64,000 nucleotides of DNA, from positions 1,914,001-1,978,000 of the forward strand of contig NZ_CP020612.1 in NCBI RefSeq assembly GCF_002105555.1, written 5' to 3'. Positions 1-64,000 of this stretch are shown piece by piece. Source of the stretch: Paracoccus contaminans. GTDB lineage: Bacteria > Pseudomonadota > Alphaproteobacteria > Rhodobacterales > Rhodobacteraceae. Within the stretch, counting starts at the first letter, position 1. Each line of letters begins with the position of its first letter. Made by a program: the position numbers and the translations under genes. A model generated the notes under the pieces. The model saw only the letters and a list, made by a program, of their open reading frames with translations, ran no database searches and was not told where the DNA came from.

Positions 1-1814
1 GCCGCATCGCGGCGCGCATAGCGTTCCTGATAGTATCCGATCAGGAACAGCCCCTGATCCTCGGCCGAATGCTGGGCGGGCAGGCCCTCGGCGAAACTGG
101 CCCACAACGCGCCGATCTCGCGGCCCAGACCGGCCGCGACCCGGCGTGCATGGTCCGCGTCCTTGATCCAGCGGGCGTCGGAATGACCGTTGCGCAACCG
201 CTTGAGATGATGGTTTTCTGCGGCGATACACAGCGCCGGGAACACCCTTCCCGGTGTCGCCGCGGCCGCGCCCAGGAACTTGTCCTTGACGGTGGAATTG
301 ATGCCGTCCCCCAGCGCCGCCATCTGCGCCTTTTCGAACAGGGCGAACAACCGGCCCAGTCGGCGGGCCACATTCGGATCGTCTGGATCGGCGCACATGA
401 GATAATCCCCCTGTTCGGTGCCGTCGGCGCGGCGCGGCAGGCGGCCGTCCAGGCGCATGTCACGGACGATCAGCCCCTTGATGAGCGCAAGTCGGATCGG
501 GTCCAGCACCTGGTCGCTGCGGATGCGCAGCACCAGCAGGGCCAGAAGCGCCCTTGGAAACCGTCCACCCGTGATGATGGCGCGCAGCAGCTCGCCCGCA
601 AGCAGGCGGGACACCCGCTCGCCGTCGTAACGGACGGTCCCGTTGTGAAGCTCGGCCGGCGCGGTCCGCAGCGTGGCGGCGCGGATCGAGACCGGCCGCC
701 GCTGCGGCGCCGGTTCAATCGCCACGTCCTGCGAATATGCGGCGTAATGCTGCGCGAGTGTCCCGAAGCTGCCCTCCCAGTAGAAGCGCAGCGACACGCG
801 GGCCGCGTTGGGTGCCAGGCCGGCGATGAAGAAGCGCACGCCTTCCGCAAGCTGGGGCGCGACCTCGCGCAAGGGCCGGCCCGCGGCGATGGCGCGCAGT
901 TTGTCCTGGATCTTTCGCTCGGCCATGTCCTCGGCGGTGCCGGCCTTGCTCGGCTCGCCGAACATGGCGCCACCCCAGAACTCTGCCTCCTCCGCCACCT
1001 CGGCGTCGCTGCAATCCGCCCAGAAGACCGTCGAGGCGTCCCCGATCTGAACGCGGTGGCCGCTGCCCGTCGTCAGATAGCGGTTGAGCACCGTGGTATA
1101 GGCGAAGGCTGCGGCCTGCGAGACGGGGGCATTGTCGCCGCTTTCGTGACCGTAGGACTCATAGGCCTCGGCGTTGAAGGACACGAGGCTGGCCCCCGCG
1201 GACTGCGCGCCCCAGACCCCCTTGATCTTGGGGTGCAGATCGGCAATCGGCGCCATGTCTCCGCTGACGAGGCAGGCGCCCTGACGACCCTGCCTTTCGC
1301 CTCCGATCCGCTGCCAGATCGCCTTTGCCGCCTGCCTGTCGTGGATGAAGCCCGCGCGATGCTGCCCGGCCAGCGCGAACACCGCATTCTGATCGACCAG
1401 ATCCTGATCCCAGTCCGGCGGTCCGAACCGGTCGGGCGTCCACGTCCGCAGGAAAGCAAGGAAGGCACGCAGGCCGGCATCGTCGGCATCGGCCAGCCAT
1501 CTTTCGTGGTCTGCCACGAAAAGGGCGTGTTCCTCTTGCGCGCGGGACGCGTTTCCGGCCGTCACCCCAAGGCAATAGGCAGTCTTGTCCCAGAGAAAGC
1601 AGGCCTTTTTGCCACTGGTCCTGATCGGCGGCTGCGGCACCAGCAGCACCCGCGGGCTGCGCTTCTTGTCATCCCCGCGCAGGTCCGCCACCCCGGCCAC
1701 CGACCCGTCCGGGTTCAGCAGCACGCAAAAGCCGATCTTCTCGGCCGAATAGCCATAGGGCGGCGCGTCGGGCAGGCGGTCATAGGCGCGGACCAGCGAG
1801 GCGAGCAGGCTCAT
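1..1814 (-). CDS. cas8c: Type I-C Cascade large subunit Cas8c (Csd1), 3' end cut by the window edge
   Basis: Large subunit of the type I-C Cascade complex, which recognises the PAM and helps recruit Cas3 to target DNA. About 604 codons are visible, starting MSLLASLVRAYDRLPDAPPY. A diagnostic Csd1 stretch, KIKGVWGAQSAGASLVSFNA, follows near residue 205. The visible end, with IGYYQERYARR, resembles the usual Csd1 C-terminus, so probably only a few residues are missing. The ATG overlaps the cas5c stop as ATGA, showing translational coupling in a cas5-cas8c operon. The next genes by I-C convention (cas7, cas4, cas1, cas2, array) would lie to the left, outside the window. No frameshift was found in the frame I translated. 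Confidence 0.93.
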   Translation of the reverse strand, partial: MSLLASLVRAYDRLPDAPPYGYSAEKIGFCVLLNPDGSVAGVADLRGDDKKRSPRVLLVPQPPIRTSGKKACFLWDKTAYCLGVTAGNASRAQEEHALFVADHERWLADADDAGLRAFLAFLRTWTPDRFGPPDWDQDLVDQNAVFALAGQHRAGFIHDRQAAKAIWQRIGGERQGRQGACLVSGDMAPIADLHPKIKGVWGAQSAGASLVSFNAEAYESYGHESGDNAPVSQAAAFAYTTVLNRYLTTGSGHRVQIGDASTVFWADCSDAEVAEEAEFWGGAMFGEPSKAGTAEDMAERKIQDKLRAIAAGRPLREVAPQLAEGVRFFIAGLAPNAARVSLRFYWEGSFGTLAQHYAAYSQDVAIEPAPQRRPVSIRAATLRTAPAELHNGTVRYDGERVSRLLAGELLRAIITGGRFPRALLALLVLRIRSDQVLDPIRLALIKGLIVRDMRLDGRLPRRADGTEQGDYLMCADPDDPNVARRLGRLFALFEKAQMAALGDGINSTVKDKFLGAAAATPGRVFPALCIAAENHHLKRLRNGHSDARWIKDADHARRVAAGLGREIGALWASFAEGLPAQHSAEDQGLFLIGYYQERYARRDA

Positions 1815-2509
1815 CCGCGGATATCCGGGCTGCCGGGGGCGGGCACGTCCAGCACGCCATCGCGCAGCGTGGCGCGGAAGAACAGCGACGGGCGCCCCGG
1901 CGCGGCATGGTCGATGTCCCACAGCACGAAGCCGAGGTCGCGGGGCGTGCCGAAGCCGTGCTCGACGGTCAGGGTGTCGGGATCGCGTTCGGGCAACGGC
2001 GCGCCCGGCGGGATCAGGGCGAAATGCGCCGCGAACTCGCGCGTGCCCAGGCAGGGCTGGTGAAAACACTGCCCCCGAGCGGCGCGCCGGTTGAACAGGT
2101 CAAGGTGCTTGCCCTCGTTGTCCTCGGCCCCGGCGCGGGGCGTCAGATCGAAATGCGCCTCGATGACATAGGACGGCGCGACCAGCACGCTCGAGGCGCG
2201 CTGCTGGCGGTCCTCGTCCACCAGTAACTGCACACCCCCCAGGTCGCCGCGGTGCATCGCCCGCCTGGCGAGGGTGGCCGAGGCCTTGCTGCCGACTTCG
2301 TTGCGGCGGATCGACTGAAAGCGGATCGGGTGCAGCACATGGATGCGGTCGATCGCCCAGCGGATCGCCGGCTTCCAGTGGATCGCCTCGAGAATGCCGC
2401 GCGCGGCCGAGGGGGTCATGACGTCATAGGAGACGCGCTCGACTTTCATCTCGGGCCGGGTGAACAAGGCGTGCGTGCCCCACACGTGCAGCCTGATCCC
2501 GTATGCCAT
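1811..2509 (-). CDS. cas5c: Type I-C Cas5 (Cas5c/Cas5d), Cascade subunit and crRNA-processing endonuclease
   Basis: In type I-C systems, which lack Cas6, Cas5 cuts the repeat hairpin to make crRNA and then caps the 5' handle in Cascade. The protein is 232 aa, beginning MAYGIRLHVWGTHALFTRPE, with the typical Cas5 N-terminal block YDVMTPSAARGILEAIHW near residue 30 and a conserved RNEVGSKA stretch near residue 70. I chose this ATG because GGAGGG lies directly upstream and the N-terminus matches the family; an in-frame ATG 22 codons further upstream (2575) has no comparable support. The stop overlaps the cas8c start. Roughly 300 bp separate it from cas3, and that gap holds a candidate regulatory RNA. 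Confidence 0.95.
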   Translation of the reverse strand: MAYGIRLHVWGTHALFTRPEMKVERVSYDVMTPSAARGILEAIHWKPAIRWAIDRIHVLHPIRFQSIRRNEVGSKASATLARRAMHRGDLGGVQLLVDEDRQQRASSVLVAPSYVIEAHFDLTPRAGAEDNEGKHLDLFNRRAARGQCFHQPCLGTREFAAHFALIPPGAPLPERDPDTLTVEHGFGTPRDLGFVLWDIDHAAPGRPSLFFRATLRDGVLDVPAPGSPDIRG

Positions 2510-2577
2510 CCGATCCCTCCGCACTTCCACTTTAAGCGAGAGCTTCGCTTCCGCAAGATATTCATGGCCTCCCAACG

Positions 2578-2606
2578 ATCTTGAAAGTTCATTTCAGTGT
2601 AAGCAA
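2578..2606 (-). promoter_or_regulatory. Candidate promoter for the cas5c-cas8c operon
   Basis: Read on the minus strand, TTGCTT (rc of 2601-2606) and CAAGAT (rc of 2578-2583) are separated by exactly 17 nt, about 70 nt upstream of the cas5c ATG. Both boxes are imperfect (three of six consensus bases each), so this is tentative. A separate promoter is plausible because cas3 ends in a GC hairpin. The seed-match site for the crRNA-like RNA sits inside this element. Confidence 0.3.
2588..2603 (+). promoter_or_regulatory. Candidate Cascade target site: TTC PAM plus 13-nt protospacer-like seed match
   Basis: TTC (2588-2590), the canonical type I-C PAM, is followed by ATTTCAGTGTAAG (2591-2603). The spacer-like sequence after the solitary repeat downstream begins ATTTCGGTGTAAG (2756-2768). 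The two agree at 12 of 13 positions, and the one mismatch is at position 6, the base that type I Cascade flips out and does not read. Homology stops after position 13. Such a short match would be expected to allow binding without efficient cleavage. The site lies just after a TTGAAA box (2581-2586) and 28 nt before the mini-ORF ATG. It also overlaps the putative cas5c promoter on the other strand. Confidence 0.7.
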
Positions 2607-2630
2607 GCCTATGGCAGGTAAGGAGGTGAG

Positions 2631-2711
2631 ATGATGCAGGTAACGCGGCGGAAGGTATTTGCCCTCATTGCAGGGTGCTTGGTGGCTCGCGTGCTTGAAG
2701 AGCCTCCATAG
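2631..2711 (+). CDS. 26-codon mini-ORF with perfect Shine-Dalgarno, candidate CreT-like toxin
   Basis: The ORF reads ATG ATG and encodes 26 residues: a basic start (MMQVTRRK), a short hydrophobic core (VFALIAGCLVARVL) and EEPP before TAG. Upstream is AAGGAGGTG (2620-2628), a full complement of the 16S anti-SD, 2 nt from the first and 5 nt from the second ATG. Such strength is unusual for a random ORF. Known haloarchaeal CreT elements also combine a strong SD with a mini-ORF, lie between cas genes and precede a crRNA-like antitoxin in the same orientation. The codons (GTA, ATT, GCA, TTG, CTT, CCT) look atypical for this GC-rich genome. Whether any toxicity comes from the peptide or from the RNA cannot be told. 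Toxin function is inference; the ORF, its SD and its position are seen. Confidence 0.45.
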   Translation: MMQVTRRKVFALIAGCLVARVLEEPP

Positions 2712-2728
2712 TCACGGCTCAGAATCGA

Positions 2729-2755
2729 GTCGCGGCCAGCCGCGTGGATTGAAAC
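2729..2755 (+). repeat. Solitary type I-C CRISPR-repeat-like element
   Basis: A single 27-nt unit begins GTCGCGGC, forms a perfect 6-bp stem (CGCGGC/GCCGCG, 2-nt CA apex) and ends TGGATTGAAAC. The ends match the common type I-C repeat (GTCGC... at the left, GCGTGGATTGAAAC at the right). It is several bases shorter than the usual 32 nt because the hairpin is smaller. There is no second full copy within a spacer length and no array in the window, so this is not an ordinary array. It sits between cas3 and cas5c, on the strand opposite to the cas genes. Cas5c should be able to cut at the base of such a hairpin. Confidence 0.85.
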
Positions 2756-2782
2756 ATTTCGGTGTAAGTCCTGAGGGCTAAA

Positions 2783-2806
2783 GGCGCCCCGCCCGCGCGG
2801 GACGCC
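2783..2806 (-). terminator. GC hairpin after cas3, possible terminator
   Basis: GGCG-C-CCCGC pairs with GCGGG-A-CGCC around a short loop, with one mismatch, starting 5 nt after the cas3 stop. On the cas3 strand it is followed by TTTAG, a weak U-tract. It could end cas3 transcripts and also form the 3' end of the crRNA-like RNA on the other strand. Confidence 0.4.
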
Positions 2807-2810
2807 GCTC

Positions 2811-5045
2811 TCAGATCAGGCACGCCTCGTTGGCGAGATACTCCGCATCTTCCCACCACAGCCCGCTGTCGGCGTGATACAGGGGCAGATCGTCCAGCAC
2901 GCAGAACTGGTCGCCGCGCAGGGCGGGCGCGTGGAACGACGCATGGCCATTGCCGACCAGCAGGGCACGGGCCGTCGCGGGCACCTGCACGACATAGGGC
3001 TGCAAGGCACGGGCGATCTGACCCGAGCGGACGGCTTCGAACCCAAGCTTCTCCACCCACGCACGCGCCTCGTCATCGCCCGGCACGATGACCGGCAACA
3101 TCGTCGTTTCGATTATGCGGAACGCCTCGGCCGTGCTGCGGAACCGGAAATTGGTGTCGGACGGCGTGGCGATCATGCTGGCCACCATCGGCTGGCCCAG
3201 CCTGTCGGGACCGGCTCCCCAATAGACCTCCTCGAACCAGTCGCGGATCGCGGCCGGGTCCAGCAAATCGGCATGGCGCGCGGCGATCCGCCGCACGACC
3301 TTGGACAGCGTGTCGATCTCGCGCGGGATCGGCCGGTCCGGGGCGCGGAACACGGTCAGCGTGCTGTCCTCGACCGGCCGCTTTCCGTTGCGGTTCACCC
3401 GGCCGGCGGCCTGCACGATCGAATCCAGCCCGGCCTCGGCCCGCCAGCCTTTCGGGAAATCCAGGTCCACGCCCGCCTCGATCAGGCTGGTCGCGATCAG
3501 GCGGCAGGGGGACCCGTCCGCCAGCCGCCGGGTGATCTCGGCGATAATCGCCCGCCGGTGCGCCGGGTATTGCCGGGTGGTCAGGTGGATCACCCCCTCC
3601 AGCCCCGACCTGCGGGCGGCGCGGTAAAGGTCCAGCGCATGGGCGCGGCTGTTCACGATGACAAAGCCCTGCGGCGTCGCCGCCAGCCCGGCCAGCAGCG
3701 CGTCGTCGTCCATCTCGCCGCCCTGCACGATCCGCGCCCGGCGCAGCCGCGCGGCCAGCGCGTCAGGGTCGGGCGCCAGTTCGCGCCCCTGCAGCGCCAG
3801 CCCGCCGGGGCCAAGCTGGCGGCTGTCGAAGGCGGGCTGTGTCGCCGTGCACAGCACCACCGAACAGCGGTAGTGCGCGCAAAGCGTGTCGAGCATCCGC
3901 AGCACCGGCAGGAGCAGCTCGCGCGGCAGGGTCTGCGCCTCGTCCAGCACGATCACCGAGCCCGCGATGTTGTGCAGCTTGCGGCAGCGTGCGGGGCGGG
4001 CGGCGAACAGGCTCTCGAAGAACTGGACGTTCGTGGTGACGACCAGCGGCGCAGCCCAGTCCTCCATCGCGAGATGCCGCTTCTCGCGGTCCCCCTTCTC
4101 GAGGCGCTCCTCCTCGATGGCCGAGTGGTGTTCCAGCACCCCGTCGCCCAGCAGGTCGCCAAAGATCTTTGCCGTCTGGTCGATGATCGAGGTATAGGGG
4201 ATGGCATAGATGATCCGCCGGTGCCCATGCCGCGCGGCATGGTCCAGCGCAAAGCCCAGCGAGGCCAGCGTCTTGCCGCCGCCGGTCGGCACGGTCAGCG
4301 TGAACAGCCCCGGCGCCATCCCGGCCGCGCCGCGCACGTGGCCCAGGATGTCGGCCCGCAAGCGGTTGAGGTCGCTGTCTGCGGCGAAACCGGCCATATG
4401 CGCGTCGAACCGGGCGCGCCAGTCGGGCAGCCGCGCCGCCAGCGTCGGCCAATCGCGGTCGTGGACCAGACCGTCGAGGCGCGCATAGAAGCGTTCCGTG
4501 TCGCGGAAATCGGCATCGACGAGGCAGGAAAAGATCATCCGCGCCGCGACCGACAGATCGAACCCTGCCGTTCCTGGCCGCATTAGCGCGCGCAACTCGT
4601 GCCCGGCCGGGGTCAGATCGACGGTGGTGGCCTCGGAAATCCCGGCAGGAACCCGATCGACGAACTGCTCCAGCCGGCGCGCAAGGCTGCCCTCGGCCCC
4701 GAGACGGTCAGGCAGCCCGGCATGGTGGCCAAGGATCGCATAGGCCAGCACCTCGGCCACCAGGCGCATCGCGGGCGGCGCATGGGCCAGCAGGAATGCC
4801 CCGCCCGCGGTCGAATGCTCGACGCGGACGTTTTCACCGTTCAGCACGCGGTCGAAGCGAGGATCGTATTTGCCGAAATCATGGAAGCGGCCAGCCAGCG
4901 CCGCCGCAGCGCCCAGGCCGATAAACTGCGCACGCTCTGCCGACAAGGCAGCCGTTGCCTCCAGATGGTCCGGCAGTTCCTGCCAGTCCGATCTGTCGGC
5001 AGAACGGCCGGAATGGGCGTAATAATGCTTGGTCACTCCGGACAC
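2811..5045 (-). CDS. cas3: Type I-C CRISPR nuclease-helicase Cas3
   Basis: Effector nuclease and 3'-5' helicase that degrades DNA marked by Cascade. The 744-aa protein looks intact. An N-terminal HD nuclease contains RFHDFGKYDPRF near residue 54 and GHHAGL near residue 108. The helicase has Walker A TVPTGGGKT near residue 251, a DEAQ box (VIVLDEAQTLP), CTATQ (motif III), and motif VI IVQAAGRVNRNG. The GTG start is preceded by GGAAAG; a second GTG three codons later (MTKHYYAHSG) is equally plausible. The gene is the first on its strand after about 970 bp with no functional gene on that strand, so its promoter should lie just above 5045, in AT-richer sequence. No inactivating change is visible. 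Confidence 0.96.
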   Translation of the reverse strand: MSGVTKHYYAHSGRSADRSDWQELPDHLEATAALSAERAQFIGLGAAAALAGRFHDFGKYDPRFDRVLNGENVRVEHSTAGGAFLLAHAPPAMRLVAEVLAYAILGHHAGLPDRLGAEGSLARRLEQFVDRVPAGISEATTVDLTPAGHELRALMRPGTAGFDLSVAARMIFSCLVDADFRDTERFYARLDGLVHDRDWPTLAARLPDWRARFDAHMAGFAADSDLNRLRADILGHVRGAAGMAPGLFTLTVPTGGGKTLASLGFALDHAARHGHRRIIYAIPYTSIIDQTAKIFGDLLGDGVLEHHSAIEEERLEKGDREKRHLAMEDWAAPLVVTTNVQFFESLFAARPARCRKLHNIAGSVIVLDEAQTLPRELLLPVLRMLDTLCAHYRCSVVLCTATQPAFDSRQLGPGGLALQGRELAPDPDALAARLRRARIVQGGEMDDDALLAGLAATPQGFVIVNSRAHALDLYRAARRSGLEGVIHLTTRQYPAHRRAIIAEITRRLADGSPCRLIATSLIEAGVDLDFPKGWRAEAGLDSIVQAAGRVNRNGKRPVEDSTLTVFRAPDRPIPREIDTLSKVVRRIAARHADLLDPAAIRDWFEEVYWGAGPDRLGQPMVASMIATPSDTNFRFRSTAEAFRIIETTMLPVIVPGDDEARAWVEKLGFEAVRSGQIARALQPYVVQVPATARALLVGNGHASFHAPALRGDQFCVLDDLPLYHADSGLWWEDAEYLANEACLI

Positions 5046-5303
5046 GTCTCAACTTTCCGCACGTCAGGATCCCAGCTTATTTATCTCGGTTTACTGTATA
5101 TCCCCAGCCTACAGACGCACATCAGTTCGCAAAGCGCCTTCGCAATGACGCGCTGGAAGGCAAGACCCGCTCGCCGCGCGGTCAGATTGAATTCCGAGAG
5201 CGAAGCCGTATTTGACAAGGCACAGTGCGGCCGTCGACTTATCGAGGACGAAACGCAGCGTTGATAACCCGCTGCACGGTATCTGAACCGTCAATCTGAA
5301 AGG
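5046..5303. other. AT-richer upstream region of cas3
   Basis: No gene is supported here. The first 70 bases next to cas3 are AT-rich (TTATTTATCTCGG and TATATCC around 5078-5103) and probably hold the cas3 promoter, but I cannot place convincing boxes. A TTGACA at 5212-5217 faces the toxin-antitoxin remnant. Base composition is visibly lower in GC than the genes beyond the nearby tRNA. Confidence 0.4.
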
Positions 5304-5554
5304 ATGACGATGGGCAACATAACGATTCGCAACCTGTCGGCTGAGGTTCATGATCACCTCCGCCAGAAGGCCAACAGCAACGTCGCAGCGTGGAGGCCGA
5401 GGTTCCTTCGATCCTGATCGGATCATACGTCGCCAAGCACACCGGCGGCTTCGGACAGAAACTGCGGGCACGGTTCGCAGATCACGGGCTCATCGGCGAT
5501 GATCTGTCCATCAAGCGCGCCCCGGCTCCTGGGAAAGGAGCAGACCTTTCATAA
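5304..5554 (+). pseudogene. FitA/VapB-type antitoxin, frameshifted remnant
   Basis: The N-terminus MGNITIRNLSAEVHDHLRQK is a typical ribbon-helix-helix FitA antitoxin start (inner ATG at 5310). After QKANSN the frame is lost. Reading one base off gives RSVEAEVPSILIGSYVAK, then LRARFADHGLIGDDL to a TAA. Restoring one G near 5380 (AAC-GGT-CGC-AGC-GTG) would join the halves as NGRSVEAEV, exactly the family pattern, so a one-base deletion is likely. The stop overlaps the toxin remnant in the usual antitoxin-toxin fashion. In life the antitoxin binds DNA and neutralises a PIN-domain RNase. Confidence 0.75.
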
Positions 5555-5679
5555 TTGTGCTCGACTCGGACGTGTTGTCGGACGCGCAGAAGCGGCCTTC
5601 GACACAACCTGTCGTCCTGCTACGCAAGAACGCCGAACGCTGGAAGGCAGCGATCGCCCGCGCGGTCGCACGGACCTAA
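5551..5679 (+). pseudogene. FitB/VapC-type PIN-domain toxin, truncated remnant
   Basis: The stretch IIVLDSDVLSDAQKRPSTQP matches the start of FitB-like PIN RNases (MIVLDTNVLSE...). The initiating ATG has become ATA, and after about 25 residues the sequence jumps to unrelated residues and stops at codon 43. Intact PIN toxins are about 140 aa, so most of the catalytic core is gone. With the frameshifted antitoxin just upstream, the module is dead. Confidence 0.7.
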
Positions 5680-6008
5680 GCACTGCGACGGTCGAAATAA
5701 CTAGGTTGTTCCTCTAGCGAGGACAGAGCGGAAACCACGTCCGAAGCCGCGTCGAAACGAAGCTGAACTGCGTGAAACTGGTGGCCTAGCGGCCCATGGC
5801 GCGCGTCTTCGAACGTAAAGCCGCTGAACTCCAAGTCCGCATCGCTGCCTGAAAGGGCTACACCGGAACTCAGCAGGTGCGGCACGTAAGCTTTGGGACC
5901 ATTGCGTCCGAGGGATGAGGAGCCTCGCCTTTTACCTAACTTGTCCAACCAGCGCCCCTCAAGGGACAACTTCAACGACAAAAAAAACAAATTACCTGAA
6001 ATCGACAA
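5676..6008 (-). CDS. Hypothetical ORF of unknown function, possibly a gene remnant
   Basis: A 110-codon ORF starting [20 protein letters not shown] lies between the toxin-antitoxin remnant and tRNA-Pro. I recognise no domain. The C-terminal half ([20 protein letters not shown], then [18 protein letters not shown]) has a protein-like composition, while the N-terminus reads through an A-rich tract and looks improvised. Composition is AT-richer than the core genes. It could be the tail of an acquired gene or pure chance. Confidence 0.25.
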
Positions 6009-6017
6009 TCGGGAAAA

Positions 6018-6094
6018 TGGTCGGAGCGAGAGGATTCGAACCTCCGACCCCCTGCTCCCGAAGCAGGTGCGCTACCAGGCTGCGCTACGCTCCG
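6018..6094 (-). tRNA. tRNA-Pro (anticodon CGG)
   Basis: A 77-nt cloverleaf with encoded CCA. The acceptor CGGAGCG pairs with CGCTCCG, A is the discriminator, and the anticodon loop TTCGGGA is on stem CCTGC/GCAGG. The T arm has the standard TTCGAAT loop. Its 3' end faces the CRISPR and toxin-antitoxin side. tRNA 3' ends are common integration sites, so this may be an island boundary. Confidence 0.97.
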
Positions 6095-6506
6095 ACCGTG
6101 CGGGGCAGGTAGCGGGTGGCGTCGGGGAATGCAAGGGCTTCATGCGGCAGCAAGCTTGGGCCTGGGCCTGGGCCGGGGCTTGGGCCGGGGCTGCGGCAGG
6201 TCCTGCCTTTGCCTTTGCCTTTGCCGCTACCGCTACCGCTACCGCTACCGCTACCGCTGCCGCTGCCGCTGCCGGGTCAGGCCTGGTCCGGCTACCCGGG
6301 GGCACAAGGCCCGAGGCGTGCGGCCCGCTGGATGGAGCGCGGCGTCCTTGCAGGAACGCGGCAGGTCCGGTCCGATTGCGCCAGAGCCGTCTGTTGGCAG
6401 GGCACGCGCAGGTCTGTCCACTCCGCTTTCATGCGGCGATCAGAATGATCCCGCGGGGAACTGCCCGACGAATCTGCCCGTGCCGCGTCTGTCCGGCGCG
6501 GGGCCT
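6095..6506. other. Gene-free stretch between tRNA-Pro and dprA
   Basis: No convincing gene. The left part is a block of 6-nt tandem repeats (separate entry). The rest is GC-rich with short overlapping ORFs in several frames and no ribosome binding site. Some ORFs here, such as one reading VAVAVAVAVAAKAKAKA on the minus strand, are simply translations of the hexamers. Confidence 0.5.
6156..6273. repeat. Compound hexanucleotide microsatellite
   Basis: Successive 6-nt tandem units: degenerate NNGGGC about six times (TTGGGC, CTGGGC, CGGGGC), then after a short break TGCCTT three times from 6204, GCTACC five times (6226-6255) and GCTGCC three times (6256-6273). All share a 6-nt period, as does an array inside the adjacent dprA. 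Slippage-prone; copy number probably varies between strains. Confidence 0.9.
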
Positions 6507-7937
<1,431 letters not shown>

Positions 7938-7994
7938 CCAAGGGGGTCATCGCACGGGAAAGGTTAACAAACCGTTTCCGCCGCCGGAAAAGGC

Positions 7995-9413
7995 TCAGGC
8001 GGCCGAGCCGCCCACCGTCAGCCCGCCGATCATCAGCGTCGGCTGGCCCACGCCCACCGGAACCCACTGGCCCTGCTTGCCGCAGTTGCCGATGCCCGGA
8101 TCCAGCGCAAGGTCGTTTCCGACGGCGCGGACATGCTGCAGCGCGGTGGCCCCGTCGCCGATCAGCGTGGCGCCGCGAATCGGCTCTTCGATCGCGCCGT
8201 TGCGGACGCGGTAAGCCTCGGTGCAGGAAAAGACGAACTTGCCGTTGGTGATGTCCACCTGCCCGCCGCCGAAACCGACCGCATAGATGCCGTCCCTCAG
8301 CCCCGCAAGGATGGCGGCAGGATCGTCGCTGCCGGGGTTCATCATGGTGTTGGTCATGCGCGGCATCGGCGCATGGGCATGGCTTTCGCGCCGCCCGTTT
8401 CCGGTGGGGGCCACGCCCATCAGCCGGGCGTTCTGGCGATCCTGCAGATAGCCGACCAGGATGCCGTCCTCGATCAGCACGTTGCGGGCCGAGGGCGTGC
8501 CTTCGTCATCGACGGTGATCGAGCCGCGGCGGCCGGGCAGGGTGCCGTCGTCCACGACGCTGACGCCGGGCGCCGCGACGCGCCGGCCCATCAGCCCCGA
8601 AAAGGCCGAGGCGCCCTTGCGGTTGAAATCCCCCTCGAGCCCGTGGCCGACCGCCTCGTGCAGCAGGATGCCCGGCCATCCCGGCCCCAGCACCACGTCC
8701 ATCACCCCGGCCGGGGCGGCAACGGATCGCAGGTTGACCTGCGCGATGCGCAGCGCCTCGCGCACCAGCCCCTGCCAGTGATCGGGTTGCAGCAAGGGGG
8801 CCAGCCCCGACCGCCCCCCGCCCCCGGCCGAGCCGGTTTCCCGCCGGGCGTTCGATTCGACGATGACCGAGACGTTCAGCCGCGCCATCGGGCGGATGTC
8901 GGTGACGATGGTCCCGTCGGGACGCAGGATCACCACCTCCTGCAGGGCGCTGGCGATCGAGGCCGTGACCTGCACCACGCGGGGGTCGAGATCGCGGGCG
9001 AAGGCATCAATCTGGCGCAGCTGGGCAACGCGGTCGGCAAAGGCGATGCCCTCGGCCGGGTCGGCGCCGGGATAAAGGCGCGGGCCGGGGCCGGCCGGCG
9101 AGGGGGCCATGACGCCCCCGCCGCTGCCCACGGCAAGCCGGGCCATCCCGGCGGCCTCGCGCAGCGCCTGGGGCGTGATCTCGGTCGAATGGGCAAAGCC
9201 GGTGACGGCCCCCCGCACGGCGCGCAGGCCGAATCCCTGCGTGGCGTCATAGCCCGCATTGCGCAGCCGGCCATCGTCGTAGACCAGCGTCTCGCTGCGG
9301 GCGCGTTCCAGGAAAAGCTCGCCATCATCCGCGCCTGCGACAGCGTCGCGCAGGATGGCCAGCGCCTGATCTGGATCGACCAGTTCCTCGAATGGTGAAA
9401 ATCGTTCAATCAT
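7995..9413 (-). CDS. tldD: Metalloprotease TldD
   Basis: TldD pairs with TldE/PmbA to form a zinc protease that degrades unfolded peptides and matures some modified peptides and antitoxins. The 472-aa length matches the family. The zinc motif [11 protein letters not shown] is near residue 250, followed by the conserved [21 protein letters not shown] region and [13 protein letters not shown]. No tldE lies alongside. The start ATG is divergent from ctaC, with about 130 bp between them that should hold both promoters. Confidence 0.96.
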
Positions 9414-9546
9414 GGGTCAATCCGGGTTAAGGCTTTTCTTGCCCCGAGTCGATAGCGAGGCTTGCCGGGTGCGCGCAGATGTGGTTGTGACGAGCTGCCC
9501 GAGGGAATGGCCGCCTTTGCCGGCAGGATGCCCTCGCACAGGGACA

Positions 9547-10464
9547 ATGAACGGGAATCGATCGATGGCAAACTGGGCAAGGGGCCGCGTGTCGGCGGCG
9601 CTGATGGCGGCGGGTCTGGTCGGGGGCAGCCTCGCCATGACCGGCGCGGCCGCCGCGCAGGATGTGCTGGGCAACCTGCCGGTGATCGGCAAGCCCGCGG
9701 CGGGCGGCATGAACTTTCAGCCGGCCTCGGCGCCGACGGCGCATGACCAGCAGTGGCTGGACCATTTCGTGCTGATCATCATCGCCTGCATCACGGCCTT
9801 CGTCTGCCTGCTGCTGCTGTGGTGCATCGTCCGGTTCAACCGCCGCGCCAATCCGGTGCCCGCGCGCTTCACCCACAACACCCCGGTCGAGGTGCTGTGG
9901 ACGCTGGGTCCGGTGCTGATCCTGCTGACCATCGGGATCTTCTCGCTGCCGGCGCTGTTCCGGTCGCAGGAAATGCCCAGCGACCCCGACCTGGTCATCA
10001 AGGCGACGGGGCACCAGTGGTACTGGTCCTATGAATACCCCAATGACGGAGTGGCCTTCGATGCGCTGCTGCTGGAACGCGACCAGCTGGCCAATGCCGG
10101 CTATGCGCCCGACGAATACCTGCTGGCGACGGACAACCCCGTCGTGATCCCGGTGGGCAAGAAGGTGCTGCTGCAGGTGACCTCGGCCGACGTGATCCAC
10201 TCCTGGGCGATGCCCTCCTTCGCCATCAAGCAGGACGGCGTGCCCGGCCGGATCGCGCAGGCATGGTTCCAGGCCGATCGCGAAGGCGTCTATTTCGGCC
10301 AGTGCTCGGAGCTGTGCGGCATCAACCACGCCTACATGCCCATCGTCGTCAAGGCCGTCAGCCAGGAAAAATACGACGCCTGGATGGCGCAGGCCAAGAC
10401 CACGCTTGCCGCCGATGCCTCGGACGTGCTGCCCGCGCAGCCCGTCCGCCTGGCGGCGAACTGA
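9547..10464 (+). CDS. ctaC: Cytochrome c oxidase subunit II precursor
   Basis: Carries the CuA centre that receives electrons from cytochrome c in the aa3 oxidase. The signal peptide ends near AAAAQ, followed by [20 protein letters not shown], very like Paracoccus CtaC. Two transmembrane helices ([20 protein letters not shown] and [20 protein letters not shown]) precede a periplasmic cupredoxin domain with CuA ligands in [12 protein letters not shown] and HSWAMPSF. I chose this ATG because AGGGA lies 5-6 nt upstream; a second ATG six codons later is also possible. It leads a cluster of oxidase subunits and assembly factors. Subunit I (ctaD) is not here, as in Paracoccus. Confidence 0.97.
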
Positions 10465-10484
10465 TCGGGGACCGAAGGGGCGCC

Positions 10485-11432
10485 GTGACCGACATCCGAT
10501 CATATGACAGCCATCCCGCCGGGATCGGCGCGGCCGAGCCGCAGTTCGGCGACTATGTCGCCCTGCTCAAGCCGCGGGTGATGTCGCTGGTCGTGTTCAC
10601 GGCCTTCGTGGGGCTGTTCACCGCGCCGGTCCGGGTCGATCCGGTGGTCGCCTTCTGCGCGGTGCTGTTCATCGCGCTGGGGGGCGGGGCCTCGGGCGCG
10701 CTGAACATGTGGTATGATGCCGACATCGATGCGGTGATGACGCGGACCCGCCGCCGGCCGATCCCCGCCGGCCGGGTTTCGGCGCAGGATGCGCTGGGGC
10801 TGGGGCTGTTCCTGTCGGGCCTGTCGGTGCTGATGCTGGGGCTGGCGGCCAACTGGTTTTCCGCGGCCTTCCTGGCCTTCACCATCTTCTTCTATGCCGT
10901 CATCTACACGATGTGGCTCAAGCGCACGACGCCGCAGAACATCGTCATCGGCGGCGCGGCCGGGGCGTTTCCGCCGATGATCGGCTGGGCCTGCGCCACG
11001 GGCGGCGTGTCGATCGAATCGCTGCTGATGTTCGCGCTCGTCTTTTTCTGGACCCCGCCGCATTTCTGGGCGCTCGCGCTGTTCATGAAGGAAGACTATC
11101 ACAACGCCGGCGTGCCGATGCTGACGGTCACCCATGGGCGGCAGGCGACCCGCCGGCACATCTTTGCCTATTCGATCGTGCTGGCGGGCTTTGCGCTGTG
11201 GCTGGGGCTGACTACGATCGGCGGTCCGCTCTACATGGCGGTGGCGGTGGTGCTGAACGCGCTGTTCATCCGCGGCGGCTGGGTCATCCTGCGCCGGGAT
11301 GAGGATGAGGCGCGCGCCGACGCCTATCGGGCGGAAAAGTCGTTCTTCCGTCTGTCGCTGATCTATCTGTTCGCGCATTTCGCGGCCCTGCTGGTCCAGT
11401 CGCTGATGCCCTTCGGCGCGGGGGGCTGGTGA
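10485..11432 (+). CDS. ctaB: Protoheme IX farnesyltransferase (haem O synthase)
   Basis: A membrane enzyme that adds farnesyl to haem b to make haem O, precursor of haem A for the oxidase. 315 aa with about nine hydrophobic helices. UbiA-family signatures are present: [20 protein letters not shown] (allylic diphosphate binding) and the loop motif [20 protein letters not shown]. The GTG start follows AAGGGG and precedes TDIRSYDSH; upstream frame-open sequence overlaps ctaC and is not used. The stop overlaps the next ATG. Confidence 0.95.
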
Positions 11433-11728
11433 TGCCGCTGCGCGCCGAGACAGAGCTGCACCAGCGCCGGCGGGGGCGCAATGTGGGGCTGGCGCTGGTG
11501 CTGGCGGCCTTTGTGGCGCTGGTCTTCGGCCTGTCGATTTCCAAGATCCGGCAGGGCGATCTGATGCATGCCTATGACAACAGCCCGCGCAGGGCTGCGC
11601 TGCCCGTCGATCCGGCCGCCCCGGCGAATGCCGGCCGGCCTGCCGCCAATCCCGTGGCCGTGCCGGGCACGCCGGGCGCCGCGCTGCCCAATGCGCAAAG
11701 CGCCCCTGCCAGCAGGGGGACGCCATGA
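11432..11728 (+). CDS. Small membrane protein of the oxidase cluster, CoxF-like
   Basis: 98 aa: a basic N-terminus ([17 protein letters not shown]), one transmembrane helix ([20 protein letters not shown]), then a Pro/Ala-rich tail. Paracoccus and other Rhodobacteraceae carry a small single-helix gene between ctaB and ctaG, often called coxF, thought to help assembly. This is longer than usual because of the low-complexity tail. It overlaps ctaB and ctaG by 1-4 bases. Identification rests mainly on position and topology. Confidence 0.8.
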
Positions 11729-12324
11729 CCGATCCGCGGGCAAGGCCGGGCGCGCGCGGCAACCGGCGCCTCGTCACCACGCTGCTGGCCGTGGTGGTGA
11801 CGATGGGCGCGCTGGCCTGGGCGGCCGTGCCGTTCTATTCATGGTTCTGCCGCGTCACCGGCTTTGCCGGAACGACGCAGGTTGCGACGCGCGGGCCTGA
11901 CCGGGTGCTGGACCAGACCGTGCGGGTGCGGTTCGACGCCAACGTGATGCCGGGGCTGGGCTGGACGTTCCGCCCGATGCAGCGCGAGATGCGCGTGCGC
12001 ATCGGGGAAACCGCGATGGCCTTTTACGAGGCGGTGAACAATTCCGACCAGACCCTCACCGGGCAGGCGAGCTACAATGTCAGCCCCGACGCCGCCGGCT
12101 ATTTCTTCGACAAGATCCAGTGCTTCTGCTTTACCGAGCAGACGCTGAAGCCGGGCGAGCGGGTCGAGATGCCGCTGACCTTCTTCGTCAGCCCGGATAT
12201 GGTGAACGACCGTGACGCCGCGGGCATCCGCGACATCACGCTCAGCTATACCTTCTTCAGGCTGGACGGGCGCAGATCGGCCAGCGCCGATGCCGGCCCG
12301 TCCGCCAGAACCGCAACAAACTGA
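11725..12324 (+). CDS. ctaG: Cytochrome c oxidase assembly protein CtaG/Cox11
   Basis: A copper chaperone that delivers Cu to the CuB site of subunit I. 199 aa: an N-terminal membrane anchor ([20 protein letters not shown]), the conserved VTGFAGTTQ segment, and a periplasmic domain with the copper motif IQCFCFTEQ near residue 134 and the family end block ITLSYTFF. The start forms ATGA with the preceding stop. The C-terminus is about 15 residues longer than the conserved core. Confidence 0.97.
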
Positions 12325-12353
12325 ACCGACGACCTTCGGGGAGAGCCGCCGTC

Positions 12354-13172
12354 ATGGCCCACACCAAGAACCACGATTATCACATCCTGCCGCCCTCGAT
12401 CTGGCCCTTCATCAGTGCCATCGGCGCCTTCGTGATGCTGACCGGCGCCGTGTTCTGGATGAAGGGGATGAGCCATGCGGGCCTGCCCGCCTGGACGCAG
12501 TTCGCCATCGGCCTGCTGCTGGTGCTGTACACCATGTATGGCTGGTGGGCCGATGTCGCGCATGAGGGCAACACCGGCGATCATACCCCGGTGGTGCAGA
12601 TCGGCCTGCGCTATGGCGTGATCCTGTTCATCATCTCCGAGGTGATGTTCTTCGCCGCCTGGTTCTGGGCCTTCTTCAAGAACGCGCTCTATCCCATGGG
12701 CGAGCTGAGCCCGATCAAGGACGGCATCTGGCCGCCGCAGGGCATCGAGACCTTCGATCCGTGGCATCTGCCGCTGATCAACACGCTGATCCTGCTGCTG
12801 TCGGGCGTCGCGGTGACCTGGGCGCACCATGCGCTGGTCCATGACAACGATCGCAAGACCGCGCTGCGCGGCACCGTCGTCGCGGTGATCCTGGGGATGT
12901 TCTTCACCGGCCTGCAGGCGCTGGAATACAGCCATGCCCAGTTCGGCCTGGCCGACACCGTCTATGGCGGCGTGTTCTTCATGGCGACCGGGTTCCACGG
13001 CTTTCACGTGATCGTCGGGACGATCTTCCTGGCCATCTGCGCGATCCGCTTTGCCCGCGGGAACATGGATGCCAAGCACCATATCGGATTCGAGGCAGCC
13101 GCCTGGTACTGGCACTTCGTGGACGTGGTGTGGCTGTTCCTGTTCTTCGCGATCTATATCTGGGGCCGGTGA
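12354..13172 (+). CDS. ctaE: Cytochrome c oxidase subunit III
   Basis: Integral subunit that stabilises the aa3 oxidase and supports proton uptake. 272 aa with seven hydrophobic helices. Signatures include the N-terminal [30 protein letters not shown] and the C-terminal [28 protein letters not shown] lies upstream of the ATG. In many Rhodobacteraceae a DUF983 gene follows; here only a 142-bp GC-rich spacer separates it from the SURF1 gene. Confidence 0.98.
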
Positions 13173-13314
13173 TCAACCGCCCACCCATGGCACCGCCGGC
13201 CGGGCGCAGGGCAACCCCCTGCGCCTTTCCGCCTTTGCGGGGCGCTGGCCCCGCGGGCGCGCGGGCGCGCCGCCCCATGCGCCGGGCCGGGCAGGCGCGG
13301 GGCGCCTTTCGCTG

Positions 13315-13986
13315 ATGCGCCGCTGGTTGCCGCCGCTTGTCCTGGGGCTGATGCTGGCGGCGCTGCTCGCTTCGCTGGGGTTCTGGCAACTGCGGCGCAT
13401 GGCGGAAAAGACCGCCCAGCTTGACGCCATCCAGCGCGGGATCGAGCAACAGCCGGTGGCGCTGCCCGCGGCGGTCGACCCGTCGATGAAATACCGCCCC
13501 GTCTATGCGACCGGCACCACGACCGGAGAGGAGATCCTCGTCCTGTCGGGGACTCATGATTTCGGCGGCGGCTACAACGTGATCTCTGCCTTTCAGACCG
13601 ATGACGGACGGCGGATCATGGTGGACCGGGGCTTTGTCCCCCAGGATGACCGGCGCAAGCCGCGCCCGCCGGTCGCGCTGACCGTGGCCGGCAACCTGCA
13701 CTGGCCCGACGAAAAGGGCAGCGCCACGCCCGAGCCCGATCTGGCCGCAGGCATCTGGTTCGCGCGCGAGGTGCCGCGCATGGCGGCCTTCCTGCATGCC
13801 CAGCCGGTGCTGATCGTGGCCTCGGCCGTTCGGGGCGATGCCCAGGGGGTGATGCCGATCCCGCTGGACATCACCGACATCCCCAACAACCACCTGTCCT
13901 ATGCGATCCAGTGGTTTTCCTTTGCGGTGATCTGTCTCGGGATGACAATCGGGCTGGTCTGGCGTATCCGGCGCATGACCAGATAG
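13315..13986 (+). CDS. SURF1-family cytochrome oxidase assembly protein
   Basis: SURF1 proteins help insert haem A into subunit I. 223 aa with two transmembrane helices at the ends (WLPPLVLGLMLAALLASLGF and AIQWFSFAVICLGMTIGLVW) around a soluble loop. Family marks include GFWQLRR after the first helix, VDRGFVP, and NNHLSYAIQWF before the second. I chose the ATG at MRRWLPP; longer upstream reading overlaps ctaE without similarity. It lies 8 nt before thrC. Confidence 0.93.
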   Translation: MRRWLPPLVLGLMLAALLASLGFWQLRRMAEKTAQLDAIQRGIEQQPVALPAAVDPSMKYRPVYATGTTTGEEILVLSGTHDFGGGYNVISAFQTDDGRRIMVDRGFVPQDDRRKPRPPVALTVAGNLHWPDEKGSATPEPDLAAGIWFAREVPRMAAFLHAQPVLIVASAVRGDAQGVMPIPLDITDIPNNHLSYAIQWFSFAVICLGMTIGLVWRIRRMTR

Positions 13987-13994
13987 GACGACCG

Positions 13995-15383
13995 ATGCGC
14001 TATATCTCGACCCGCGGGCAGGCGCCCGTTCTGCCCTTTGCCGAGGCGATGATGACCGGCCTTGCGCGCGACGGGGGCCTTTATGTGCCCGAAGCCGTGC
14101 CGCAGATGGACGCCGCCGCCATCGCCGCGCTGGAGGGGCAGTCCTACGAGGAGGCGGCCTTCCGCATCATCCGGCCCTTCGTCGCGGAAAGCTTTTCCGA
14201 AACCGAGCTTCACGATGCCATCCGCCGCGCCTATCAGGGCTTTGGCCATGCCGCCCGCGCGCCGCTGGTGCAGCTGGCGCCCGGCCATCACCTGCTGGAA
14301 CTGTTCCATGGCCCGACGCTGGCCTTCAAGGATTTCGCGATGCAGCTGATCGGCCAGCTGTTCCAGATCGCCCTGGCGCGCGAGGGGCGGCGCATCACCA
14401 TCGTCGGCGCGACCTCGGGCGACACCGGCTCGGCCGCGATCGAGGCGTTCCGCGGCCTGCCCAACGTGGATGTGTTCATCCTCTATCCCCATGGCCGCGT
14501 CAGCGAGGTGCAGCGCCGGCAGATGACGACGCCGGACGATGCCAATGTGCATGCGCTGGCCATTGACGGCACTTTCGATGACGCGCAGGCGCGGCTCAAG
14601 GATCTGTTCAACGACCATCCCTTCCGCGACGGGGTCGGGCTGGCGGGGGTCAACAGCATCAACTGGGCCCGGGTGCTGGCGCAGGTCGTCTATTACATCA
14701 CCGGCGCCGTCAGCCTGGGCGCGCCGCACCGCCCCGTCAGCTTCACCGTGCCGACCGGCAATTTCGGCGACATCTTTGCCGGGACGATCGCGCGGGCGAT
14801 GGGGCTGCCGGTCGACCGGCTGGTGATCGCGACGAACCAGAACGACATCCTCGACCGCGCCATGCGGACCGGCCGTTATCAGGTGGGCCGGGTCGAGCCG
14901 TCGGTTTCGCCCTCGATGGATATCCAGGTCAGTTCCAATTTCGAACGGGCGCTGTTTCTGGCCTATGACGGGGACGGGGCGGCGGTTGCGCAGCTGATGG
15001 AGGATCTGCGGGCGGGTGGCTTTGCCATCAGCCAGGGCGCGATGGAGCATCTGCGCGAGCTCTACGACTCGGGCCGCGCCTCCGAGGCCGAGACCCTGTC
15101 GACCATCGCCCGTGTCCGCGCCGAGACGGGGCAGGTCGTCTGCCCCCATACCGCCGTCGGGGTAAAGGTCGCGGACGAACACCGCCGGCAGGGGGTGCCG
15201 ATGATCACGCTCGCCACCGCCCATCCGGCCAAGTTTCCCGATGCGGTGGAACAGGCCATCGGCCTGCGCCCCGCGCTGCCGGCGCATATGGCGCGGATGG
15301 CCGGCCTGCCCGAACGGGTCACGCGGGTTGAAAATGACAGCGAGGCGCTTAAGTCCCTGATCCTTGAACGGAGAATGGCTTGA
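13995..15383 (+). CDS. thrC: Threonine synthase
   Basis: A PLP enzyme converting O-phosphohomoserine to threonine. 462 aa, typical of the longer class found in proteobacteria and fungi. The PLP lysine is in LAFKDFAMQL near residue 112. The phosphate-binding GATSGDTGSAA and the NSINWARVLAQVVYY block are present. The start MRYISTRGQAPVLPFAEA is the standard N-terminus. The stop overlaps the following TTG start. Confidence 0.97.
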   Translation: MRYISTRGQAPVLPFAEAMMTGLARDGGLYVPEAVPQMDAAAIAALEGQSYEEAAFRIIRPFVAESFSETELHDAIRRAYQGFGHAARAPLVQLAPGHHLLELFHGPTLAFKDFAMQLIGQLFQIALAREGRRITIVGATSGDTGSAAIEAFRGLPNVDVFILYPHGRVSEVQRRQMTTPDDANVHALAIDGTFDDAQARLKDLFNDHPFRDGVGLAGVNSINWARVLAQVVYYITGAVSLGAPHRPVSFTVPTGNFGDIFAGTIARAMGLPVDRLVIATNQNDILDRAMRTGRYQVGRVEPSVSPSMDIQVSSNFERALFLAYDGDGAAVAQLMEDLRAGGFAISQGAMEHLRELYDSGRASEAETLSTIARVRAETGQVVCPHTAVGVKVADEHRRQGVPMITLATAHPAKFPDAVEQAIGLRPALPAHMARMAGLPERVTRVENDSEALKSLILERRMA

Positions 15384-16645
15384 GCGACATCCAGATCACC
15401 ACCCTGCCCAACGGCCTGCGCATCGCCTCGCGCCTGATGGCGGGGCTTCATTCGGCCTCGGTCGGCATCTGGGTCGGGGCGGGGGGCCGCGACGAGCGGG
15501 CCGAGCAGAACGGTATCGCCCATTTCCTCGAACACATGGCTTTCAAGGGGACGGCCCGCCGGTCGGCCCTGCAGATCGCCGAGGTGATCGAGGATGTGGG
15601 CGGCTATATCAACGCCTATACCTCGCGCGACACGACCGCCTATTATGCCCGCGTGCTGGCCGCCGATGTGCCGCTGGCGCTGGACGTGCTGGCCGATATC
15701 GTGCTGAACCCGTCCTTCGACGGGCGCGAGATCGAGGTTGAGCGCGGCGTCATCCTGTCCGAGATCGGGCAGGCGCTGGACACGCCCGATGACGTGATCT
15801 TCGACTGGCTGCAAGAGGCCGCCTATCCCGACCAGGCGATGGGGCGCACCATCCTCGGCCCGGCCGAGCGGGTGGAAAGCTTCTCGCGCGCCGACCTGGC
15901 CGCCTTTGTGGCCGAGCATTACGGGCCGGGCCGGATGATCGTGGCTGCTGCCGGGGCCGTCGATCACGACGCGCTGGTGCGCCAGGCCGAACAGCTGTTC
16001 GGCCATCTGTCCCCCCTGGCCTCGGCCCCGCGCGAGCCCGCGCGCTGGCAGGGGACCGAGGCGCGCCGCGTCAAGCGGCTCGAGCAGGCGCATTTCGCCC
16101 TGGGCTTCGAGGGGCCGGGCTACATGGACCCCGATTTCTACGCCGCGCAGATCTGGACCTCGGCCCTGGGGGGCGGGATGTCCTCGCGCCTTTTCCAGAA
16201 GATCCGCGAGGAACGGGGCCTGTGCTATTCTATCTTTGCCCAGTCGGGCTTTCATGACGACACCGGCATGGTCACGATCTATGCCGGCACATCGGGCGAT
16301 CAGGTCGCCGATCTGGCGCATCTGACCATCGACGAGATCCGCCGCTCTGCCGAGGACCTGTCCGAGCCGGAGATCGCGCGGGCCAAGGCGCAGCTCAGGG
16401 CGGGGTTGCTGATGGGGCTGGAAAGCCCCTCGGCGCAGGCCGAACGGATGGCACGGGCGCTGGCGATCTGGGGGCGCGTTCCCGATGCCGCCGAGGTCGC
16501 CGAGCGCATCGAGGCGGTGTCGGCCGCCGAGGTGCGCGCCCATGCTGCCCGCATCATCGCCGCCGCCCGCCCGGCGCTGGCCCTTTACGGCCCGGTCCGC
16601 CGCGCCCCGGCCCGCGATGTCCTGGCCCAGAGGCTTGCCGCCTGA
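15380..16645 (+). CDS. M16-family zinc peptidase (mitochondrial processing peptidase-like)
   Basis: 421 aa with the inverted zinc motif HFLEH near residue 49 (IAHFLEHMAFKGT) and a downstream glutamate region (EIEVERGVILSEI), typical of bacterial relatives of the mitochondrial processing peptidase beta subunit. The C-terminal inactive-type domain includes GGGMSSRLFQKIREERGLCY. The start is TTG overlapping the thrC stop; SDIQITTLPNGLRIAS is the usual N-terminus of this group. thrC followed by an M16 peptidase and a GNAT gene is a familiar Rhodobacteraceae order. The substrate is unknown. Confidence 0.94.
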   Translation: MSDIQITTLPNGLRIASRLMAGLHSASVGIWVGAGGRDERAEQNGIAHFLEHMAFKGTARRSALQIAEVIEDVGGYINAYTSRDTTAYYARVLAADVPLALDVLADIVLNPSFDGREIEVERGVILSEIGQALDTPDDVIFDWLQEAAYPDQAMGRTILGPAERVESFSRADLAAFVAEHYGPGRMIVAAAGAVDHDALVRQAEQLFGHLSPLASAPREPARWQGTEARRVKRLEQAHFALGFEGPGYMDPDFYAAQIWTSALGGGMSSRLFQKIREERGLCYSIFAQSGFHDDTGMVTIYAGTSGDQVADLAHLTIDEIRRSAEDLSEPEIARAKAQLRAGLLMGLESPSAQAERMARALAIWGRVPDAAEVAERIEAVSAAEVRAHAARIIAAARPALALYGPVRRAPARDVLAQRLAA

Positions 16646-17229
16646 TGTTCCTGCGCCGCAGCGCCCCGCCGCGGCTTGAAACGGAACGCATGGTGCTGCG
16701 CCTGCCGGCGCATGGCGATTTCAAGGCTTGGACGGGCCTGCGCGAGCAGAGCAGGGCCTTTCTGACCCCGTGGGAGCCGGTCTGGCACGCCGATCATCTC
16801 AGCCGCCGCGCCTTTGCCAACCGCGTCTATTGGGCGGCGCGCGCCAGCCGGGCGGGCACGGCCTTGCCGCTGTTCATGATCCGCCGCGATGGCGTGCTGG
16901 TCGGCGCGGTGACGCTGGACACGATCCGCCGGGGGCCCGCGCAGACAGGGACGCTGGGCTATTGGGTAGGCGTGCCCTTTGCACGCCAGGGCTATATGCG
17001 CGAGGCGCTGGCCGCGGTCGTTGCCCATGCCTTCGGCCCGATGGACCTGTCGCGGCTCGAGGCGGCCTGCCTGCCCGAGAACGCGGCGAGCCGGGGGGTG
17101 CTGGAAAGCGCGGGCTTCAACTATGAGGGCGTGGCAGAGGGCTATCTGCAGATCAACGGCCGCTGGCGCAATCATGTGCTGTATTCCAGCCTGCGCCCTG
17201 ACCGGCGCGGGCGGACCGATGTGGGGTAA
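16645..17229 (+). CDS. RimJ/RimL-type GNAT N-acetyltransferase
   Basis: 194 aa acetyl-CoA-dependent acetyltransferase of the type that modifies ribosomal protein N-termini. Seen: an ETERMVLRLPAHGDF start, the acetyl-CoA region GYWVGVPFARQGYMREAL near residue 110, and the ENAASRGVLESAGF block typical of RimJ. The ATG overlaps the stop of the peptidase gene. Family annotation varies; the true target is not shown. Confidence 0.92.
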   Translation: MFLRRSAPPRLETERMVLRLPAHGDFKAWTGLREQSRAFLTPWEPVWHADHLSRRAFANRVYWAARASRAGTALPLFMIRRDGVLVGAVTLDTIRRGPAQTGTLGYWVGVPFARQGYMREALAAVVAHAFGPMDLSRLEAACLPENAASRGVLESAGFNYEGVAEGYLQINGRWRNHVLYSSLRPDRRGRTDVG

Positions 17230-17230
17230 G

Positions 17231-17274
17231 GGCCGGGGCGCTGCCCCGGACCCCGGGATATTTCTGGACCGAAG
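17231..17274. repeat. Rhodobacteraceae intergenic palindromic repeat
   Basis: GGGGCGCTGCCCC hairpin, then GGACCCCGGGATATTTCTGG and ACCGAAGATG. This is a common dispersed intergenic element in the family (hairpin, CCCCGGGATATTT, TGG..AGAAGA). It fills the whole gap, and the next gene's ATG falls at its edge. Confidence 0.75.
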
Positions 17275-18672
17275 ATGAGCCTTGTAGCCGCCGATGAACG
17301 TCTTGCCGCCTGCTTGCCCGCAGGGGTGCTGCGCCCGCCCGAGGACCGCTATCTGGACGAGCCGCGCGGCCGCTATCGCGGGCAGGCGGGGCTGGTCGCG
17401 GCGCCTCGGTCGGTTGATGAGGTTGCGGCCATCGTCCGGGCCTGCGCGGCCGCGCGGGTGGCGATCGTGCCGCGGGGCGGCGGCACGGGGCTGGTCGGCG
17501 GATCGGTGATGCCGGCCGGCCCCGCGCCGCTGGTCCTGTCGCTGGAACGCATGGCCGCGGTGCGGGCCGTCTGGCCCGAGGAAGACGTTCTGGTTGCCGA
17601 GGCAGGCTGCACCCTGGCGGCTGCCCAGGATGCCGCGCAACAGGCGGGGCGGATGTTTCCCCTGTCCATCGCCAGCCAGGGGACGGCCCAGATCGGCGGG
17701 GTGCTGGCGGCCAATGCCGGTGGGACGGCGGTGCTGCGCTGGGGCAATGCCCGTGCGCTGTGCCTGGGGATCGAGGCGGTGCTGCCGGATGGCTCGATCC
17801 TGCGCGAGCTGAGGCGGCTGCGCAAGGACAACACCGGCTATTCCCTGCGCGATCTGCTGATCGGGGGCGAGGGGACGCTGGGCATCATCACCGCCGCCAG
17901 TCTGCGCATGGCGCCGCTGCCTGCGGGGATCGCCACGGCGATGCTGGCCGTGCCCGGCCCGGCCGAGGCGCTGGCGCTGCTGGCGCTGGCGCAGGGGCGG
18001 TTTGCGGGCTGCGTCACGACATTCGAGCTGATCTCGGGTGTCGGGCTGGATTTCCTGGCCGAAACGCTGCCGGCCATCCGCCAGCCGCTGCCCGGCGCGC
18101 CCTGGTCGGTGCTGCTCGAACTGTCGCTGCCCGAGGGGCTGGGGCCGGACGAGGCACTGACGGGCCTGCTGGAACAGGCGATGGGAACGGGCCTTGTCAC
18201 GGACGGGGCGGTGGCGCAGTCGGGCGCGCAGGCGGGCGAATTCTGGTCGCTGCGCGAGCATCTGCCCGAGGCGAACCGCCGCATCGGCGTGGTGTCCTCG
18301 CATGACATCAGCCTGCCCTTGTCGGAAATCCCGCGCTTCATCGAGGATGCGGGCGCGATGCTGGCGGGGATGGGCGACATGCGCGTGAACTGCTTTGGCC
18401 ATCTGGGCGACGGCAACCTTCACTACAACGTCTTTCCCGCGGCCGGCCGGCGGCGCGAGGATTATGACGCGCTGCGCCCGCGGGTGCAGGAAGCCGTGCA
18501 TCAGATGGTCGTGGACCGCGGCGGGTCGTTTTCGGCCGAACACGGGGTCGGGCGGCTCAAGGCCGCCGATCTGGCGCGTTGGGGCGATCCGGCGCGGCTG
18601 GCGGCGATGCGGGCGATCAAGGCGGCGCTGGACCCCTCGGGCATCATGAACCCCGGCGCGGTGCTGGCTTGA
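17275..18672 (+). CDS. FAD-linked oxidase (D-lactate / D-2-hydroxyacid dehydrogenase family)
   Basis: 465 aa. The N-terminal FAD-binding PCMH domain has VPRGGGTGLVGG near residue 63 and the TAQIGGVLAANAGGTAVLRWG block near residue 137. The C-terminal cap includes FGHLGDGNLHYNV near residue 378 and SAEHGVGRLK near residue 422, typical of glycolate/D-lactate/D-2-hydroxyglutarate dehydrogenases. The enzyme likely oxidises a D-2-hydroxy acid and passes electrons to a flavoprotein or quinone; the exact substrate cannot be told. Confidence 0.92.
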   Translation: MSLVAADERLAACLPAGVLRPPEDRYLDEPRGRYRGQAGLVAAPRSVDEVAAIVRACAAARVAIVPRGGGTGLVGGSVMPAGPAPLVLSLERMAAVRAVWPEEDVLVAEAGCTLAAAQDAAQQAGRMFPLSIASQGTAQIGGVLAANAGGTAVLRWGNARALCLGIEAVLPDGSILRELRRLRKDNTGYSLRDLLIGGEGTLGIITAASLRMAPLPAGIATAMLAVPGPAEALALLALAQGRFAGCVTTFELISGVGLDFLAETLPAIRQPLPGAPWSVLLELSLPEGLGPDEALTGLLEQAMGTGLVTDGAVAQSGAQAGEFWSLREHLPEANRRIGVVSSHDISLPLSEIPRFIEDAGAMLAGMGDMRVNCFGHLGDGNLHYNVFPAAGRRREDYDALRPRVQEAVHQMVVDRGGSFSAEHGVGRLKAADLARWGDPARLAAMRAIKAALDPSGIMNPGAVLA

Positions 18673-18769
18673 TCGGGGCCGGAGCGGCGGCTATAGGGAC
18701 GCGCGAAAGGACGACCTTTCCCCGTCATGGGCGGCATCCGGGACGGCCCGCATCAAGGGGGCCCATCCC

Positions 18770-19201
18770 ATGCGCAGCACCGCCGACCGCATCCGCCACG
18801 TCATCCTGTTCGAACTGATCGGCCTGATCTTCCTGGTCGGGGGCGGGTGGCTGGTTGTCGGCTTTGACCCGCATGCGCTGGGCGTCGTCGGGGTGGTCTC
18901 GTCGCTGGTGGCGACGGGGTGGAACTATGCCTATAACCTGCTCTTTGACCGGGCGATGCTGCGGCTGGCTGGCACCACGCTGAAATCCCACCCCGTCCGC
19001 GCACTGCATGCCGTCCTGTTCGAGGGCGGGCTGCTGGTCATCCTGCTGCCCTTTGTGGCCTGGATGCTGGACGCCTCGCTGTGGCAGGCGCTGCTGTTCG
19101 ACCTGTCGGTTGCGGCCTTTTATATCGTCTATGGCTACGGCTTCAACTGGGCCTATGACCGGGTCTTTCCCAGCCCCGAGGCGCGGGCACGCGCCGCCTA
19201 G
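18770..19201 (+). CDS. PACE-family (chlorhexidine-type) efflux transporter
   Basis: 143 aa, four transmembrane helices in two tandem bacterial-transmembrane-pair units. First unit: [20 protein letters not shown] ... [18 protein letters not shown]. Second unit: [20 protein letters not shown] ... [14 protein letters not shown]. The repeated N.AYN.LFD pattern and acidic residue in helix 1 are family marks. PACE proteins export biocides and short diamines by proton antiport. The stop shares bases with the convergent apt stop. Confidence 0.92.
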
Positions 19202-19751
19202 TGGCCGTCGAACTGGGTCAGGGCGTGAACCTCGACCCCCGCATCCTCGACCACGCGGCGCCCGCCCAGTTCAGGCAGGTCGATCACGAAGGCCGCGCCG
19301 ACCACCTCGGCCCCCAGCCGCCGGCACAGGTCGATCGCGGCGCGCGCCGTGCCGCCCGTCGCCAGCAGGTCATCGACGATCAGCACCCGGTCGCCCGCCG
19401 AGAGGGCGTCATCGTGAATCTCCATCACCGCCTCGCCGTATTCGAGCTGATAGGCCTGGCTGATGACCGCGCCGGGCAGCTTGCCCTTCTTGCGAATCGG
19501 CACGAATCCGGTGGACAGCTGGTGCGCAACCGCCCCCCCAGGATGAAGCCGCGCGCCTCGAGCCCCACGACCTTGTCGATATCCACCCCGGCATAGGGCG
19601 AGAGCAGCTGATCGACCGCCATGCGAAAGCCGCGCGCATCCGCGAACAGGGTGGTCACGTCGCGGAAGACGATCCCCTCATGGGGGAAATCCACGATGCT
19701 GCGGATATAGTCGCGCAGATCCTTGCGGGGCTGGGCGCTGTGGGGCTTCAT
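19198..19751 (-). pseudogene. apt: Adenine phosphoribosyltransferase, disrupted by a -1 frameshift in a G tract
   Basis: Apt recycles adenine to AMP with PRPP. The first part ([20 protein letters not shown] to [11 protein letters not shown]) and the second part ([20 protein letters not shown] to the end, with PRPP loop [14 protein letters not shown]) are both intact but in different frames. The break is at seven Gs on the coding strand (19533-19539); eight would give [22 protein letters not shown], the family sequence. This could be a genuine knock-out, slippage, or a sequencing error in a homopolymer. All else is conserved, so a recent event or error is likeliest. The start overlaps the upstream gene as ATGA. 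Confidence 0.9.
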
Positions 19752-20344
19752 GCGGGGCGGTCCATCTCGAACAGGTCGGTGACGATGCAGTAATCCTTGT
19801 AGCCGAGCCGCGCCAGCCAGCCCGAGGGCGGGCGGAAGCGGCCGGCCTCAAGGCAGTCGGGGCGGATATGGATGCCGGTGACGACGCCCAGCACGATGTG
19901 GTTTGCCTCGCCCGCCTGGCGGATGATGCGGGTTGCCCGGCATTCGATCGAGGCCGCAGCCTCGGCCACGCGGGGGCAGTCGATCGTCTCGCAGGGCGCG
20001 GGGGTGACGCCGGCCAGGGCGAATTCGCTGACCCCCGCCGGCTGGGCCGAGGTCGAGGCGTTCATCGCGTCGCGCAGGGCGCCGTCGGCGATGTTGACGC
20101 AGAACACCCGGCTTTCCGCGATCTGCGCCACGGTGTCCTTGGTGCCGGGGCGGTCGGGTTTCTGCCCGGTCGAGGCGAACATCACCTGCGGCGGCACATA
20201 GGCGGTGGCGTTGAAGAAGGAATAGGGCGCCAGGTTGTCGCCCAGCCGCCCCCTGGTCGAGAGCCAGCCGATCGGGCGCGGCGCGACGATGGCATTCCAG
20301 GGGTTGTGGGGCAGGCCATGGCCCGATTCAGGACGATAGAACAT
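19748..20344 (-). CDS. Flavin reductase-like FMN-binding split-barrel protein
   Basis: 198 aa starting [20 protein letters not shown], then [12 protein letters not shown] and [20 protein letters not shown], the FMN-binding pattern of the flavin reductase/flavoredoxin family. Further conserved pieces: GTKDTVAQI and the end block LGYKDYCIV. Proteins of this type bind FMN and often supply reduced flavin or act on small molecules; no partner oxygenase is nearby. It is coupled to apt through an ATGA overlap. Longer starts upstream lack family similarity. Confidence 0.88.
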
Positions 20345-20493
20345 ATGCGCGGGCCTCGGTCCTGACTGGTTCGCGGGCATCCTGCCTGCGCGGCGCGCCC
20401 GCCGCAACCGCTCGCGCGCATGCGGATTTGTCGTTCAACCCGGCCCCCCGGATGCTAAGCGCGCGCCGACTGCCTGCATGATGCGCGCCCCCT

Positions 20494-21114
20494 ATGTATG
20501 ACCTGTGCCCCGAAACCGATGCCGACACGCCCGCTGTCGAGGCGTTGCTCGACCTGTGCTTTGCGCCGGGCCGCACCGCGCTGTCATCTTATCGCCTGCG
20601 CGATGGGGTGCCGCCCGTCCGCGATCTGTGCCTGATCCTGCGCGGGGACGGTGGCACGCTGGCCGGGGCGATTCGCTATTGGCCGGTGCGCGTGGCGGCG
20701 CGGCCGGTGCTGCTGCTGGGGCCGGTGGCTGTCCATCCCACCGCCCAGGGCGAGGGGCTGGGCGGCCTGCTGATGCGCGAGAGCCTGGCGCGCGCCCGCG
20801 CGATGGGATGGGCGCGGGTCATGCTGGTGGGCGATGCGCCCTATTATTCCCGCTTCGGCTTTGCCCGGCTGGAGGGGGTGGAGATGCCGCCCCCCACCAA
20901 TCCCGACCGGGTTCTGGGGCTGGAACTTCGCCCCGGCGCATGGGTTGACCTGCGGGGCCGGGTCGAGCGCGAAACCGGCGCCGCGGTGCTGGCCGGGCTG
21001 GCCGAGATCGGGCAGCTGCCGGCGCTGCAACCGGCCTGCACCCAGGTCGATGCGCCCGCAGCACCCCGGCGCGCGCCCCGCGACCATGCCGAACGCCAAG
21101 GACAGACCCGATGA
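20494..21114 (+). CDS. GNAT-family N-acetyltransferase (YhbS-like)
   Basis: 206 aa. The acetyl-CoA fold covers the first 150 residues, with LLGPVAVHPTAQGEGLGGLL near residue 75 holding the pyrophosphate-binding loop, and APYYSRFGF near residue 120, the YhbS/COG3153 signature. The C-terminal 50 residues are variable. The substrate is unknown. The stop overlaps the next ATG. Confidence 0.9.
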   Translation: MYDLCPETDADTPAVEALLDLCFAPGRTALSSYRLRDGVPPVRDLCLILRGDGGTLAGAIRYWPVRVAARPVLLLGPVAVHPTAQGEGLGGLLMRESLARARAMGWARVMLVGDAPYYSRFGFARLEGVEMPPPTNPDRVLGLELRPGAWVDLRGRVERETGAAVLAGLAEIGQLPALQPACTQVDAPAAPRRAPRDHAERQGQTR

Positions 21115-21926
21115 CAGCACATTCCATCACCCCCCGGCAGGCGATCCTGCCCCCCATCGACGATCCTTCCGTCCATGCCGAGGTGGACCGCCTGGCCCGG
21201 CGCTATGTCGCCGCCGGGGGGCTGGGCATGGATCTGCTGGCAGCGGTCGGCGGCAGCGCGCAGGGGCTGATCGAACGGTTGCCGGCCTTCGTGCGCAGCC
21301 GCCTGGACGATCTGGCGATGACGGCGCTGGACCGGGCGTTCCGCGCCGCCAGCCGCTCGCGCCGGGTGGTGCGCGACCGGGGCGACTGGTTCAACCGGCT
21401 TGCCTCGGCGGTGACGGGGGCGGCGGGGGGCGTGGGCGGATTGCCGGCCGCGATGGTCGAGCTGCCCCTGTCGGTGACGATGCTGCTGCGCTCGATCCTG
21501 GGGATCGCCGAGGAATACGGCTTTGACGCGAGCGCCGAGGAAACGCGGATCGAGGCGCTGCGCGTCTTTGCCGCGGCCGGGCCGATGTCGGATGACGACG
21601 GGGCCGATCTGGGCCTGGTCGCGGCGCGGCTGTCGATCACGGGGCAAAGCGTGCAGACGCTGATCGCGCGCATCGCGCCGCGCTTTGCGGGCGTGCTGGG
21701 CCAGAAGCTGGCGGCGCAGGCGACGCCGGTATTCGGCGCCGTGGCGGGGGCGTCGATCAACTATACCTTTGCGCGCTATTATCAGGAAATCGCGCGGGTC
21801 CATTTCGGGCTGCTGCGCCTTGCGCGTGAAACCGGCCTGCCGCGCGAGGCGCTGACCGAGGCGCTGCGCCTGCGCATCGAAACCCTGTCGGCCGCAAGGG
21901 CGGCGCGCCGCGCGGGCCGGGGCTGA
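21111..21926 (+). CDS. EcsC-family protein
   Basis: 271 aa with an EcsC domain: VDRLARRYVAAGG, LPAAMVELPLSVTMLLRSIL near residue 120, GIAEEYGFD, and a glycine/alanine-rich middle segment (FGAVAGASINYTFARYYQEIA) that may be membrane-associated. EcsC proteins are widespread and poorly understood; in Bacillus one is encoded with an ABC exporter. No ABC genes are adjacent here. Translationally coupled to the acetyltransferase upstream. Confidence 0.88.
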   Translation: MTAHSITPRQAILPPIDDPSVHAEVDRLARRYVAAGGLGMDLLAAVGGSAQGLIERLPAFVRSRLDDLAMTALDRAFRAASRSRRVVRDRGDWFNRLASAVTGAAGGVGGLPAAMVELPLSVTMLLRSILGIAEEYGFDASAEETRIEALRVFAAAGPMSDDDGADLGLVAARLSITGQSVQTLIARIAPRFAGVLGQKLAAQATPVFGAVAGASINYTFARYYQEIARVHFGLLRLARETGLPREALTEALRLRIETLSAARAARRAGRG

Positions 21927-21951
21927 GCAAGCAGCCGGCGCCGGGCGGGCG

Positions 21952-22860
21952 TCAGGCCAGCTCGTGCGCCCAGGGCGGATCGGCGCCGGGGCGCGAGACG
22001 GTCAGGGCGGCTGCGCGCGCCGCATGGGCCAGCGCCGCGGACAGGGCCGGCTCGTCCAGCCGGTCCAGCCGGCCCAGCGCCCCGGCGCGGTGCAGCGCGT
22101 CCAGCATCCCGGCGTTGAAGGTATCGCCCGCCCCGATCGTGTCGGCGACCTGAACCCGCATCGCGGGCGCGGCAAGGCGCAAAGCGGCGGTATGGGCGGC
22201 GGCGCCCTGCGCGCCGCTGGTGGTCAGCACCAGCCGCACACCTCGCGCCATGAGCCGCCGGGCAGCACCCTCGGCACTGTCCCCCGGCCAGAGCCAGTCA
22301 AGATCGTCGCCCGACAGCTTGACGATCGAGGCAAGGCCGAACAGCCGGTCGAGCCGGGCGCGATAGGCGTTCTCGTCCCCGACAAAGAACGGGCGGATGT
22401 TCGGGTCCAGCATGACCGGCACCCCTGCCTGGGCCGCGCGCGCCGCCAGCGTCTCGATCGTCGCGCCGCAAGGGTCGGGGACAAGGCTGATCCCGCCGAT
22501 GAACAGCGCCGCCAGGCCAGGGGGCAGGGCAGGCAGGTCGGCATCGGCAAACATCCGGCCGGCCGAACCCTCGTCATAAAAGGAATAGCGCGCATCGCCC
22601 CCTGCAAGGCTGACGACGGCCAGCGTCGTCAGGCGGTCGGTGCGCGGGCAGCGAGCCGTGTCCACCCCCGCCTTGGCCAGCGGGCCCAGCAGCGCCTCGC
22701 CAAAGCCGTCGCGCGAGATCGGCCACAGATAGGCCGTCGGCGCCCCCAGCCGCCCCAGCGCCACCGCGGTGTTATAGACGGCGCCGCCGGGCAGGGGGCG
22801 CAGCGTCCCGTCCGGCTGGGGAACCATGTCGATCAGCGATTCGCCCGAACAGAGGATCAT
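21952..22860 (-). CDS. PfkB-family carbohydrate kinase (fructokinase-like)
   Basis: 302 aa ribokinase-fold kinase. The N-terminal MILCSGESLIDMVPQPDG and GGAVYNTAVALGRLG are substrate-side motifs. The anion-hole and catalytic base motif DTIGAGDTFNAGML is near residue 243. Fructokinases have this GEsLiDm start, so fructose is the likeliest sugar, but no transport or sugar regulon genes lie alongside. Convergent with the ecsC-type gene. Confidence 0.9.
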   Translation of the reverse strand: MILCSGESLIDMVPQPDGTLRPLPGGAVYNTAVALGRLGAPTAYLWPISRDGFGEALLGPLAKAGVDTARCPRTDRLTTLAVVSLAGGDARYSFYDEGSAGRMFADADLPALPPGLAALFIGGISLVPDPCGATIETLAARAAQAGVPVMLDPNIRPFFVGDENAYRARLDRLFGLASIVKLSGDDLDWLWPGDSAEGAARRLMARGVRLVLTTSGAQGAAAHTAALRLAAPAMRVQVADTIGAGDTFNAGMLDALHRAGALGRLDRLDEPALSAALAHAARAAALTVSRPGADPPWAHELA

Positions 22861-23390
22861 TGCGCAGCCTTTCCTTGCCGCTGCGCCCTATAGGCGCAGG
22901 CGCGGCGTCGGAAAAGGGGGCGCGCCCCCGCGCCTGCCCGCCCATGGGCGCGGGATTTTTGCAGACAGGGGCCGCATGGCCTGCCCTGCAAAGGCCGCGC
23001 GCAAGGGAAGGGGGCCTGAGGATTGCGCCGTGCCCGGCCGCTACGTTGAAGGGCCTGTGCAGGCAGGGGAGCTGTGCGCCGACGCAACGACGAGCCGGCC
23101 GGGCCGTCGCCGCCGATCGCGCCTTGGCGGCGCAGCGGCGATGCCGGGGCTGGGCGTTGGGGCCGGTGGGCGCGAGCGATGCGCCCCATTGGGGCGTGGC
23201 TGGCCGTGGCCCTGTGCACGGGGCAGGCGGCAGAAAGCGGTGTCCGGGTGCCGTGTGCCGCGCCCTGCGGGAAGGAGTGCGAACAGGCGGCCATCCGGCC
23301 CTGGGGCGCCAGCGCAGCGCCCTGTGGTGAGCCGCGCCCGGCCAGTGCTCAGCCGGCCCCGCCCAAGGAGGGCCGGCCAACCCCGCCCTG
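22861..23390. other. 530-bp gene-poor stretch
   Basis: GC-rich, with overlapping open frames on both strands but no ribosome binding site or recognisable product. The part next to 22861 must hold the promoter of the divergently placed PfkB kinase gene. One frame (from 23179) could encode a 72-residue cysteine-containing peptide with a signal-like start; I do not call it. Confidence 0.5.
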
Positions 23391-24710
23391 TCAGTAGCCG
23401 CGGATCACATAGCCGCCAGAACCGGACAAGCCGCCCGGCAGGCCGAAGGCGCCCGGCCCGTCCGGCATGGTGACATATCCGCCCGAGACGCCGCCGATCT
23501 GGACATAACCCCCGCGCTCGGCCGCCCATATCAGCGCCGCCAGCGCGGCAAGCCCCAGGATGACGGCCAGGGCAATCTTCCATGCCGACCAGGGGCGATC
23601 ACCCTGCACCCGGCCGGACTGGCCATTGACGACGAAGCGATAGCTCTGCCCGTTGTATTTATAGGCCGCAAGCCAGATCGGCAGCAGGACATGCTTGAAC
23701 GTCTCGGCGGAAAACTCGGTATCCAGCGCCTCGATCTGCTGGACATCGCCGCCCATGTCGCGCCGCACGTCCATGCCGATCACGCCGCCCATTTCCTGCC
23801 GGGCGATGGCATGGCCTTCGGCCAGCGGCACCGTATAGCTTTCGGCCTGAAAGCCGGCCAGATATTGCGGATCATAGCTGACCATATGCGACAGATCCCA
23901 CGGCGCCAGCGCATCGGTGAACCGCCGCGGCAGCGAGGATGAGGCCAGCACCAGCACATCATTGAAGCCGCGCGCCACCTGGCCGGCGACGCGGGTCCAG
24001 CGCGTGCGCATGACCTGCTGGGGAACCTGCTGCAGGCGGCCGTTCACCTCCTGCGTGACATGGACCGTCTCGAAATAGTGATCGCCCCGCAGGCCCTGAT
24101 AGCGGCTGCGGGTCTGGGCATCGAAAGTCCAGAAGGGTGAATAGACGCCCTGCATCCGCCGCCCGCGGCGCGCATATTGCGTCAGGCCGCTCGGGGCGAA
24201 CCACAACCCCTTGAGCCAGTCGTCCAGCGCGGCGCGGGCCTGATCCTCGGTCAGCAGGAAGGGCAGCACCCCTTGCGGCTTGAGCAGGCGGGCCGTTCCC
24301 GTGTCGGTGACGACCGGCGTGGCGCAGAAGGGGCAAAGGCCGGCATGATTGCTGCCGTCGATCTCGATCCGGGCACCGCAGTTGGGGCAGGACATAGTGC
24401 GCACCGTCTGCGCAAGGTCCGATCCGCGGTCGATCTGCAAACCCTGCGCCAGCGGGATTTCCGCCAGATCCGGCGCCTTGTGGCCGGCGTCCCACTGAAT
24501 CGCGCGGCCGGTGCGCGGATCGCGCAGCAGCGCGTCCTGCCCCTCGGCCCCGCCCGCCGCCTGCCGCGCAGGGGCGCGGCCTGCGCCCGGCGAAATGGTC
24601 TGGACATGTCCGCAATAGGGGCAGGTCAGGGCGTTCTGGCCAGGGCTGAATTGCAGGCTCGCGCCGCAGTTCTCGCACGGATAGCGATGTTCAATCTGGG
24701 GCGTCGGCAT
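23391..24710 (-). CDS. Zinc-ribbon membrane protein (often annotated helicase-like), TelA/SPFH-linked
   Basis: 439 aa. Two zinc ribbons: CENCGASLQF...CPYCGHVQ near residues 14-37 and CPNCGARIEID...CPFCATP near residues 114-136. A middle domain contains YSPFWTFDAQTRSRYQG and YFETVHVTQEV. Near residue 380 is one transmembrane helix (WKIALAVILGLAALAALIWA), followed by a Gly-rich tail. Despite frequent 'PriA/helicase' labels there is no helicase motif. Neighbouring SPFH, DUF2927 and TelA genes on the same strand suggest a membrane-stress or envelope role; function unknown. Confidence 0.85.
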   Translation of the reverse strand: MPTPQIEHRYPCENCGASLQFSPGQNALTCPYCGHVQTISPGAGRAPARQAAGGAEGQDALLRDPRTGRAIQWDAGHKAPDLAEIPLAQGLQIDRGSDLAQTVRTMSCPNCGARIEIDGSNHAGLCPFCATPVVTDTGTARLLKPQGVLPFLLTEDQARAALDDWLKGLWFAPSGLTQYARRGRRMQGVYSPFWTFDAQTRSRYQGLRGDHYFETVHVTQEVNGRLQQVPQQVMRTRWTRVAGQVARGFNDVLVLASSSLPRRFTDALAPWDLSHMVSYDPQYLAGFQAESYTVPLAEGHAIARQEMGGVIGMDVRRDMGGDVQQIEALDTEFSAETFKHVLLPIWLAAYKYNGQSYRFVVNGQSGRVQGDRPWSAWKIALAVILGLAALAALIWAAERGGYVQIGGVSGGYVTMPDGPGAFGLPGGLSGSGGYVIRGY

Positions 24711-24734
24711 GGGGCCTTTCCGCTGATGGCGCGG

Positions 24735-24780
24735 GCGGTCCGGGGGCCAGCCCCCCGGACCCGCGGGATCTCTCCCGCCG
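24735..24780. repeat. Palindromic intergenic repeat, variant
   Basis: GGTCCGGGGG and CCCCCGGACC form a perfect 10-bp stem around CCAGC, followed by CGCGGGATCTCTCCCGCC. The layout (GC hairpin, then CCCGCGGGAT) resembles the element at 17231. It fills the gap between the SPFH and zinc-ribbon genes and could act as an RNA stabiliser or terminator. Confidence 0.6.
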
Positions 24781-24794
24781 CTGGTCGCGCAGTT

Positions 24795-25919
24795 TTATTT
24801 CTGCGGCAGGGGCGGGGGCAGCATGGTGAACAGCTGGCCCAGGGCAGGCACCTCGTCAGCCTCTTTCCAGCCGTCCTGTCCGGGCGTCCAGACCAGCGTG
24901 TCGCGGCTGAAGCGGCCCTCGTTCATCAGCCGTCCCAGGTCGGCCTTGCTGTATGGGCCGCTGGCGGCCCCGTCGAGCGCGATGTGCCAGACGGTTTCGG
25001 ACGGCGCCGAGGGACCGGCGATCATGCCCGGCTGCGGCTGGAGGGCGGGGGGCTGCTGCTGGGCGGCCATCTGCCCCCAGGGGCCGCGCATGCCCATGCC
25101 CAGCGCGGCGCCCAGGCCGGCCCCAAGGCCCGCCCCCATCCCCCCGTTCTGGGTGGATGCGTTCAGCATCGCTTCGGTCTGGGCATATTGGCCGAACCGG
25201 CCGAGATCGCCGACGATCCCCATCGAGGTGCGCTTGTCGAGCATGCGCTCCACCTCGTCGGGCAACGATATGTTCTCGATATAAAATTCTGGCAGGGTCA
25301 GGCCATACTGGGCCACGGTCGGCTGGATCGCCTTGGCGACCATCTGCCCCAGCTGCTGGGTATTCGCCGCCATGTCGAGGACCGGGATGCCGGAGGAAGC
25401 CAGAAGGCGCGAGAACGCCTCGACGATGACGTTGCGCAGCTGATAGCTGATCTCGTCGGCGGTGAATTCGCCGTCGGTCCCCACGATTTCACGCATGAAG
25501 GCGGCCGGGTCGGTCACGCGCATCGAATAGGTGCCGAAGGCGCGCAGCCGCACCGGGCCGAATTCGGGATCGCGCGCCATGATCGGGTTGCGCGTGCCCC
25601 ATTTCAGGTCGTTGAACCGGGTCGTGTTGACGAAATAGATTTCCGACTTGAACGGGCTGCGGAAGCCATGATCCCAGTGCTGGAGCCGCGTCAGGATCGG
25701 CAGGTTGTTGGTTTCCAGCATGTAAAGGCCAGGGCCGAACACATCCGCCAGCTGCCCCTCATGGATGAACACGGCGGCCTGCCCCTCGCGCACGGTCAGC
25801 TTGGCGCCGTATTTGATCGCCCGCCCGCGGGCTTCATAGCGCCACACCATCGTGTCGCGGGTGTCGTCCACCCATTCGATCACGTCGATGAATTCGCCGG
25901 TCAGAAAGTCGAAAACCAT
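24795..25919 (-). CDS. SPFH/Band-7 protein with C-terminal GYF_2 (DUF4339) domain
   Basis: 374 aa. The N-terminal SPFH domain (IKYGAKLTVREGQAAVFIHE onward, residues 35-220) resembles the YdjI 'virion core protein' group. A glycine-rich hinge (GAGLGAGLGAALGMGMRGPW) near residue 265 is followed by a GYF_2 domain (WHIALDGAASGPYSKADLGR ... TPGQDGWKEA) at residues 310-360. SPFH proteins assemble on membranes as scaffolds. GYF_2 domains bind proline-rich peptides, perhaps from neighbours. Same-strand companions are a zinc-ribbon protein, DUF2927 and TelA. Confidence 0.9.
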   Translation of the reverse strand: MVFDFLTGEFIDVIEWVDDTRDTMVWRYEARGRAIKYGAKLTVREGQAAVFIHEGQLADVFGPGLYMLETNNLPILTRLQHWDHGFRSPFKSEIYFVNTTRFNDLKWGTRNPIMARDPEFGPVRLRAFGTYSMRVTDPAAFMREIVGTDGEFTADEISYQLRNVIVEAFSRLLASSGIPVLDMAANTQQLGQMVAKAIQPTVAQYGLTLPEFYIENISLPDEVERMLDKRTSMGIVGDLGRFGQYAQTEAMLNASTQNGGMGAGLGAGLGAALGMGMRGPWGQMAAQQQPPALQPQPGMIAGPSAPSETVWHIALDGAASGPYSKADLGRLMNEGRFSRDTLVWTPGQDGWKEADEVPALGQLFTMLPPPLPQK

Positions 25920-25981
25920 GGGTTTCCTCCGCTTGAGGTCGGGGCGGGAACGCGCGGGAACGCGCGGGCGTTCCGCCGCAC

Positions 25982-27016
25982 TCAGCGCGCCAGTTCCGCC
26001 GCGATCGCCTGCACGATGGGCAGGGCCTCGGCCTCGGTCATGCCGGGGCGCAGGCGCGGGTCATACAGCATCTTCAGCAGTAACTCGTCATGGCGCGTCA
26101 GCAGCGCGAATTCCTCGTCGTCGTTGAAGATCGAGGGGCGCGCATCGGGGCTGTCATTGGCCAGGCCCAGCGCCTGGGCCAGTTCCTCGTGAAAGCAGCT
26201 GGTGCGCAGGGGCTGGGGCAGTTCGGCCCGGATCACGGCGACGGCGTTGGTATAGCTGGCGCCGGTCCCGGACGAATAGGCAAAGACGGTGCAGTAGTTC
26301 TGCGGCGCCAGATTCTCGATCGCGCGCATGTCGGGGCCGGGGATGCCCGGCACCAGCCCGGCCAGGCGCGGGCCGATGGCGCGCCGCTCATCCTCGTTCA
26401 GGACCAGCACGACGAGATTGCCCCCCTCGTCCTTGAGCCGCAGCGGATGGCCGGTGATGCGGCCAAGGCGCGCCGCGTAATCGGCGATGGCGGCCCGGTC
26501 GCGCCCGCGCTGCGCCTCGGGAACGGAATCGCCAAAGACGATGCTGATGCCGACGGGCACGCCCCAGCGGCGCAGCGGCGCGGAATGAACGCGCGGCACG
26601 AGGCGGCCCTGCGTCATCTGGTATTCGTCGCGCAAGGCGATCTGCACGAAATCATCGACCAGCCGGGCCGCCGTGGTCGGGATGGCCGTGCCGTCATCGG
26701 TGCGCAACAGGCCGCGGGCCAGCAGGGTATCCTGAATACCCTTCAGATACTGGCCCATCGTGCGGCTGGCATCGCTGGGCCGCGCGGCGGGGGCGCTGTC
26801 GCCGATGGCCATGGCGCGGCGGCGGCGCAATTCGGCCTGCGAAAGATGGGGCGGGCGGGCCGAGGCGGGCACGGGACGCGCCAGCGGCGCAGGCACCGGC
26901 ACGAGGGGCGGCGCGGGCAGGGCGGGCGCGGCACAGGCGGCCAGCGCCAGCATCAGCGCGGCGACAAGCGGACGCCCCGGCAGGACGGGCGCGCGGCCCG
27001 GGACAGGCGATGTCAC
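25982..27016 (-). CDS. DUF2927 lipoprotein
   Basis: 344 aa. The signal peptide has a lipobox (MLALAACAAP), so it is probably a lipid-anchored envelope protein. The DUF2927 domain spans residues 130-330, with TSCFHEELAQALGLANDSPD and SIFNDDEEFALLTRHDE, a pattern resembling an HExxH metalloprotease (here FHEELAQ, not canonical). The function of the family is unknown. The GTG start is placed so that the signal peptide is normal in length, 25 nt after telA. A longer frame upstream is open only because it runs into telA. Confidence 0.82.
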   Translation of the reverse strand: MTSPVPGRAPVLPGRPLVAALMLALAACAAPALPAPPLVPVPAPLARPVPASARPPHLSQAELRRRRAMAIGDSAPAARPSDASRTMGQYLKGIQDTLLARGLLRTDDGTAIPTTAARLVDDFVQIALRDEYQMTQGRLVPRVHSAPLRRWGVPVGISIVFGDSVPEAQRGRDRAAIADYAARLGRITGHPLRLKDEGGNLVVLVLNEDERRAIGPRLAGLVPGIPGPDMRAIENLAPQNYCTVFAYSSGTGASYTNAVAVIRAELPQPLRTSCFHEELAQALGLANDSPDARPSIFNDDEEFALLTRHDELLLKMLYDPRLRPGMTEAEALPIVQAIAAELAR

Positions 27017-27041
27017 GGCAGGATGGCCTGTTGCGCCCGGA

Positions 27042-28241
27042 TCACGGGCGCCCGGCGGGCATGGCGCCCGACGGCCCGGCGGCCGGGCTGGAACTGGCGG
27101 CACGCGGCGCGGCAAGGGTCTGGCGCAGCTCTGCCTCCATCTTCTGCAGGTCCATCTCGGCGGCGGCGCGGCGGGCCTTTCCCTCATCGGCGATGCGCAG
27201 CGAATCCTCGATCGTGGCGATCAGTTCGGCATTGGCGGTGCGCACCGATTCGATGTCGAACACGCCCCGTTCCATTTCCGTGCGGATGCGGGTGTTCGCC
27301 TCGCGCAGGTTGCGGGCATTGGCGGTCAGCAGGTCGTTGGTCAGGTCGGTGGCCTGCCTGACGGCACCGGCCGCCTGCGCGCCGCGCTGGATCGTCACCG
27401 CCTGGGCCAGCTGGGTTTCCCACAGCGGCACCGTGTTGACCAGGGTCGAGCTGATCTTGGTGACCAGCGACTTGTCGTTTTCCTGCACCAGCCGGATCGA
27501 GGGCAGCGACTGCATCGTGACCTGCCGCGTCAGTTTCAGGTCATGCACCCGCCGTTCGAGATCGTCGCGCATGGCGCGCAGATCGCGCAGTTCCTGCGCC
27601 TCGATCACATTGCCGTCGGGCGCCGCCGCCTGCAGCGCGGCTTCCTTGGCGGGAATGGTCCGGCTGTCCAGCTCGCGCAGCTTTTCCTCTCCGGCCGCGA
27701 TGTAGAGCGCCAGTTCGTCATAGAAGGCCAGCGTGCGTTCATACAGCACGTCCAGCGCCTTGATGTCCTTGAGCAGCGTGTGCTGGTGACGCTCAAGATC
27801 GCTGGTGATGCGGTCGATCTGGCCCTGCACCTGTTCATAGCCGGCCACGAAGCGGGCAAAGGGCGCGGCCCGGCCCGTCAGGCGTTCCCACCAGGACCGT
27901 TCGCGCCGCACGTCCAGCTCGTCGATGGAAAACCCGCGGATGGTCGAGACGATGTCGCGCAGGGAATCGCCCGCCGGGCCGACATCCTTGTTCTTGACAT
28001 CGGCCAGCATCGCCTGGCTGATTTCCTGCAGCCCCGCCTGGGCGCGCGATCCGAAATGGACGATGGATGCGGTGTCGCGCAGGTCGATCTCGTCCATCCG
28101 GCGGCGGATCTCCGCGGCCACCGCGGCGGGCGCATCGTCCAGCCGCGCCACCTCGGCCGCCGGTTCGGGCAGGACGATCGCCGTCACGGATTGAAGTTCG
28201 GGCAGCGCGGCCTGGGCGCGGGCCTGGGTCTGGGTGCTCAT
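27042..28241 (-). CDS. Toxic-anion resistance protein, TelA family
   Basis: 399 aa, strongly helical with coiled-coil segments. Family marks: MLADVKNKDVGPAGDSLRDI, SIDELDVRRERSWWERLTG, and TKISSTLVNTVPLWETQLAQ near residue 275. TelA proteins are linked to tellurite and other envelope stress in ter-type loci, but the mechanism is unknown. It leads a same-strand group with DUF2927, SPFH and zinc-ribbon proteins. I chose the ATG at MSTQTQARAQ; longer reading upstream has no similarity. Confidence 0.9.
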   Translation of the reverse strand: MSTQTQARAQAALPELQSVTAIVLPEPAAEVARLDDAPAAVAAEIRRRMDEIDLRDTASIVHFGSRAQAGLQEISQAMLADVKNKDVGPAGDSLRDIVSTIRGFSIDELDVRRERSWWERLTGRAAPFARFVAGYEQVQGQIDRITSDLERHQHTLLKDIKALDVLYERTLAFYDELALYIAAGEEKLRELDSRTIPAKEAALQAAAPDGNVIEAQELRDLRAMRDDLERRVHDLKLTRQVTMQSLPSIRLVQENDKSLVTKISSTLVNTVPLWETQLAQAVTIQRGAQAAGAVRQATDLTNDLLTANARNLREANTRIRTEMERGVFDIESVRTANAELIATIEDSLRIADEGKARRAAAEMDLQKMEAELRQTLAAPRAASSSPAAGPSGAMPAGRP

Positions 28242-28442
28242 CGAACGGTTTCCCCAATCGGGTGCGGGTGATCGCCCGCCAGCGCCTGCGACAGCACGCA
28301 GGCAGGGCGGATCGGTTGCGCGATCAACAGGATGGGGCACGGAAAGTTCCCGCCGTCAAGGCCGCGGGCCTGATGCTGGCGCGTTGCGCCGCAACGGACG
28401 GCTGTGTATTGAGCGGCAGTTGGACCATTGGGAAGGAACGCC

Positions 28443-29705
28443 ATGCGCAGGGTCGTCGTCACCGGGCTTGGAATGGTCACGCCGCTGGCTTGCGGGGTCG
28501 AACAGACCTGGTCGCGGCTGCTGTCGGGGCAGTCGGGCGCGGGTCCGATCACCCGCTTCGATCCCAAGGACGTGGTGACGAAATATGCCTGCGAGATCCC
28601 GTCCGGCGACGGCTCGGACGGCAGCTTCAACCCCGACGACTGGATGGAGCCGAAGGACCGCCGCAAGGTGGACGACTTCATCCTTTACGGGATGGCCGCA
28701 GCCCAGCAGGCGGTGGAGGATTCCGGCTGGCGCCCTGCATCCGAGGCCGAGCGCGAGCGCACCGGCGTGATGATCGGCAGCGGCATCGGCGGGCTGACCT
28801 CGATCGCCGAGACGGCCGTGCTGATCCGCGAACGCGGGCCAAAACGCGTCTCGCCCTTCTTCATTCCCGGCGCGCTCATCAATCTCGTCTCCGGGCAGGT
28901 CTCGATCCGCTTCGGCTTCAAGGGGCCGAACCATGCGGTCGTCACCGCCTGTTCGACCGGCGCCCACGCCATCGGCGACGCGGCGCGGCTGATCGCGCTG
29001 GACGATGCGGATGTGATGGTTGCCGGCGGGGCCGAGGCCCCGATCAGCGAGATCGGCATCGCCGGCTTCAATGCCTGCAAGGCGCTGTCCACCAGGCGCG
29101 AGGACGATCCCAAGGCGGCGTCGCGCCCCTGGGACGCGGACCGCGACGGCTTTGTCATGGGCGAGGGCGCGGGTGTCGTCGTGCTGGAGGAATACGAGCA
29201 TGCCAAGGCCCGCGGCGCCCGGATCTATGCCGAGGTGCTGGGTTACGGGCTGTCGGGCGATGCCTATCACATCACCGCGCCTTCCGAGGATGGCGACGGG
29301 GGCTTTCGGTCCATGACCGCCGCGCTGAGGCGGGCGGGGCTGGGTGCCGAGGCGCTGGATTATGTCAACGCCCACGGCACCAGCACCATGGCCGACGTGA
29401 TCGAGCTGGGCGCGGTGGAACGGCTGCTGGGCGATCACGCGCGGGGCGTCACCATGTCCTCCACCAAATCCTCGATCGGGCACCTGCTGGGCGCGGCGGG
29501 GGCGGTCGAGGCGATCTTCTGCATCCTGGCGATCCGCGACCAGATCGCCCCGCCGACGATCAACCTGGACAATCCGGCGCGTGAGACGCCGATCGACTTG
29601 GCCGCCAATGCCGCGGTGCGGCGGCGGATCGACGTGGCGCTGTCCAACAGCTTTGGTTTCGGCGGCACCAATGCCAGCCTCGTCATCGGCAGGGTCCGCG
29701 ACTGA
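28443..29705 (+). CDS. fabF: 3-oxoacyl-ACP synthase II (KAS II)
   Basis: A condensing enzyme of type II fatty-acid synthesis. 420 aa starting MRRVVVTGLGMVTPLACGVE. The Cys-His-His triad is visible: Cys in VVTACSTGAHAIGD near residue 169, His in NAHGTSTMAD near residue 310, His in GHLLGAAGAVEA near residue 346. The C-terminal NSFGFGGTNASLVI is standard. The stop overlaps the mltG ATG. fabF-mltG is a common order. Confidence 0.97.
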   Translation: MRRVVVTGLGMVTPLACGVEQTWSRLLSGQSGAGPITRFDPKDVVTKYACEIPSGDGSDGSFNPDDWMEPKDRRKVDDFILYGMAAAQQAVEDSGWRPASEAERERTGVMIGSGIGGLTSIAETAVLIRERGPKRVSPFFIPGALINLVSGQVSIRFGFKGPNHAVVTACSTGAHAIGDAARLIALDDADVMVAGGAEAPISEIGIAGFNACKALSTRREDDPKAASRPWDADRDGFVMGEGAGVVVLEEYEHAKARGARIYAEVLGYGLSGDAYHITAPSEDGDGGFRSMTAALRRAGLGAEALDYVNAHGTSTMADVIELGAVERLLGDHARGVTMSSTKSSIGHLLGAAGAVEAIFCILAIRDQIAPPTINLDNPARETPIDLAANAAVRRRIDVALSNSFGFGGTNASLVIGRVRD

Positions 29706-30883
29706 TGTGGCGGGCCATCGCCTCGAACGCGCTGACGCTGCTGGTCGTCATCCTGGTGGCGGTGGCGGTGGCGGTCGCCTGGGGGCGCAACCAGTATGCC
29801 GCGCCGGGGCCGAGCGCCGTGGCCCAGTGCGTCGAGGTGCCGCAGAACGCCCGGCTGGCCGAGGTGAGCGATCAGTTGCTGGCGCAGGGGGTGATCCGTT
29901 CGCCCTATATCCTGCGCACGGGCGCCGATTACGCCGGCAAGGCGGGCGCGCTGAAATACGGCAGCTATCTGGTGCCGCCCCATGCCAGCATGAAGGACAT
30001 CGTTGACACGATCACCGCGGGCGGGCCGTCCACCTGCGGGACCGAGGTCGTCTTTCGGATCGGGGTGCGGGAGAACGCGGTCGTGCTGCGCGATCTCGAT
30101 GCGCAGAGCGGGCGCTATGAGGACCGGGTGAAATACAACCCGGCCGGCGAGCAGCCGCCCGAGGCGATCGCCCAGGCCCAGGCCAAGCCCGGCACGCGGC
30201 TGCGCGTCGTGGTGGCCGAGGGCACGACCGCCTGGCAGGTGGTCGAGGGGATCAGGCAGGCGGCGTTCCTAGAAGGCAATCCCGGCCCGGTGCCGCCCGA
30301 AGGATCGCTGGCCCCTGACACCTATGAGGTGGAACGCGGCGCCCAGCGGCGCGCATTGGTCGAGCGGATGCGCGACGCGCAGACCGCGATCCTGTCGGCG
30401 GCATGGGAGGCGCGGCCATTCGGCCTGCCCTATCGCACGCCCGAGGAGGCCCTGATCATGGCCTCGATCGTGGAAAAGGAAACCGGCATCGCGGCCGAGC
30501 GGCCGACCGTGGCGGCGGTGTTCGTCAACCGGCTGCGCGAAGGGATGCGCCTGCAAACCGATCCCACGGTCATCTATGGCGTGACCGGCGGGAAGGAGAT
30601 CCTGGACCGCGGCCTGCGCCGTTCGGAACTGGCCCGGCGCACGCCCTATAACACCTATCTGGTGCCGGGCCTGCCCCCGACCCCCATCGCCAACCCTGGC
30701 AAGGCCGCCATCCAGGCTGCGCTGAAGCCTGCGGAAAGCCCTTACCTGTATTTCGTGGCCGACGGATCGGGCGGGCACGCCTTTGCGGCAACGCTTGCCG
30801 AACACGAGGCCAATGTCGCCCGCTGGCGCGAGATCGAGCGCCAGCGCGGCGAGGATGCCGAAACCCCGGTGCAGGGGGACTGA
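29705..30883 (+). CDS. mltG: Endolytic peptidoglycan transglycosylase MltG
   Basis: Cuts nascent glycan strands at the inner membrane and so sets chain length. 392 aa: an N-terminal anchor (LTLLVVILVAVAVAVAWG), a LysM-like part (LKYGSYLVPPHASMKDIVDT), and the YceG catalytic domain with the essential Glu in ASIVEKETGIAAERP near residue 258. The conserved LQTDPTVIYG and PYNTYLVPGLPPTPIANPG follow. The protein is fused to nothing unusual; it starts inside the fabF stop. Confidence 0.95.
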   Translation: MWRAIASNALTLLVVILVAVAVAVAWGRNQYAAPGPSAVAQCVEVPQNARLAEVSDQLLAQGVIRSPYILRTGADYAGKAGALKYGSYLVPPHASMKDIVDTITAGGPSTCGTEVVFRIGVRENAVVLRDLDAQSGRYEDRVKYNPAGEQPPEAIAQAQAKPGTRLRVVVAEGTTAWQVVEGIRQAAFLEGNPGPVPPEGSLAPDTYEVERGAQRRALVERMRDAQTAILSAAWEARPFGLPYRTPEEALIMASIVEKETGIAAERPTVAAVFVNRLREGMRLQTDPTVIYGVTGGKEILDRGLRRSELARRTPYNTYLVPGLPPTPIANPGKAAIQAALKPAESPYLYFVADGSGGHAFAATLAEHEANVARWREIERQRGEDAETPVQGD

Positions 30884-31060
30884 GGGAATCATTGTCGGCA
30901 GCGGTCCGGGTGCCTGCCCCGGATCGCGCGCTTTCATCCGCCCGGTTGCGGCACCGGCGGCAGGGCAAGCGGGGGGTGTTGCCGGGCGGCCGGTCCGGTG
31001 TTGCGGGTCGTAAGTCTATGATAAAGATGGACGATCTTTCCAAGATGCAAGGGGTGCGCG
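30884..31060. other. Spacer between mltG and the GTA promoter
   Basis: No gene. It contains a perfect 6-bp inverted repeat AAAGAT-GGACG-ATCTTT (31023-31039) in a short AT-rich patch, which could be an operator or a weak terminator remnant for mltG. Confidence 0.45.
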
Positions 31061-31099
31061 CCGTTCCGGATTGACTTTGCGAACGGTCCGGGATACATA
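31061..31099 (+). promoter_or_regulatory. Candidate GTA cluster promoter with operator-like inverted repeat
   Basis: TTGACT (31071-31076) and TACATA (31094-31099) are 17 nt apart. A perfect inverted repeat CCGTTC (31061-31066) / GAACGG (31081-31086) surrounds the -35 box, as expected for a regulator site. It lies about 105 nt before the first GTA gene. The -10 match is only partial. Confidence 0.5.
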
Positions 31100-31123
31100 T
31101 TCGACATGCTGGGAGAGGTGGGC

Positions 31124-31158
31124 AAGCGGCCGGGGCGAAAGCCCGCGGGCCGCTTTTT
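31124..31158 (+). terminator. Intrinsic terminator-like hairpin in the GTA leader
   Basis: GCGGCC...GGGGC, loop GAAA, then GCCC...GGGCCGC with an internal bulge, directly followed by TTTTT. It sits between the putative promoter and the first GTA gene, so it either attenuates the operon or ends transcripts from upstream. The 10-mer CTTTTTCGTT at its end recurs before the portal gene. Confidence 0.6.
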
Positions 31159-31205
31159 CGTTTCCCGCTCGTGCGGACAGGCACCGAGGGGCAGGGCATC
31201 ACTAC

Positions 31206-31580
31206 ATGGACACAGGTTTTGAACCGGAGCGTCACGGCTGCGGGGACGGCCCCTTTGTCGCCGGGGGCGAGGGCGACGATTTTCTGAGCGCAGACCAAGC
31301 CATCGATGTCGCGGGGGAAATCTTCCGCGAGGTCGCCGAAGAGCTGCACAGGCTGCGGATCGACTTGCGCAGCGGCAATGTCGAGCAGGCCGAGAAGACC
31401 GGCAAGGCGGTGCGCGATCTGCGCGTCGCCACGGCGCTGGTGCTGGAGGAGAGGAACCGCGTTGACAAGCTTCGCAAGGACATCGCCGGCAGGGTCGGGC
31501 CCGGAACGCTCGATCTCGACGCGGCACGGGACGAAATCGGGCGCCGCCTGGCTTGCCTGCGCCGGGCCGGAGGAGGTTGA
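31206..31580 (+). CDS. GTA small terminase-type protein (g1)
   Basis: 124 aa, predicted helical, with the core block EIFREVAEELHRLRIDLRSG and RDLRVATALVLEERNRVDKL typical of Rhodobacterales GTA g1, a small-terminase homologue with weak DNA selectivity that supports packaging of random host DNA. First gene of the cluster. Its 3' third overlaps the proposed start of the large terminase. Identified from its position and this helical block. Confidence 0.85.
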   Translation: MDTGFEPERHGCGDGPFVAGGEGDDFLSADQAIDVAGEIFREVAEELHRLRIDLRSGNVEQAEKTGKAVRDLRVATALVLEERNRVDKLRKDIAGRVGPGTLDLDAARDEIGRRLACLRRAGGG

Positions 31581-32877
31581 TGCCTTCATCGGCGGGCTGT
31601 CGGACAATGCGCTGGCCAGCCTGCCATGGCTGTTCGAGTTCTGGGCCCTGCCGCACCAGTTGCCCCCCGAGGGCGACTGGAAGTCCTGGGTCATCATGGG
31701 CGGGCGCGGGGCGGGCAAGACCCGCGCCGGGGCCGAATGGGTGCGCGCGCAGGTCGAGGGCGCGACCCCGGACGCGCCCGGGCGCGCGCGCCGCGTGGCG
31801 CTGGTGGCCGAGACCTTCGATCAGGGCCGCGAGGTGATGGTGATGGGCGACAGCGGCATCCTGGCCTGCTGCCCGCCCGACCGCCGCCCGGTGTGGGAAG
31901 CAGGGCGGCGCCGGCTGGTCTGGCCCAATGGCGCGACCGCGACCGTCTATTCGGCGCATGAGCCGGAGGCCCTGCGCGGGCCGCAGTTCGATGCCGCCTG
32001 GGCGGACGAGCTGGCCAAGTGGAAGAAGGCCGACGACACCTGGGACATGCTGCAATTTGCGCTGCGTCTGGGCGATCATCCCCAGCAGGTCGTCACGACG
32101 ACGCCGCGCAATGTCGGGGTGCTGAAGGCGATCTTGCGCAACCCCTCGACGGTGGTGACGCATGCGCCGACCGATGCGAACCGCGCCTATCTGGCGCAGA
32201 GCTTTCTGGCCGAGGTCGAGGCGCGCTATGCCGGCACCCGCCTGGGCCGGCAGGAGCTGGAGGGCATCCTGCTGGACGATGTCGAGGGGGCGCTGTGGTC
32301 CACGGCGATGCTGGAGGGCTGCCGCATCGAAGCGGCCCCGAGGCTGGACCGGATCGTGGTCGCGGTCGATCCGGCGGTGACGGCGGGGGCGGCCAGCGAC
32401 GAATGCGGCATCATTGTCGCCGGCGTTTGCTGCGAGGGGCCGCCGCAGGACTGGCGGGCCGTGGTGCTGGAGGATGCCAGCCTGCGCGGCGGGCCGGCCG
32501 ACTGGGCGCGCGCCGCCATCGCCGCGATGGAGCGCCATGGCGCCGAGCGGCTGGTCGCCGAGGTCAACCAGGGGGGCGATCTGGTGGAAAGCGTGATCCG
32601 GCAGATCGACCCGCTGGTCCCGTTCCGCGCGCTGCGGGCGGGGCGGGGCAAGGGCCTGCGGGCCGAGCCGGTGGCGGCGCTGTATGAACAGGGGCGGGTG
32701 CGGCATCTGCGATCGGGCGCGCTGGGCGCGCTGGAGGACCAGATGTGCCGCATGACGGTGCGCGGGTTCGAGGGGCGCGGCAGTCCTGACCGGGTGGATG
32801 CGCTGGTCTGGGCGATCCACGAACTGATGATCGAGCCGGCCCAGCATTACCGGCGGCCGCAGGTGCGGGGGCTGTAG
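31462..32877 (+). CDS. GTA large terminase (g2), ATPase-nuclease
   Basis: Packages DNA into GTA heads. Walker A VIMGGRGAGKTRAGAEWVR near residue 80, Walker B-type AAWADELAKWKK, and an RNase H-like nuclease with VVAVDPAVTAG near residue 298 and a late acidic DALVWAIHEL. PWLFEFWALPHQLPPEGDW is the standard N-terminal block. The start is uncertain: a TTG preceded by GGAGAGG is chosen, giving 471 aa and a 119-bp overlap with g1. No ATG is available between there and the conserved domain. Confidence 0.93.
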   Translation: MTSFARTSPAGSGPERSISTRHGTKSGAAWLACAGPEEVDAFIGGLSDNALASLPWLFEFWALPHQLPPEGDWKSWVIMGGRGAGKTRAGAEWVRAQVEGATPDAPGRARRVALVAETFDQGREVMVMGDSGILACCPPDRRPVWEAGRRRLVWPNGATATVYSAHEPEALRGPQFDAAWADELAKWKKADDTWDMLQFALRLGDHPQQVVTTTPRNVGVLKAILRNPSTVVTHAPTDANRAYLAQSFLAEVEARYAGTRLGRQELEGILLDDVEGALWSTAMLEGCRIEAAPRLDRIVVAVDPAVTAGAASDECGIIVAGVCCEGPPQDWRAVVLEDASLRGGPADWARAAIAAMERHGAERLVAEVNQGGDLVESVIRQIDPLVPFRALRAGRGKGLRAEPVAALYEQGRVRHLRSGALGALEDQMCRMTVRGFEGRGSPDRVDALVWAIHELMIEPAQHYRRPQVRGL

Positions 32878-32885
32878 CGCCCCAG

Positions 32886-32980
32886 GATGGGTATTTGGGC
32901 CAGGAAGAAGCCCGCCGGGGTGCGGCGGGCGCGCGGAGGTTGTCCGCAGGGGTCGTCCGCTGGGGCGGCCCTTTTTCGTT
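32886..32980 (+). repeat. Repeat-derived hairpin and terminator-like element before the portal gene
   Basis: The segment GGGTATTTGGGCCAGGAAGA resembles the family-wide intergenic palindrome seen at 17231. It is followed by a perfect 7-bp stem GCCCGCC/GGCGGGC (32910-32930), a second imperfect hairpin, and CTTTTTCGTT (32971-32980), identical to the end of the leader terminator. Portal translation starts 15 nt later after GGGAGG. Confidence 0.55.
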
Positions 32981-32995
32981 GGATGGGAGGCTCGC

Positions 32996-34261
32996 ATGGC
33001 GATGCGGTGGTTCGGGCGGCGCGGGCCGCAGGAGGATGGGGCGGCGCTTGCCGGGCCCGAGGCGAAGGTGGCCCCGGTCGCGCCCTCGGCCGGGATCGCC
33101 GCGCCGGCCGAATGGAAGGCGAGCGCCGCCGGCAGGCTGACGGCCGGGGCGGCGGGGGTAACGCAGGGCGCCGTCGGCCGGGCCCTGTGGGGCGGGCGAG
33201 AGCCGGCTGTGCTGGTGCGGGCCGGCTTTGTCGGCAACCCGGTCGGTTTCCGCGCGGTCAAGCTGGTCGCCGAGGCGGCGGCCGCGGTGCCGCTAGTCTG
33301 CCAGGATGCGGTGCGGCGCTATGAGGCCCATCCGGTCATCGACCTGATGCGGCGGCCCAATCCGGCGCAGGGGCGGGCCGAGCTGCTGGAGGCGCTGTTC
33401 GGCCAGCTGCTGCTGTCGGGCAACGGCTATGTCGAGGCGGTGGCCCCCGACGAGGGCGGGCTGCCGGCCGAGCTGCATGTGCTGCGGTCCGACCGGATGA
33501 GCGTGGTGCCGGGGCCGGACGGCTGGCCCGTCGCCTATGACTATGCGGTGGGCGGGCGCAGGCACCGCTTTGACATGACCGGCAGCCCCGACCCCATCTG
33601 CCATATCCGCAGCTTTCACCCGCAGGACGATCATTACGGGCTGTCGCCGATGCAGGCGGCGGCGACGGCGATCGAGGTGCACAACAGCGCCAGCCAATGG
33701 TCGCGGGCGCTGCTGGACAACGCGGCGCGGCCCTCGGGCGCGATCGTCTATCGCGGCAGCGACGGGCAGGGCGTTCTGAGCCCCGACCAGTATGACCGGC
33801 TGGTCAGCGAGATGGAGACGCATCATCAGGGCGCGCGCAACGCCGGGCGGCCGATGCTGCTGGAAGGGGGGCTGGACTGGAAGCCGATGGGGTTCAGCCC
33901 CAGCGACATGGAGTTCCACGAAACCAAGCTGGCCGCGGCGCGCGAGGTGGCGATGGCATTCGGCGTGCCGCCCATGCTGATCGGCATCCCCGGAGAGGCG
34001 ACCTATGCCAACTATGCCGAGGCCAACAGGGCCTTTTACCGGCTGACGGTTTTGCCGCTGGTCACGCGGGTGGCGGCGGCCCTGGGCTGGTGGCTGAGCG
34101 AGCATCTGGGCGAGGAGGTGGACCTCAAGCCCGACCCGGACCAGATCCCGGCGCTGGCGGCGGAACGGGACCAGCAATGGGCACGGGTCAGCGCGGCGAG
34201 CTTTCTGACGGATGCGGAAAAGCGCGCGGCGCTGGGCCTGCCCCCGCTGAAGGGGGCCTGA
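32996..34261 (+). CDS. GTA portal protein (g3), HK97 family
   Basis: 421 aa. Forms the dodecameric portal at one capsid vertex through which DNA passes. The HK97-type portal core is visible: VRAGFVGNPVGFRAVKLVAE near residue 75, LLLSGNGYVEAV near residue 138, HNSASQWSRALLDNAARPSG near residue 230, and the conserved GVPPMLIGIPGEATYANYAEA near residue 325. A variable Gly/Ala N-terminus precedes it. GATGGGAGG gives a good ribosome site. Confidence 0.95.
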   Translation: MAMRWFGRRGPQEDGAALAGPEAKVAPVAPSAGIAAPAEWKASAAGRLTAGAAGVTQGAVGRALWGGREPAVLVRAGFVGNPVGFRAVKLVAEAAAAVPLVCQDAVRRYEAHPVIDLMRRPNPAQGRAELLEALFGQLLLSGNGYVEAVAPDEGGLPAELHVLRSDRMSVVPGPDGWPVAYDYAVGGRRHRFDMTGSPDPICHIRSFHPQDDHYGLSPMQAAATAIEVHNSASQWSRALLDNAARPSGAIVYRGSDGQGVLSPDQYDRLVSEMETHHQGARNAGRPMLLEGGLDWKPMGFSPSDMEFHETKLAAAREVAMAFGVPPMLIGIPGEATYANYAEANRAFYRLTVLPLVTRVAAALGWWLSEHLGEEVDLKPDPDQIPALAAERDQQWARVSAASFLTDAEKRAALGLPPLKGA

Positions 34262-34262
34262 C

Positions 34263-34499
34263 GTGGAGGGATCCAAATTCATCGAGCGCCCCGGCATCTG
34301 GCACGAGCAGAAGCTGGAGGCGCAGGAGCGGATCATGGCGCTGCAGTTCGGGCAGGTGGACAGGCGGCTCGAACGGATCGAGGCGCTGATCGAGGGCTTG
34401 GAGCGGCGCCTGTGGATGACGGTCTATGGCGTTGTCGCCGTGATCCTGACCCAGGCCGTCCAGTCGATTTTGCAGTTCGCGCCGAAGGGAGGGCACTGA
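34263..34499 (+). CDS. GTA small head-associated protein (g3.5 type)
   Basis: 78 aa with a coiled-coil segment (KLEAQERIMALQFGQVDRRL) and one C-terminal transmembrane-like helix (LWMTVYGVVAVILTQAVQSI). A small gene of this form lies between portal and protease in Rhodobacterales GTA clusters (g3.5). The GTG start follows the portal stop by one base. Its job is unclear; holin-like and head-formation roles have both been proposed. Confidence 0.82.
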   Translation: MEGSKFIERPGIWHEQKLEAQERIMALQFGQVDRRLERIEALIEGLERRLWMTVYGVVAVILTQAVQSILQFAPKGGH

Positions 34500-34502
34500 T
34501 CC

Positions 34503-35054
34503 ATGCGCATGGATGATCTGGGGCTGGAGCTGAAATTCGCGGCCGGCGCGCCGACCCTGACCGAGGGCAGCGTGATCGAGGGCTATGCCAGCCTGTTCGG
34601 GCTGGCCGACCAGGGCGGCGACATCGTGGCGCCCGGTGCCTATGCGGCCAGCCTGGCCCGGCTGGCGCAGGGCGGCGGCAAGGTGCGGATGCTGTGGCAG
34701 CACGATCCGGGCGAGCCGATCGGCATCTGGGACGATGTGCGCGAGGACGAGCGCGGCCTGTGGGTGCGCGGGCGGCTGCTGCCCGACATCGCGCGGGCGC
34801 GCGAGGCGGCGGCGCTGATCGCGGCGGGGGCCATCGACGGGCTGTCGATCGGCTATCGCACCATCCGGGCCGAGCGCGATGCGCAGAACCGGCGCGTGCT
34901 GACCGAGGTGGAGCTGTGGGAGGTATCGCTGGTGACCTTCCCGATGCTGCGCGAGGCCAAGGTCGGGCGCAAGTCGGGCGAGCGGGACGGCGAGGACAGC
35001 ATGGCCGCGCTGATCGGCGCGCTGCGCGCGGCGAGCGAGGCGCTGCGGCGCTGA
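34503..35054 (+). CDS. GTA prohead protease (g4), HK97/U35 family
   Basis: A serine protease that cleaves the capsid N-terminal scaffold during head maturation. 183 aa. Family marks: SVIEGYASLFGLADQGGDIV, the catalytic His in WQHDPGEPIGIW near residue 66, the catalytic Ser in IDGLSIGYRT near residue 118, and EVELWEVSLVTFPM. Standard position just before the capsid gene. Confidence 0.95.
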   Translation: MRMDDLGLELKFAAGAPTLTEGSVIEGYASLFGLADQGGDIVAPGAYAASLARLAQGGGKVRMLWQHDPGEPIGIWDDVREDERGLWVRGRLLPDIARAREAAALIAAGAIDGLSIGYRTIRAERDAQNRRVLTEVELWEVSLVTFPMLREAKVGRKSGERDGEDSMAALIGALRAASEALRR

Positions 35055-35191
35055 GCCAGGACACGGTCGGCCGGGGGGCAGGGCGCGCCGCGTCCCATCC
35101 GTGCCGGCCAACGGGGTGCGGCGCCATGCATGGGCGCCGGACGGCAGGCGGCGCCGCGCGCGCCCGCCATTTCTGACGAGGAGAGACGGGG

Positions 35192-36373
35192 ATGACCGAG
35201 AGGACGGCCGGGGAGGCCGAAGCCTTTGGCGGCGGCACGCCTGCCGGCGTGAGGGGCGCGATGGCCGAGTTCGTCAGCGAACTGAGGACTTTCCGCGACA
35301 CCATCGAACACAAGATGCAAGCACAGGAAAAACGCATGACCATGCTGGACCGCAAGACCGCCTTCCGCAGCCGCTCGCCGCTGTCGCACGCCGCCGAGGC
35401 CGAGGCCCCTCACCAGAAGGCCTTTGCCGCCTATCTGCGCCGCGGGGACGAGACGGGGATGCAGGGGCTGGCGCTGGAGGAAAAGGCCATGGCCTCGTCC
35501 ACGGACGGGGGCTATCTGGCCGCGCCGCAGATTTCCGAAGGGGTGCAGGCGGTGCTGCGCACCACCGGGTCGCTGCGGGCGCTGGCCAATGTCGTTCAGG
35601 TCGAGACCTCGAGCTATGAAGTCCTGATGGACAAGACCGACCTGGGCAGCGGCTGGGTCGGCGAGATCGCGGCCAGCGTCGAGACGGACAGCCCCCAGAT
35701 CGAGAAGATCGCCATCCCGCTGCACGAGCTGGCTGCCATGCCCAAGGCCACGCAGCGGCTGCTGGACGACGCCTCGTTCGATCTGGAAGGCTGGCTGGCC
35801 GAGCGGATCGCCGAGAAGTTCGCGCGCGCCGAGGCGGCGGCGTTCATCACCGGCAACGGCGTGGACAAGCCCAAGGGCATCCTGTCGGTTCCGACCGCCG
35901 CCAACGCCACCGCGACCGAGGCGCAGGTCGGCTTTGTCTCGACCGGCGTGGCGGGGGACTTTGCCGCGACGGCTCCGGGCAATGCGCTGATCGATCTGGT
36001 CTATGCGCTGGCCGCCCCCTATCGCGCCAATGCCGCATTCCTGATGAACAGCCGCGTGGCCGGCATGGTGCGCAAGCTGCGCGACGGCGACGGGCGCTAT
36101 CTGTGGGCGGACGGGCTGGCGGCGGGCGAGCCGGCGCGCCTTCTGGGCTATCCGGTGCTGATTTCCGAGGACATGCCCAACCCGGCCAACAACGCCAAGG
36201 CGGTTGCCTTCGGTGATTTCCGCCAAGCCTACACCATCGCCGAACGCCCGGACCTGCGCATCCTGCGCGATCCCTACTCGGCCAAGCCGCATGTGCTGTT
36301 CTATGCCACCAAGCGCATCGGCGGCGGTGTCGTCGATCCCCGTGCCTACAAGCTGCTGAACTTCGCCGTCTGA
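35192..36373 (+). CDS. GTA major capsid protein (g5), HK97 fold
   Basis: 393 aa. Residues 1-100 form a helical delta (scaffold) region (MAEFVSELRTFRDTIEHKMQ) that the protease should remove. The shell domain begins around SSTDGGYLAAPQISEGV, with VETSSYEVLMDK, LHELAAMPKATQRLLDDASF, AFITGNGVDKPKGIL and a C-terminal YATKRIGGGVVDPRAYKLL. GAGGAGAGACGGGG precedes the ATG. It is followed by 137 bp containing alternative inverted repeats. Confidence 0.96.
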   Translation: MTERTAGEAEAFGGGTPAGVRGAMAEFVSELRTFRDTIEHKMQAQEKRMTMLDRKTAFRSRSPLSHAAEAEAPHQKAFAAYLRRGDETGMQGLALEEKAMASSTDGGYLAAPQISEGVQAVLRTTGSLRALANVVQVETSSYEVLMDKTDLGSGWVGEIAASVETDSPQIEKIAIPLHELAAMPKATQRLLDDASFDLEGWLAERIAEKFARAEAAAFITGNGVDKPKGILSVPTAANATATEAQVGFVSTGVAGDFAATAPGNALIDLVYALAAPYRANAAFLMNSRVAGMVRKLRDGDGRYLWADGLAAGEPARLLGYPVLISEDMPNPANNAKAVAFGDFRQAYTIAERPDLRILRDPYSAKPHVLFYATKRIGGGVVDPRAYKLLNFAV

Positions 36374-36390
36374 GGGTGGCGAAGGGGGTC

Positions 36391-36465
36391 GTGGCGGCGG
36401 CCGGCCATCCTGGCTGAGCCAACTGTCCGCGCGTGCTGTGGCCGCAGGGCCGCCGCCACGGCCCT
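36391..36465 (+). promoter_or_regulatory. Two mutually exclusive hairpins between capsid and connector genes
   Basis: GTGGCGGCGGCC (36391-36402) is perfectly complementary to GGCCGCCGCCAC (36448-36459). The second arm also takes part in AGGGCCG (36446-36452) / CGGCCCT (36459-36465). Only one can form at a time. No U-tract follows. May lower expression of downstream genes relative to capsid, but GC-rich DNA yields such repeats readily. Confidence 0.35.
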
Positions 36466-36510
36466 GTTGTCCACGAACGGCAGCCGCGGCAGGAACGGGA
36501 GGTATCGGAA

Positions 36511-37122
36511 ATGTTGCTCGTCGAGGAAACGGCGCCGGCGCAAGGGGCGCTGCCCGTCGCCGCGCTGAAGGCCTATCTGCGGATGGGCACGGGGTTCGAG
36601 CCGGTCGCGGATGCGACCGAGGATGCGGCGCTGGCAGGGTTCCTGCGGGCCGCCATTGCCACGGTCGAGGCGCGCACCGGCAAGGTTCTGCTGACGCGGG
36701 TGTTCCGTCTGCGGCTGGAGGATTGGCGCGACCCCGCCGGGCAGGCCCTGCCGCTTGCCCCTGCGCTGTCCGTCCAATCGGTCGAGATGACCGACCGGGG
36801 GGGCGCCGTGACGCCCGTTCCGCCCGCCGCCTGGCGGCTGGTCCCCGACAGCCAGCGCCCCATCCTGGCCCCCACCGGCGCCAGCCTGCCCGCGGTGCCG
36901 ATGGGCGGGTCGGTGACCGTCCGCTTCGAGGCCGGGTTCGGAACGACATGGGACAGCGTGCCGGGCGATCTGGCGCAGGCGGTTCTGATGCTGGCGGCGC
37001 GATACTATGAGGATCGCGGCTTTGACGGCGGGCAGAACATCGCCCTGCCCCATGGGGTGAGCGCGCTGATCGAGCGCTGGCGGGCGGTTCGGACGCTGGC
37101 CGGCCGGGGCGGCCGGCCATGA
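36511..37122 (+). CDS. GTA head-tail connector / adaptor (g6)
   Basis: 203 aa, phage gp6-like connector that docks below the portal. Core features: LPVAALKAYLRMG near residue 14, EDAALAGFLRAAIATVEART near residue 36, and DLAQAVLMLAARYYEDRGFD near residue 153. The ATG is preceded by GGGAGG; an in-frame start further upstream lacks a ribosome site. The stop overlaps the next start by 4 nt. Confidence 0.9.
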   Translation: MLLVEETAPAQGALPVAALKAYLRMGTGFEPVADATEDAALAGFLRAAIATVEARTGKVLLTRVFRLRLEDWRDPAGQALPLAPALSVQSVEMTDRGGAVTPVPPAAWRLVPDSQRPILAPTGASLPAVPMGGSVTVRFEAGFGTTWDSVPGDLAQAVLMLAARYYEDRGFDGGQNIALPHGVSALIERWRAVRTLAGRGGRP

Positions 37123-37457
37123 GCGCGCCGCGTCTTGCCGTGCCGCTTGTTCTGGAAAGCCCGGAACGGGTGGCGGATGGGATGGGCGGCTATCGCATGG
37201 TCTGGCGCCCCAGGGGGGTTCTTTACGCGGCGATGCGCGCCGGGACGGGCGCCGAGCGGCAGGCCGAGGTGGGCGCCGAAAGCGTCGTGTCCTGGCGCAT
37301 CACGGTGCGCGGCGCGCGCGAGGGCGATCCGCGCCGGCCCCGGCCGGAACAGCGCTTCCGCATGGGCGCGCGGCTGTTCCGCATCGAGGCGGTCGCCGAG
37401 TCCGGGTCGGCCGGGCAGTGGCTGGACTGCATCGCACGAGAGGAGAGATATTCATGA
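37119..37457 (+). CDS. GTA head-tail adaptor / stopper (g7)
   Basis: 112 aa, predicted beta-rich, of the phage head-closure family (SPP1 gp16-like): VLESPERVADGMGGYRMVWR, SWRITVRGAREGDPRRPRPE, QRFRMGARLFRIEAVAESG. It closes the head after packaging. ATGA overlaps on both sides place it firmly in the connector block. Confidence 0.9.
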   Translation: MSAPRLAVPLVLESPERVADGMGGYRMVWRPRGVLYAAMRAGTGAERQAEVGAESVVSWRITVRGAREGDPRRPRPEQRFRMGARLFRIEAVAESGSAGQWLDCIAREERYS

Positions 37458-37885
37458 GCTTTCATGCCTCGGCCGCGTTGCAGGCGGCCGTCTATCAGAC
37501 CCTGCGCACCGATCCGGGCGTGGCGGCGGCGGTGGGGGATGCAATCTATGACGCCATGCCCGCCCAGCCGCCCGCGGGAACCTATGTGGCGCTCGGCCCC
37601 GAGGATGTCGCGGACGCCGGCGACATGACCGGCGGGGGGGCGCGGCACGATTTCATCATCTCGGTCCTGTCGGGATCCGAGGACACCGGCGGCTTTGCCC
37701 CGGTCAAGACCGCCGCCGCGGCGGTGGTGGACGCGCTCGAGGATGCCGCCCCGGTCCTGGGGCGCGGCCATCTGGCGGCGTTGTGGTTCGTCGGCGCGCG
37801 CGCCCGGCGATCGGATGGCGGCGCAGGGCGGCGCGTGGACCTGACGTTCCGCGCGCGCATCGACCTGGGCCAGAGGGCAGCTTGA
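37454..37885 (+). CDS. GTA tail terminator (g8), DUF3168
   Basis: 143 aa starting MSFHASAALQAAVYQTLRTD, with DAIYDAMPAQPPAGTYVALG and HDFIISVLSGSEDTGGFAPV, the DUF3168 pattern of siphovirus tail-completion proteins. It caps the tail tube where it meets the head. The start overlaps the g7 stop. Confidence 0.9.
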   Translation: MSFHASAALQAAVYQTLRTDPGVAAAVGDAIYDAMPAQPPAGTYVALGPEDVADAGDMTGGGARHDFIISVLSGSEDTGGFAPVKTAAAAVVDALEDAAPVLGRGHLAALWFVGARARRSDGGAGRRVDLTFRARIDLGQRAA

Positions 37886-37901
37886 AAGAAGGGGACGCAG
37901 C

Positions 37902-38318
37902 ATGGCTGTGCAGAATGGACGCGATCTGCTGATCAAGATGGACATGACCGGCACCGGCACGTTCGAGACCATCGCCGGGCTGCGTGCGACGCGGCTGGGC
38001 TTCAACGCCGAGACGATCGACGTGACCTCGACCGCCAGCGCGGGCGGCTGGCGCGAGCTGCTGGGGGGCGCGGGGGTGCGCTCTGCCTCGATCTCCGGCT
38101 CCGGCGTGTTCCGGGACGAGGCGACGGACGCGCGGGCGCGGCAGGTGTTCTTTGATGGCGAGGTGCCGCGCTGCCAGGTGGTGATCCCCGACTTCGGCAC
38201 CGTCGAGGGGCCGTTCCAGATCACCGGGCTGGAATATTCGGGCAGCTACAATGGCGAGGCGACCTATGAGATGACGCTCGCCTCGGCCGGGGCGCTGCAG
38301 TTCGTGGCGGCGATCTGA
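37902..38318 (+). CDS. GTA major tail tube protein (g9)
   Basis: 138 aa, TP901-1-type major tail protein: MAVQNGRDLLIKMDMTGTGT, TIAGLRATRLGFNAETIDVT, FEGEVP-like FFDGEVPRCQVVIPDFG, and the end block YNGEATYEMTLASAGALQF. Polymerises into the tail tube. A ribosome site (AAAGAAGGGG) precedes it. The stop overlaps g10 by one base. Confidence 0.93.
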   Translation: MAVQNGRDLLIKMDMTGTGTFETIAGLRATRLGFNAETIDVTSTASAGGWRELLGGAGVRSASISGSGVFRDEATDARARQVFFDGEVPRCQVVIPDFGTVEGPFQITGLEYSGSYNGEATYEMTLASAGALQFVAAI

Positions 38319-38632
38319 TGGCCAACCCCCATCGCGGCGAGGTGGCCGTCATGCTCGACGGCCGCCGCCATGTCGCCCGGCTGACCCTCGGCGCGCTGGC
38401 CTCGCTGGAGGCCGATCTGGGCGAGCCGAGCCTGATCGGGGTGATCGAGCGGTTCGAGAGCGGCCGCTTTGCCAGCCGGGACGTGCTGGCGGTGCTGGTC
38501 GCGGGCCTGCGGGGCGGCGGCTGGCAGGGTGAGGCGGCCGATCTGATGACGGCCGAGTTCGACGGCGGGCCGATCGCCGCGGCGCGGGCGGCCGCCGAGC
38601 TGCTGGCGCGGGCCTTTCATGGCGCGGGCTGA
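38318..38632 (+). CDS. GTA tail assembly chaperone (g10), GTA_TAC type
   Basis: 104 aa: MANPHRGEVAVMLDGRRHVA, LTLGALASLEADLGEPSLIG, then VLAVLVAGLRGGGW. This matches the GTA-TAC family, counterpart of lambda gpG-type chaperones that coat the tape measure during tail assembly. Overlaps its partner gene downstream, as chaperone pairs usually do. Confidence 0.88.
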   Translation: MANPHRGEVAVMLDGRRHVARLTLGALASLEADLGEPSLIGVIERFESGRFASRDVLAVLVAGLRGGGWQGEAADLMTAEFDGGPIAAARAAAELLARAFHGAG

Positions 38633-39047
38633 GGATGGGGGCCGGGCGGCGGGCGGGGAGGCCTGTCGCCCGGCGGAGGAAGGCGCCAGCGCCGCCGATC
38701 CTGCCGGCAGCGCGCGCAGGGCCGCAATGGCCGGGGCGGGTGCCCCCGCCGCGGGCACCCGCCGGCCTGGTGCCTATCCCGCGGGGCTGGACTGGGCGGG
38801 GCTGATGCGGGCAGGCCTGCGCGGCCTGGGGCTGAAGCCGGGCGAGTTCTGGGATCTGACCCCGGCCGAGCTCGCGCTGATGCTGGGGATCGATTTCGGG
38901 GCCGCCGCGATGACGCGCGCGCGCCTTGGCGATCTGATGGCCCGCTTTCCGGACGGCGCGGCGGCGGGCGGGGCGGGCGATCCGCGGGCAGGCCCCAAGC
39001 CTGCGCGCATGAACCAACAGGACAGGAGACAGGCCGATGGCGGATAG
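38619..39047 (+). CDS. GTA phage tail assembly chaperone (g10.1)
   Basis: 142 aa. A variable Ala/Gly-rich N-terminus of about 50 residues precedes a conserved C-terminal part: LDWAGLMRAGLRGLGLKPGE, FWDLTPAELALMLGID. This short domain is the usual g10.1. Upstream ATG is used because it overlaps g10; an inner ATG (MAGAGAPAAG) could be the real start. Together with g10 it resembles the gpG/gpGT pair, here as overlapping genes rather than a programmed frameshift. Confidence 0.85.
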   Translation: MARAEDGGRAAGGEACRPAEEGASAADPAGSARRAAMAGAGAPAAGTRRPGAYPAGLDWAGLMRAGLRGLGLKPGEFWDLTPAELALMLGIDFGAAAMTRARLGDLMARFPDGAAAGGAGDPRAGPKPARMNQQDRRQADGG

Positions 39048-39708
39048 GGACGGCTTCGCAAGCGGCTCGGACCAGGACGGGCTTGAGCGGCTGGGCAGCA
39101 GGCTGGAGCAGTCGGGACGGATGACGGCCGCCTTCGAGGCGGAGCTGAGCCGCCTTGCCCAGTCGATGAGCCGCACCGGGCGCGAGGTCACGACGCTGAG
39201 CGCGGGGTTTGGCGGCGGGCTCAGGCGGGCTTTTGACAGCGTGGCCCTTGACGGGGCGAAGCTGTCGGACGCGTTGAAGGGCATTGCCCGCAACATGGCC
39301 GATACCGTCTATGCCGTGGCGATGAAACCTGTGCAGCAGGCGGTTTCAGGGGCGCTGGCCCAGGGGGTCAGCAGCCTTGTCTCGGGCGCGCTGCCTTTCG
39401 CGGATGGCGCGGCCTTCAGCCAGGGCCGGGTCATGCCGTTCGCCAGGGGCGGGGTTGTCAGCCAGCCCACCCATTTCCCCATGCGCGGGGCGACCGGCCT
39501 GATGGGCGAGGCCGGTCCCGAGGCGATCATGCCGCTGCGCCGCGGGGCCGATGGGCGGCTGGGCGTTGCCGCAGGCGGCGGGGCCGGGCGGGCGATGAAC
39601 GTGACCTTCAACGTATCCACCCCCGATGTCGCGGGCTTTCGCCGCAGTCAGGGACAGATTGCCGCCTCGCTGGGCCGCATGATGGCGCGCGGCGAAAGGA
39701 ACGCATGA
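39037..39708 (+). CDS. GTA short tape measure protein (g11)
   Basis: 223 aa, far shorter than phage tape measures but normal for GTAs, whose tails are about 50 nm. Coiled-coil N-terminal half (SRLEQSGRMTAAFEAELSRL), a hydrophobic middle (AVSGALAQGVSSLVSGALPF), and the tail-tip motif GVVSQPTHFPM...TGLMGEAGPEAIMPL. The C-terminus has VTFNVSTPDVAGFRRSQGQI. Overlaps neighbours on both sides. Confidence 0.9.
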   Translation: MADRDGFASGSDQDGLERLGSRLEQSGRMTAAFEAELSRLAQSMSRTGREVTTLSAGFGGGLRRAFDSVALDGAKLSDALKGIARNMADTVYAVAMKPVQQAVSGALAQGVSSLVSGALPFADGAAFSQGRVMPFARGGVVSQPTHFPMRGATGLMGEAGPEAIMPLRRGADGRLGVAAGGGAGRAMNVTFNVSTPDVAGFRRSQGQIAASLGRMMARGERNA

Positions 39709-40340
39709 TGGCCTTTCACGAAATCCAGTTTCCGCCGCGCCTGTCCTTCGGCTCGGCCGGCGGGCCCGAGCGGCGCACCGAGATCGTCACGCTGGCCAAC
39801 GGCTTTGAGGAACGCAACAGCCCCTGGGCCCATTCGCGGCGCCGCTATGACGCGGGGGTGGGGATGCGCAGCCTTGACGACATGGCCGCCCTGATCGCCT
39901 TTTTCGAGGCGCGGGCCGGGCAGCTGCACGGCTTCCGATGGAAGGACTGGGCCGATTACAGCTCGGCCCTGCCCAGCCGGGGCGTCAGCGCCACTGACCA
40001 GCTGATCGGGCAGGGGGACGGGCGCAGCGTATCGTTCCAGCTGTCCAAGCTGTATCGCTCGGGCGATGAGGGCTATCGGCGGCCGATCCTCAAGCCGGTT
40101 CCGGGCACTGTGCGGGTTGCCATCGGCGATGTCGAGCAGTTCGAGACGGTCGATTTTACTGTCAATTATGCGACCGGCCTGATCACGCTGAATATGGCGC
40201 CCATGGCCGATGCGCCGATCACCGCGGGGTTCGAATTCGACGTGCCGGTGCGCTTTGACACCGACCGGATCGCCGTATCGGTCGCATCCTTCAACGCCGG
40301 AGAGGTGCCCCATGTGCCCGTCATCGAGGTGCGCCAATGA
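39705..40340 (+). CDS. GTA distal tail protein (g12), DUF2460
   Basis: 211 aa: MAFHEIQFPPRLSFGSAGGP, RRTEIVTLANGFEERNSPWA, then FFEARAGQLHGFRWKDWADY, all typical of DUF2460 (COG5448). It forms the ring joining tail tube and hub. The start forms ATGATGG with the g11 stop inside; either of two adjacent ATGs may be used. Confidence 0.93.
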   Translation: MMAFHEIQFPPRLSFGSAGGPERRTEIVTLANGFEERNSPWAHSRRRYDAGVGMRSLDDMAALIAFFEARAGQLHGFRWKDWADYSSALPSRGVSATDQLIGQGDGRSVSFQLSKLYRSGDEGYRRPILKPVPGTVRVAIGDVEQFETVDFTVNYATGLITLNMAPMADAPITAGFEFDVPVRFDTDRIAVSVASFNAGEVPHVPVIEVRQ

Positions 40341-41224
40341 GCGGGGCCGTGCTTTTGCCCGCAGGCGCCGGCGCAGCGCAGGCCCGCGCCGAGACGACGA
40401 CGATCGCCCGCGCCTGGGCGGTCACGCGCGCCGACGGCCTGACACTGGGCTTTACCGACCATGACGGGGCGCTGTCCTTCGAGGGTTTGACCTTCCGCCC
40501 CGATGCGGGGCTAACGGCGCAGGCGCTGGTGCAGGGGCTGGGCCTGTCGGTGGACAATACCGAGGCGCAGGGCATCCTGTCGGACGAGGCGATCACCGCC
40601 TCGGATCTAGACGCAGGGCGCTGGGACGGCGCCGAGATGCGCCTGTGGGAGGTGGACTGGACCGCACCCGAGCAGCGTCGGCTGGTGTTCCGCGGGGCGC
40701 TGGGCGAGGTCAGCCACGCGCATGGCGCCTATCGCGCCGAGCTGCGCGGCCTGGCAGAGCTGCTGAACCGCCCGCAGGGGCGGGTCTATCACGGGCGCTG
40801 CTCGGCGCTGCTGGGAGACAGCAGATGCCGGTTTGACACCGGCCGCGAAGGCTTTCACGCTGAAGGGCGTATCGCCTCGGTTGGCGAGGGGGGGGCGCGG
40901 ATCGCCCTGGAGGGCATGCCTGCCTTCGAGGGGGGCTGGTTCGATCACGGGCAGGTGCAGTTTCTGGATGGAGCGTCCGCCGGCCTGACCGGCTGGATCA
41001 AGACCGACGCGGTTCCGGCCCCAGGAATGCGCGCGCTGGACCTGTGGACCGCGCCGGGCGCCCGCCCGGCCGCCGGGGACGGGGTGCGGCTGGTCGCAGG
41101 ATGCGACAAGCGGGCCGACTCATGCCGGATGAAGTTCCAGAATTTCCTGAACTTCCGCGGCTTTCCTCATCTGCCCCCCGAAGACTGGATGATTGCGCCG
41201 CAGGCGAATGGGGACGGGCGATGA
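40337..41224 (+). CDS. GTA tail hub protein (g13), DUF2163
   Basis: 295 aa, DUF2163: TIARAWAVTRADGLTLGFTD, SVDNTEAQGILSDEAITASD, GRVYHGRCSALLGDSRCRFD, and a C-terminal CDKRADSCRMKFQNFLNFRG. The C-terminal cysteines (CDK...C) are characteristic; in the Rhodobacter GTA structure this iron-sulfur-type hub protein sits at the baseplate. Overlaps g12 and g14 by ATGA. Confidence 0.92.
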   Translation: MSGAVLLPAGAGAAQARAETTTIARAWAVTRADGLTLGFTDHDGALSFEGLTFRPDAGLTAQALVQGLGLSVDNTEAQGILSDEAITASDLDAGRWDGAEMRLWEVDWTAPEQRRLVFRGALGEVSHAHGAYRAELRGLAELLNRPQGRVYHGRCSALLGDSRCRFDTGREGFHAEGRIASVGEGGARIALEGMPAFEGGWFDHGQVQFLDGASAGLTGWIKTDAVPAPGMRALDLWTAPGARPAAGDGVRLVAGCDKRADSCRMKFQNFLNFRGFPHLPPEDWMIAPQANGDGR

Positions 41225-41658
41225 ACCTGCGCGCGGCCGAAATCGCCCGGTCCTGGATCGGCACGCCCTATGTTCATCAGGGATCGGCGCAAGGGGCGGG
41301 GACCGACTGCCTGGGGCTGATCCGCGGCGTGTGGCGCGCGCTTTACGGGGGCGAGCCAGAGGCCCCGCCCCCCTATACGGCGGATTGGGGCGAGGCGGGA
41401 CGGGACGAGCTGCTGCACGCAGCCGCATTGCGCAACCTTGTCCTTGTGCACCCCGATGCGCCCGAGGCCGTGGGCGAGGTGCTGCTGTTCCGCATGCGGG
41501 CGGGGGGCGTTGCCAAGCATCTGGGGCTGCGCACCGGGCTGGGCGAGGCGGCGCGCTTTGTCCACGCCTATGACCGCCACGGCGTCGTGGAAAGCCCGCT
41601 TTCCGCCCCCTGGGCGGCGCGGGTCGCGGCGCGGTTCCGCTGGCCTGCCGCGGTCTGA
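41221..41658 (+). CDS. GTA NlpC/P60 cell-wall peptidase (g14)
   Basis: 145 aa. Starts MNLRAAEIARSWIGTPYVHQ. The catalytic Cys is in GTDCLGLIRGVWRALYG near residue 30 and the His in AKHLGLRTG near residue 98. Baseplate peptidase that opens peptidoglycan of the recipient during DNA delivery. The ATG overlaps the g13 stop. Confidence 0.94.
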   Translation: MNLRAAEIARSWIGTPYVHQGSAQGAGTDCLGLIRGVWRALYGGEPEAPPPYTADWGEAGRDELLHAAALRNLVLVHPDAPEAVGEVLLFRMRAGGVAKHLGLRTGLGEAARFVHAYDRHGVVESPLSAPWAARVAARFRWPAAV

Positions 41659-41749
41659 CCCGGCGGCGCCCGATGCGCGCCAGGGGCTGCGCCCACGGCC
41701 CGGCGGACCGCCGCGGGCGGGCCACTGCAACATGAAAGGGAGAGAGGCG

Positions 41750-44700
41750 ATGGCGACCATACTTCTGGCGGCGGCCGGCGCGTCGGTGGGCGCGGGCTTT
41801 GGCGGGACGGTGCTGGGTCTGACCGGGGCCGTCATCGGCCGCGCCGTGGGCGCCACCGTCGGGCAGGTGATCGATCAGCGGCTGCTGGGCGGGGGCGCAA
41901 AGCCCGTCGAAACGGGGCGCATCGACCGCCTGCGCCTGCAGACGGCGGGCGAGGGCACCGCGATTGCGCGCCTGTGGGGGCAGATGCGGATGCCGGGACA
42001 TGTCATCTGGGCCTCGCCCGTGACCGAGATCAGCCGGACCGAGGAGGTGGGCGGCAAGGGCACGAGCGCCAGCGTCACCGAACTGACCTATCGGCTGAGC
42101 CTGGCGATCGCGCTGTGCGAAGGGCCGATCCTGTCGGTCGGCCGCGTCTGGGCTGACGGAGAGGAGATCGACCCGGCGCTGCTGAACATGCGGGCCTATG
42201 GCGGGGGCGAATCGCAGCTGCCCGATCCGGTCATCGTCGCGCATGAGGGCGAGGCCGCGCCCGCCTATCGCGGCACCGCCTATGTCGTGCTTGAGGATCT
42301 GGCGCTGGAGCGGTGGGGCAACCGCGTGCCGCAGCTGTCCTTCGAGGTGACGCGGGGGCTGGCCGGGTCAGCCTCGCTGGCCGAGAATGTCGAGGCGGTC
42401 GCGCTGATCCCCGGCACGGGCGAATATGCGCTGGCGACCGGCGATGTCTCGATCGACCTGGGGCTGGGCGAAACGCGCGTTCTGAACCGCAATACGCCCA
42501 TGGGCGGAACGGATTTTCAGGTTTCGCTGGCAACCCTGGGGCGCGAGCTGCCCAAGGTCGGGTCGGTCTCGCTGGTCGTGTCATGGTTCGGCGACGACTT
42601 GCGCGCGGCGCGCTGCACGGTGCGGCCCAAGGTCGAGCAGAAGCTGAACGACGGGCAGGAAATGCCCTGGCGGGCCGGCGGCATCACCCGTGCCGAGGCG
42701 GCCGAGATCGTGCGCAAGGACGGCCGCTCGGTCTATGGGGGCACGCCGGCCGATGGCTCGGTCATCCAGGCGATCCGCGCGATCCGCGCATCAGGCAAGG
42801 CGGCGGTGTTCTATCCCTTTATCCTGATGGAGCAGATGGCGAGCAACGGCCTGCCCGATCCCTGGACGGGCGCGAGGGACCAGCCGGTCATGCCCTGGCG
42901 CGGCCGTATCACGAGTTCGGCGGCGGCCGGGCGCAAGGGATCGCCCGACGGCACCGCAGCCGCGGATGCCGAGGTCGCCGCCTTTTTCGGCACCGCCGCG
43001 CCCGCCGACTTTCGTGTGCAGGGGGGCGCGGTTCATTATTCGGGGCCTGACGAATGGTCCTATCGCCGCTTCATCCTGCATTATGCGCATCTGTGCGCGC
43101 TGGCGGGCGGGGTCGATGCCTTCCTGATCGGGTCCGAGATGATCGGCCTGACCCAGATCAGGGGCGCGGGCGGGCGCTATCCCGCGGTCGCGGCCCTGCG
43201 CGCCCTTGCGGCGGATGTGCGCGGCATCCTCGGCCCGGCGGTCAAGCTGGGCTATGCCGCGGACTGGAGCGAGTATTTCGGCCACCATCCGGGCGGGGAC
43301 GAGGCGGTATTCCATCTGGACCCGCTGTGGGGGGATGCCAATATCGACTTTGTCGGCATCGACAATTACATGCCGCTGTCGGACTGGCGCGAGGGCGAGG
43401 CGCATCTGGACGCCCATTGGGGCGACATCCACAACCCCGCCTATCTGGGCGCGAATGTCTGCGGCGGCGAGGGATATGAGTGGTATTACCGCAGCGACGC
43501 GGACCGCGATGCCCAGATCCGCACGCCGATCACCGATGGCCAGGGCGAGCCGTGGATCTGGCGCTACAAGGATCTGCGGGGCTGGTGGTCGAACTGGCAT
43601 TACAATCGGGGCGCTGACGGCACACGCGCAGCCGAGCCGACGGCATGGGTGCCGGGATCCAAGCCGATCTGGTTCACCGAATACGGCTGCGCGGCGCTGG
43701 ACAAGGCCACGAACCAGCCCAACAAGTTCCTCGATGCGCTGAGCAGCGAATCGATGCTGCCCTGGTATTCGGACGGGCGCCGCGACGATGCGATCCAGGC
43801 CGCCTATGTCGATGCCGTCACCGCCTATTGGCGTGACCCGGCCAACAACCCGGAACGGGCGGGCGGCGGGCGGATGGTCGATCTGTCGCGCGCCCATGTC
43901 TGGTGCTGGGATGCGCGGCCCTATCCGGCCTTTCCCGCCCGCAGCGACCTGTGGGCGGACGGCCCGGCATGGGAACGGGGCCACTGGCTGAACGGGCGGG
44001 CCACGGCGCTGCCGCTGAAGGACGTGGTGGCGAATATCTGCCGCGCCTCGGGTCTGGGCGCTGTCGATGCCGGCGGGCTGCACGGCCTCGTGCGGGGATA
44101 TTGCGTCGGGGGAGCCGAAAGCGGCCGTTCGGTTCTGCAGCCGCTGATGCTTGCCCATGGTTTCGACGCCGTCGAACGCGACGGCGCGCTGCGCTTTGCC
44201 ATGCGCGACGGAAGGCTGGACGAGACGGTTCCGGCCGAAGACCTGGCCGTCACCGAGGACGCCACCGGGCTGGAGATCACGCGTGCCCCGGCGGCGGAAC
44301 TTGTCGGCCGGGTGCGGGTGAGCCTGGTCGAGGCGGGCGCGGATTACGCCACCCGCACCGCCGAGGCGGCCCTGCCGGACGCCGAGCGCATCAGCGTGTC
44401 CGACAGCGATCTGCCGATGGCGCTGACCCTTGCCGAGGGCCATTCCATCGCCGCGCGCTGGCTGGCCGAATCGAAGGTTGCGCAGGTGACGGCGCGCTTT
44501 GCGCTGCCGCCGTCGCGCGCCCATCTTGGGCCGGGCGATGTGCTGGCCATCGAGGGTGAGGGAACGCGCTGGCGCATCGACCGGGTGGAACGGGCGGGCG
44601 CCGTCCTTGTCGATGCGGTGCGCGTCGAGCCGGGCGTCTATCGTCCGGCCGTGCAGCCCCTCGAGGGGCCGCGCGGCAAGGCGCATGTGGCGCCCGGCCC

Positions 44701-45619
44701 TGTCTGGCCCGTATTCCTCGACCTGCCGCTGATGCGCGGGACCGAGGCCCCGCACGCGCCCTGGCTGGCCGCCACGGCAACGCCATGGCCCGGTGCCGTG
44801 CGGGCCTGGGTTTCCACCGACGAGGACGGCGGATACGCGCCTGACGTCGTCCTGCCCCGACGCGCGGTGATGGGGGTCACCCTGGCGCCGCTGGCCGCCG
44901 CCCGTCCGGGCGTGCTGGACCGGGGCGCGGCGCTGCGCATCCGGGTCAAGGGGGGCAACCTGCGATCGGTCACGCGCAATGCGCTGCTAGCCGGGGCCAA
45001 TGTCCTGGCGATCGGGGATGGCACGGCGCAGAACTGGGAACTGATGCAGTTCCTGGACGCCGAACTGGTCGGGCCTGGCGAGTGGGCGATTTCCGGGCGC
45101 TTGCGCGGGCAGGCGGGAACGGATGCGCTGATGCCGGCCGAATGGCCGGCCGGCAGCATCATCGTCTTGATGGATGGCGCGCCCCGTCAGGTCGATCTGC
45201 CGCCCGATGCCCGCGGGCAGATCCGGCACTGGCGGATCGGCCCGGCCAGCCGGACGGCAGACGATCCGTCCTATCGGCATCTGACGCGAAGTTTCGCCGG
45301 CGCCGGCCTGCGGCCGCTGTCGCCCTGTCACCTGACGCTTTCGGGCCGGGACGCGCGCTGGATCCGCCGCACCCGGACGGGGGGCGACAACTGGGACGTT
45401 TACGACGTGCCCCTGGGCGAGGCGGCGGAACGCTATGTCGTCACCATCACGCAAGGGGCTGCCGAGCTGTACCGCACGGTCGTCAATGAGCCGCGCTGGA
45501 CCGTTCCTGAGGCGGTCTGGACCGCGGCGGGGCAGGGCGGTCCCTTCGTCATCGGGGTGGCGCAACTGTCGGACGTTTACGGGCCTGGCCCGTCTGCAAG
45601 GAGAGTGATCCATGTCTGA
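41750..45619 (+). CDS. GTA megatron baseplate protein (g15), TIM-barrel and tail-tip domains
   Basis: 1289 aa. N-terminal Gly-rich helix (GASVGAGFGGTVLGLTGAVI) and hub-like part to about residue 400. Then a GTA TIM-barrel glycoside-hydrolase-like domain, roughly residues 430-730, with FLIGSEMIGLTQIRG near 460 and KPIWFTEYGCAALDKATNQP near 640. Phage-tail/FN3-like domains follow up to ERYVVTITQGAAELYRTVVN. In Rhodobacter GTA this protein forms the tip that penetrates the outer membrane, and the TIM barrel may act on surface glycan. GGGAGAGAGGCG precedes the ATG. It overlaps the fibre gene by 8 nt. Confidence 0.95.
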   Translation: MATILLAAAGASVGAGFGGTVLGLTGAVIGRAVGATVGQVIDQRLLGGGAKPVETGRIDRLRLQTAGEGTAIARLWGQMRMPGHVIWASPVTEISRTEEVGGKGTSASVTELTYRLSLAIALCEGPILSVGRVWADGEEIDPALLNMRAYGGGESQLPDPVIVAHEGEAAPAYRGTAYVVLEDLALERWGNRVPQLSFEVTRGLAGSASLAENVEAVALIPGTGEYALATGDVSIDLGLGETRVLNRNTPMGGTDFQVSLATLGRELPKVGSVSLVVSWFGDDLRAARCTVRPKVEQKLNDGQEMPWRAGGITRAEAAEIVRKDGRSVYGGTPADGSVIQAIRAIRASGKAAVFYPFILMEQMASNGLPDPWTGARDQPVMPWRGRITSSAAAGRKGSPDGTAAADAEVAAFFGTAAPADFRVQGGAVHYSGPDEWSYRRFILHYAHLCALAGGVDAFLIGSEMIGLTQIRGAGGRYPAVAALRALAADVRGILGPAVKLGYAADWSEYFGHHPGGDEAVFHLDPLWGDANIDFVGIDNYMPLSDWREGEAHLDAHWGDIHNPAYLGANVCGGEGYEWYYRSDADRDAQIRTPITDGQGEPWIWRYKDLRGWWSNWHYNRGADGTRAAEPTAWVPGSKPIWFTEYGCAALDKATNQPNKFLDALSSESMLPWYSDGRRDDAIQAAYVDAVTAYWRDPANNPERAGGGRMVDLSRAHVWCWDARPYPAFPARSDLWADGPAWERGHWLNGRATALPLKDVVANICRASGLGAVDAGGLHGLVRGYCVGGAESGRSVLQPLMLAHGFDAVERDGALRFAMRDGRLDETVPAEDLAVTEDATGLEITRAPAAELVGRVRVSLVEAGADYATRTAEAALPDAERISVSDSDLPMALTLAEGHSIAARWLAESKVAQVTARFALPPSRAHLGPGDVLAIEGEGTRWRIDRVERAGAVLVDAVRVEPGVYRPAVQPLEGPRGKAHVAPGPVWPVFLDLPLMRGTEAPHAPWLAATATPWPGAVRAWVSTDEDGGYAPDVVLPRRAVMGVTLAPLAAARPGVLDRGAALRIRVKGGNLRSVTRNALLAGANVLAIGDGTAQNWELMQFLDAELVGPGEWAISGRLRGQAGTDALMPAEWPAGSIIVLMDGAPRQVDLPPDARGQIRHWRIGPASRTADDPSYRHLTRSFAGAGLRPLSPCHLTLSGRDARWIRRTRTGGDNWDVYDVPLGEAAERYVVTITQGAAELYRTVVNEPRWTVPEAVWTAAGQGGPFVIGVAQLSDVYGPGPSARRVIHV

Positions 45620-46352
45620 ACCAGTCACCCAGCGCTGCGGCCTGCCGCTGTTGCAGCCGGCACAGGCGCAAAAGCACGTCACCGTGAACGAGGCGCTGAT
45701 GCGCCTGGACGGGTTGGTGAATCTGGTGCTGCAAAGCGCCTCGCTTGCCGCGCCGCCTACCGCGGTGACGGACGGGATGTGCTTTGCGGTGCCGGCCGCG
45801 GGATCGGGCGCCTGGGCCGGCAAGGGCGGGCAGATCGCCATCGGGACGAATGGCGGCTGGGCCTTTGTCGCCGCACAGGCAGGCCAGCGTGCCTGGATTG
45901 CCGATCAGGGATGCCATGCGCTGTGGGACGGCAAGGCCTGGGTCGGAGGGGTCCAGACACTGGGCCTTTTCGGCGGGGCCATGATCGCGGGCATGGCCGA
46001 GGGCCAGGTCGAGGTGAAGGCGGGGACGATCACGGTGACGGATGTGGTGATCCCCCCCAATGTCATGGTGATCGGCGCCACCGCCCGCGTCGTCGAGACG
46101 ATCCCCGGATCGGCGACCAGCTGGCAGCTTGGCCATGCCAGCCTGAGCGGCGTGTCGAGCCCCCAGCAGCGCTTCGGCCAGGGGCTGGGCCTTGATAAGG
46201 GTTCCTACGGCATGGGCCTGCTGGGCACGCCCGCATCCTTCTATGCGGCGATGCCCTTGCGGCTGACGGCGGCAGGCGGCAGCTTTGCCGGCGGGGGCAA
46301 GGTGCGGCTGAGCCTGCACTGGCTTGAACTGCGCGTGCCGGCGGCGACCTGA
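45612..46352 (+). CDS. DUF2793 protein, probable GTA tail fibre / host-contact protein
   Basis: 246 aa: TQRCGLPLLQPAQAQKHVTV and NEALMRLDGLVNLVLQSA open the DUF2793 domain, with GTNGGWAFVAAQAGQRAWIA in the middle. The C-terminal half (TVTDVVIPPNVMVIGATARV ... LGTPASFYAAMPLRLTAAGG) is a beta-rich head. In Rhodobacter capsulatus a DUF2793 tail-fibre gene belonging to the GTA is located away from the main cluster; here it is translationally linked to the megatron. Likely contacts the recipient surface. Confidence 0.88.
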   Translation: MSEPVTQRCGLPLLQPAQAQKHVTVNEALMRLDGLVNLVLQSASLAAPPTAVTDGMCFAVPAAGSGAWAGKGGQIAIGTNGGWAFVAAQAGQRAWIADQGCHALWDGKAWVGGVQTLGLFGGAMIAGMAEGQVEVKAGTITVTDVVIPPNVMVIGATARVVETIPGSATSWQLGHASLSGVSSPQQRFGQGLGLDKGSYGMGLLGTPASFYAAMPLRLTAAGGSFAGGGKVRLSLHWLELRVPAAT

Positions 46353-46439
46353 TCCTTGCGGGCGGGCGATCAGATGCGCCTGCCTTTTCTCTCGCCCATC
46401 GCTGCCTTATCTGAGGGGGGTAACCGGCCGGAGGGCGAG

Positions 46440-47273
46440 ATGGACGAGCTTGGTCAGATGCCCGGCGGGGCGCGTGATCCGCAGGCGCAGCTTGCGCTGT
46501 GGGCGCGTATCCGATCCGAGGCCGCCGAAGCGGTGCGCACCGAGCCTTTGCTGGGCGCGCTGATCCATGCCGGGCTGCTGCATCATGCGACCTTTGCCGC
46601 GGCGCTCGGCTATCGCTTCTCGCTCAAGCTGGCATCGGGCGAGATGAGCGAGCAGATCCTGCGCGAGATCGCCGACGACGCCCATGCGCGCGAGCCTGCG
46701 CTGGCGGCGGCGGCGCAGGCCGACCTCGAGGCGGTCTATGCCCGTGATCCGGCCTGCCACCGGCTGATGCAGCCGATGCTGTTCTTCAAGGGTTATCAGG
46801 CGTTGCAGGCCTATCGGATCGGTCACTGGCTGTGGGACCAAGGGCGGCGCGACATGGCCTATTTCGTGCAGATGCGCTGTTCCGAGGTGTTCGGCGTGGA
46901 TATCCACCCGGCCGCCCGCATGGGCACCGGGGTCATGATCGACCATGCCCATTCCATCGTGATCGGCGAAACGGCCGTGGTCGGCAACGATGTGTCGATG
47001 CTGCATTCCGTCACGCTGGGCGGAACCGGCAAGGAGGATGGCGACCGTCATCCCAAGATCGGCAACGGGGTGATGATCGGCGCGGGTGCCAAGGTTCTGG
47101 GCAATATCCATGTGGGCCACAGCAGCCGGATCGCCGCCGGCTCGGTCGTGCTGATGGACATTCCGCCTTGCAAGACGGTCGCGGGCGTTCCGGCGCGGAT
47201 CGTGGGCGATGCCGGCTGCGAGAAACCATCGGACATGATGAACCAGATCCTCGGGGTGGACGGGACGGCCTAG
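46440..47273 (+). CDS. cysE: Serine O-acetyltransferase
   Basis: Makes O-acetylserine for cysteine synthesis. 277 aa starting [13 protein letters not shown] after GGAGGGCGAG. The CysE N-terminal helical domain ([20 protein letters not shown]) is followed by left-handed beta-helix hexapeptides: [60 protein letters not shown]. Catalytic Asp-His are in DHAHSIVIG. Stop shares a CTAG with the convergent pyrD stop. Confidence 0.96.
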
Positions 47274-48334
47274 CGCGCCCAGCGCTGGGCGTCCGAGCCG
47301 GTCAGGTCCGCCAGCGTCTTGCCCGCCACCATCAGCCGCGCATCGAGGCCGCGGGCGATGCGCTCGGCCAGCGAGAAGCCCTGGTAGATCAGACCTGTGT
47401 AAAGCTGGATCGCGGCCGCGCCCGCCTCGATCTTGGCCCAGGCCTGATCGACCGATCCGATCCCCCCGACCCCGATGATCGGCAGCCGACCTTCGAGCAG
47501 GCGGTAGAGCCGGGCCACGACACGGGTCGAGCGGTCAAACAGCGGCGCGCCCGACAGCCCGCCCGCCTGACCTGCCTGCGGCGAGGCGATCCCGGCGCGG
47601 TCCAGGGTGGTGTTGGTGGCGATCACCCCCGCCGCCTGGCTGTCGCGCAGCACCGCGGCAAGCTCGGCCAGCGCGGCATCGTCGAGATCGGGGGCGATCT
47701 TGACGAAGACGGGCGGGCGGGCGCCGCTGTCGTCGCGGGCGGCGATGACGCCCGCGATCAGCGCCGACAGGGCGCGCGCGCCCTGCAGCTCGCGCAGCCG
47801 TTCGGTGTTCGGCGAGCTGACGTTGATGGTCAGGAAATCCGCCAGCGGCGCCGCCCGCCGGGCGACCAGGGCAAAATCCGCGGCGCGGTCGGCGCTGTCC
47901 TTGTTCGCGCCGATATTCAGTCCGACCGGAATCCCGGGCATGCGGGCGGCCAGCCGGGCCGCGATCGGCTCGATCCCCTCGTTGTTGAAACCGAAGCGGT
48001 TGATGATCGCCCGGTCTTCGGTCAGGCGGAACAGCCGGGGCCTAGGGTTGCCGGGCTGCGGACGGGGCGTTGCGGCGCCGACTTCGACAAAGCCGAAGCC
48101 TGCGCGCATCAATGGACCCAGCACGCGGGCATTCTTGTCATAGCCTGCGGCCAGGCCCACGGGATTGGGAAGGTCCAGCCCCCCCGGGCGGACGGTGATC
48201 CTGGGCGTGGTGAAGGGCTGGCCCGGCAAGGGCACGATTCCGGCCTGCAACGCCCGCAGCGACAGATCATGTGCCCGCTCAGGGTCGAGCCGGTGGAGCG
48301 CCGCAAGGCCGGTCTGTTCAAGAAGGCGCATCAT
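47270..48334 (-). CDS. pyrD: Dihydroorotate dehydrogenase, class 2 (quinone-linked)
   Basis: Fourth step of pyrimidine synthesis, membrane-associated and quinone-dependent. 354 aa. N-terminal class 2 helices ([20 protein letters not shown]), then [14 protein letters not shown] and [20 protein letters not shown]. The catalytic Ser is in [15 protein letters not shown] near residue 180. FMN phosphate site [19 protein letters not shown] and YTGLIYQG. The ATG follows the DUF952 gene with an overlap of 4 nt. Confidence 0.97.
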
Positions 48335-48660
48335 GGCGCAGCCTCGTCGGGGTTGGTGGACCCCGGCGCAACGGGGGCCGCAGAGGCCACGTCCACCATG
48401 CGCAAGGGGCGATAGAGATGGGGGAACAGCGCGCCCCCCCGCGCCGGTTCCCAGCGCAGGTCGGGTGAAAGGGCCGCCGGGTCGCAGGCGATCAGATACA
48501 AGTCCGCCTCGCCTGCAAAGTGCCGGACGAGGGTTCCGGGCAGCTGATCGGCAGTCGAGAAATGGATATAGCCGTCCGTCAGGTCGACCGGCGCGCCCGC
48601 CGTCTCGCCCTGACGCTGGAACGCCTCCCACTCGGCGGCGCGCAGAACCTTGTAGATCAT
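48331..48660 (-). CDS. DUF952 family protein
   Basis: 109 aa: [40 protein letters not shown] near residue 23, and [20 protein letters not shown]. The family has an ADP-ribosyltransferase-like fold but no known reaction; it is often annotated as glutathione-S-transferase-like. Starts and stops overlap both neighbours, so it belongs to one operon with pyrD and the amidase. Confidence 0.92.
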
Positions 48661-49322
48661 CCGGTTTCCCCCATCGCCAAGGCGCGCAATGCGCCGGCTG
48701 CAAGCTGTCGGTCGGTGTCATTTTCCGGCCCGCCGTTCCAGGGGCAGAACCGCAGGCGAAAGGCGGCAAGACGGGTGGCGGGATCGGCCGCAGGATAGCC
48801 GATGGCATCCAGCATCGCATCCAGCGGCTGCGATGCGGGCGCAGCCGACACCGCGAGCGCGAGGCCCCTGCGGGCAAGCCGCGCCCAGTCGAAGCGGGGA
48901 CCGGGGTCGATCTTGCGGCCGGGGGCCATGTCGGAATGGCCGATCACCCTATGCGGCGGTATCGCCCAGCGCGCCATGATCGCGCGCAGCAATTCCTCCA
49001 GCGCCGCCATCTGTGGTTCGGGAAAGGGGCGATCGCCGGGATTGGCCAGTTCGATCCCGATGGAACGGGAATTCACATCCGCGCGGCCCTGCCATGACCC
49101 GGCCCCGGCATGCCATGCGCGCCGATGCTCGGGCACCAGGCGCTGCGTCGTGCCGTCGGCGTCGATCAGCCAATGCGCCGATACCTCGGCAGCGGGGTCG
49201 CACAGGCGCGCAAGCGCCGCAGCACAGTCGGCCATGCCGGTGTAATGGATCACGATCAGATCGGGCGCCTGCACGCCCCGCCGCTCTCCATGATTGGGCG
49301 AGGGATAGGTCGGCGCGCTCAT
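48657..49322 (-). CDS. N-acetylmuramoyl-L-alanine amidase, AmpD-type
   Basis: 221 aa, Amidase_2 domain. Zinc ligands and catalytic residues are visible: [15 protein letters not shown] near residue 23, [20 protein letters not shown] near residue 69, and [19 protein letters not shown] near residue 124. No signal peptide at the chosen ATG, so probably cytosolic, recycling anhydro-muropeptides; a C-terminal peptidoglycan-binding-like tail ([14 protein letters not shown]) is present. An upstream in-frame extension has no support. Confidence 0.9.
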
Positions 49323-49470
49323 GCCTGCAGCACCCGCCCATGATAGCCGGCGATGCGGTGTGCGGAAAGGCTCCCGGAAAGGGAAACCCCCGCGCGCTGT
49401 CCCTGATGTCCCTTGAACCAGGGGGCGGGGGCCTTGACCTGCTGGCGCGCGAGGATCCGCGCGCATGCGG

Positions 49471-50100
49471 TCACAGTGGCTCGCCCTGCCGGCCGGTCAG
49501 GCTGCAGGCGCGCCCGTCGCCATCGGGATCAAGGCCGAGCGGATCGCGCCCGGGACCGCCCTTGTCAGCGAAATCCCGCTGGGCTGCTGCCTGAGAGGGA
49601 TAGGCCGCGCAGTTGTCGCCGGGCGTGACGCTGCGGGCATAGAGCGGCTTGACGGTGCTGCCCAGGGGGCGGGTGGTAACCGTTACCGGCGTTGTGCGGA
49701 CAGCAGGCGTCTGGGTGGCCGCGCGCTGGCGAACGGTGCCCGTGACCACGGCCGGGCGGACCCGGACGGTCGTGCCTCGCGGATAGAGCGAGGGGGGCAA
49801 CGGGTCCACCGCAGGCGCGCCACGCAGGGGTTCCTTGCGCGCCTGGCCGGCCGGGAAGGCGCGCTCAAGCTCCTGCACCGGCGAGGGACCGGCGATCTCG
49901 GCCGGGGTCGGCGCCTTGAAGGGGCGGGCCACCGGGATCGTCCGCGGGGGTTCTGCGCGATACCCGGTCAGGGCAGCCTCGCGTTGGCGCAGGTAATCGC
50001 CATAAGGGGTGGCCTCGGCGCGATAATTGGGGTTCCAGCCCTGGTTCTCGCCCGAACAGGCGGCGAGCGCGACAAGCGGGATCAGGATCAGTGCACGCAT
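49471..50100 (-). CDS. Lipoprotein with C-terminal excalibur calcium-binding domain
   Basis: 209 aa. Signal peptide and lipobox MRALILIPLVALAACSGENQ. A long Pro/Arg/Thr-rich linker follows. The excalibur domain at residues 160-205 has GDNCAAYPSQAAAQRDF and DPDGDGRACSLTG, the DxDxDGxxC calcium loop. Likely an outer-membrane or periplasmic surface protein of unknown role. Confidence 0.88.
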   Translation of the reverse strand: MRALILIPLVALAACSGENQGWNPNYRAEATPYGDYLRQREAALTGYRAEPPRTIPVARPFKAPTPAEIAGPSPVQELERAFPAGQARKEPLRGAPAVDPLPPSLYPRGTTVRVRPAVVTGTVRQRAATQTPAVRTTPVTVTTRPLGSTVKPLYARSVTPGDNCAAYPSQAAAQRDFADKGGPGRDPLGLDPDGDGRACSLTGRQGEPL

Positions 50101-50130
50101 CTTGTCATCCTTTGCCGAGTTCGGCCCAAC

Positions 50131-51609
50131 CTACCACCAGCGCTGCGGCTTGGCGACAAAGCCGGCGGCCTTTTCCAGCACCGTTCCGTGGTTGAGCAGG
50201 TTGCCTTCGTCCCATGGCCGCCCGATCAGCTGCAGCCCCAGGGGCAACCCCTGCGCATCCAGCCCGACCGGAACAGCCAGGCCCGGCAGCCCGGCAAGGT
50301 TCACCGTCACGGTGAACACGTCGTTGAGATACATCGCAACCGGATCGGCATCCTTCATCGCCCCCAGCCCGAAGGCGGCCGAGGGTGTGGCGGGCGTCAG
50401 GATCGTGTCGATGCCTTGCGCAAAGACCTGATCGAAGTCACGCTTGATGAGGGCGCGGACCTTGCGCGCGCGGTTGTAATAGGCGTCATAGAAGCCCGTA
50501 GACAGCACATAGGTGCCGATCATCACCCGCCGCTGCACCTCGGGGCCGAAGCCTTCGGCGCGGGTCTTTTCATACATCTCGGTGATGCCGTCGCCCGCCG
50601 CCAGGGTGGCGCGCCGGCCATAGCGGACCCCGTCATAGCGCGCGAGGTTGGACGACGCCTCGGCCGGGGCGATGACGTAATAGGCGGGCAGGGCGTATTT
50701 CGTGTGCGGCAGCGAGATGTCCACGATCTCGGCCCCCGCATCGCGCAGCATCGACGCGCCCTGTTTCCACAGCGCGTCGATCTCCGCCGGCATGCCCTCC
50801 ATGCGGTATTCGCGGGGGATGCCGATGCGCCTGCCGCGGATGTCGCCGGTCAGCGCGGCCTCGTAGTCGGGCACCGGACGGTCGGCGCTGGTGGAATCCC
50901 TTGGATCAACCGATGCCATCGCGCCCAGCATGATCGCCGCGTCGCGCACCGTCCGGGTCATCGGGCCCGCCTGATCCAGCGACGAGGCAAAGGCGATCGT
51001 TCCCCAGCGCGAGACGCGCCCATAGGTGGGCTTGAGCCCGACCGTGCCGGTGAAGGCCGCAGGCTGACGGATGGAGCCGCCCGTATCCGTCCCGGTCGCC
51101 CCGAGGCACAGATCGGCCGCCACGGCCGCGGCCGATCCGCCGGACGAGCCGCCGGGCGTCAGGGGGCGGCCATCGACCTTCCAGGGGTTCACGGCATTGC
51201 CATAGACGCTCGTCTCGTTCGACGAACCCATGGCGAATTCGTCCATGTTCAGCTTGCCAAGCATCACCGCGCCGGCATCGAACAGGTTCTGCGTCACCGC
51301 CGATTCGTATTCGGGGCGGAAACCTTCCAGAATGCGGCTGGCGGCCTGGGTCGGCACGCCGCGGGTGCAGAACAGATCCTTGATCCCCAGCGGAATCCCG
51401 CACATCGCCGGCGCATCGCCTGCGGCCAGCCGATCATCGGCGGCCGCGGCCTGCCCCCGCGCGATCTCGGGCGTGTGGTGGACAAAGGCGTTCAACGCGC
51501 CCGCCGCGTCGATCGCCGACAGACAGGCCTCGGTCAGTTCGGCGGCGGTGATCTCGCGCGCGCGCAGGCGGCGGCGCGCCTCGGCGATGGTCAGTTCGTT
51601 CAGGCTCAT
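50131..51609 (-). CDS. gatA: Asp/Glu-tRNA(Asn/Gln) amidotransferase subunit A
   Basis: Amidase subunit that releases ammonia from glutamine for transamidation of Glu-tRNA(Gln) or Asp-tRNA(Asn). 492 aa. Ser-cisSer-Lys triad: Lys in [10 protein letters not shown] near residue 78, Ser in [14 protein letters not shown] near 155, and nucleophile Ser in [13 protein letters not shown] near 178. The start overlaps gatC. gatB is not in the window. Confidence 0.97.
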
Positions 51610-51893
51610 TCCACCACCTTGGGCACGGCAAAGAACCCCTCGCGCGCATCGGGCGCATTGGCGAGAATGGCAGGCTGCATGTCACCGTCGGTCACGACAT
51701 CGGGGCGGCGCTTGAGGCGCATGGGTTCGACCCCGGTCATCGGCTCGATCCCCTCGACATCGACTTCGTTCAGCTGCTGCATGAAATGAAGGATGCCGTT
51801 CAGCTCGGCCGCCAGCGCGGGCAGCGCCTCGCCCGTGACCGCGATTCGCGCCAGATGGGCGACCTTGCGGGCCTCGGATTGGTCAATCGCCAT
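51606..51893 (-). CDS. gatC: Asp/Glu-tRNA amidotransferase subunit C
   Basis: 95 aa, holds GatA and GatB together. Standard start ([20 protein letters not shown]), then [20 protein letters not shown] and the C-terminal [12 protein letters not shown]. Its stop overlaps the gatA ATG. Divergent from the UPF0173 gene, so promoters lie in the 94-bp gap. Confidence 0.96.
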
Positions 51894-51987
51894 GGGAAAT
51901 CCTTTCGCTCGGCCCCGGATTTACCGGGCGTGGACGGCTTGGGCAAGCCGCGCTAGCCTTGGCCCGGCAGGAACCCAGAGGTGCGAC

Positions 51988-52680
51988 ATGAAACTGACCT
52001 GGCTTGGCCATTCCGGCTTTCGGATCGAGATCGAGGATGCGGTGATCCTGCTGGACCCCTGGCTGGCCGGAAACCCGCGCTTTCCGGACAAAAGGCGGGA
52101 CGAGGCGATCACGGGCGCGACCCATGTCCTGATCACCCACGGGCATGGCGATCACACCGGGGACGCGCTGGCCATCGCACGGGAACTCGGCATCCCGATC
52201 ATCGGCATCGCCGACCTGATCGGATACTGGACAAGGACCGAAGGGATCGAGGGCACCGGCTTCAACAAGGGCGGCACGGTTGATCTGGGCGGGGCAAGGG
52301 TCACGATGGTGAATGCGGCCCATTCCTCGTCCCTGGAAGGGGAAAACGGGCCGGTCTATGCGGGGCACGAGGCCGGATACATGATCGCGGGCGAGGGGCG
52401 CACGATCTATGTCTCGGGCGATACCGACATCATGGCCGACATGGGCTGGATGGGCGAATATCACCGCCCCGATATCGGCATCCTGGCCTGCGGCGGACAT
52501 TACACGATGGACATGGCTGGCGCGGCTTGGGCGGCGCGCAGGTATTTCGACTTCAAGGTCGTGATCCCGTGCCATTACGGCACCTTTCCGCTGCTCGAAC
52601 AGTCCGCCGAGCCGCTGGTGGCCGCGCTGCCCGGCGTGGACGTGCGCAGGCCCGCCGTGATGGAGACGCTGACCCTTTAG
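51988..52680 (+). CDS. UPF0173 metallo-beta-lactamase-fold hydrolase
   Basis: 230 aa. MBL motifs: MKLTWLGHSGFRIEIEDAVI, LITHGHGDHTGDA near residue 49 (HxHxDH), NAAHSS, TIYVSGDTDIM near 148 and a late PCHYGTFP. UPF0173 members are predicted metal-dependent hydrolases, function unknown. The ATG has weak GAGGTGCG upstream. Stop bases overlap the convergent LacI gene. Confidence 0.94.
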   Translation: MKLTWLGHSGFRIEIEDAVILLDPWLAGNPRFPDKRRDEAITGATHVLITHGHGDHTGDALAIARELGIPIIGIADLIGYWTRTEGIEGTGFNKGGTVDLGGARVTMVNAAHSSSLEGENGPVYAGHEAGYMIAGEGRTIYVSGDTDIMADMGWMGEYHRPDIGILACGGHYTMDMAGAAWAARRYFDFKVVIPCHYGTFPLLEQSAEPLVAALPGVDVRRPAVMETLTL

Positions 52681-53699
52681 CGCGGCGCGCGGATCGTGTC
52701 GCCGGGCAGGAAGGTCGGCGCCAGCGCGATCACCCCCGATTCGGGCCGGGGTTCCTTGCCGGCGACGATCCGCGCGGCGCGCCGCCCGATCTCGACCCGC
52801 CTGGCATCGGTGGTGGCAAGCCGGATCGGCAGCCCGTCCAGCAGATCCACGCCGTTGAAGCCTGCAAGGCCGAGCCGGCCGGGGATGTCGATCCCCTGCT
52901 CGCGCGCCCAGATCAGCCCGCCCGCGCCGATCAGATCGTTGGAATAGTAAAGGAAATCCAGCTCGGGCTGGCGCGAGAGGATGCGCCCGGTCAGCTCCCG
53001 CCCCTTGCCCAGGGATGAGCCGCCCTGGTAATATTCGCGCGCCACCAGAGGATGCCCCGCCTCGGCCAGCACCCGTTCGAAACCCGCAAGCCGCTTTCGC
53101 GCGCGGTGATCCTCGGGCATGTGCGTGCCGATGAAGCCGATGCGGCGATAGCCGGCGGCCAGGATATGCGCCGCCATTTCGGCCCCCGCCCGTTCATGGC
53201 TGATGCCCACGGTCACGTCGATGGGGGGGCCGTCGATGTCCATGATCTCGACCACGGGGATGCCGGCGGCCTTCAGCATCGAGCGGGACGCCGGTGAATG
53301 TTCCAGCCCGGCAAGGATCACCCCGCTGGGCCGCCAACTGAGCATGTCATACAGAACGGCCTCCTCGCGCGCGGGGCCGTAATGGGTGACGCCCACGACG
53401 GGCTGAAGCGCGGTGTCGTCCAGTTCGGCGGAAATCCCGCCCAGCACGTCGGGAAAGACCAGGTTCGACAGCGACGGGATCACCACGGCGACCAGGTTGA
53501 CGCGCTGGCTGGCCAGCCCGCCCGCGATGCGGTTGGGCACATAGCCCAGCGAACGAGCCGCCGTCAGCACCTTTTCCCGCGTTGCCGGTGATACGTCGCC
53601 GCGGTTGCGCAGCACCCGGCTGACCGTCATCTCGCTGACGCCCGACGCCATCGAGACATCCCGCAGGGTAAGCGAACGGCGGGGAAGGCTGGCGGTCAT
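52677..53699 (-). CDS. LacI-family transcriptional regulator (GntR/gluconate-type)
   Basis: 340 aa. N-terminal HTH (LTLRDVSMASGVSEMTVSRV) and hinge helix region (RIAGGLASQRVNLVAVVIPS), then a periplasmic-binding-protein-like effector domain with GFIGTHMPEDHRARKR and DFLYYSNDLIGAGGLIWARE. Similar to gluconate-utilisation repressors. No sugar genes adjoin, so its regulon is elsewhere. The ATG at MTASLPRRS is chosen; an upstream GTG adds four residues. Confidence 0.92.
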   Translation of the reverse strand: MTASLPRRSLTLRDVSMASGVSEMTVSRVLRNRGDVSPATREKVLTAARSLGYVPNRIAGGLASQRVNLVAVVIPSLSNLVFPDVLGGISAELDDTALQPVVGVTHYGPAREEAVLYDMLSWRPSGVILAGLEHSPASRSMLKAAGIPVVEIMDIDGPPIDVTVGISHERAGAEMAAHILAAGYRRIGFIGTHMPEDHRARKRLAGFERVLAEAGHPLVAREYYQGGSSLGKGRELTGRILSRQPELDFLYYSNDLIGAGGLIWAREQGIDIPGRLGLAGFNGVDLLDGLPIRLATTDARRVEIGRRAARIVAGKEPRPESGVIALAPTFLPGDTIRAPR

Positions 53700-53828
53700 G
53701 ACGGCTCCCAATCACGATCACGGGGTTTCTGCCCGCACAGGGCAGGCCGGGATCGGCCCGCGTTAGTCTAATGCGCATCGTCCCGCAACCTTGCTATCGG
53801 CGCCTTTTTGATGCAACAAGGGCGCGGC

Positions 53829-53905
53829 GACCTCGTGGCTCAACTGGATAGAGCAGCCCCCTCCTAAGGGGCAGGTTGCAGGTTCAAGTCCTGCCGGGGT
53901 CACCA
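53829..53905 (+). tRNA. tRNA-Arg (anticodon CCT)
   Basis: 77 nt with encoded CCA. Acceptor GACCTCG pairs with CGGGGTC (one G-U), the anticodon loop is CTCCTAA on GCCCC/GGGGC, and the T arm is GCAGG-TTCAAGT-CCTGC. No integrase gene or attachment repeat follows; the next 260 bp up to serB hold no gene. Confidence 0.96.
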
Positions 53906-54166
53906 TCAGCATCTGATTGCCCGGAATGCCGTGCCGCCGCATCGCCCCGGGCCGCTGCTGGCGCCTGTGGTGACGACGACCTGGCCCCGTCCCTGTCCTT
54001 GCTCAGGCGGGGCGCCGGGGGAAGGGCGATCATGGCTGAAAGCAGGCCTGGGGCGCTCTGATCGGGGCTGGCCAGACCTGCGCAGGCCGTCACAGCGCGC
54101 CGCGCCCTTGCCTTCGCAGCCGGTCTGCCTTTACTCGCGCCACATGCCGCCGCGAGAGGAGCCGCC

Positions 54167-55045
54167 ATGTTCACCGTCAGCCTGATGGCCGCCCCCGCCC
54201 GCGCGGATCTGGACGATGACACCGTCATGGCGGTGCAACGCCGCTGGAGCGGCGGCCGGGCGCTGTGGCTCGAGCCCGGAACCGCGGCCGAGTTCGCGGT
54301 CGAGACGATGCCGCATGATCTGGCCGATGCTTGGGCCGAACTGGACCGGCGGGGCTTTGATCTGGCCGTCCAGCCGACCGCCAACCGCCGCAAGGCGGTT
54401 CTGCTGGCGGATATGGATTCGACGATGATCGAGCAGGAATGCATCGACGAGCTGGCCGACATGGCCGGCGTCGGACAGCGCGTCGCCGCGATCACCCGCC
54501 GGGCAATGAACGGAGAGCTGAACTTTCACGAGGCGCTGCTGGAGCGGGTCGCGCTGCTGGAGGGCCTGCCCTATGGCGTGATCGCCGAGGTGCTGGAAAA
54601 CCGCATCACGCTGGCCGCGGGCGGGCGCACGCTGGTGGCGACGATGAAGGCGAACGGGGCCTGGACGGCGCTGGTATCGGGGGGGTTCACCGACTTTACC
54701 GGCCCCGTCGCCGACCGGCTGGGATTTGACGAACAGCGCGCCAATGTCCTGCTGACGACAGCGGATGGCCTGCTGAGCGGCCGTGTCGCGCTGCCCATCC
54801 TGGGGCGCGAGGCCAAGGTTCAGGCGCTTGAGGAAATCACCGCCGCCCGCGGCCTTGCCCCTGCCGATGTCCTCGCGGTCGGGGACGGCGCCAATGATCT
54901 GGGAATGCTGCAGCGCGCCGGGGCAGGGGTTGCCCTGCACGCCAAGCCCGCCGTCGCCGCGCAGGCCGCCATCCGCATCAACCATGGCGATCTGACCGCG
55001 CTGCTGTATCTGCAGGGCTATGGCCGGGACGAATTCGTGGCCTGA
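54167..55045 (+). CDS. serB: Phosphoserine phosphatase
   Basis: Last step of serine synthesis. 292 aa. An N-terminal ACT-like segment precedes a HAD phosphatase: motif I VLLADMDSTMIEQECIDELA near residue 78, motif II VSGGFTDFT near 170, and motif III-IV VLAVGDGANDLGMLQRAGAG near 238. GAGAGGAG provides a ribosome site just upstream. Intact and of normal length. Confidence 0.96.
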   Translation: MFTVSLMAAPARADLDDDTVMAVQRRWSGGRALWLEPGTAAEFAVETMPHDLADAWAELDRRGFDLAVQPTANRRKAVLLADMDSTMIEQECIDELADMAGVGQRVAAITRRAMNGELNFHEALLERVALLEGLPYGVIAEVLENRITLAAGGRTLVATMKANGAWTALVSGGFTDFTGPVADRLGFDEQRANVLLTTADGLLSGRVALPILGREAKVQALEEITAARGLAPADVLAVGDGANDLGMLQRAGAGVALHAKPAVAAQAAIRINHGDLTALLYLQGYGRDEFVA

Positions 55046-55144
55046 CAGCCGGCGCAGGGCCTGTCATGCTTGCAGGCAGCGGGCGCCATGCGGCGGCCCG
55101 CCTTTCGCCCGATGCGGCCCGTCAGGGCCGGATGCCCTGATCCT

Positions 55145-56158
55145 TCAGGGCGCCAGCGCCGCCACCGTCTGCGCCGCCGGACGGGCGATCGCCCTGGCGC
55201 AGCCGGTGCCCGCCCAATGCGCGCCATAGCCGGTTTCCCCCGCCGCCAGCGCGGCGGTGTTCAGCGCCTTTCCCGCGTCATAGGTTCTCGGATAGCCGGG
55301 CGTTCCCCGGTCGGCGATCGCCGTGAACAGGTTGGCGCAGCAGCGCGCCGGACGGCCCGAGATCGCCGCCGTCATCACCGTCTGTCCTTGGGCCAGTGCC
55401 GCGCGGTGGGCGGGCGGCGTCGCGGCCTCGGGCGCCAGCAGAAAGGCGGTGCCGCATTGCACCGCACTGGCCCCCGCATCCAGCGCCGCGCGGCTGCCTG
55501 CGGCATCCATGATGCCCCCCGCCGCGATCACGGGCAGGCCGACAGGCAGCAGGGCGGCCAGCAGATCGGGCGTGGACAGCCTTTCGTCGCGCGCCGCAGG
55601 ATCAAAGATGCCGCGGTGGCCCCCGGCCTGCCAGCCCTGCGCGATGATCGCATCCAGCCCCGCGGCGGCGATGGCGCGCCCCTCCTGAACGCTGGTCGCG
55701 GTCGCGGCCAGCACGGCGCCCGCATCGCGCAGGGCCGCGATCTGCGCCCTGTCCGGCAGGCCGAAATGAAAGCTGACCATCGCCGGCCTGGCGGCGATCA
55801 CCGCATCAAGCATTGCCCGGTTGCCGATGAAGCTCGGATAGATGTCGCGCAGCGCCGCCGGCGGTTGGGCCGAAAAGCGCGTGAAATGCGGGCGCAGCCG
55901 GTCGAGCCAGGCCCGCTCGGCGGCCGGGTCGGGCGCATGTGGCTGGTGGCAGAAAAGATTGACGGCGAAGGGGCGGGGGGTCAGCGCGGCGGTCTGCGCC
56001 ATGGCCAGGGCGGCCTGGGCCGGGGTCATCGCGCCAAGGCCAAGGCTGCCCAGCCCGCCCGCGCCCGACACCGCGGCGGCCAGTGCGGGGGTGGATATTC
56101 CCGCCATGGGCGCCTGGATCACGGGATGCTGCATGCCCAGGCGCGCGATCAATCCCAT
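55145..56158 (-). CDS. Nitronate monooxygenase (2-nitropropane dioxygenase family)
   Basis: 337 aa FMN TIM barrel. N-terminal HPVIQAPMAGISTPALAAAV, GGLGSLGLGAM, then AVNLFCHQP, IAQGWQAGGHRG with the catalytic His near residue 182, PVIAAGGIMDAAG and GASAVQCGTAFLL. Detoxifies nitronates such as propionate-3-nitronate in known members. No operon partners. Confidence 0.92.
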   Translation of the reverse strand: MGLIARLGMQHPVIQAPMAGISTPALAAAVSGAGGLGSLGLGAMTPAQAALAMAQTAALTPRPFAVNLFCHQPHAPDPAAERAWLDRLRPHFTRFSAQPPAALRDIYPSFIGNRAMLDAVIAARPAMVSFHFGLPDRAQIAALRDAGAVLAATATSVQEGRAIAAAGLDAIIAQGWQAGGHRGIFDPAARDERLSTPDLLAALLPVGLPVIAAGGIMDAAGSRAALDAGASAVQCGTAFLLAPEAATPPAHRAALAQGQTVMTAAISGRPARCCANLFTAIADRGTPGYPRTYDAGKALNTAALAAGETGYGAHWAGTGCARAIARPAAQTVAALAP

Positions 56159-56415
56159 CGGCTTTCCCCGTTGAAGTGAAAGGACAAGATGTGGATGGCC
56201 AGGACGGTCTTCCTCCTTGGACAGTATCCCGCCCTTGCAGGTGGAAAGATCAGGGCTGTTGGCATCCGGCCCTTGCCGATGATCGCCCTGTCACGCTGCG
56301 GCTTGGCTGCCTCTCTCAGGGCTGTGTTTCGTCTTGCCTCGCAGCATAAGGGCCGCCGCAACGGGCCGTCCAGTGCCCCTGCGCTGTCCCCCTCGCTGCC
56401 GCCGCTCAAGGCCGG
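56159..56415. other. Spacer between nitronate monooxygenase and radC
   Basis: About 257 bp without a supportable gene. It must contain the promoter for the monooxygenase (minus strand) on its left side. No clear hairpin or repeat seen. Confidence 0.4.
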
Positions 56416-57222
56416 CTAGGGCAGCAGCCCGGTGCCGCGAAAGCTCAGCTCTCGGTTCTTGCCGATGATGATGTGGTCGTGGACCGTGATGCCCATCGTT
56501 TCGGATGCGGCGATGATCTGGCGTGTCATCGCTATATCCGATGCGCTGGGGGTGGGATCGCCCGAGGGGTGGTTGTGCACCAGGATCATCGCGCTGGCGT
56601 TCAGTTCAAGGGCGCGCCGCACCACCTCGCGCGGATAGACGGGGACGTGGTCCACCGTCCCGCGCGCCTGCTGCTCGTCGGCGATCAGGACGTTCTTGCG
56701 ATCCAGATACAGAACCCGGAACTGTTCGATGGGCGCATGGGCCATCGCGGTATGGCAGTAATCAAGCAGCGCGTCCCAGCTGGTCAGCACCGGGCGGTTG
56801 ATGACCCTGGACCGGGCAAGCCGCTGCGCCGATGCCTCGACGATCTTCAGCTCGGCCACGACGGCCTGCCCGACCCCCTCGACCTGCAGCAGCTGCCCCG
56901 GCTCGGCCGACAGCACGCGGTTGAAATCCCCGAACCGCTCCAGCAGCCGCCGCGCCAGCGGTTTCATGTCCTGGCGCGGAACCGCCCGGAACAGGATCAG
57001 TTCCAGCAGTTCGTAATCGGGCATCGCCGCCGCGCCGCCCTGCATGAAGCGTTCGCGCAGCCGCGCGCGATGGTCGGCGATATAGCTGGGCAGGCGGGCC
57101 GGACGCCCTGGCACCGCGCCCCGTCCCCCCGCAAGCCCGTCACGCGTCACGCAGTCATCCTCGGCCGGGATCAGGCCGAACAGCTGGGGCGGGGCTTCTT
57201 GAAAGGCACGATTCGCGGTCAT
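56416..57222 (-). CDS. radC: RadC-family JAB-domain protein
   Basis: 268 aa. N-terminal helix-hairpin-helix part (ERFGDFNRVLSAEPGQLLQV, EGVGQAVVAELKIVE), then the JAB/MPN metal domain with HVPVYPREVVRRALELNASA and the JAMM motif ILVHNHPSGDPTPSASDIAM near residue 210. Despite the name, a repair role is doubtful; biochemical function is unknown. A variable N-terminus of about 45 residues precedes the conserved PSYIADHRARLRERFM. Confidence 0.94.
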   Translation of the reverse strand: MTANRAFQEAPPQLFGLIPAEDDCVTRDGLAGGRGAVPGRPARLPSYIADHRARLRERFMQGGAAAMPDYELLELILFRAVPRQDMKPLARRLLERFGDFNRVLSAEPGQLLQVEGVGQAVVAELKIVEASAQRLARSRVINRPVLTSWDALLDYCHTAMAHAPIEQFRVLYLDRKNVLIADEQQARGTVDHVPVYPREVVRRALELNASAMILVHNHPSGDPTPSASDIAMTRQIIAASETMGITVHDHIIIGKNRELSFRGTGLLP

Positions 57223-57279
57223 GCCCCAAAGGTGCCACGCGCCAGGTTAAGGGGGCGTTAACGCCCGCGCCCCCCGATC

Positions 57280-58437
57280 TCAGCCGCCCAGACCGTCCCA
57301 GAAGCCCTTGATGCGGGAAAAGAAGCCGTCCGTCTGGGGGTGGTTGTCGGCGCTGATGGCGTCGAATTCGCGCAGCAGCTCCTTTTGCCGCGCGGTCAGG
57401 TTGACCGGGGTTTCGACCACGATCTCGATCACCATGTCGCCCGGTTCGGCATTCATGCCGGCCCCGTGGCGCAGCGGCGGCATGCCCTTGCCGCGCAGCT
57501 TCATCTGCCGGCCCGTCTGGCTGCCTGCGGGAACCTTCACGCGGCTACGCCCGCCATCGATCGTGGGCACCTCGACCTCGCCCCCCAGGGCGGCGGTGGT
57601 CATGCCGACGGGAACCTGGCAGGCCAGCATCCGGCCGTCGCGCACGAAGATCGGATGTTCGCGCACCTCGACGAAGATATACAGATCACCCGCCGGGCCC
57701 CCGCGCATCCCTGCCTCGCCCTCGCCCGCAAGGCGGATGCGGGTGCCGGTCTCGACCCCGGCGGGGATGGTGACGGAGAGGGTGCGGTCCTCGGCGACGC
57801 GGCCCGCGCCGCCGCAGGCCTTGCAGGGATTCTTGACGATCTGGCCGTTGCCGTTGCAGGTCGGGCAGGTCCGCTCGACGGTAAAGAAGCCCTGGCTTGC
57901 CCGGACCTTGCCCATCCCCGAACAGGTGGGGCAGGAGGTCGGCTCGACCGCGCCCTCGGCGCCCGTGCCGTTGCAGGCCGTGCAGGCAACCGCGCCCGGC
58001 ACGGTGATGGTCTTGTCCACGCCCCTGAACGCCTCTTCCAGCGTCACCCGCAGGTTATAGCGCAGATCCTGCCCCCGAGAGGCGCGCCCGCGCCCGCCGC
58101 CCTGGCGGCCATTGACGAAATCGCCGAACAGATCCTCGAACACATCGGCAAAGGCGGCGCCGAAATCGCCCTGAGGCCCCGCGCGCCCCGCGCCAAAGCC
58201 GCCCATCCCGCCTTCGAAGGCAGCATGGCCGAAGCGGTCATAGGCCGCCTTGCGCTGAGGATCCTTGAGGCAGTCATAGGCCTCGTTCACGGCCTTGAAA
58301 TCGGCCTCGGACACCTTGCTGTCGGGGTTCAGGTCGGGATGCAGCGCCTTCGCCTTGGCGCGATAGGCGCGCTTGATCTCATCGGGGGATGCGCCCCTGC
58401 CCACACCCAGAACGTCGTAATAGTCGCGCTTTGCCAT
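57280..58437 (-). CDS. dnaJ: Chaperone DnaJ (Hsp40)
   Basis: 385 aa. J domain with HPD (AKALHPDLNPDS) near residue 35, Gly/Phe region (GFGAGRAGPQGDFG), four zinc-ribbon repeats CxxCxGxG (CTACNGTG, CPTCSGMG, CPTCNGNG, CKACGGAG), and the C-terminal substrate domain. Stimulates DnaK ATPase. The ATG at MAKRDYYDVLG is the standard start. Lies 94 bp after dnaK on the same strand, with a terminator between. Confidence 0.98.
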   Translation of the reverse strand: MAKRDYYDVLGVGRGASPDEIKRAYRAKAKALHPDLNPDSKVSEADFKAVNEAYDCLKDPQRKAAYDRFGHAAFEGGMGGFGAGRAGPQGDFGAAFADVFEDLFGDFVNGRQGGGRGRASRGQDLRYNLRVTLEEAFRGVDKTITVPGAVACTACNGTGAEGAVEPTSCPTCSGMGKVRASQGFFTVERTCPTCNGNGQIVKNPCKACGGAGRVAEDRTLSVTIPAGVETGTRIRLAGEGEAGMRGGPAGDLYIFVEVREHPIFVRDGRMLACQVPVGMTTAALGGEVEVPTIDGGRSRVKVPAGSQTGRQMKLRGKGMPPLRHGAGMNAEPGDMVIEIVVETPVNLTARQKELLREFDAISADNHPQTDGFFSRIKGFWDGLGG

Positions 58438-58479
58438 CGTCGTCCGTGCCATGCGGCGGCGTATCGCCACCCCTTCACG

Positions 58480-58515
58480 AAAAGACCGGCCCGCGAGGGT
58501 ATCGCAGGGCCGGTC
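58480..58515 (-). terminator. Rho-independent terminator after dnaK
   Basis: Perfect 9-bp stem GACCGGCCC/GGGCCGGTC with a 14-nt loop, followed on the minus strand by TTTTCG. It lies 16 bp after the dnaK stop and before dnaJ, so dnaJ probably gets only partial readthrough or has its own promoter. Confidence 0.8.
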
Positions 58516-58531
58516 CGGTTTTCACCTGCGC

Positions 58532-60442
58532 TTACTTGCGCTTGTTCTCGCCCAGATCCTCGAAGTCGGCGTCAACGATGTCGTCGTCCACGTCGCGCGG
58601 GCCTTCATCGCGGGCGCCATCCTCGGTCCCCGACTGGCCGGCCTTGTAGATCGCCTCGCCCAGCTTCATCGAGGCGTCCATCAGGTTCTGGATGCCGCCC
58701 TTGATCTTGCCGGCGTCATCGGACTTGAGCGCCTCTTCCAGCGCCCCCGAGGCCAGTTCGATGGCTTCAACGGTCGAGCTGTCCACCTTGTCGCCATGCT
58801 CGTCCAGCGACTTGCGGGTCGAATGCAGCAGGCTTTCGGCCTGGTTGCGCGTCTCGACCAGCTCGCGCCGGCCCTTGTCGGCCTCGGCATTCGCCTCGGC
58901 GTCGCGGACCATCTTCTCGATATCCTCGTCGGACAGCCCGCCCGAGGCCTGGATGGTGATGTTCTGCGACTTGCCCGTGCCCTTGTCCTTGGCGGAAACC
59001 GACACGATGCCGTTGGCGTCGATGTCGAAGGTCACCTCGATCTGCGGCATGCCGCGAGGGGCGGGCGGGATGTCCTCAAGGTTGAACTGGCCCAGCAGCT
59101 TGTTGTCGGCCGCCATCTCTCGCTCGCCCTGGAACACCCGGATCGTCACGGCGTTCTGGTTGTCCTCGGCGGTCGAGAAGGTCTGCGACTTCTTGGTCGG
59201 GATGGTGGTGTTGCGGTCGATCAGACGGGTGAACACGCCGCCCAGCGTCTCGATGCCCAGCGACAGGGGCGTGACATCCAGCAGCACCACGTCCTTGACA
59301 TCGCCCTGCAGCACGCCGCCCTGAACGGCCGCGCCCAGCGCCACCACCTCGTCGGGGTTCACGCCCTTGTGGGGTTCCTTGCCGAAGAACTTGGTCACTT
59401 CCTCGATGACCATCGGCATGCGGGTCTGGCCGCCGACCAGGATCACCTCGTCGATCTCGTCCTTGCTGACGCCGGCATCCTTCAGCGCGGCCTTGCAGGG
59501 GTCCATGGTCTTCTTGACCAGATCGCCGACCAGGCTTTCCAGCTTGGCGCGGGTCAGCTTGACGACCATGTGCAGCGGCACGCCCGAGTTCTTGTCCATC
59601 GAGATGAACGGCTGGTTGATCTCGGTCTGGCTCGAGGAGGACAGCTCGATCTTGGCCTTTTCAGCCGCTTCCTTGAGCCGCTGGAGCGCCATCTTGTCCT
59701 TGGTCAGATCGACGCCGTGTTCCTTCTTGAACTCGTCGGCCAGGAAGTTGACGATCCGCATGTCGAAATCCTCGCCGCCGAGGAACGTGTCCCCGTTGGT
59801 CGATTTCACCTCGAACAGGCCGTCGTCGATTTCCAGGATGGTGATGTCGAAGGTGCCGCCGCCCAGGTCATAGACCGCGATCGTCCGGCTGTCCTTCTTG
59901 TCGAGGCCATAGGCCAGCGCCGCCGCCGTCGGCTCGTTGATGATGCGCAGCACCTCGAGGCCGGCGATCTTGCCCGCGTCCTTGGTCGCCTGCCGCTGGG
60001 CATCATTGAAATAGGCCGGAACGGTGATGACCGCCTGCTCGACCTTTTCGCCCAGATAGGATTCGGCGGTTTCCTTCATCTTCTGAAGGATCATCGCGCT
60101 GATCTGCGAGGGGGAATACTTGTCGCCGCGGGCCTCGACCCAGGCATCGCCGTTGCCGCCGTCCACCACGCGATAGGGGACCAGCTTCTTGTCCTTCTCC
60201 ACCTCGGGATCGGTGGCGCGGCGCCCGATCAGGCGCTTGACGGCGAAGATGGTGTTTTCGGGGTTGGTGACGGCCTGGCGCTTGGCCGGCTGGCCGACTA
60301 GCCGCTCGTTTTCGGTGAATGCGACGATCGAGGGCGTGGTGCGAGCGCCTTCCGCGTTCTCGATCACGCGGGGCTGGCTGCCGTCCATGATCGCGACGCA
60401 GCTGTTCGTGGTCCCGAGGTCGATCCCGATGACTTTGGCCAT
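58532..60442 (-). CDS. dnaK: Molecular chaperone DnaK (Hsp70)
   Basis: 636 aa. ATPase domain: [53 protein letters not shown], and [12 protein letters not shown]. Substrate domain with [17 protein letters not shown]. The C-terminal tail ends [18 protein letters not shown], normal for alphaproteobacteria. Followed by a strong terminator and then dnaJ. Confidence 0.99.
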
Positions 60443-60554
60443 TCCTGTACCTTTCTTGCGGCAATGGAGCGGGTGCGGGTCCGTTCGCGGCCCCCGCGCC
60501 CTTATCCCGGTTCGTTCAATCTGGCGCAGGGCTGCCCCCCGCGCTTCGCAACGC

Positions 60555-60583
60555 TATATAGGAGCGGCTTTCGGCCGCGCAAG
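60555..60583 (-). promoter_or_regulatory. Candidate heat-shock (sigma-32) promoter of dnaK
   Basis: Read on the minus strand: CTTGCG (rc of 60578-60583), 15 nt, then CCTATATA (rc of 60555-60562), similar to the RpoH pattern CTTGAA / CCCCATNT. It is about 113 nt upstream of the dnaK ATG. Imperfect in both boxes; it could also carry a promoter for alkB in the other direction. Confidence 0.4.
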
Positions 60584-60619
60584 CGCGCGCCGGACACGAC
60601 AGGACAGGAAATCGCCCCC

Positions 60620-61285
60620 GTGAATCAGGATGCCCCAGCCCCGGCGGACCGGCCCGCCAGCCTTTTCCCCCGGCGTGCGGCGGCAGAGGACGTGCGCGGC
60701 TTTCTCGTGCATCGGGGCCTTCTGGACGAGGCCGCGCAGGCCGCGCTGATGGCTGCGGTCGGGGCGATCTGGCAGGCGGCGCCGCCCTTGCATCCGGTGA
60801 CGCGCTGGGGCCGCCCGATGTCGGTGGCGATGACCTCGGCCGGGGCGCTGGGCTGGGCCAGCGACCGGCGCGGCTATCGCTATGATCCCTGCCAGCCGGA
60901 CGGGCGCCCGTGGCCGGCGATCCCGGCGCTGCTGCTGGATCTGTGGCGTTCGCTGACCGGGCCTGCGGTGCTGCCCGACAGCTGCCTCGTGAATCTGTAC
61001 CGGGCGGGGGCGCGGATGGGCATGCACCAGGACAGGGACGAGGCCGACCTGTCCCATCCCGTCGTCTCGATCAGCCTTGGCGATGACGCGCTGCTGCGCA
61101 TCGGCAACCCCGAGCGGGGCGGCACCACGCAGAGCCTGTGGCTGCATTCGGGCGACGTGGTGGTGATGGGGGGCGCGGCGCGGCTGCTGCACCACGGGAT
61201 CGACCGCATCCGCCCCGGCCGCGCGGCGCTGGTGCCCGGCGGGGGGCGGGTGAACCTGACGCTGCGCGTCGCCGGGCCGGCCTGA
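60620..61285 (+). CDS. alkB: Alkylated-DNA dioxygenase AlkB
   Basis: Fe(II)/2-oxoglutarate enzyme removing 1-methyladenine and 3-methylcytosine lesions. 221 aa. Iron ligands HxD in GMHQDRDEADLSHP near residue 135 and a distal His in LLHHGIDRIRPGR near 193. The 2-oxoglutarate arginine motif is RVNLTLRV near the end. NLYRAGARMGMH is typical. The GTG start is preceded by CAGGAAA. Convergent with the ABC permease. Confidence 0.94.
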   Translation: MNQDAPAPADRPASLFPRRAAAEDVRGFLVHRGLLDEAAQAALMAAVGAIWQAAPPLHPVTRWGRPMSVAMTSAGALGWASDRRGYRYDPCQPDGRPWPAIPALLLDLWRSLTGPAVLPDSCLVNLYRAGARMGMHQDRDEADLSHPVVSISLGDDALLRIGNPERGGTTQSLWLHSGDVVVMGGAARLLHHGIDRIRPGRAALVPGGGRVNLTLRVAGPA

Positions 61286-61291
61286 GGGGTC

Positions 61292-62113
61292 TTACTTGCC
61301 CGCCGACCAGCTGAGCGATGCGGCATTGCGGGTCACGAACTCGGCCATCAGCCCGACCATCAGCACGGCCAGCGTGACATAGAGCGGGTAATGCAGGTTC
61401 GAATTGTGCGGCGTATAGTTGATGAAGATGAACCCGCGCGCCTGGTCGATGATGTGGAACAGCGGATTCCAGTCGAACATGCCCAGCAGGAAGGCGGGCA
61501 GCGAGTTGGCGGCGAACATCTTTCCAGATGCGATCATGTTCAGCCGCGTGAACACCTGCGTGATGACCGACCCGGCAAGGGGCGACCATGTCCTGATCGA
61601 CAGGAAGACAAGCCCGACGGCGCAGCCCCAGAACCACCCGAAGATCAGCATCGCCAGCGCGCCGCGCCAGTTCTCGATATCAAGCGGGCTGCCCACCATG
61701 TGATAGATCGCCAGCAGCACCAGCGCGGACAGGACCGAGGTGTAAAGCGCCGCCACCGCCGCCCCCGCCATGGAAACGGCGGTGTTCAGCGGCCCGTGTT
61801 TCATCATCTGGCCGGTGGCCTTGCCGGCCGCCGAGACCGCCCCCAGCGCCTTGCTGAAGGCGATGAAGATCAGCACCCCCGACATCATGAACAGCACATA
61901 ATCACCCCGGATGGGCGAGCGCTTGATGCCCATCATCCAGTAGATCGCCAGAAAGCCCGCAACCATGACGACCGATTGCAGCATGGTTATCAGCAGGCTC
62001 ATCAGCGCATTGGAATGGCCCTGCCGCAGGTCGTGGACCGCCTGGTGATAGATCAGCGCCAGGCTTGATCCGGCGGCGGCGGCCATGGTCCTGTTGCGGG
62101 GCTGCGCGAACAT
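61292..62113 (-). CDS. ABC-2 type polysaccharide export permease
   Basis: 273 aa with six transmembrane helices (for example ALMSLLITMLQSVVMVAGFL and LYVTLAVLMVGLMAEFVTRN). Family: KpsM/TagG-type permeases of capsule, O-antigen or teichoic-acid exporters. Landmarks: YHQAVHDLRQGHSNAL, DYVLFMMSGVLIFIAFSKAL, and FDWNPLFHIIDQARGFIFIN. No ATPase gene is in the window; it may follow elsewhere. Nearby kdsB fits an envelope-polysaccharide neighbourhood. Confidence 0.85.
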   Translation of the reverse strand: MFAQPRNRTMAAAAGSSLALIYHQAVHDLRQGHSNALMSLLITMLQSVVMVAGFLAIYWMMGIKRSPIRGDYVLFMMSGVLIFIAFSKALGAVSAAGKATGQMMKHGPLNTAVSMAGAAVAALYTSVLSALVLLAIYHMVGSPLDIENWRGALAMLIFGWFWGCAVGLVFLSIRTWSPLAGSVITQVFTRLNMIASGKMFAANSLPAFLLGMFDWNPLFHIIDQARGFIFINYTPHNSNLHYPLYVTLAVLMVGLMAEFVTRNAASLSWSAGK

Positions 62114-62287
62114 CTGTCTGTTCCTGGGCTGTCCAAGGGGCGGCGGCCGGGGCCGGGCGGATATCGGCGCGGCGGCGGAGCAGGGCGGCCCCGCTTGCCC
62201 ATCAGGGCGCCGCATATCATAAGGGTTTCGGACGATGTTTCAATCGCGCGCGGGGCCTGCAGCGCGCGCAGCACAGGGGTTTATTGC

Positions 62288-63088
62288 ATGCAATTCGACC
62301 AACTCGTCCCGCTGATGCGCCGCCTTGCGCTGGCGGCGGGCGCCCGCATCATGGAGATCTACGAGCGCCCCGAGATCGCCGTGCGCGCCAAGTCCGACGC
62401 ATCCCCCGTGACCGAGGCGGACGAGGCGGCCGATGCCCTGATCGCGGCCGGCCTGCGCGCGGCCTTCCCCGACATGCCGCTGGTGACCGAGGAACAGGCC
62501 GGCACGCATGAACAGCGCCTGTCCACCTTCCTGATCGTCGATCCCCTGGATGGCACCAAGGAATTCGTCCAGCGCCGCGGCGATTTCACCGTCAACATCG
62601 CCTATGTCGAAAACGGGGTGCCGCTGCGCGGGGTCGTCTATGCGCCCGCGCGGGGGCGGCTGTTCTATACGACACCCGATGGCCGCTCGGTCGAGGAGGA
62701 AGGCCCCTTCGGCGAGACGGCGGGCACGCTGCGCCCCATCGGCGTCAATCCTGCCCCCGACAACCGGGCGCTGATGGTCGTGGCGTCCAAGTCGCACCGC
62801 GACCAGGCGACCGACGACTATATCGCCCGCTACGGGGTGCGCGACATGACATCGGCGGGATCCTCGCTCAAGTTCTGTCTTGTCGCCACGGGCGAGGCCG
62901 ATCTTTACCCCCGCCTCGGGCGGACGATGGAATGGGATACCGCCGCGGGGGATGCGGTGCTGCGCGGCGCAGGGGGCGAGGTGGTGCGCCTGGATGACCA
63001 TGCCCCGCTGACCTACGGCAAGCCGGGGTTTGAAAACCCGTTCTTCATCGCCCATGCGCCGGGCGTTCTGCTGCAACCGCGGGGCTGA
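62288..63088 (+). CDS. cysQ: 3'(2'),5'-bisphosphate nucleotidase CysQ
   Basis: Breaks down 3'-phosphoadenosine 5'-phosphate, a by-product of sulfate assimilation and sulfation. 266 aa. Inositol-monophosphatase fold with Li-sensitive motifs: SPVTEADEAADA near 39, VTEEQ near 69, IVDPLDGTKEFVQRRGDFTV near 83, and EWDTAAGDAVLRGAGG near 216. The ATG at MQFDQLVPL is chosen. Followed closely by kdsB. Confidence 0.95.
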   Translation: MQFDQLVPLMRRLALAAGARIMEIYERPEIAVRAKSDASPVTEADEAADALIAAGLRAAFPDMPLVTEEQAGTHEQRLSTFLIVDPLDGTKEFVQRRGDFTVNIAYVENGVPLRGVVYAPARGRLFYTTPDGRSVEEEGPFGETAGTLRPIGVNPAPDNRALMVVASKSHRDQATDDYIARYGVRDMTSAGSSLKFCLVATGEADLYPRLGRTMEWDTAAGDAVLRGAGGEVVRLDDHAPLTYGKPGFENPFFIAHAPGVLLQPRG

Positions 63089-63092
63089 GCGG

Positions 63093-63893
63093 ATGGCGGT
63101 GGTCATCGTCATTCCCGCCCGCCACGCCTCGACCCGCTATCCGGGCAAGCCGCTGGTGGAACTGCGCGGGGCGGGCGGGCAGGCGCGCAGCCTGATCCGG
63201 CGCAGCTGGGACGCGGCGCGGCAGGTGCAGGGCGCCGGCCGCGTCATCGTGGCGACGGATGATGCGCGCATCGCCGACCATGCCGCCGCCTTCGGCGCCG
63301 AGGTGACGATGACCTCGGCCGATTGCCGCAACGGCACCGAGCGCTGCGCCGAGGTGCTGGCCGGCCTGCCCGAGCGGCCCGAGATGATCGTCAACCTGCA
63401 GGGCGACGCGCCGCTGACGCCGCCCTGGTTCATCGAGGATCTGATCGCCGGCCTGCGCGCCGCCCCAGATGCCGACGCGGCGACGCCGGTGCTGAACTGC
63501 ACGGGCGCGATGCGCGCCGACCTGCTGGCCGACCGTGCCGCCGGCCAGGTCGGCGGCACGACCGCCGTGTTCGGCGCGGGCGGGCAGGCGCTGTATTTCT
63601 CGAAAGAGGTGATCCCCTTCGTCCCGGGCGATGTCGCGCCCGATGCGCCCAGCCCGGTCTTTCATCACGTCGGGGTCTATGCCTATCGGCCCGAGGCGCT
63701 CGAGGCCTATGCCGGCTGGCCCGAAGGGGCGCTCGAACGGCTCGAGGGGCTCGAGCAGCTGCGCTTTCTCGAAAACGGCCGCCGGATGCTGTGCGTCCGG
63801 GTCGAGGCGCGGGGCCGCGCCTTCTGGGAACTGAACAACCCCTCGGACGTGCCGCGCATCGAGGCGATGATGGCCGCCATGGGGATGGGCTGA
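63093..63893 (+). CDS. kdsB: 3-deoxy-manno-octulosonate cytidylyltransferase (CMP-KDO synthetase)
   Basis: Activates KDO with CTP for lipopolysaccharide core or capsule. 266 aa. IPARHASTRYPGKPLVEL nucleotide loop, VIVATDDARIADHAAAFGAE, CRNGTERCAEVL, IVNLQGDAPLTPPWFI and HHVGVYAYR are all standard. It starts 4 nt after cysQ with little room for a promoter, so it is co-transcribed. Slightly longer than enterobacterial KdsB. Confidence 0.95.
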   Translation: MAVVIVIPARHASTRYPGKPLVELRGAGGQARSLIRRSWDAARQVQGAGRVIVATDDARIADHAAAFGAEVTMTSADCRNGTERCAEVLAGLPERPEMIVNLQGDAPLTPPWFIEDLIAGLRAAPDADAATPVLNCTGAMRADLLADRAAGQVGGTTAVFGAGGQALYFSKEVIPFVPGDVAPDAPSPVFHHVGVYAYRPEALEAYAGWPEGALERLEGLEQLRFLENGRRMLCVRVEARGRAFWELNNPSDVPRIEAMMAAMGMG

Positions 63894-64000
63894 AGACCGC
63901 CGCCGCGGCTATGTCGGTGGAACTTTGTGCATCCGACGCGGTTATGGGGCGATCGTCCCTGGGGCCGGCTTGCCGTGCAGCCTCGCCGGGTGATACCTGC
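63894..64000. other. Right edge of the window, no gene supported
   Basis: The last 107 bases after kdsB show no open frame I would call and no clear terminator. Confidence 0.4.

Follow-up and report, generated by a model that had tools for sequence, protein, structure and literature searches.

What does a solitary CRISPR-like repeat do between cas3 and cas5c of a type I-C operon, and what is the function of the very small open reading frame beside it? The initial annotation of the window (the whole stretch of DNA analysed here, 64 kb long) described at this place a crRNA-like guide with a partial self-target, and interpreted the pair as a CreTA-type addiction module or, alternatively, a cas-regulatory unit. 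According to excerpts of the published reports, CreTA modules have been described in type I-B systems (Haloarcula hispanica and Halobacterium hubeiense) and in type I-F systems (Acinetobacter) (PMC8501985, PMC10097628). The evidence gathered here favors a CreTA-type, putative Cascade-repressed module in the type I-C operon of a Paracoccus-group bacterium, to which a probability of roughly 0.7 is assigned.

Organization of the Module and Its cas Neighbors

The gap between cas3 and cas5c comprises 301 bases and holds a compact module on the plus strand, opposite in orientation to the minus-strand cas operon. The repeat, the guide, the TTC-flanked target, and the position between cas3 and cas5c are all present as the initial annotation described them, and the order it proposed, a mini-ORF (2631-2711) followed by a guide RNA (from 2756), is also correct. 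The features of the region, in window coordinates, are the following:

1..1814, minus strand: cas8c (profile match to TIGR01863), continuing past the window edge
1811..2509, minus strand: cas5c (profile match to TIGR01876)
2588..2590, plus strand: PAM-like trinucleotide TTC of the self-target, read from the sequence; TTC-flanked targets occur in 29 of 120 distinct cas5 loci
2591..2603, plus strand: self-target (protospacer seed) ATTTCAGTGTAAG, identical to the guide at 12 of 13 positions, with the mismatch at position 6
2620..2629, plus strand: strong Shine-Dalgarno sequence AAGGAGGTGA, read from the sequence, with an 8-nt core scored
2631..2711, plus strand: mini-ORF of 26 codons, MMQVTRRKVFALIAGCLVARVLEEPP, a putative CreT-like micro-protein by its likeness to peptide family B
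2634, plus strand: second start of the mini-ORF
2729..2755, plus strand: degenerate solitary CRISPR repeat GTCGCGGCCAGCCGCGTGGATTGAAAC, as compared with the array repeat of the genome
2745..2755, plus strand: 11-nt 5' handle of the solitary repeat, TGGATTGAAAC
2756..2782, plus strand: spacer-like guide of a CreA-like RNA, matching the self-target at positions 1-5 and 7-13
2756..2768, plus strand: guide 13-mer ATTTCGGTGTAAG
2783..2806, plus strand: GC-rich hairpin GGCGCCCCGCCCGCGCGGGACGCC, the probable 3' end or terminator of the guide RNA
2811..5045, minus strand: cas3 (HD domain TIGR01596 above the cut-off, helicase TIGR01587 just below it)

The next gene after cas8c is cas7c, outside the window, and the effector genes cas5c, cas8c, cas7c, and cas3 are apparently intact in this genome. 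The target lies between cas5c and the mini-ORF, about 80 nt upstream of the cas5c start, and begins 40 nt upstream of the mini-ORF. The hairpin at 2783-2806 also sits just beyond the 3' end of cas3, which is encoded on the opposite strand. The solitary repeat folds with a 5-bp stem, and for both the repeat and the 3' hairpin the folding advantage over shuffled sequence is slight (z about -1.0 to -1.3). A consensus scan of 2450-2900 found neither a sigma-70-type promoter nor a T-run terminator. Farther upstream of cas3, the plus strand at 5304-5417 carries the beginning of a FitA-like ribbon-helix-helix antitoxin (PF22513, E 5.3e-6), scoring 26.7 bits where the cut-off is 27; it is apparently the remnant of a broken toxin-antitoxin system.

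Match Between the Guide and Its Target

TTC is the PAM of type I-C systems. For type I-B, TTC is named in excerpts of PMC8501985. Beside this trinucleotide, guide and target are identical at positions 1-5 and 7-13, with position 6 as the sole difference, so the single mismatch claimed by the initial annotation holds; over positions 1-5 and 7-11 the match is 10 of 10. On both strands of the window, the target is the only other place with two or fewer mismatches to the guide 13-mer, the next best being three places with 3 mismatches each. The TTC-flanked seed TTCATTTCNGTGTA occurs a single time in the genome of 3,033,494 bases, at the target, and its backwards control has no occurrences. The chance of at most one mismatch in 13, previously calculated as 6e-7 per position, is correct for equal base frequencies, and the recurrence of the arrangement in other genomes is far stronger evidence than this figure.

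Recurrence Across cas5 Loci

Loci containing cas5 were gathered from genomes of the same genus, family, order, and class, together with the best 80 of at least 585 matching stretches in species-representative contigs, a sample selected for likeness and kinship to the locus of the window. Merging seven duplicates reduced 127 loci to 120 distinct ones (L127 duplicates L024, Paracoccus sp. M683, and L131 duplicates L051, Paracoccus endophyticus). Left out were L119, whose cas5 match is below the family cut-off despite a score of 9, L115 and L121 (partial cas5 matches), L137 and L138 (below the cut-off), and L021 (a 31-codon fragment). A module was called when two elements coincided: a handle within 800 bp upstream of cas5 agreeing with TGGRTNGAAAC at 9 or more of 11 positions, GAAAC being fixed, and a TTC-flanked site on either strand matching the guide at 8 or more of positions 1-5 and 7-11.

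This rule is passed by 29 of the 120 distinct loci, that of the window included, with 15 of them matching at 10 of 10; none of 120 reversed regions and none of 120 coding stretches of 830 bp from cas5/cas8 pass it. The hosts include members of the Rhodobacterales and Rhizobiales as well as Halomonas, Azotobacter vinelandii, and a Desulfobulbaceae MAG. By this strict rule, 91 loci lack a module. Of each set of 120, a handle agreeing at 10 or more of 11 positions is present in 38 real regions, in 1 reversed region, and in 3 of the 830-bp stretches taken from the adjacent cas5/cas8 coding DNA; at 9 or more, the numbers are 53, 11, and 20. Because few handles exist in the reversed and coding controls, these test the handle and the match together.

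The match itself is tested by controls that use the guide only. Among the 38 loci with a handle at 10 or more positions, a TTC-flanked match in their own region is found in 29 and is missing in 9. None of these 38 guides matches in the coding DNA of its locus, and none matches when reversed. Guides compared with the regions of other loci match in 48 of 4522 trials; homologous guides are included in this control, and some of its high scores may come from them. A first version of the count, made on 116 loci with duplicates and L119 still included, yielded 29 of 37 own matches, 42 of 4255 cross matches, and 0 of 37 reversed matches; shuffled guides, tried on this set as well, matched in 108 of 7400 trials. 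Pure chance was rejected on the basis of the reversed, coding, cross, and shuffled-guide controls.

Several variants accompany the typical form. Relaxed rules alone found L051 (handle ending in GAAAT), L068, L079, L091, and L094, none of which is among the 29, yet L051 is included in peptide family B. In L068, L091, and L094, the guide-target matches of this relaxed search adjoin TTT instead of TTC. L093, the Desulfobulbaceae MAG, has a second repeat with a decayed handle after the guide, that is, a two-repeat form. In L020, the target sequence is in tandem (TTTCACATACAGATCATA twice), and one copy only adjoins the PAM.

Pairing Pattern and Co-Variation

Over the 29 loci, mismatches at guide positions 1 to 10 number 1, 2, 3, 0, 0, 20, 3, 5, 4, and 1, and at positions 11 to 20 they number 1, 21, 3, 3, 10, 9, 16, 21, 23, and 26. 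The low values at positions 1-5 and 7-11 are partly built in, since the loci were called by matching there. Among the unscored positions, 6 and 12 are mismatched at chance level (20 and 21 loci, with about 22 of 29 expected by chance), and 13 and 14 show 3 mismatches each. As read from these alignments, the pattern at the unscored positions is the 6-nt period of Cascade. Pairing at positions 1-5 and 7-11 is likewise given for the CreA of H. hubeiense in excerpts of PMC8501985. The evidence free of circularity consists of the comparison with controls and of positions 6 and 12-14, which did not enter the score.

From one genome to another the guides change, and their targets largely change with them. 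Across 76 pairs of loci, the target follows the guide at 299 of 343 differing positions, a proportion that is partly built in and comes from pairs that are not independent. Between the window and L024, the target follows at 3 of 3 differing seed positions; full agreement is also seen for L108 and L110 (4/4), L032 and L135 (3/3), and L017 and L032 (2/2). Targets follow incompletely in L022 and L014 (3/4), in L109 and L110 (3/4), in L014 and L024 (2/4), and in L035 and L043 (1/2). This comparison of orthologous gaps had been suggested by the initial annotation, which named independent drift of guide and target as the result that would count against its reading; because targets largely follow their guides, such drift is not what is seen overall.

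Mini-ORF Families and Protein-Level Selection

Among the mini-ORFs of the related modules, two families can be recognized. Family B, inverted relative to the operon as in the window, comprises L022, L024, L051, L014, L040, and L045; these six sequences share nine invariant columns and the consensus MKRRxYALRLxIGxFxIALELDLEPP. L130, with the peptide MQHGKSRRIWVIRLRITQGALEITVEPP, also belongs to it, as was read by eye and then confirmed. Family A runs with the operon (L017, L020, L032, and L135) and has the core PP[KT]P...LEC.A.ALR..L(K/R)..P. Its PP[KT]P near the start and its hydrophobic stretch (LEC.A.ALR..L) are unlike family B, although the guide logic is alike. L003, L004, and L012 encode hydrophobic peptides outside both families, and L005 and L108-L110 have no convincing ORF by eye. 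The list of short ORFs was made with a loose Shine-Dalgarno rule, and many of its entries are probably chance.

Codon position 3 is the most variable in both families. In family B, pN/pS is 0.36 in the frame of the ORF (six sequences, 22 gapless codons) and 0.99 and 2.56 in the other frames; in family A, it is 0.32 (four sequences, 28 gapless codons) against 0.66 and 2.14. The pS values are near saturation (0.75 in B and 0.81 in A), and those of pN are 0.27 and 0.26, respectively. By these substitution patterns, the mini-ORF is evolving as a protein in the two families of relatives.

The peptide of the window itself has a mean score of 21.0 against seven family-B peptides, with the next unrelated ORF at 11.1 among the 376 ORFs of 22-32 codons in the window. 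Shuffled versions of the peptide reach its score with p 0.0006, or 0.0014 when it is read from the second start, and it is 27-46% identical (gaps allowed) to six family-B members. A profile of six members did not report it in its own genome at E ≤ 0.05. Because the profile missed it, and the assignment comes from one alignment statistic, the peptide is considered a probable, diverged member of family B. Applied to 394 genomes of the same bacterial family, this profile matched strongly once, at L122, which lies in the cas gap of genome G114 at the position also seen in L014/L029, and weakly twice (E 4.2e-4 and 0.038).

Four micro-proteins were compared with Pfam. For three of them, that of the window included, nothing was found at E ≤ 1, and the L012 peptide gave one weak match below the cut-off (YgaP-like_TM, E 0.043). 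Membership in a known small-protein family was rejected, as no Pfam family exceeded its cut-off among the four. A plasmid collection had no match to the L022 peptide or to a 351-bp region of the window.

These data bear on whether the module is a CreTA in the strict sense, in which the toxin would be an RNA, acting for example by capturing a tRNA during initiation, and the sequence of the peptide would be irrelevant. Excerpts of the CreTA literature report that the three characterised CreT act as RNA despite carrying mini-ORFs with strong initiation signals, and the Shine-Dalgarno sequence of the window is indeed very strong. They also report that the mini-ORF of the Acinetobacter CreT is conserved, yet synonymous changes abolished toxicity; for this reason, a conserved ORF alone is no proof of a peptide toxin. 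An RNA toxin is nonetheless unlikely here, because the amino acids of families B and A are kept although their synonymous sites approach saturation. Furthermore, the early arginine codons differ between members of family B (CGG, CGC, CGT, CGA, AGA, and AGG). No fixed rare-codon pair is therefore kept in this family, and a toxin that captures tRNA through rare codons is unsupported. Judging from the relatives, the product of the module is probably a micro-protein and not a toxic RNA such as that of the characterised CreT.

Geometry of the cas3-cas5 Slot

In the eight family-B loci, that of the window included, 40, 45, or 90-93 nt separate the edge of the target from the ORF start downstream of it, and 36-47 nt separate the ORF stop from the guide. 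The distance from the target to the cas5 anchor ranges in these loci from 3 to 186 nt, the anchor being the start of the cas5 match, which in some loci falls about 15-30 nt within the gene. The family-A targets lie upstream of the mini-ORF, 316-349 nt from the anchor. Since the spacing to the ORF is kept and that to cas5 is not, the target appears tied to the mini-ORF rather than to cas5.

Regulation of the cas genes themselves, alone or in addition, is the main rival explanation. In its exclusive form, the guide would be a CreR-type autoregulator that directs Cascade to the regulatory region of cas5c-cas8c-cas7c so as to adjust their expression, and the mini-ORF would be incidental or a leader. 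CreR is a crRNA-like RNA that regulates cas genes, reported for types I-B, I-E, and V-A in excerpts of reviews, and the module resembles it in having a crRNA-like guide with a limited match near putative cas promoters, in this case about 80 nt upstream of cas5c. In L051, L045, and L040, moreover, the target edge is only 3, 23, and 35 nt from the cas5 anchor, so a bound Cascade could also touch cas5 expression there. Modules with a guide and a target but no convincing ORF, those of L108-L110, speak for this view as well. Nevertheless, autoregulation as the whole explanation is improbable: the family-B targets hold their distance to the mini-ORF and not to cas5, the family-A targets are far from the anchor, and, unlike in CreR, a mini-ORF selected as protein in families A and B stands between target and guide. 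The cas-regulatory unit that the initial annotation offered as an alternative is accordingly less likely as the only role.

The three loci L108-L110 come from one genus, and in each the guide and a co-varying target are about 95 nt apart; they are possibly pure CreR-type regulators of type I-C.

Among 16 distinct gaps without a module, 10 measure 75-135 bases, 3 measure 161-234, and 3 measure 377-405, the last holding a different ORF of about 100 residues. These gaps are as would be expected for a discrete insert in a slot able to hold other cargo. A conserved ORF of about 100 residues (VYKVTWPNGKIYVGSDLTD...) occupies the same slot, with no guide module, in L016, L019, L025, L027, and L030, and the L025 copy has no match in Pfam.

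The Solitary Repeat, the True Array, and Apparently Damaged Acquisition Genes

The true array of this genome (L002 6254-7104, about 3 kb beyond the window edge) contains 13 copies of a different repeat, GTCGCCTCCCGCAGGGGGGCGTGGATCGAAAC; the repeat at 2729-2755 is therefore ectopic and degenerate. Its last 14 nt, GCGTGGATTGAAAC, occur a single time in the genome. An array remnant was rejected, given that the handle is unique in the genome and unlike the array repeat.

The cas1c gene of this genome (L002:7574-9037, just outside the window) matches its profile only from position 51 onward, and a genome-wide search at E ≤ 0.001 revealed no cas4. An isolated repeat fragment, GTTTCGATCCACGTCGCC (L002 8508-8525), is situated at the start of the truncated cas1. 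Spacer acquisition looks broken while the effector genes look intact, as expected if something holds Cascade in place with no need for new spacers.

Damaged acquisition genes and the piece at cas1 indicate that stray repeats do exist in the locus, and the relaxed handle (9 of 11), which turns up in 11 reversed and 20 coding controls of 120 each, proves little by itself. A relic, namely a stray array repeat with a fortuitous match, is even so very improbable here and refuted as a general explanation, as a handle plus a matching target is found in 29 of 120 loci against 0 of 120 in each control, with a 6-nt mismatch period and kept spacing. An RNA anti-CRISPR of phage origin (Racr), a solitary repeat unit that captures Cas proteins and is described from viral genomes in excerpts of PMC10651486, is scarcely credible: the repeat is indeed solitary and outside an array, but it is embedded among the cas genes, recurs at this position in other genomes, and comes with a matching target beside a PAM. 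Racrs are encoded by phages or other mobile elements; a search of the plasmid collection with the 351-bp region gave no match.

Comparison with Known Systems

The module shares with CreTA its location within the cas locus, here between cas3 and cas5c, and a degenerate ectopic repeat that keeps the handle, of which CreTA has one or two. It also shares the partial guide-target match at positions 1-5 and 7-11 beside a PAM, and a mini-ORF with strong initiation signals downstream of the target, in this case the Shine-Dalgarno sequence before ATG. The CreTA target overlies the promoter region of creT; the one described here begins 40 nt upstream of the mini-ORF, in a region where the consensus scan revealed no promoter. 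It departs from the characterised examples in belonging to type I-C, in being inverted relative to the cas operon, and in having one repeat plus a hairpin, whereas two repeats are said to be commoner than one in creA in excerpts of PMC8501985 and PMC10097628. A further difference is that the mini-ORFs of relatives (26-32 residues) are conserved as protein instead of acting as an RNA toxin, which extends to the ORF of the window only indirectly, through its likeness to family B.

A protein toxin repressed by a CreA guide and activated by anti-CRISPRs is described as CrePA in excerpts of PMC12737573, where CreP typically carries a KilA-N domain. The module resembles CrePA in its putative protein product under the control of CreA and Cascade, and it differs in that its products are micro-proteins, that of the window without a Pfam match. 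The term I-C is absent from the main texts of the CreTA papers PMC8501985, PMC10097628, and PMC9458426. Among the matches listed, none links CreTA-type modules to type I-C, and both the original CreTA report (10.1126/science.abe5601) and the CreR report (10.1016/j.chom.2023.08.005) may hold such examples.

Proposed Mechanism

Cas5c is the processing enzyme of type I-C systems. Under the favored CreTA-type reading, one transcript would give both the mini-ORF and the guide, and Cas5c would trim it at the repeat to yield a crRNA-like RNA. Cascade (Cas5c-Cas8c-Cas7c) loaded with this guide would bind from 2588 onward and block transcription, thereby silencing the mini-ORF. The match beyond about 13 nt would be too weak to recruit cutting by Cas3, and its shortness would thus avoid self-cutting. 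Loss of Cascade, or its inhibition by an anti-CRISPR, would allow the 26-residue peptide to be made, and this would harm or arrest the cell. The outcome would be that the effector genes are retained in the genome and that carriers of anti-CRISPRs are punished. This scheme draws on the anatomy of the locus and on excerpts of the CreTA work (PMC8501985, PMC10097628, PMC9458426).

The initial proposal of a CreTA-type unit therefore survives in part. The locus does contain a guide whose self-target, matched in the seed only, precedes a mini-ORF, and the arrangement recurs with different guides and largely following targets; strict CreTA does not fit, since families A and B of the mini-ORF are selected as protein and the characterised CreT is an RNA. 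As the protein-level selection in relatives contradicts an RNA toxin, if indirectly, the module is best described as CreTA-like in its working and not as CreTA proper.

Conclusions

Other genomes share this arrangement, with guide and target sequences that differ from those of the window but match each other, which suggests an alarm built into the locus that responds to the loss or blockage of the immune complex. Beyond this single locus, the evidence tilts slightly toward a widespread and exchangeable type I-C slot in Proteobacteria, in which a constant Cascade-guided RNA would repress unrelated micro-proteins swapped in and out, the effector being freed when Cascade is lost or blocked. The cargo of such a slot would then include, with a little better than even odds, the charged, alternating-hydrophobic peptides of family B, the hydrophobic, helix-like peptides of family A with their N-terminal PP[KT]P, and others. 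If this is true, the slot would represent a third branch beside CreTA, whose product is an RNA, and CrePA, whose product is a large protein.

Toxin modules regulated by CRISPR guides are hard to find because both guide and toxin are tiny and poorly conserved, a difficulty that the CreTA authors themselves state in the excerpts of their work. The rule combining a handle with a TTC-flanked match finds modules in about one quarter of the sampled cas5c loci (29 of 120) and in none of two sets of controls. Sequence statistics become feasible with the families obtained in this way, two of which point to peptide products. If these peptides are toxic, they would constitute a third class of Cascade-guarded effector and would offer ready tests of why hosts keep costly CRISPR effectors, including the one described here, whose acquisition genes look broken.
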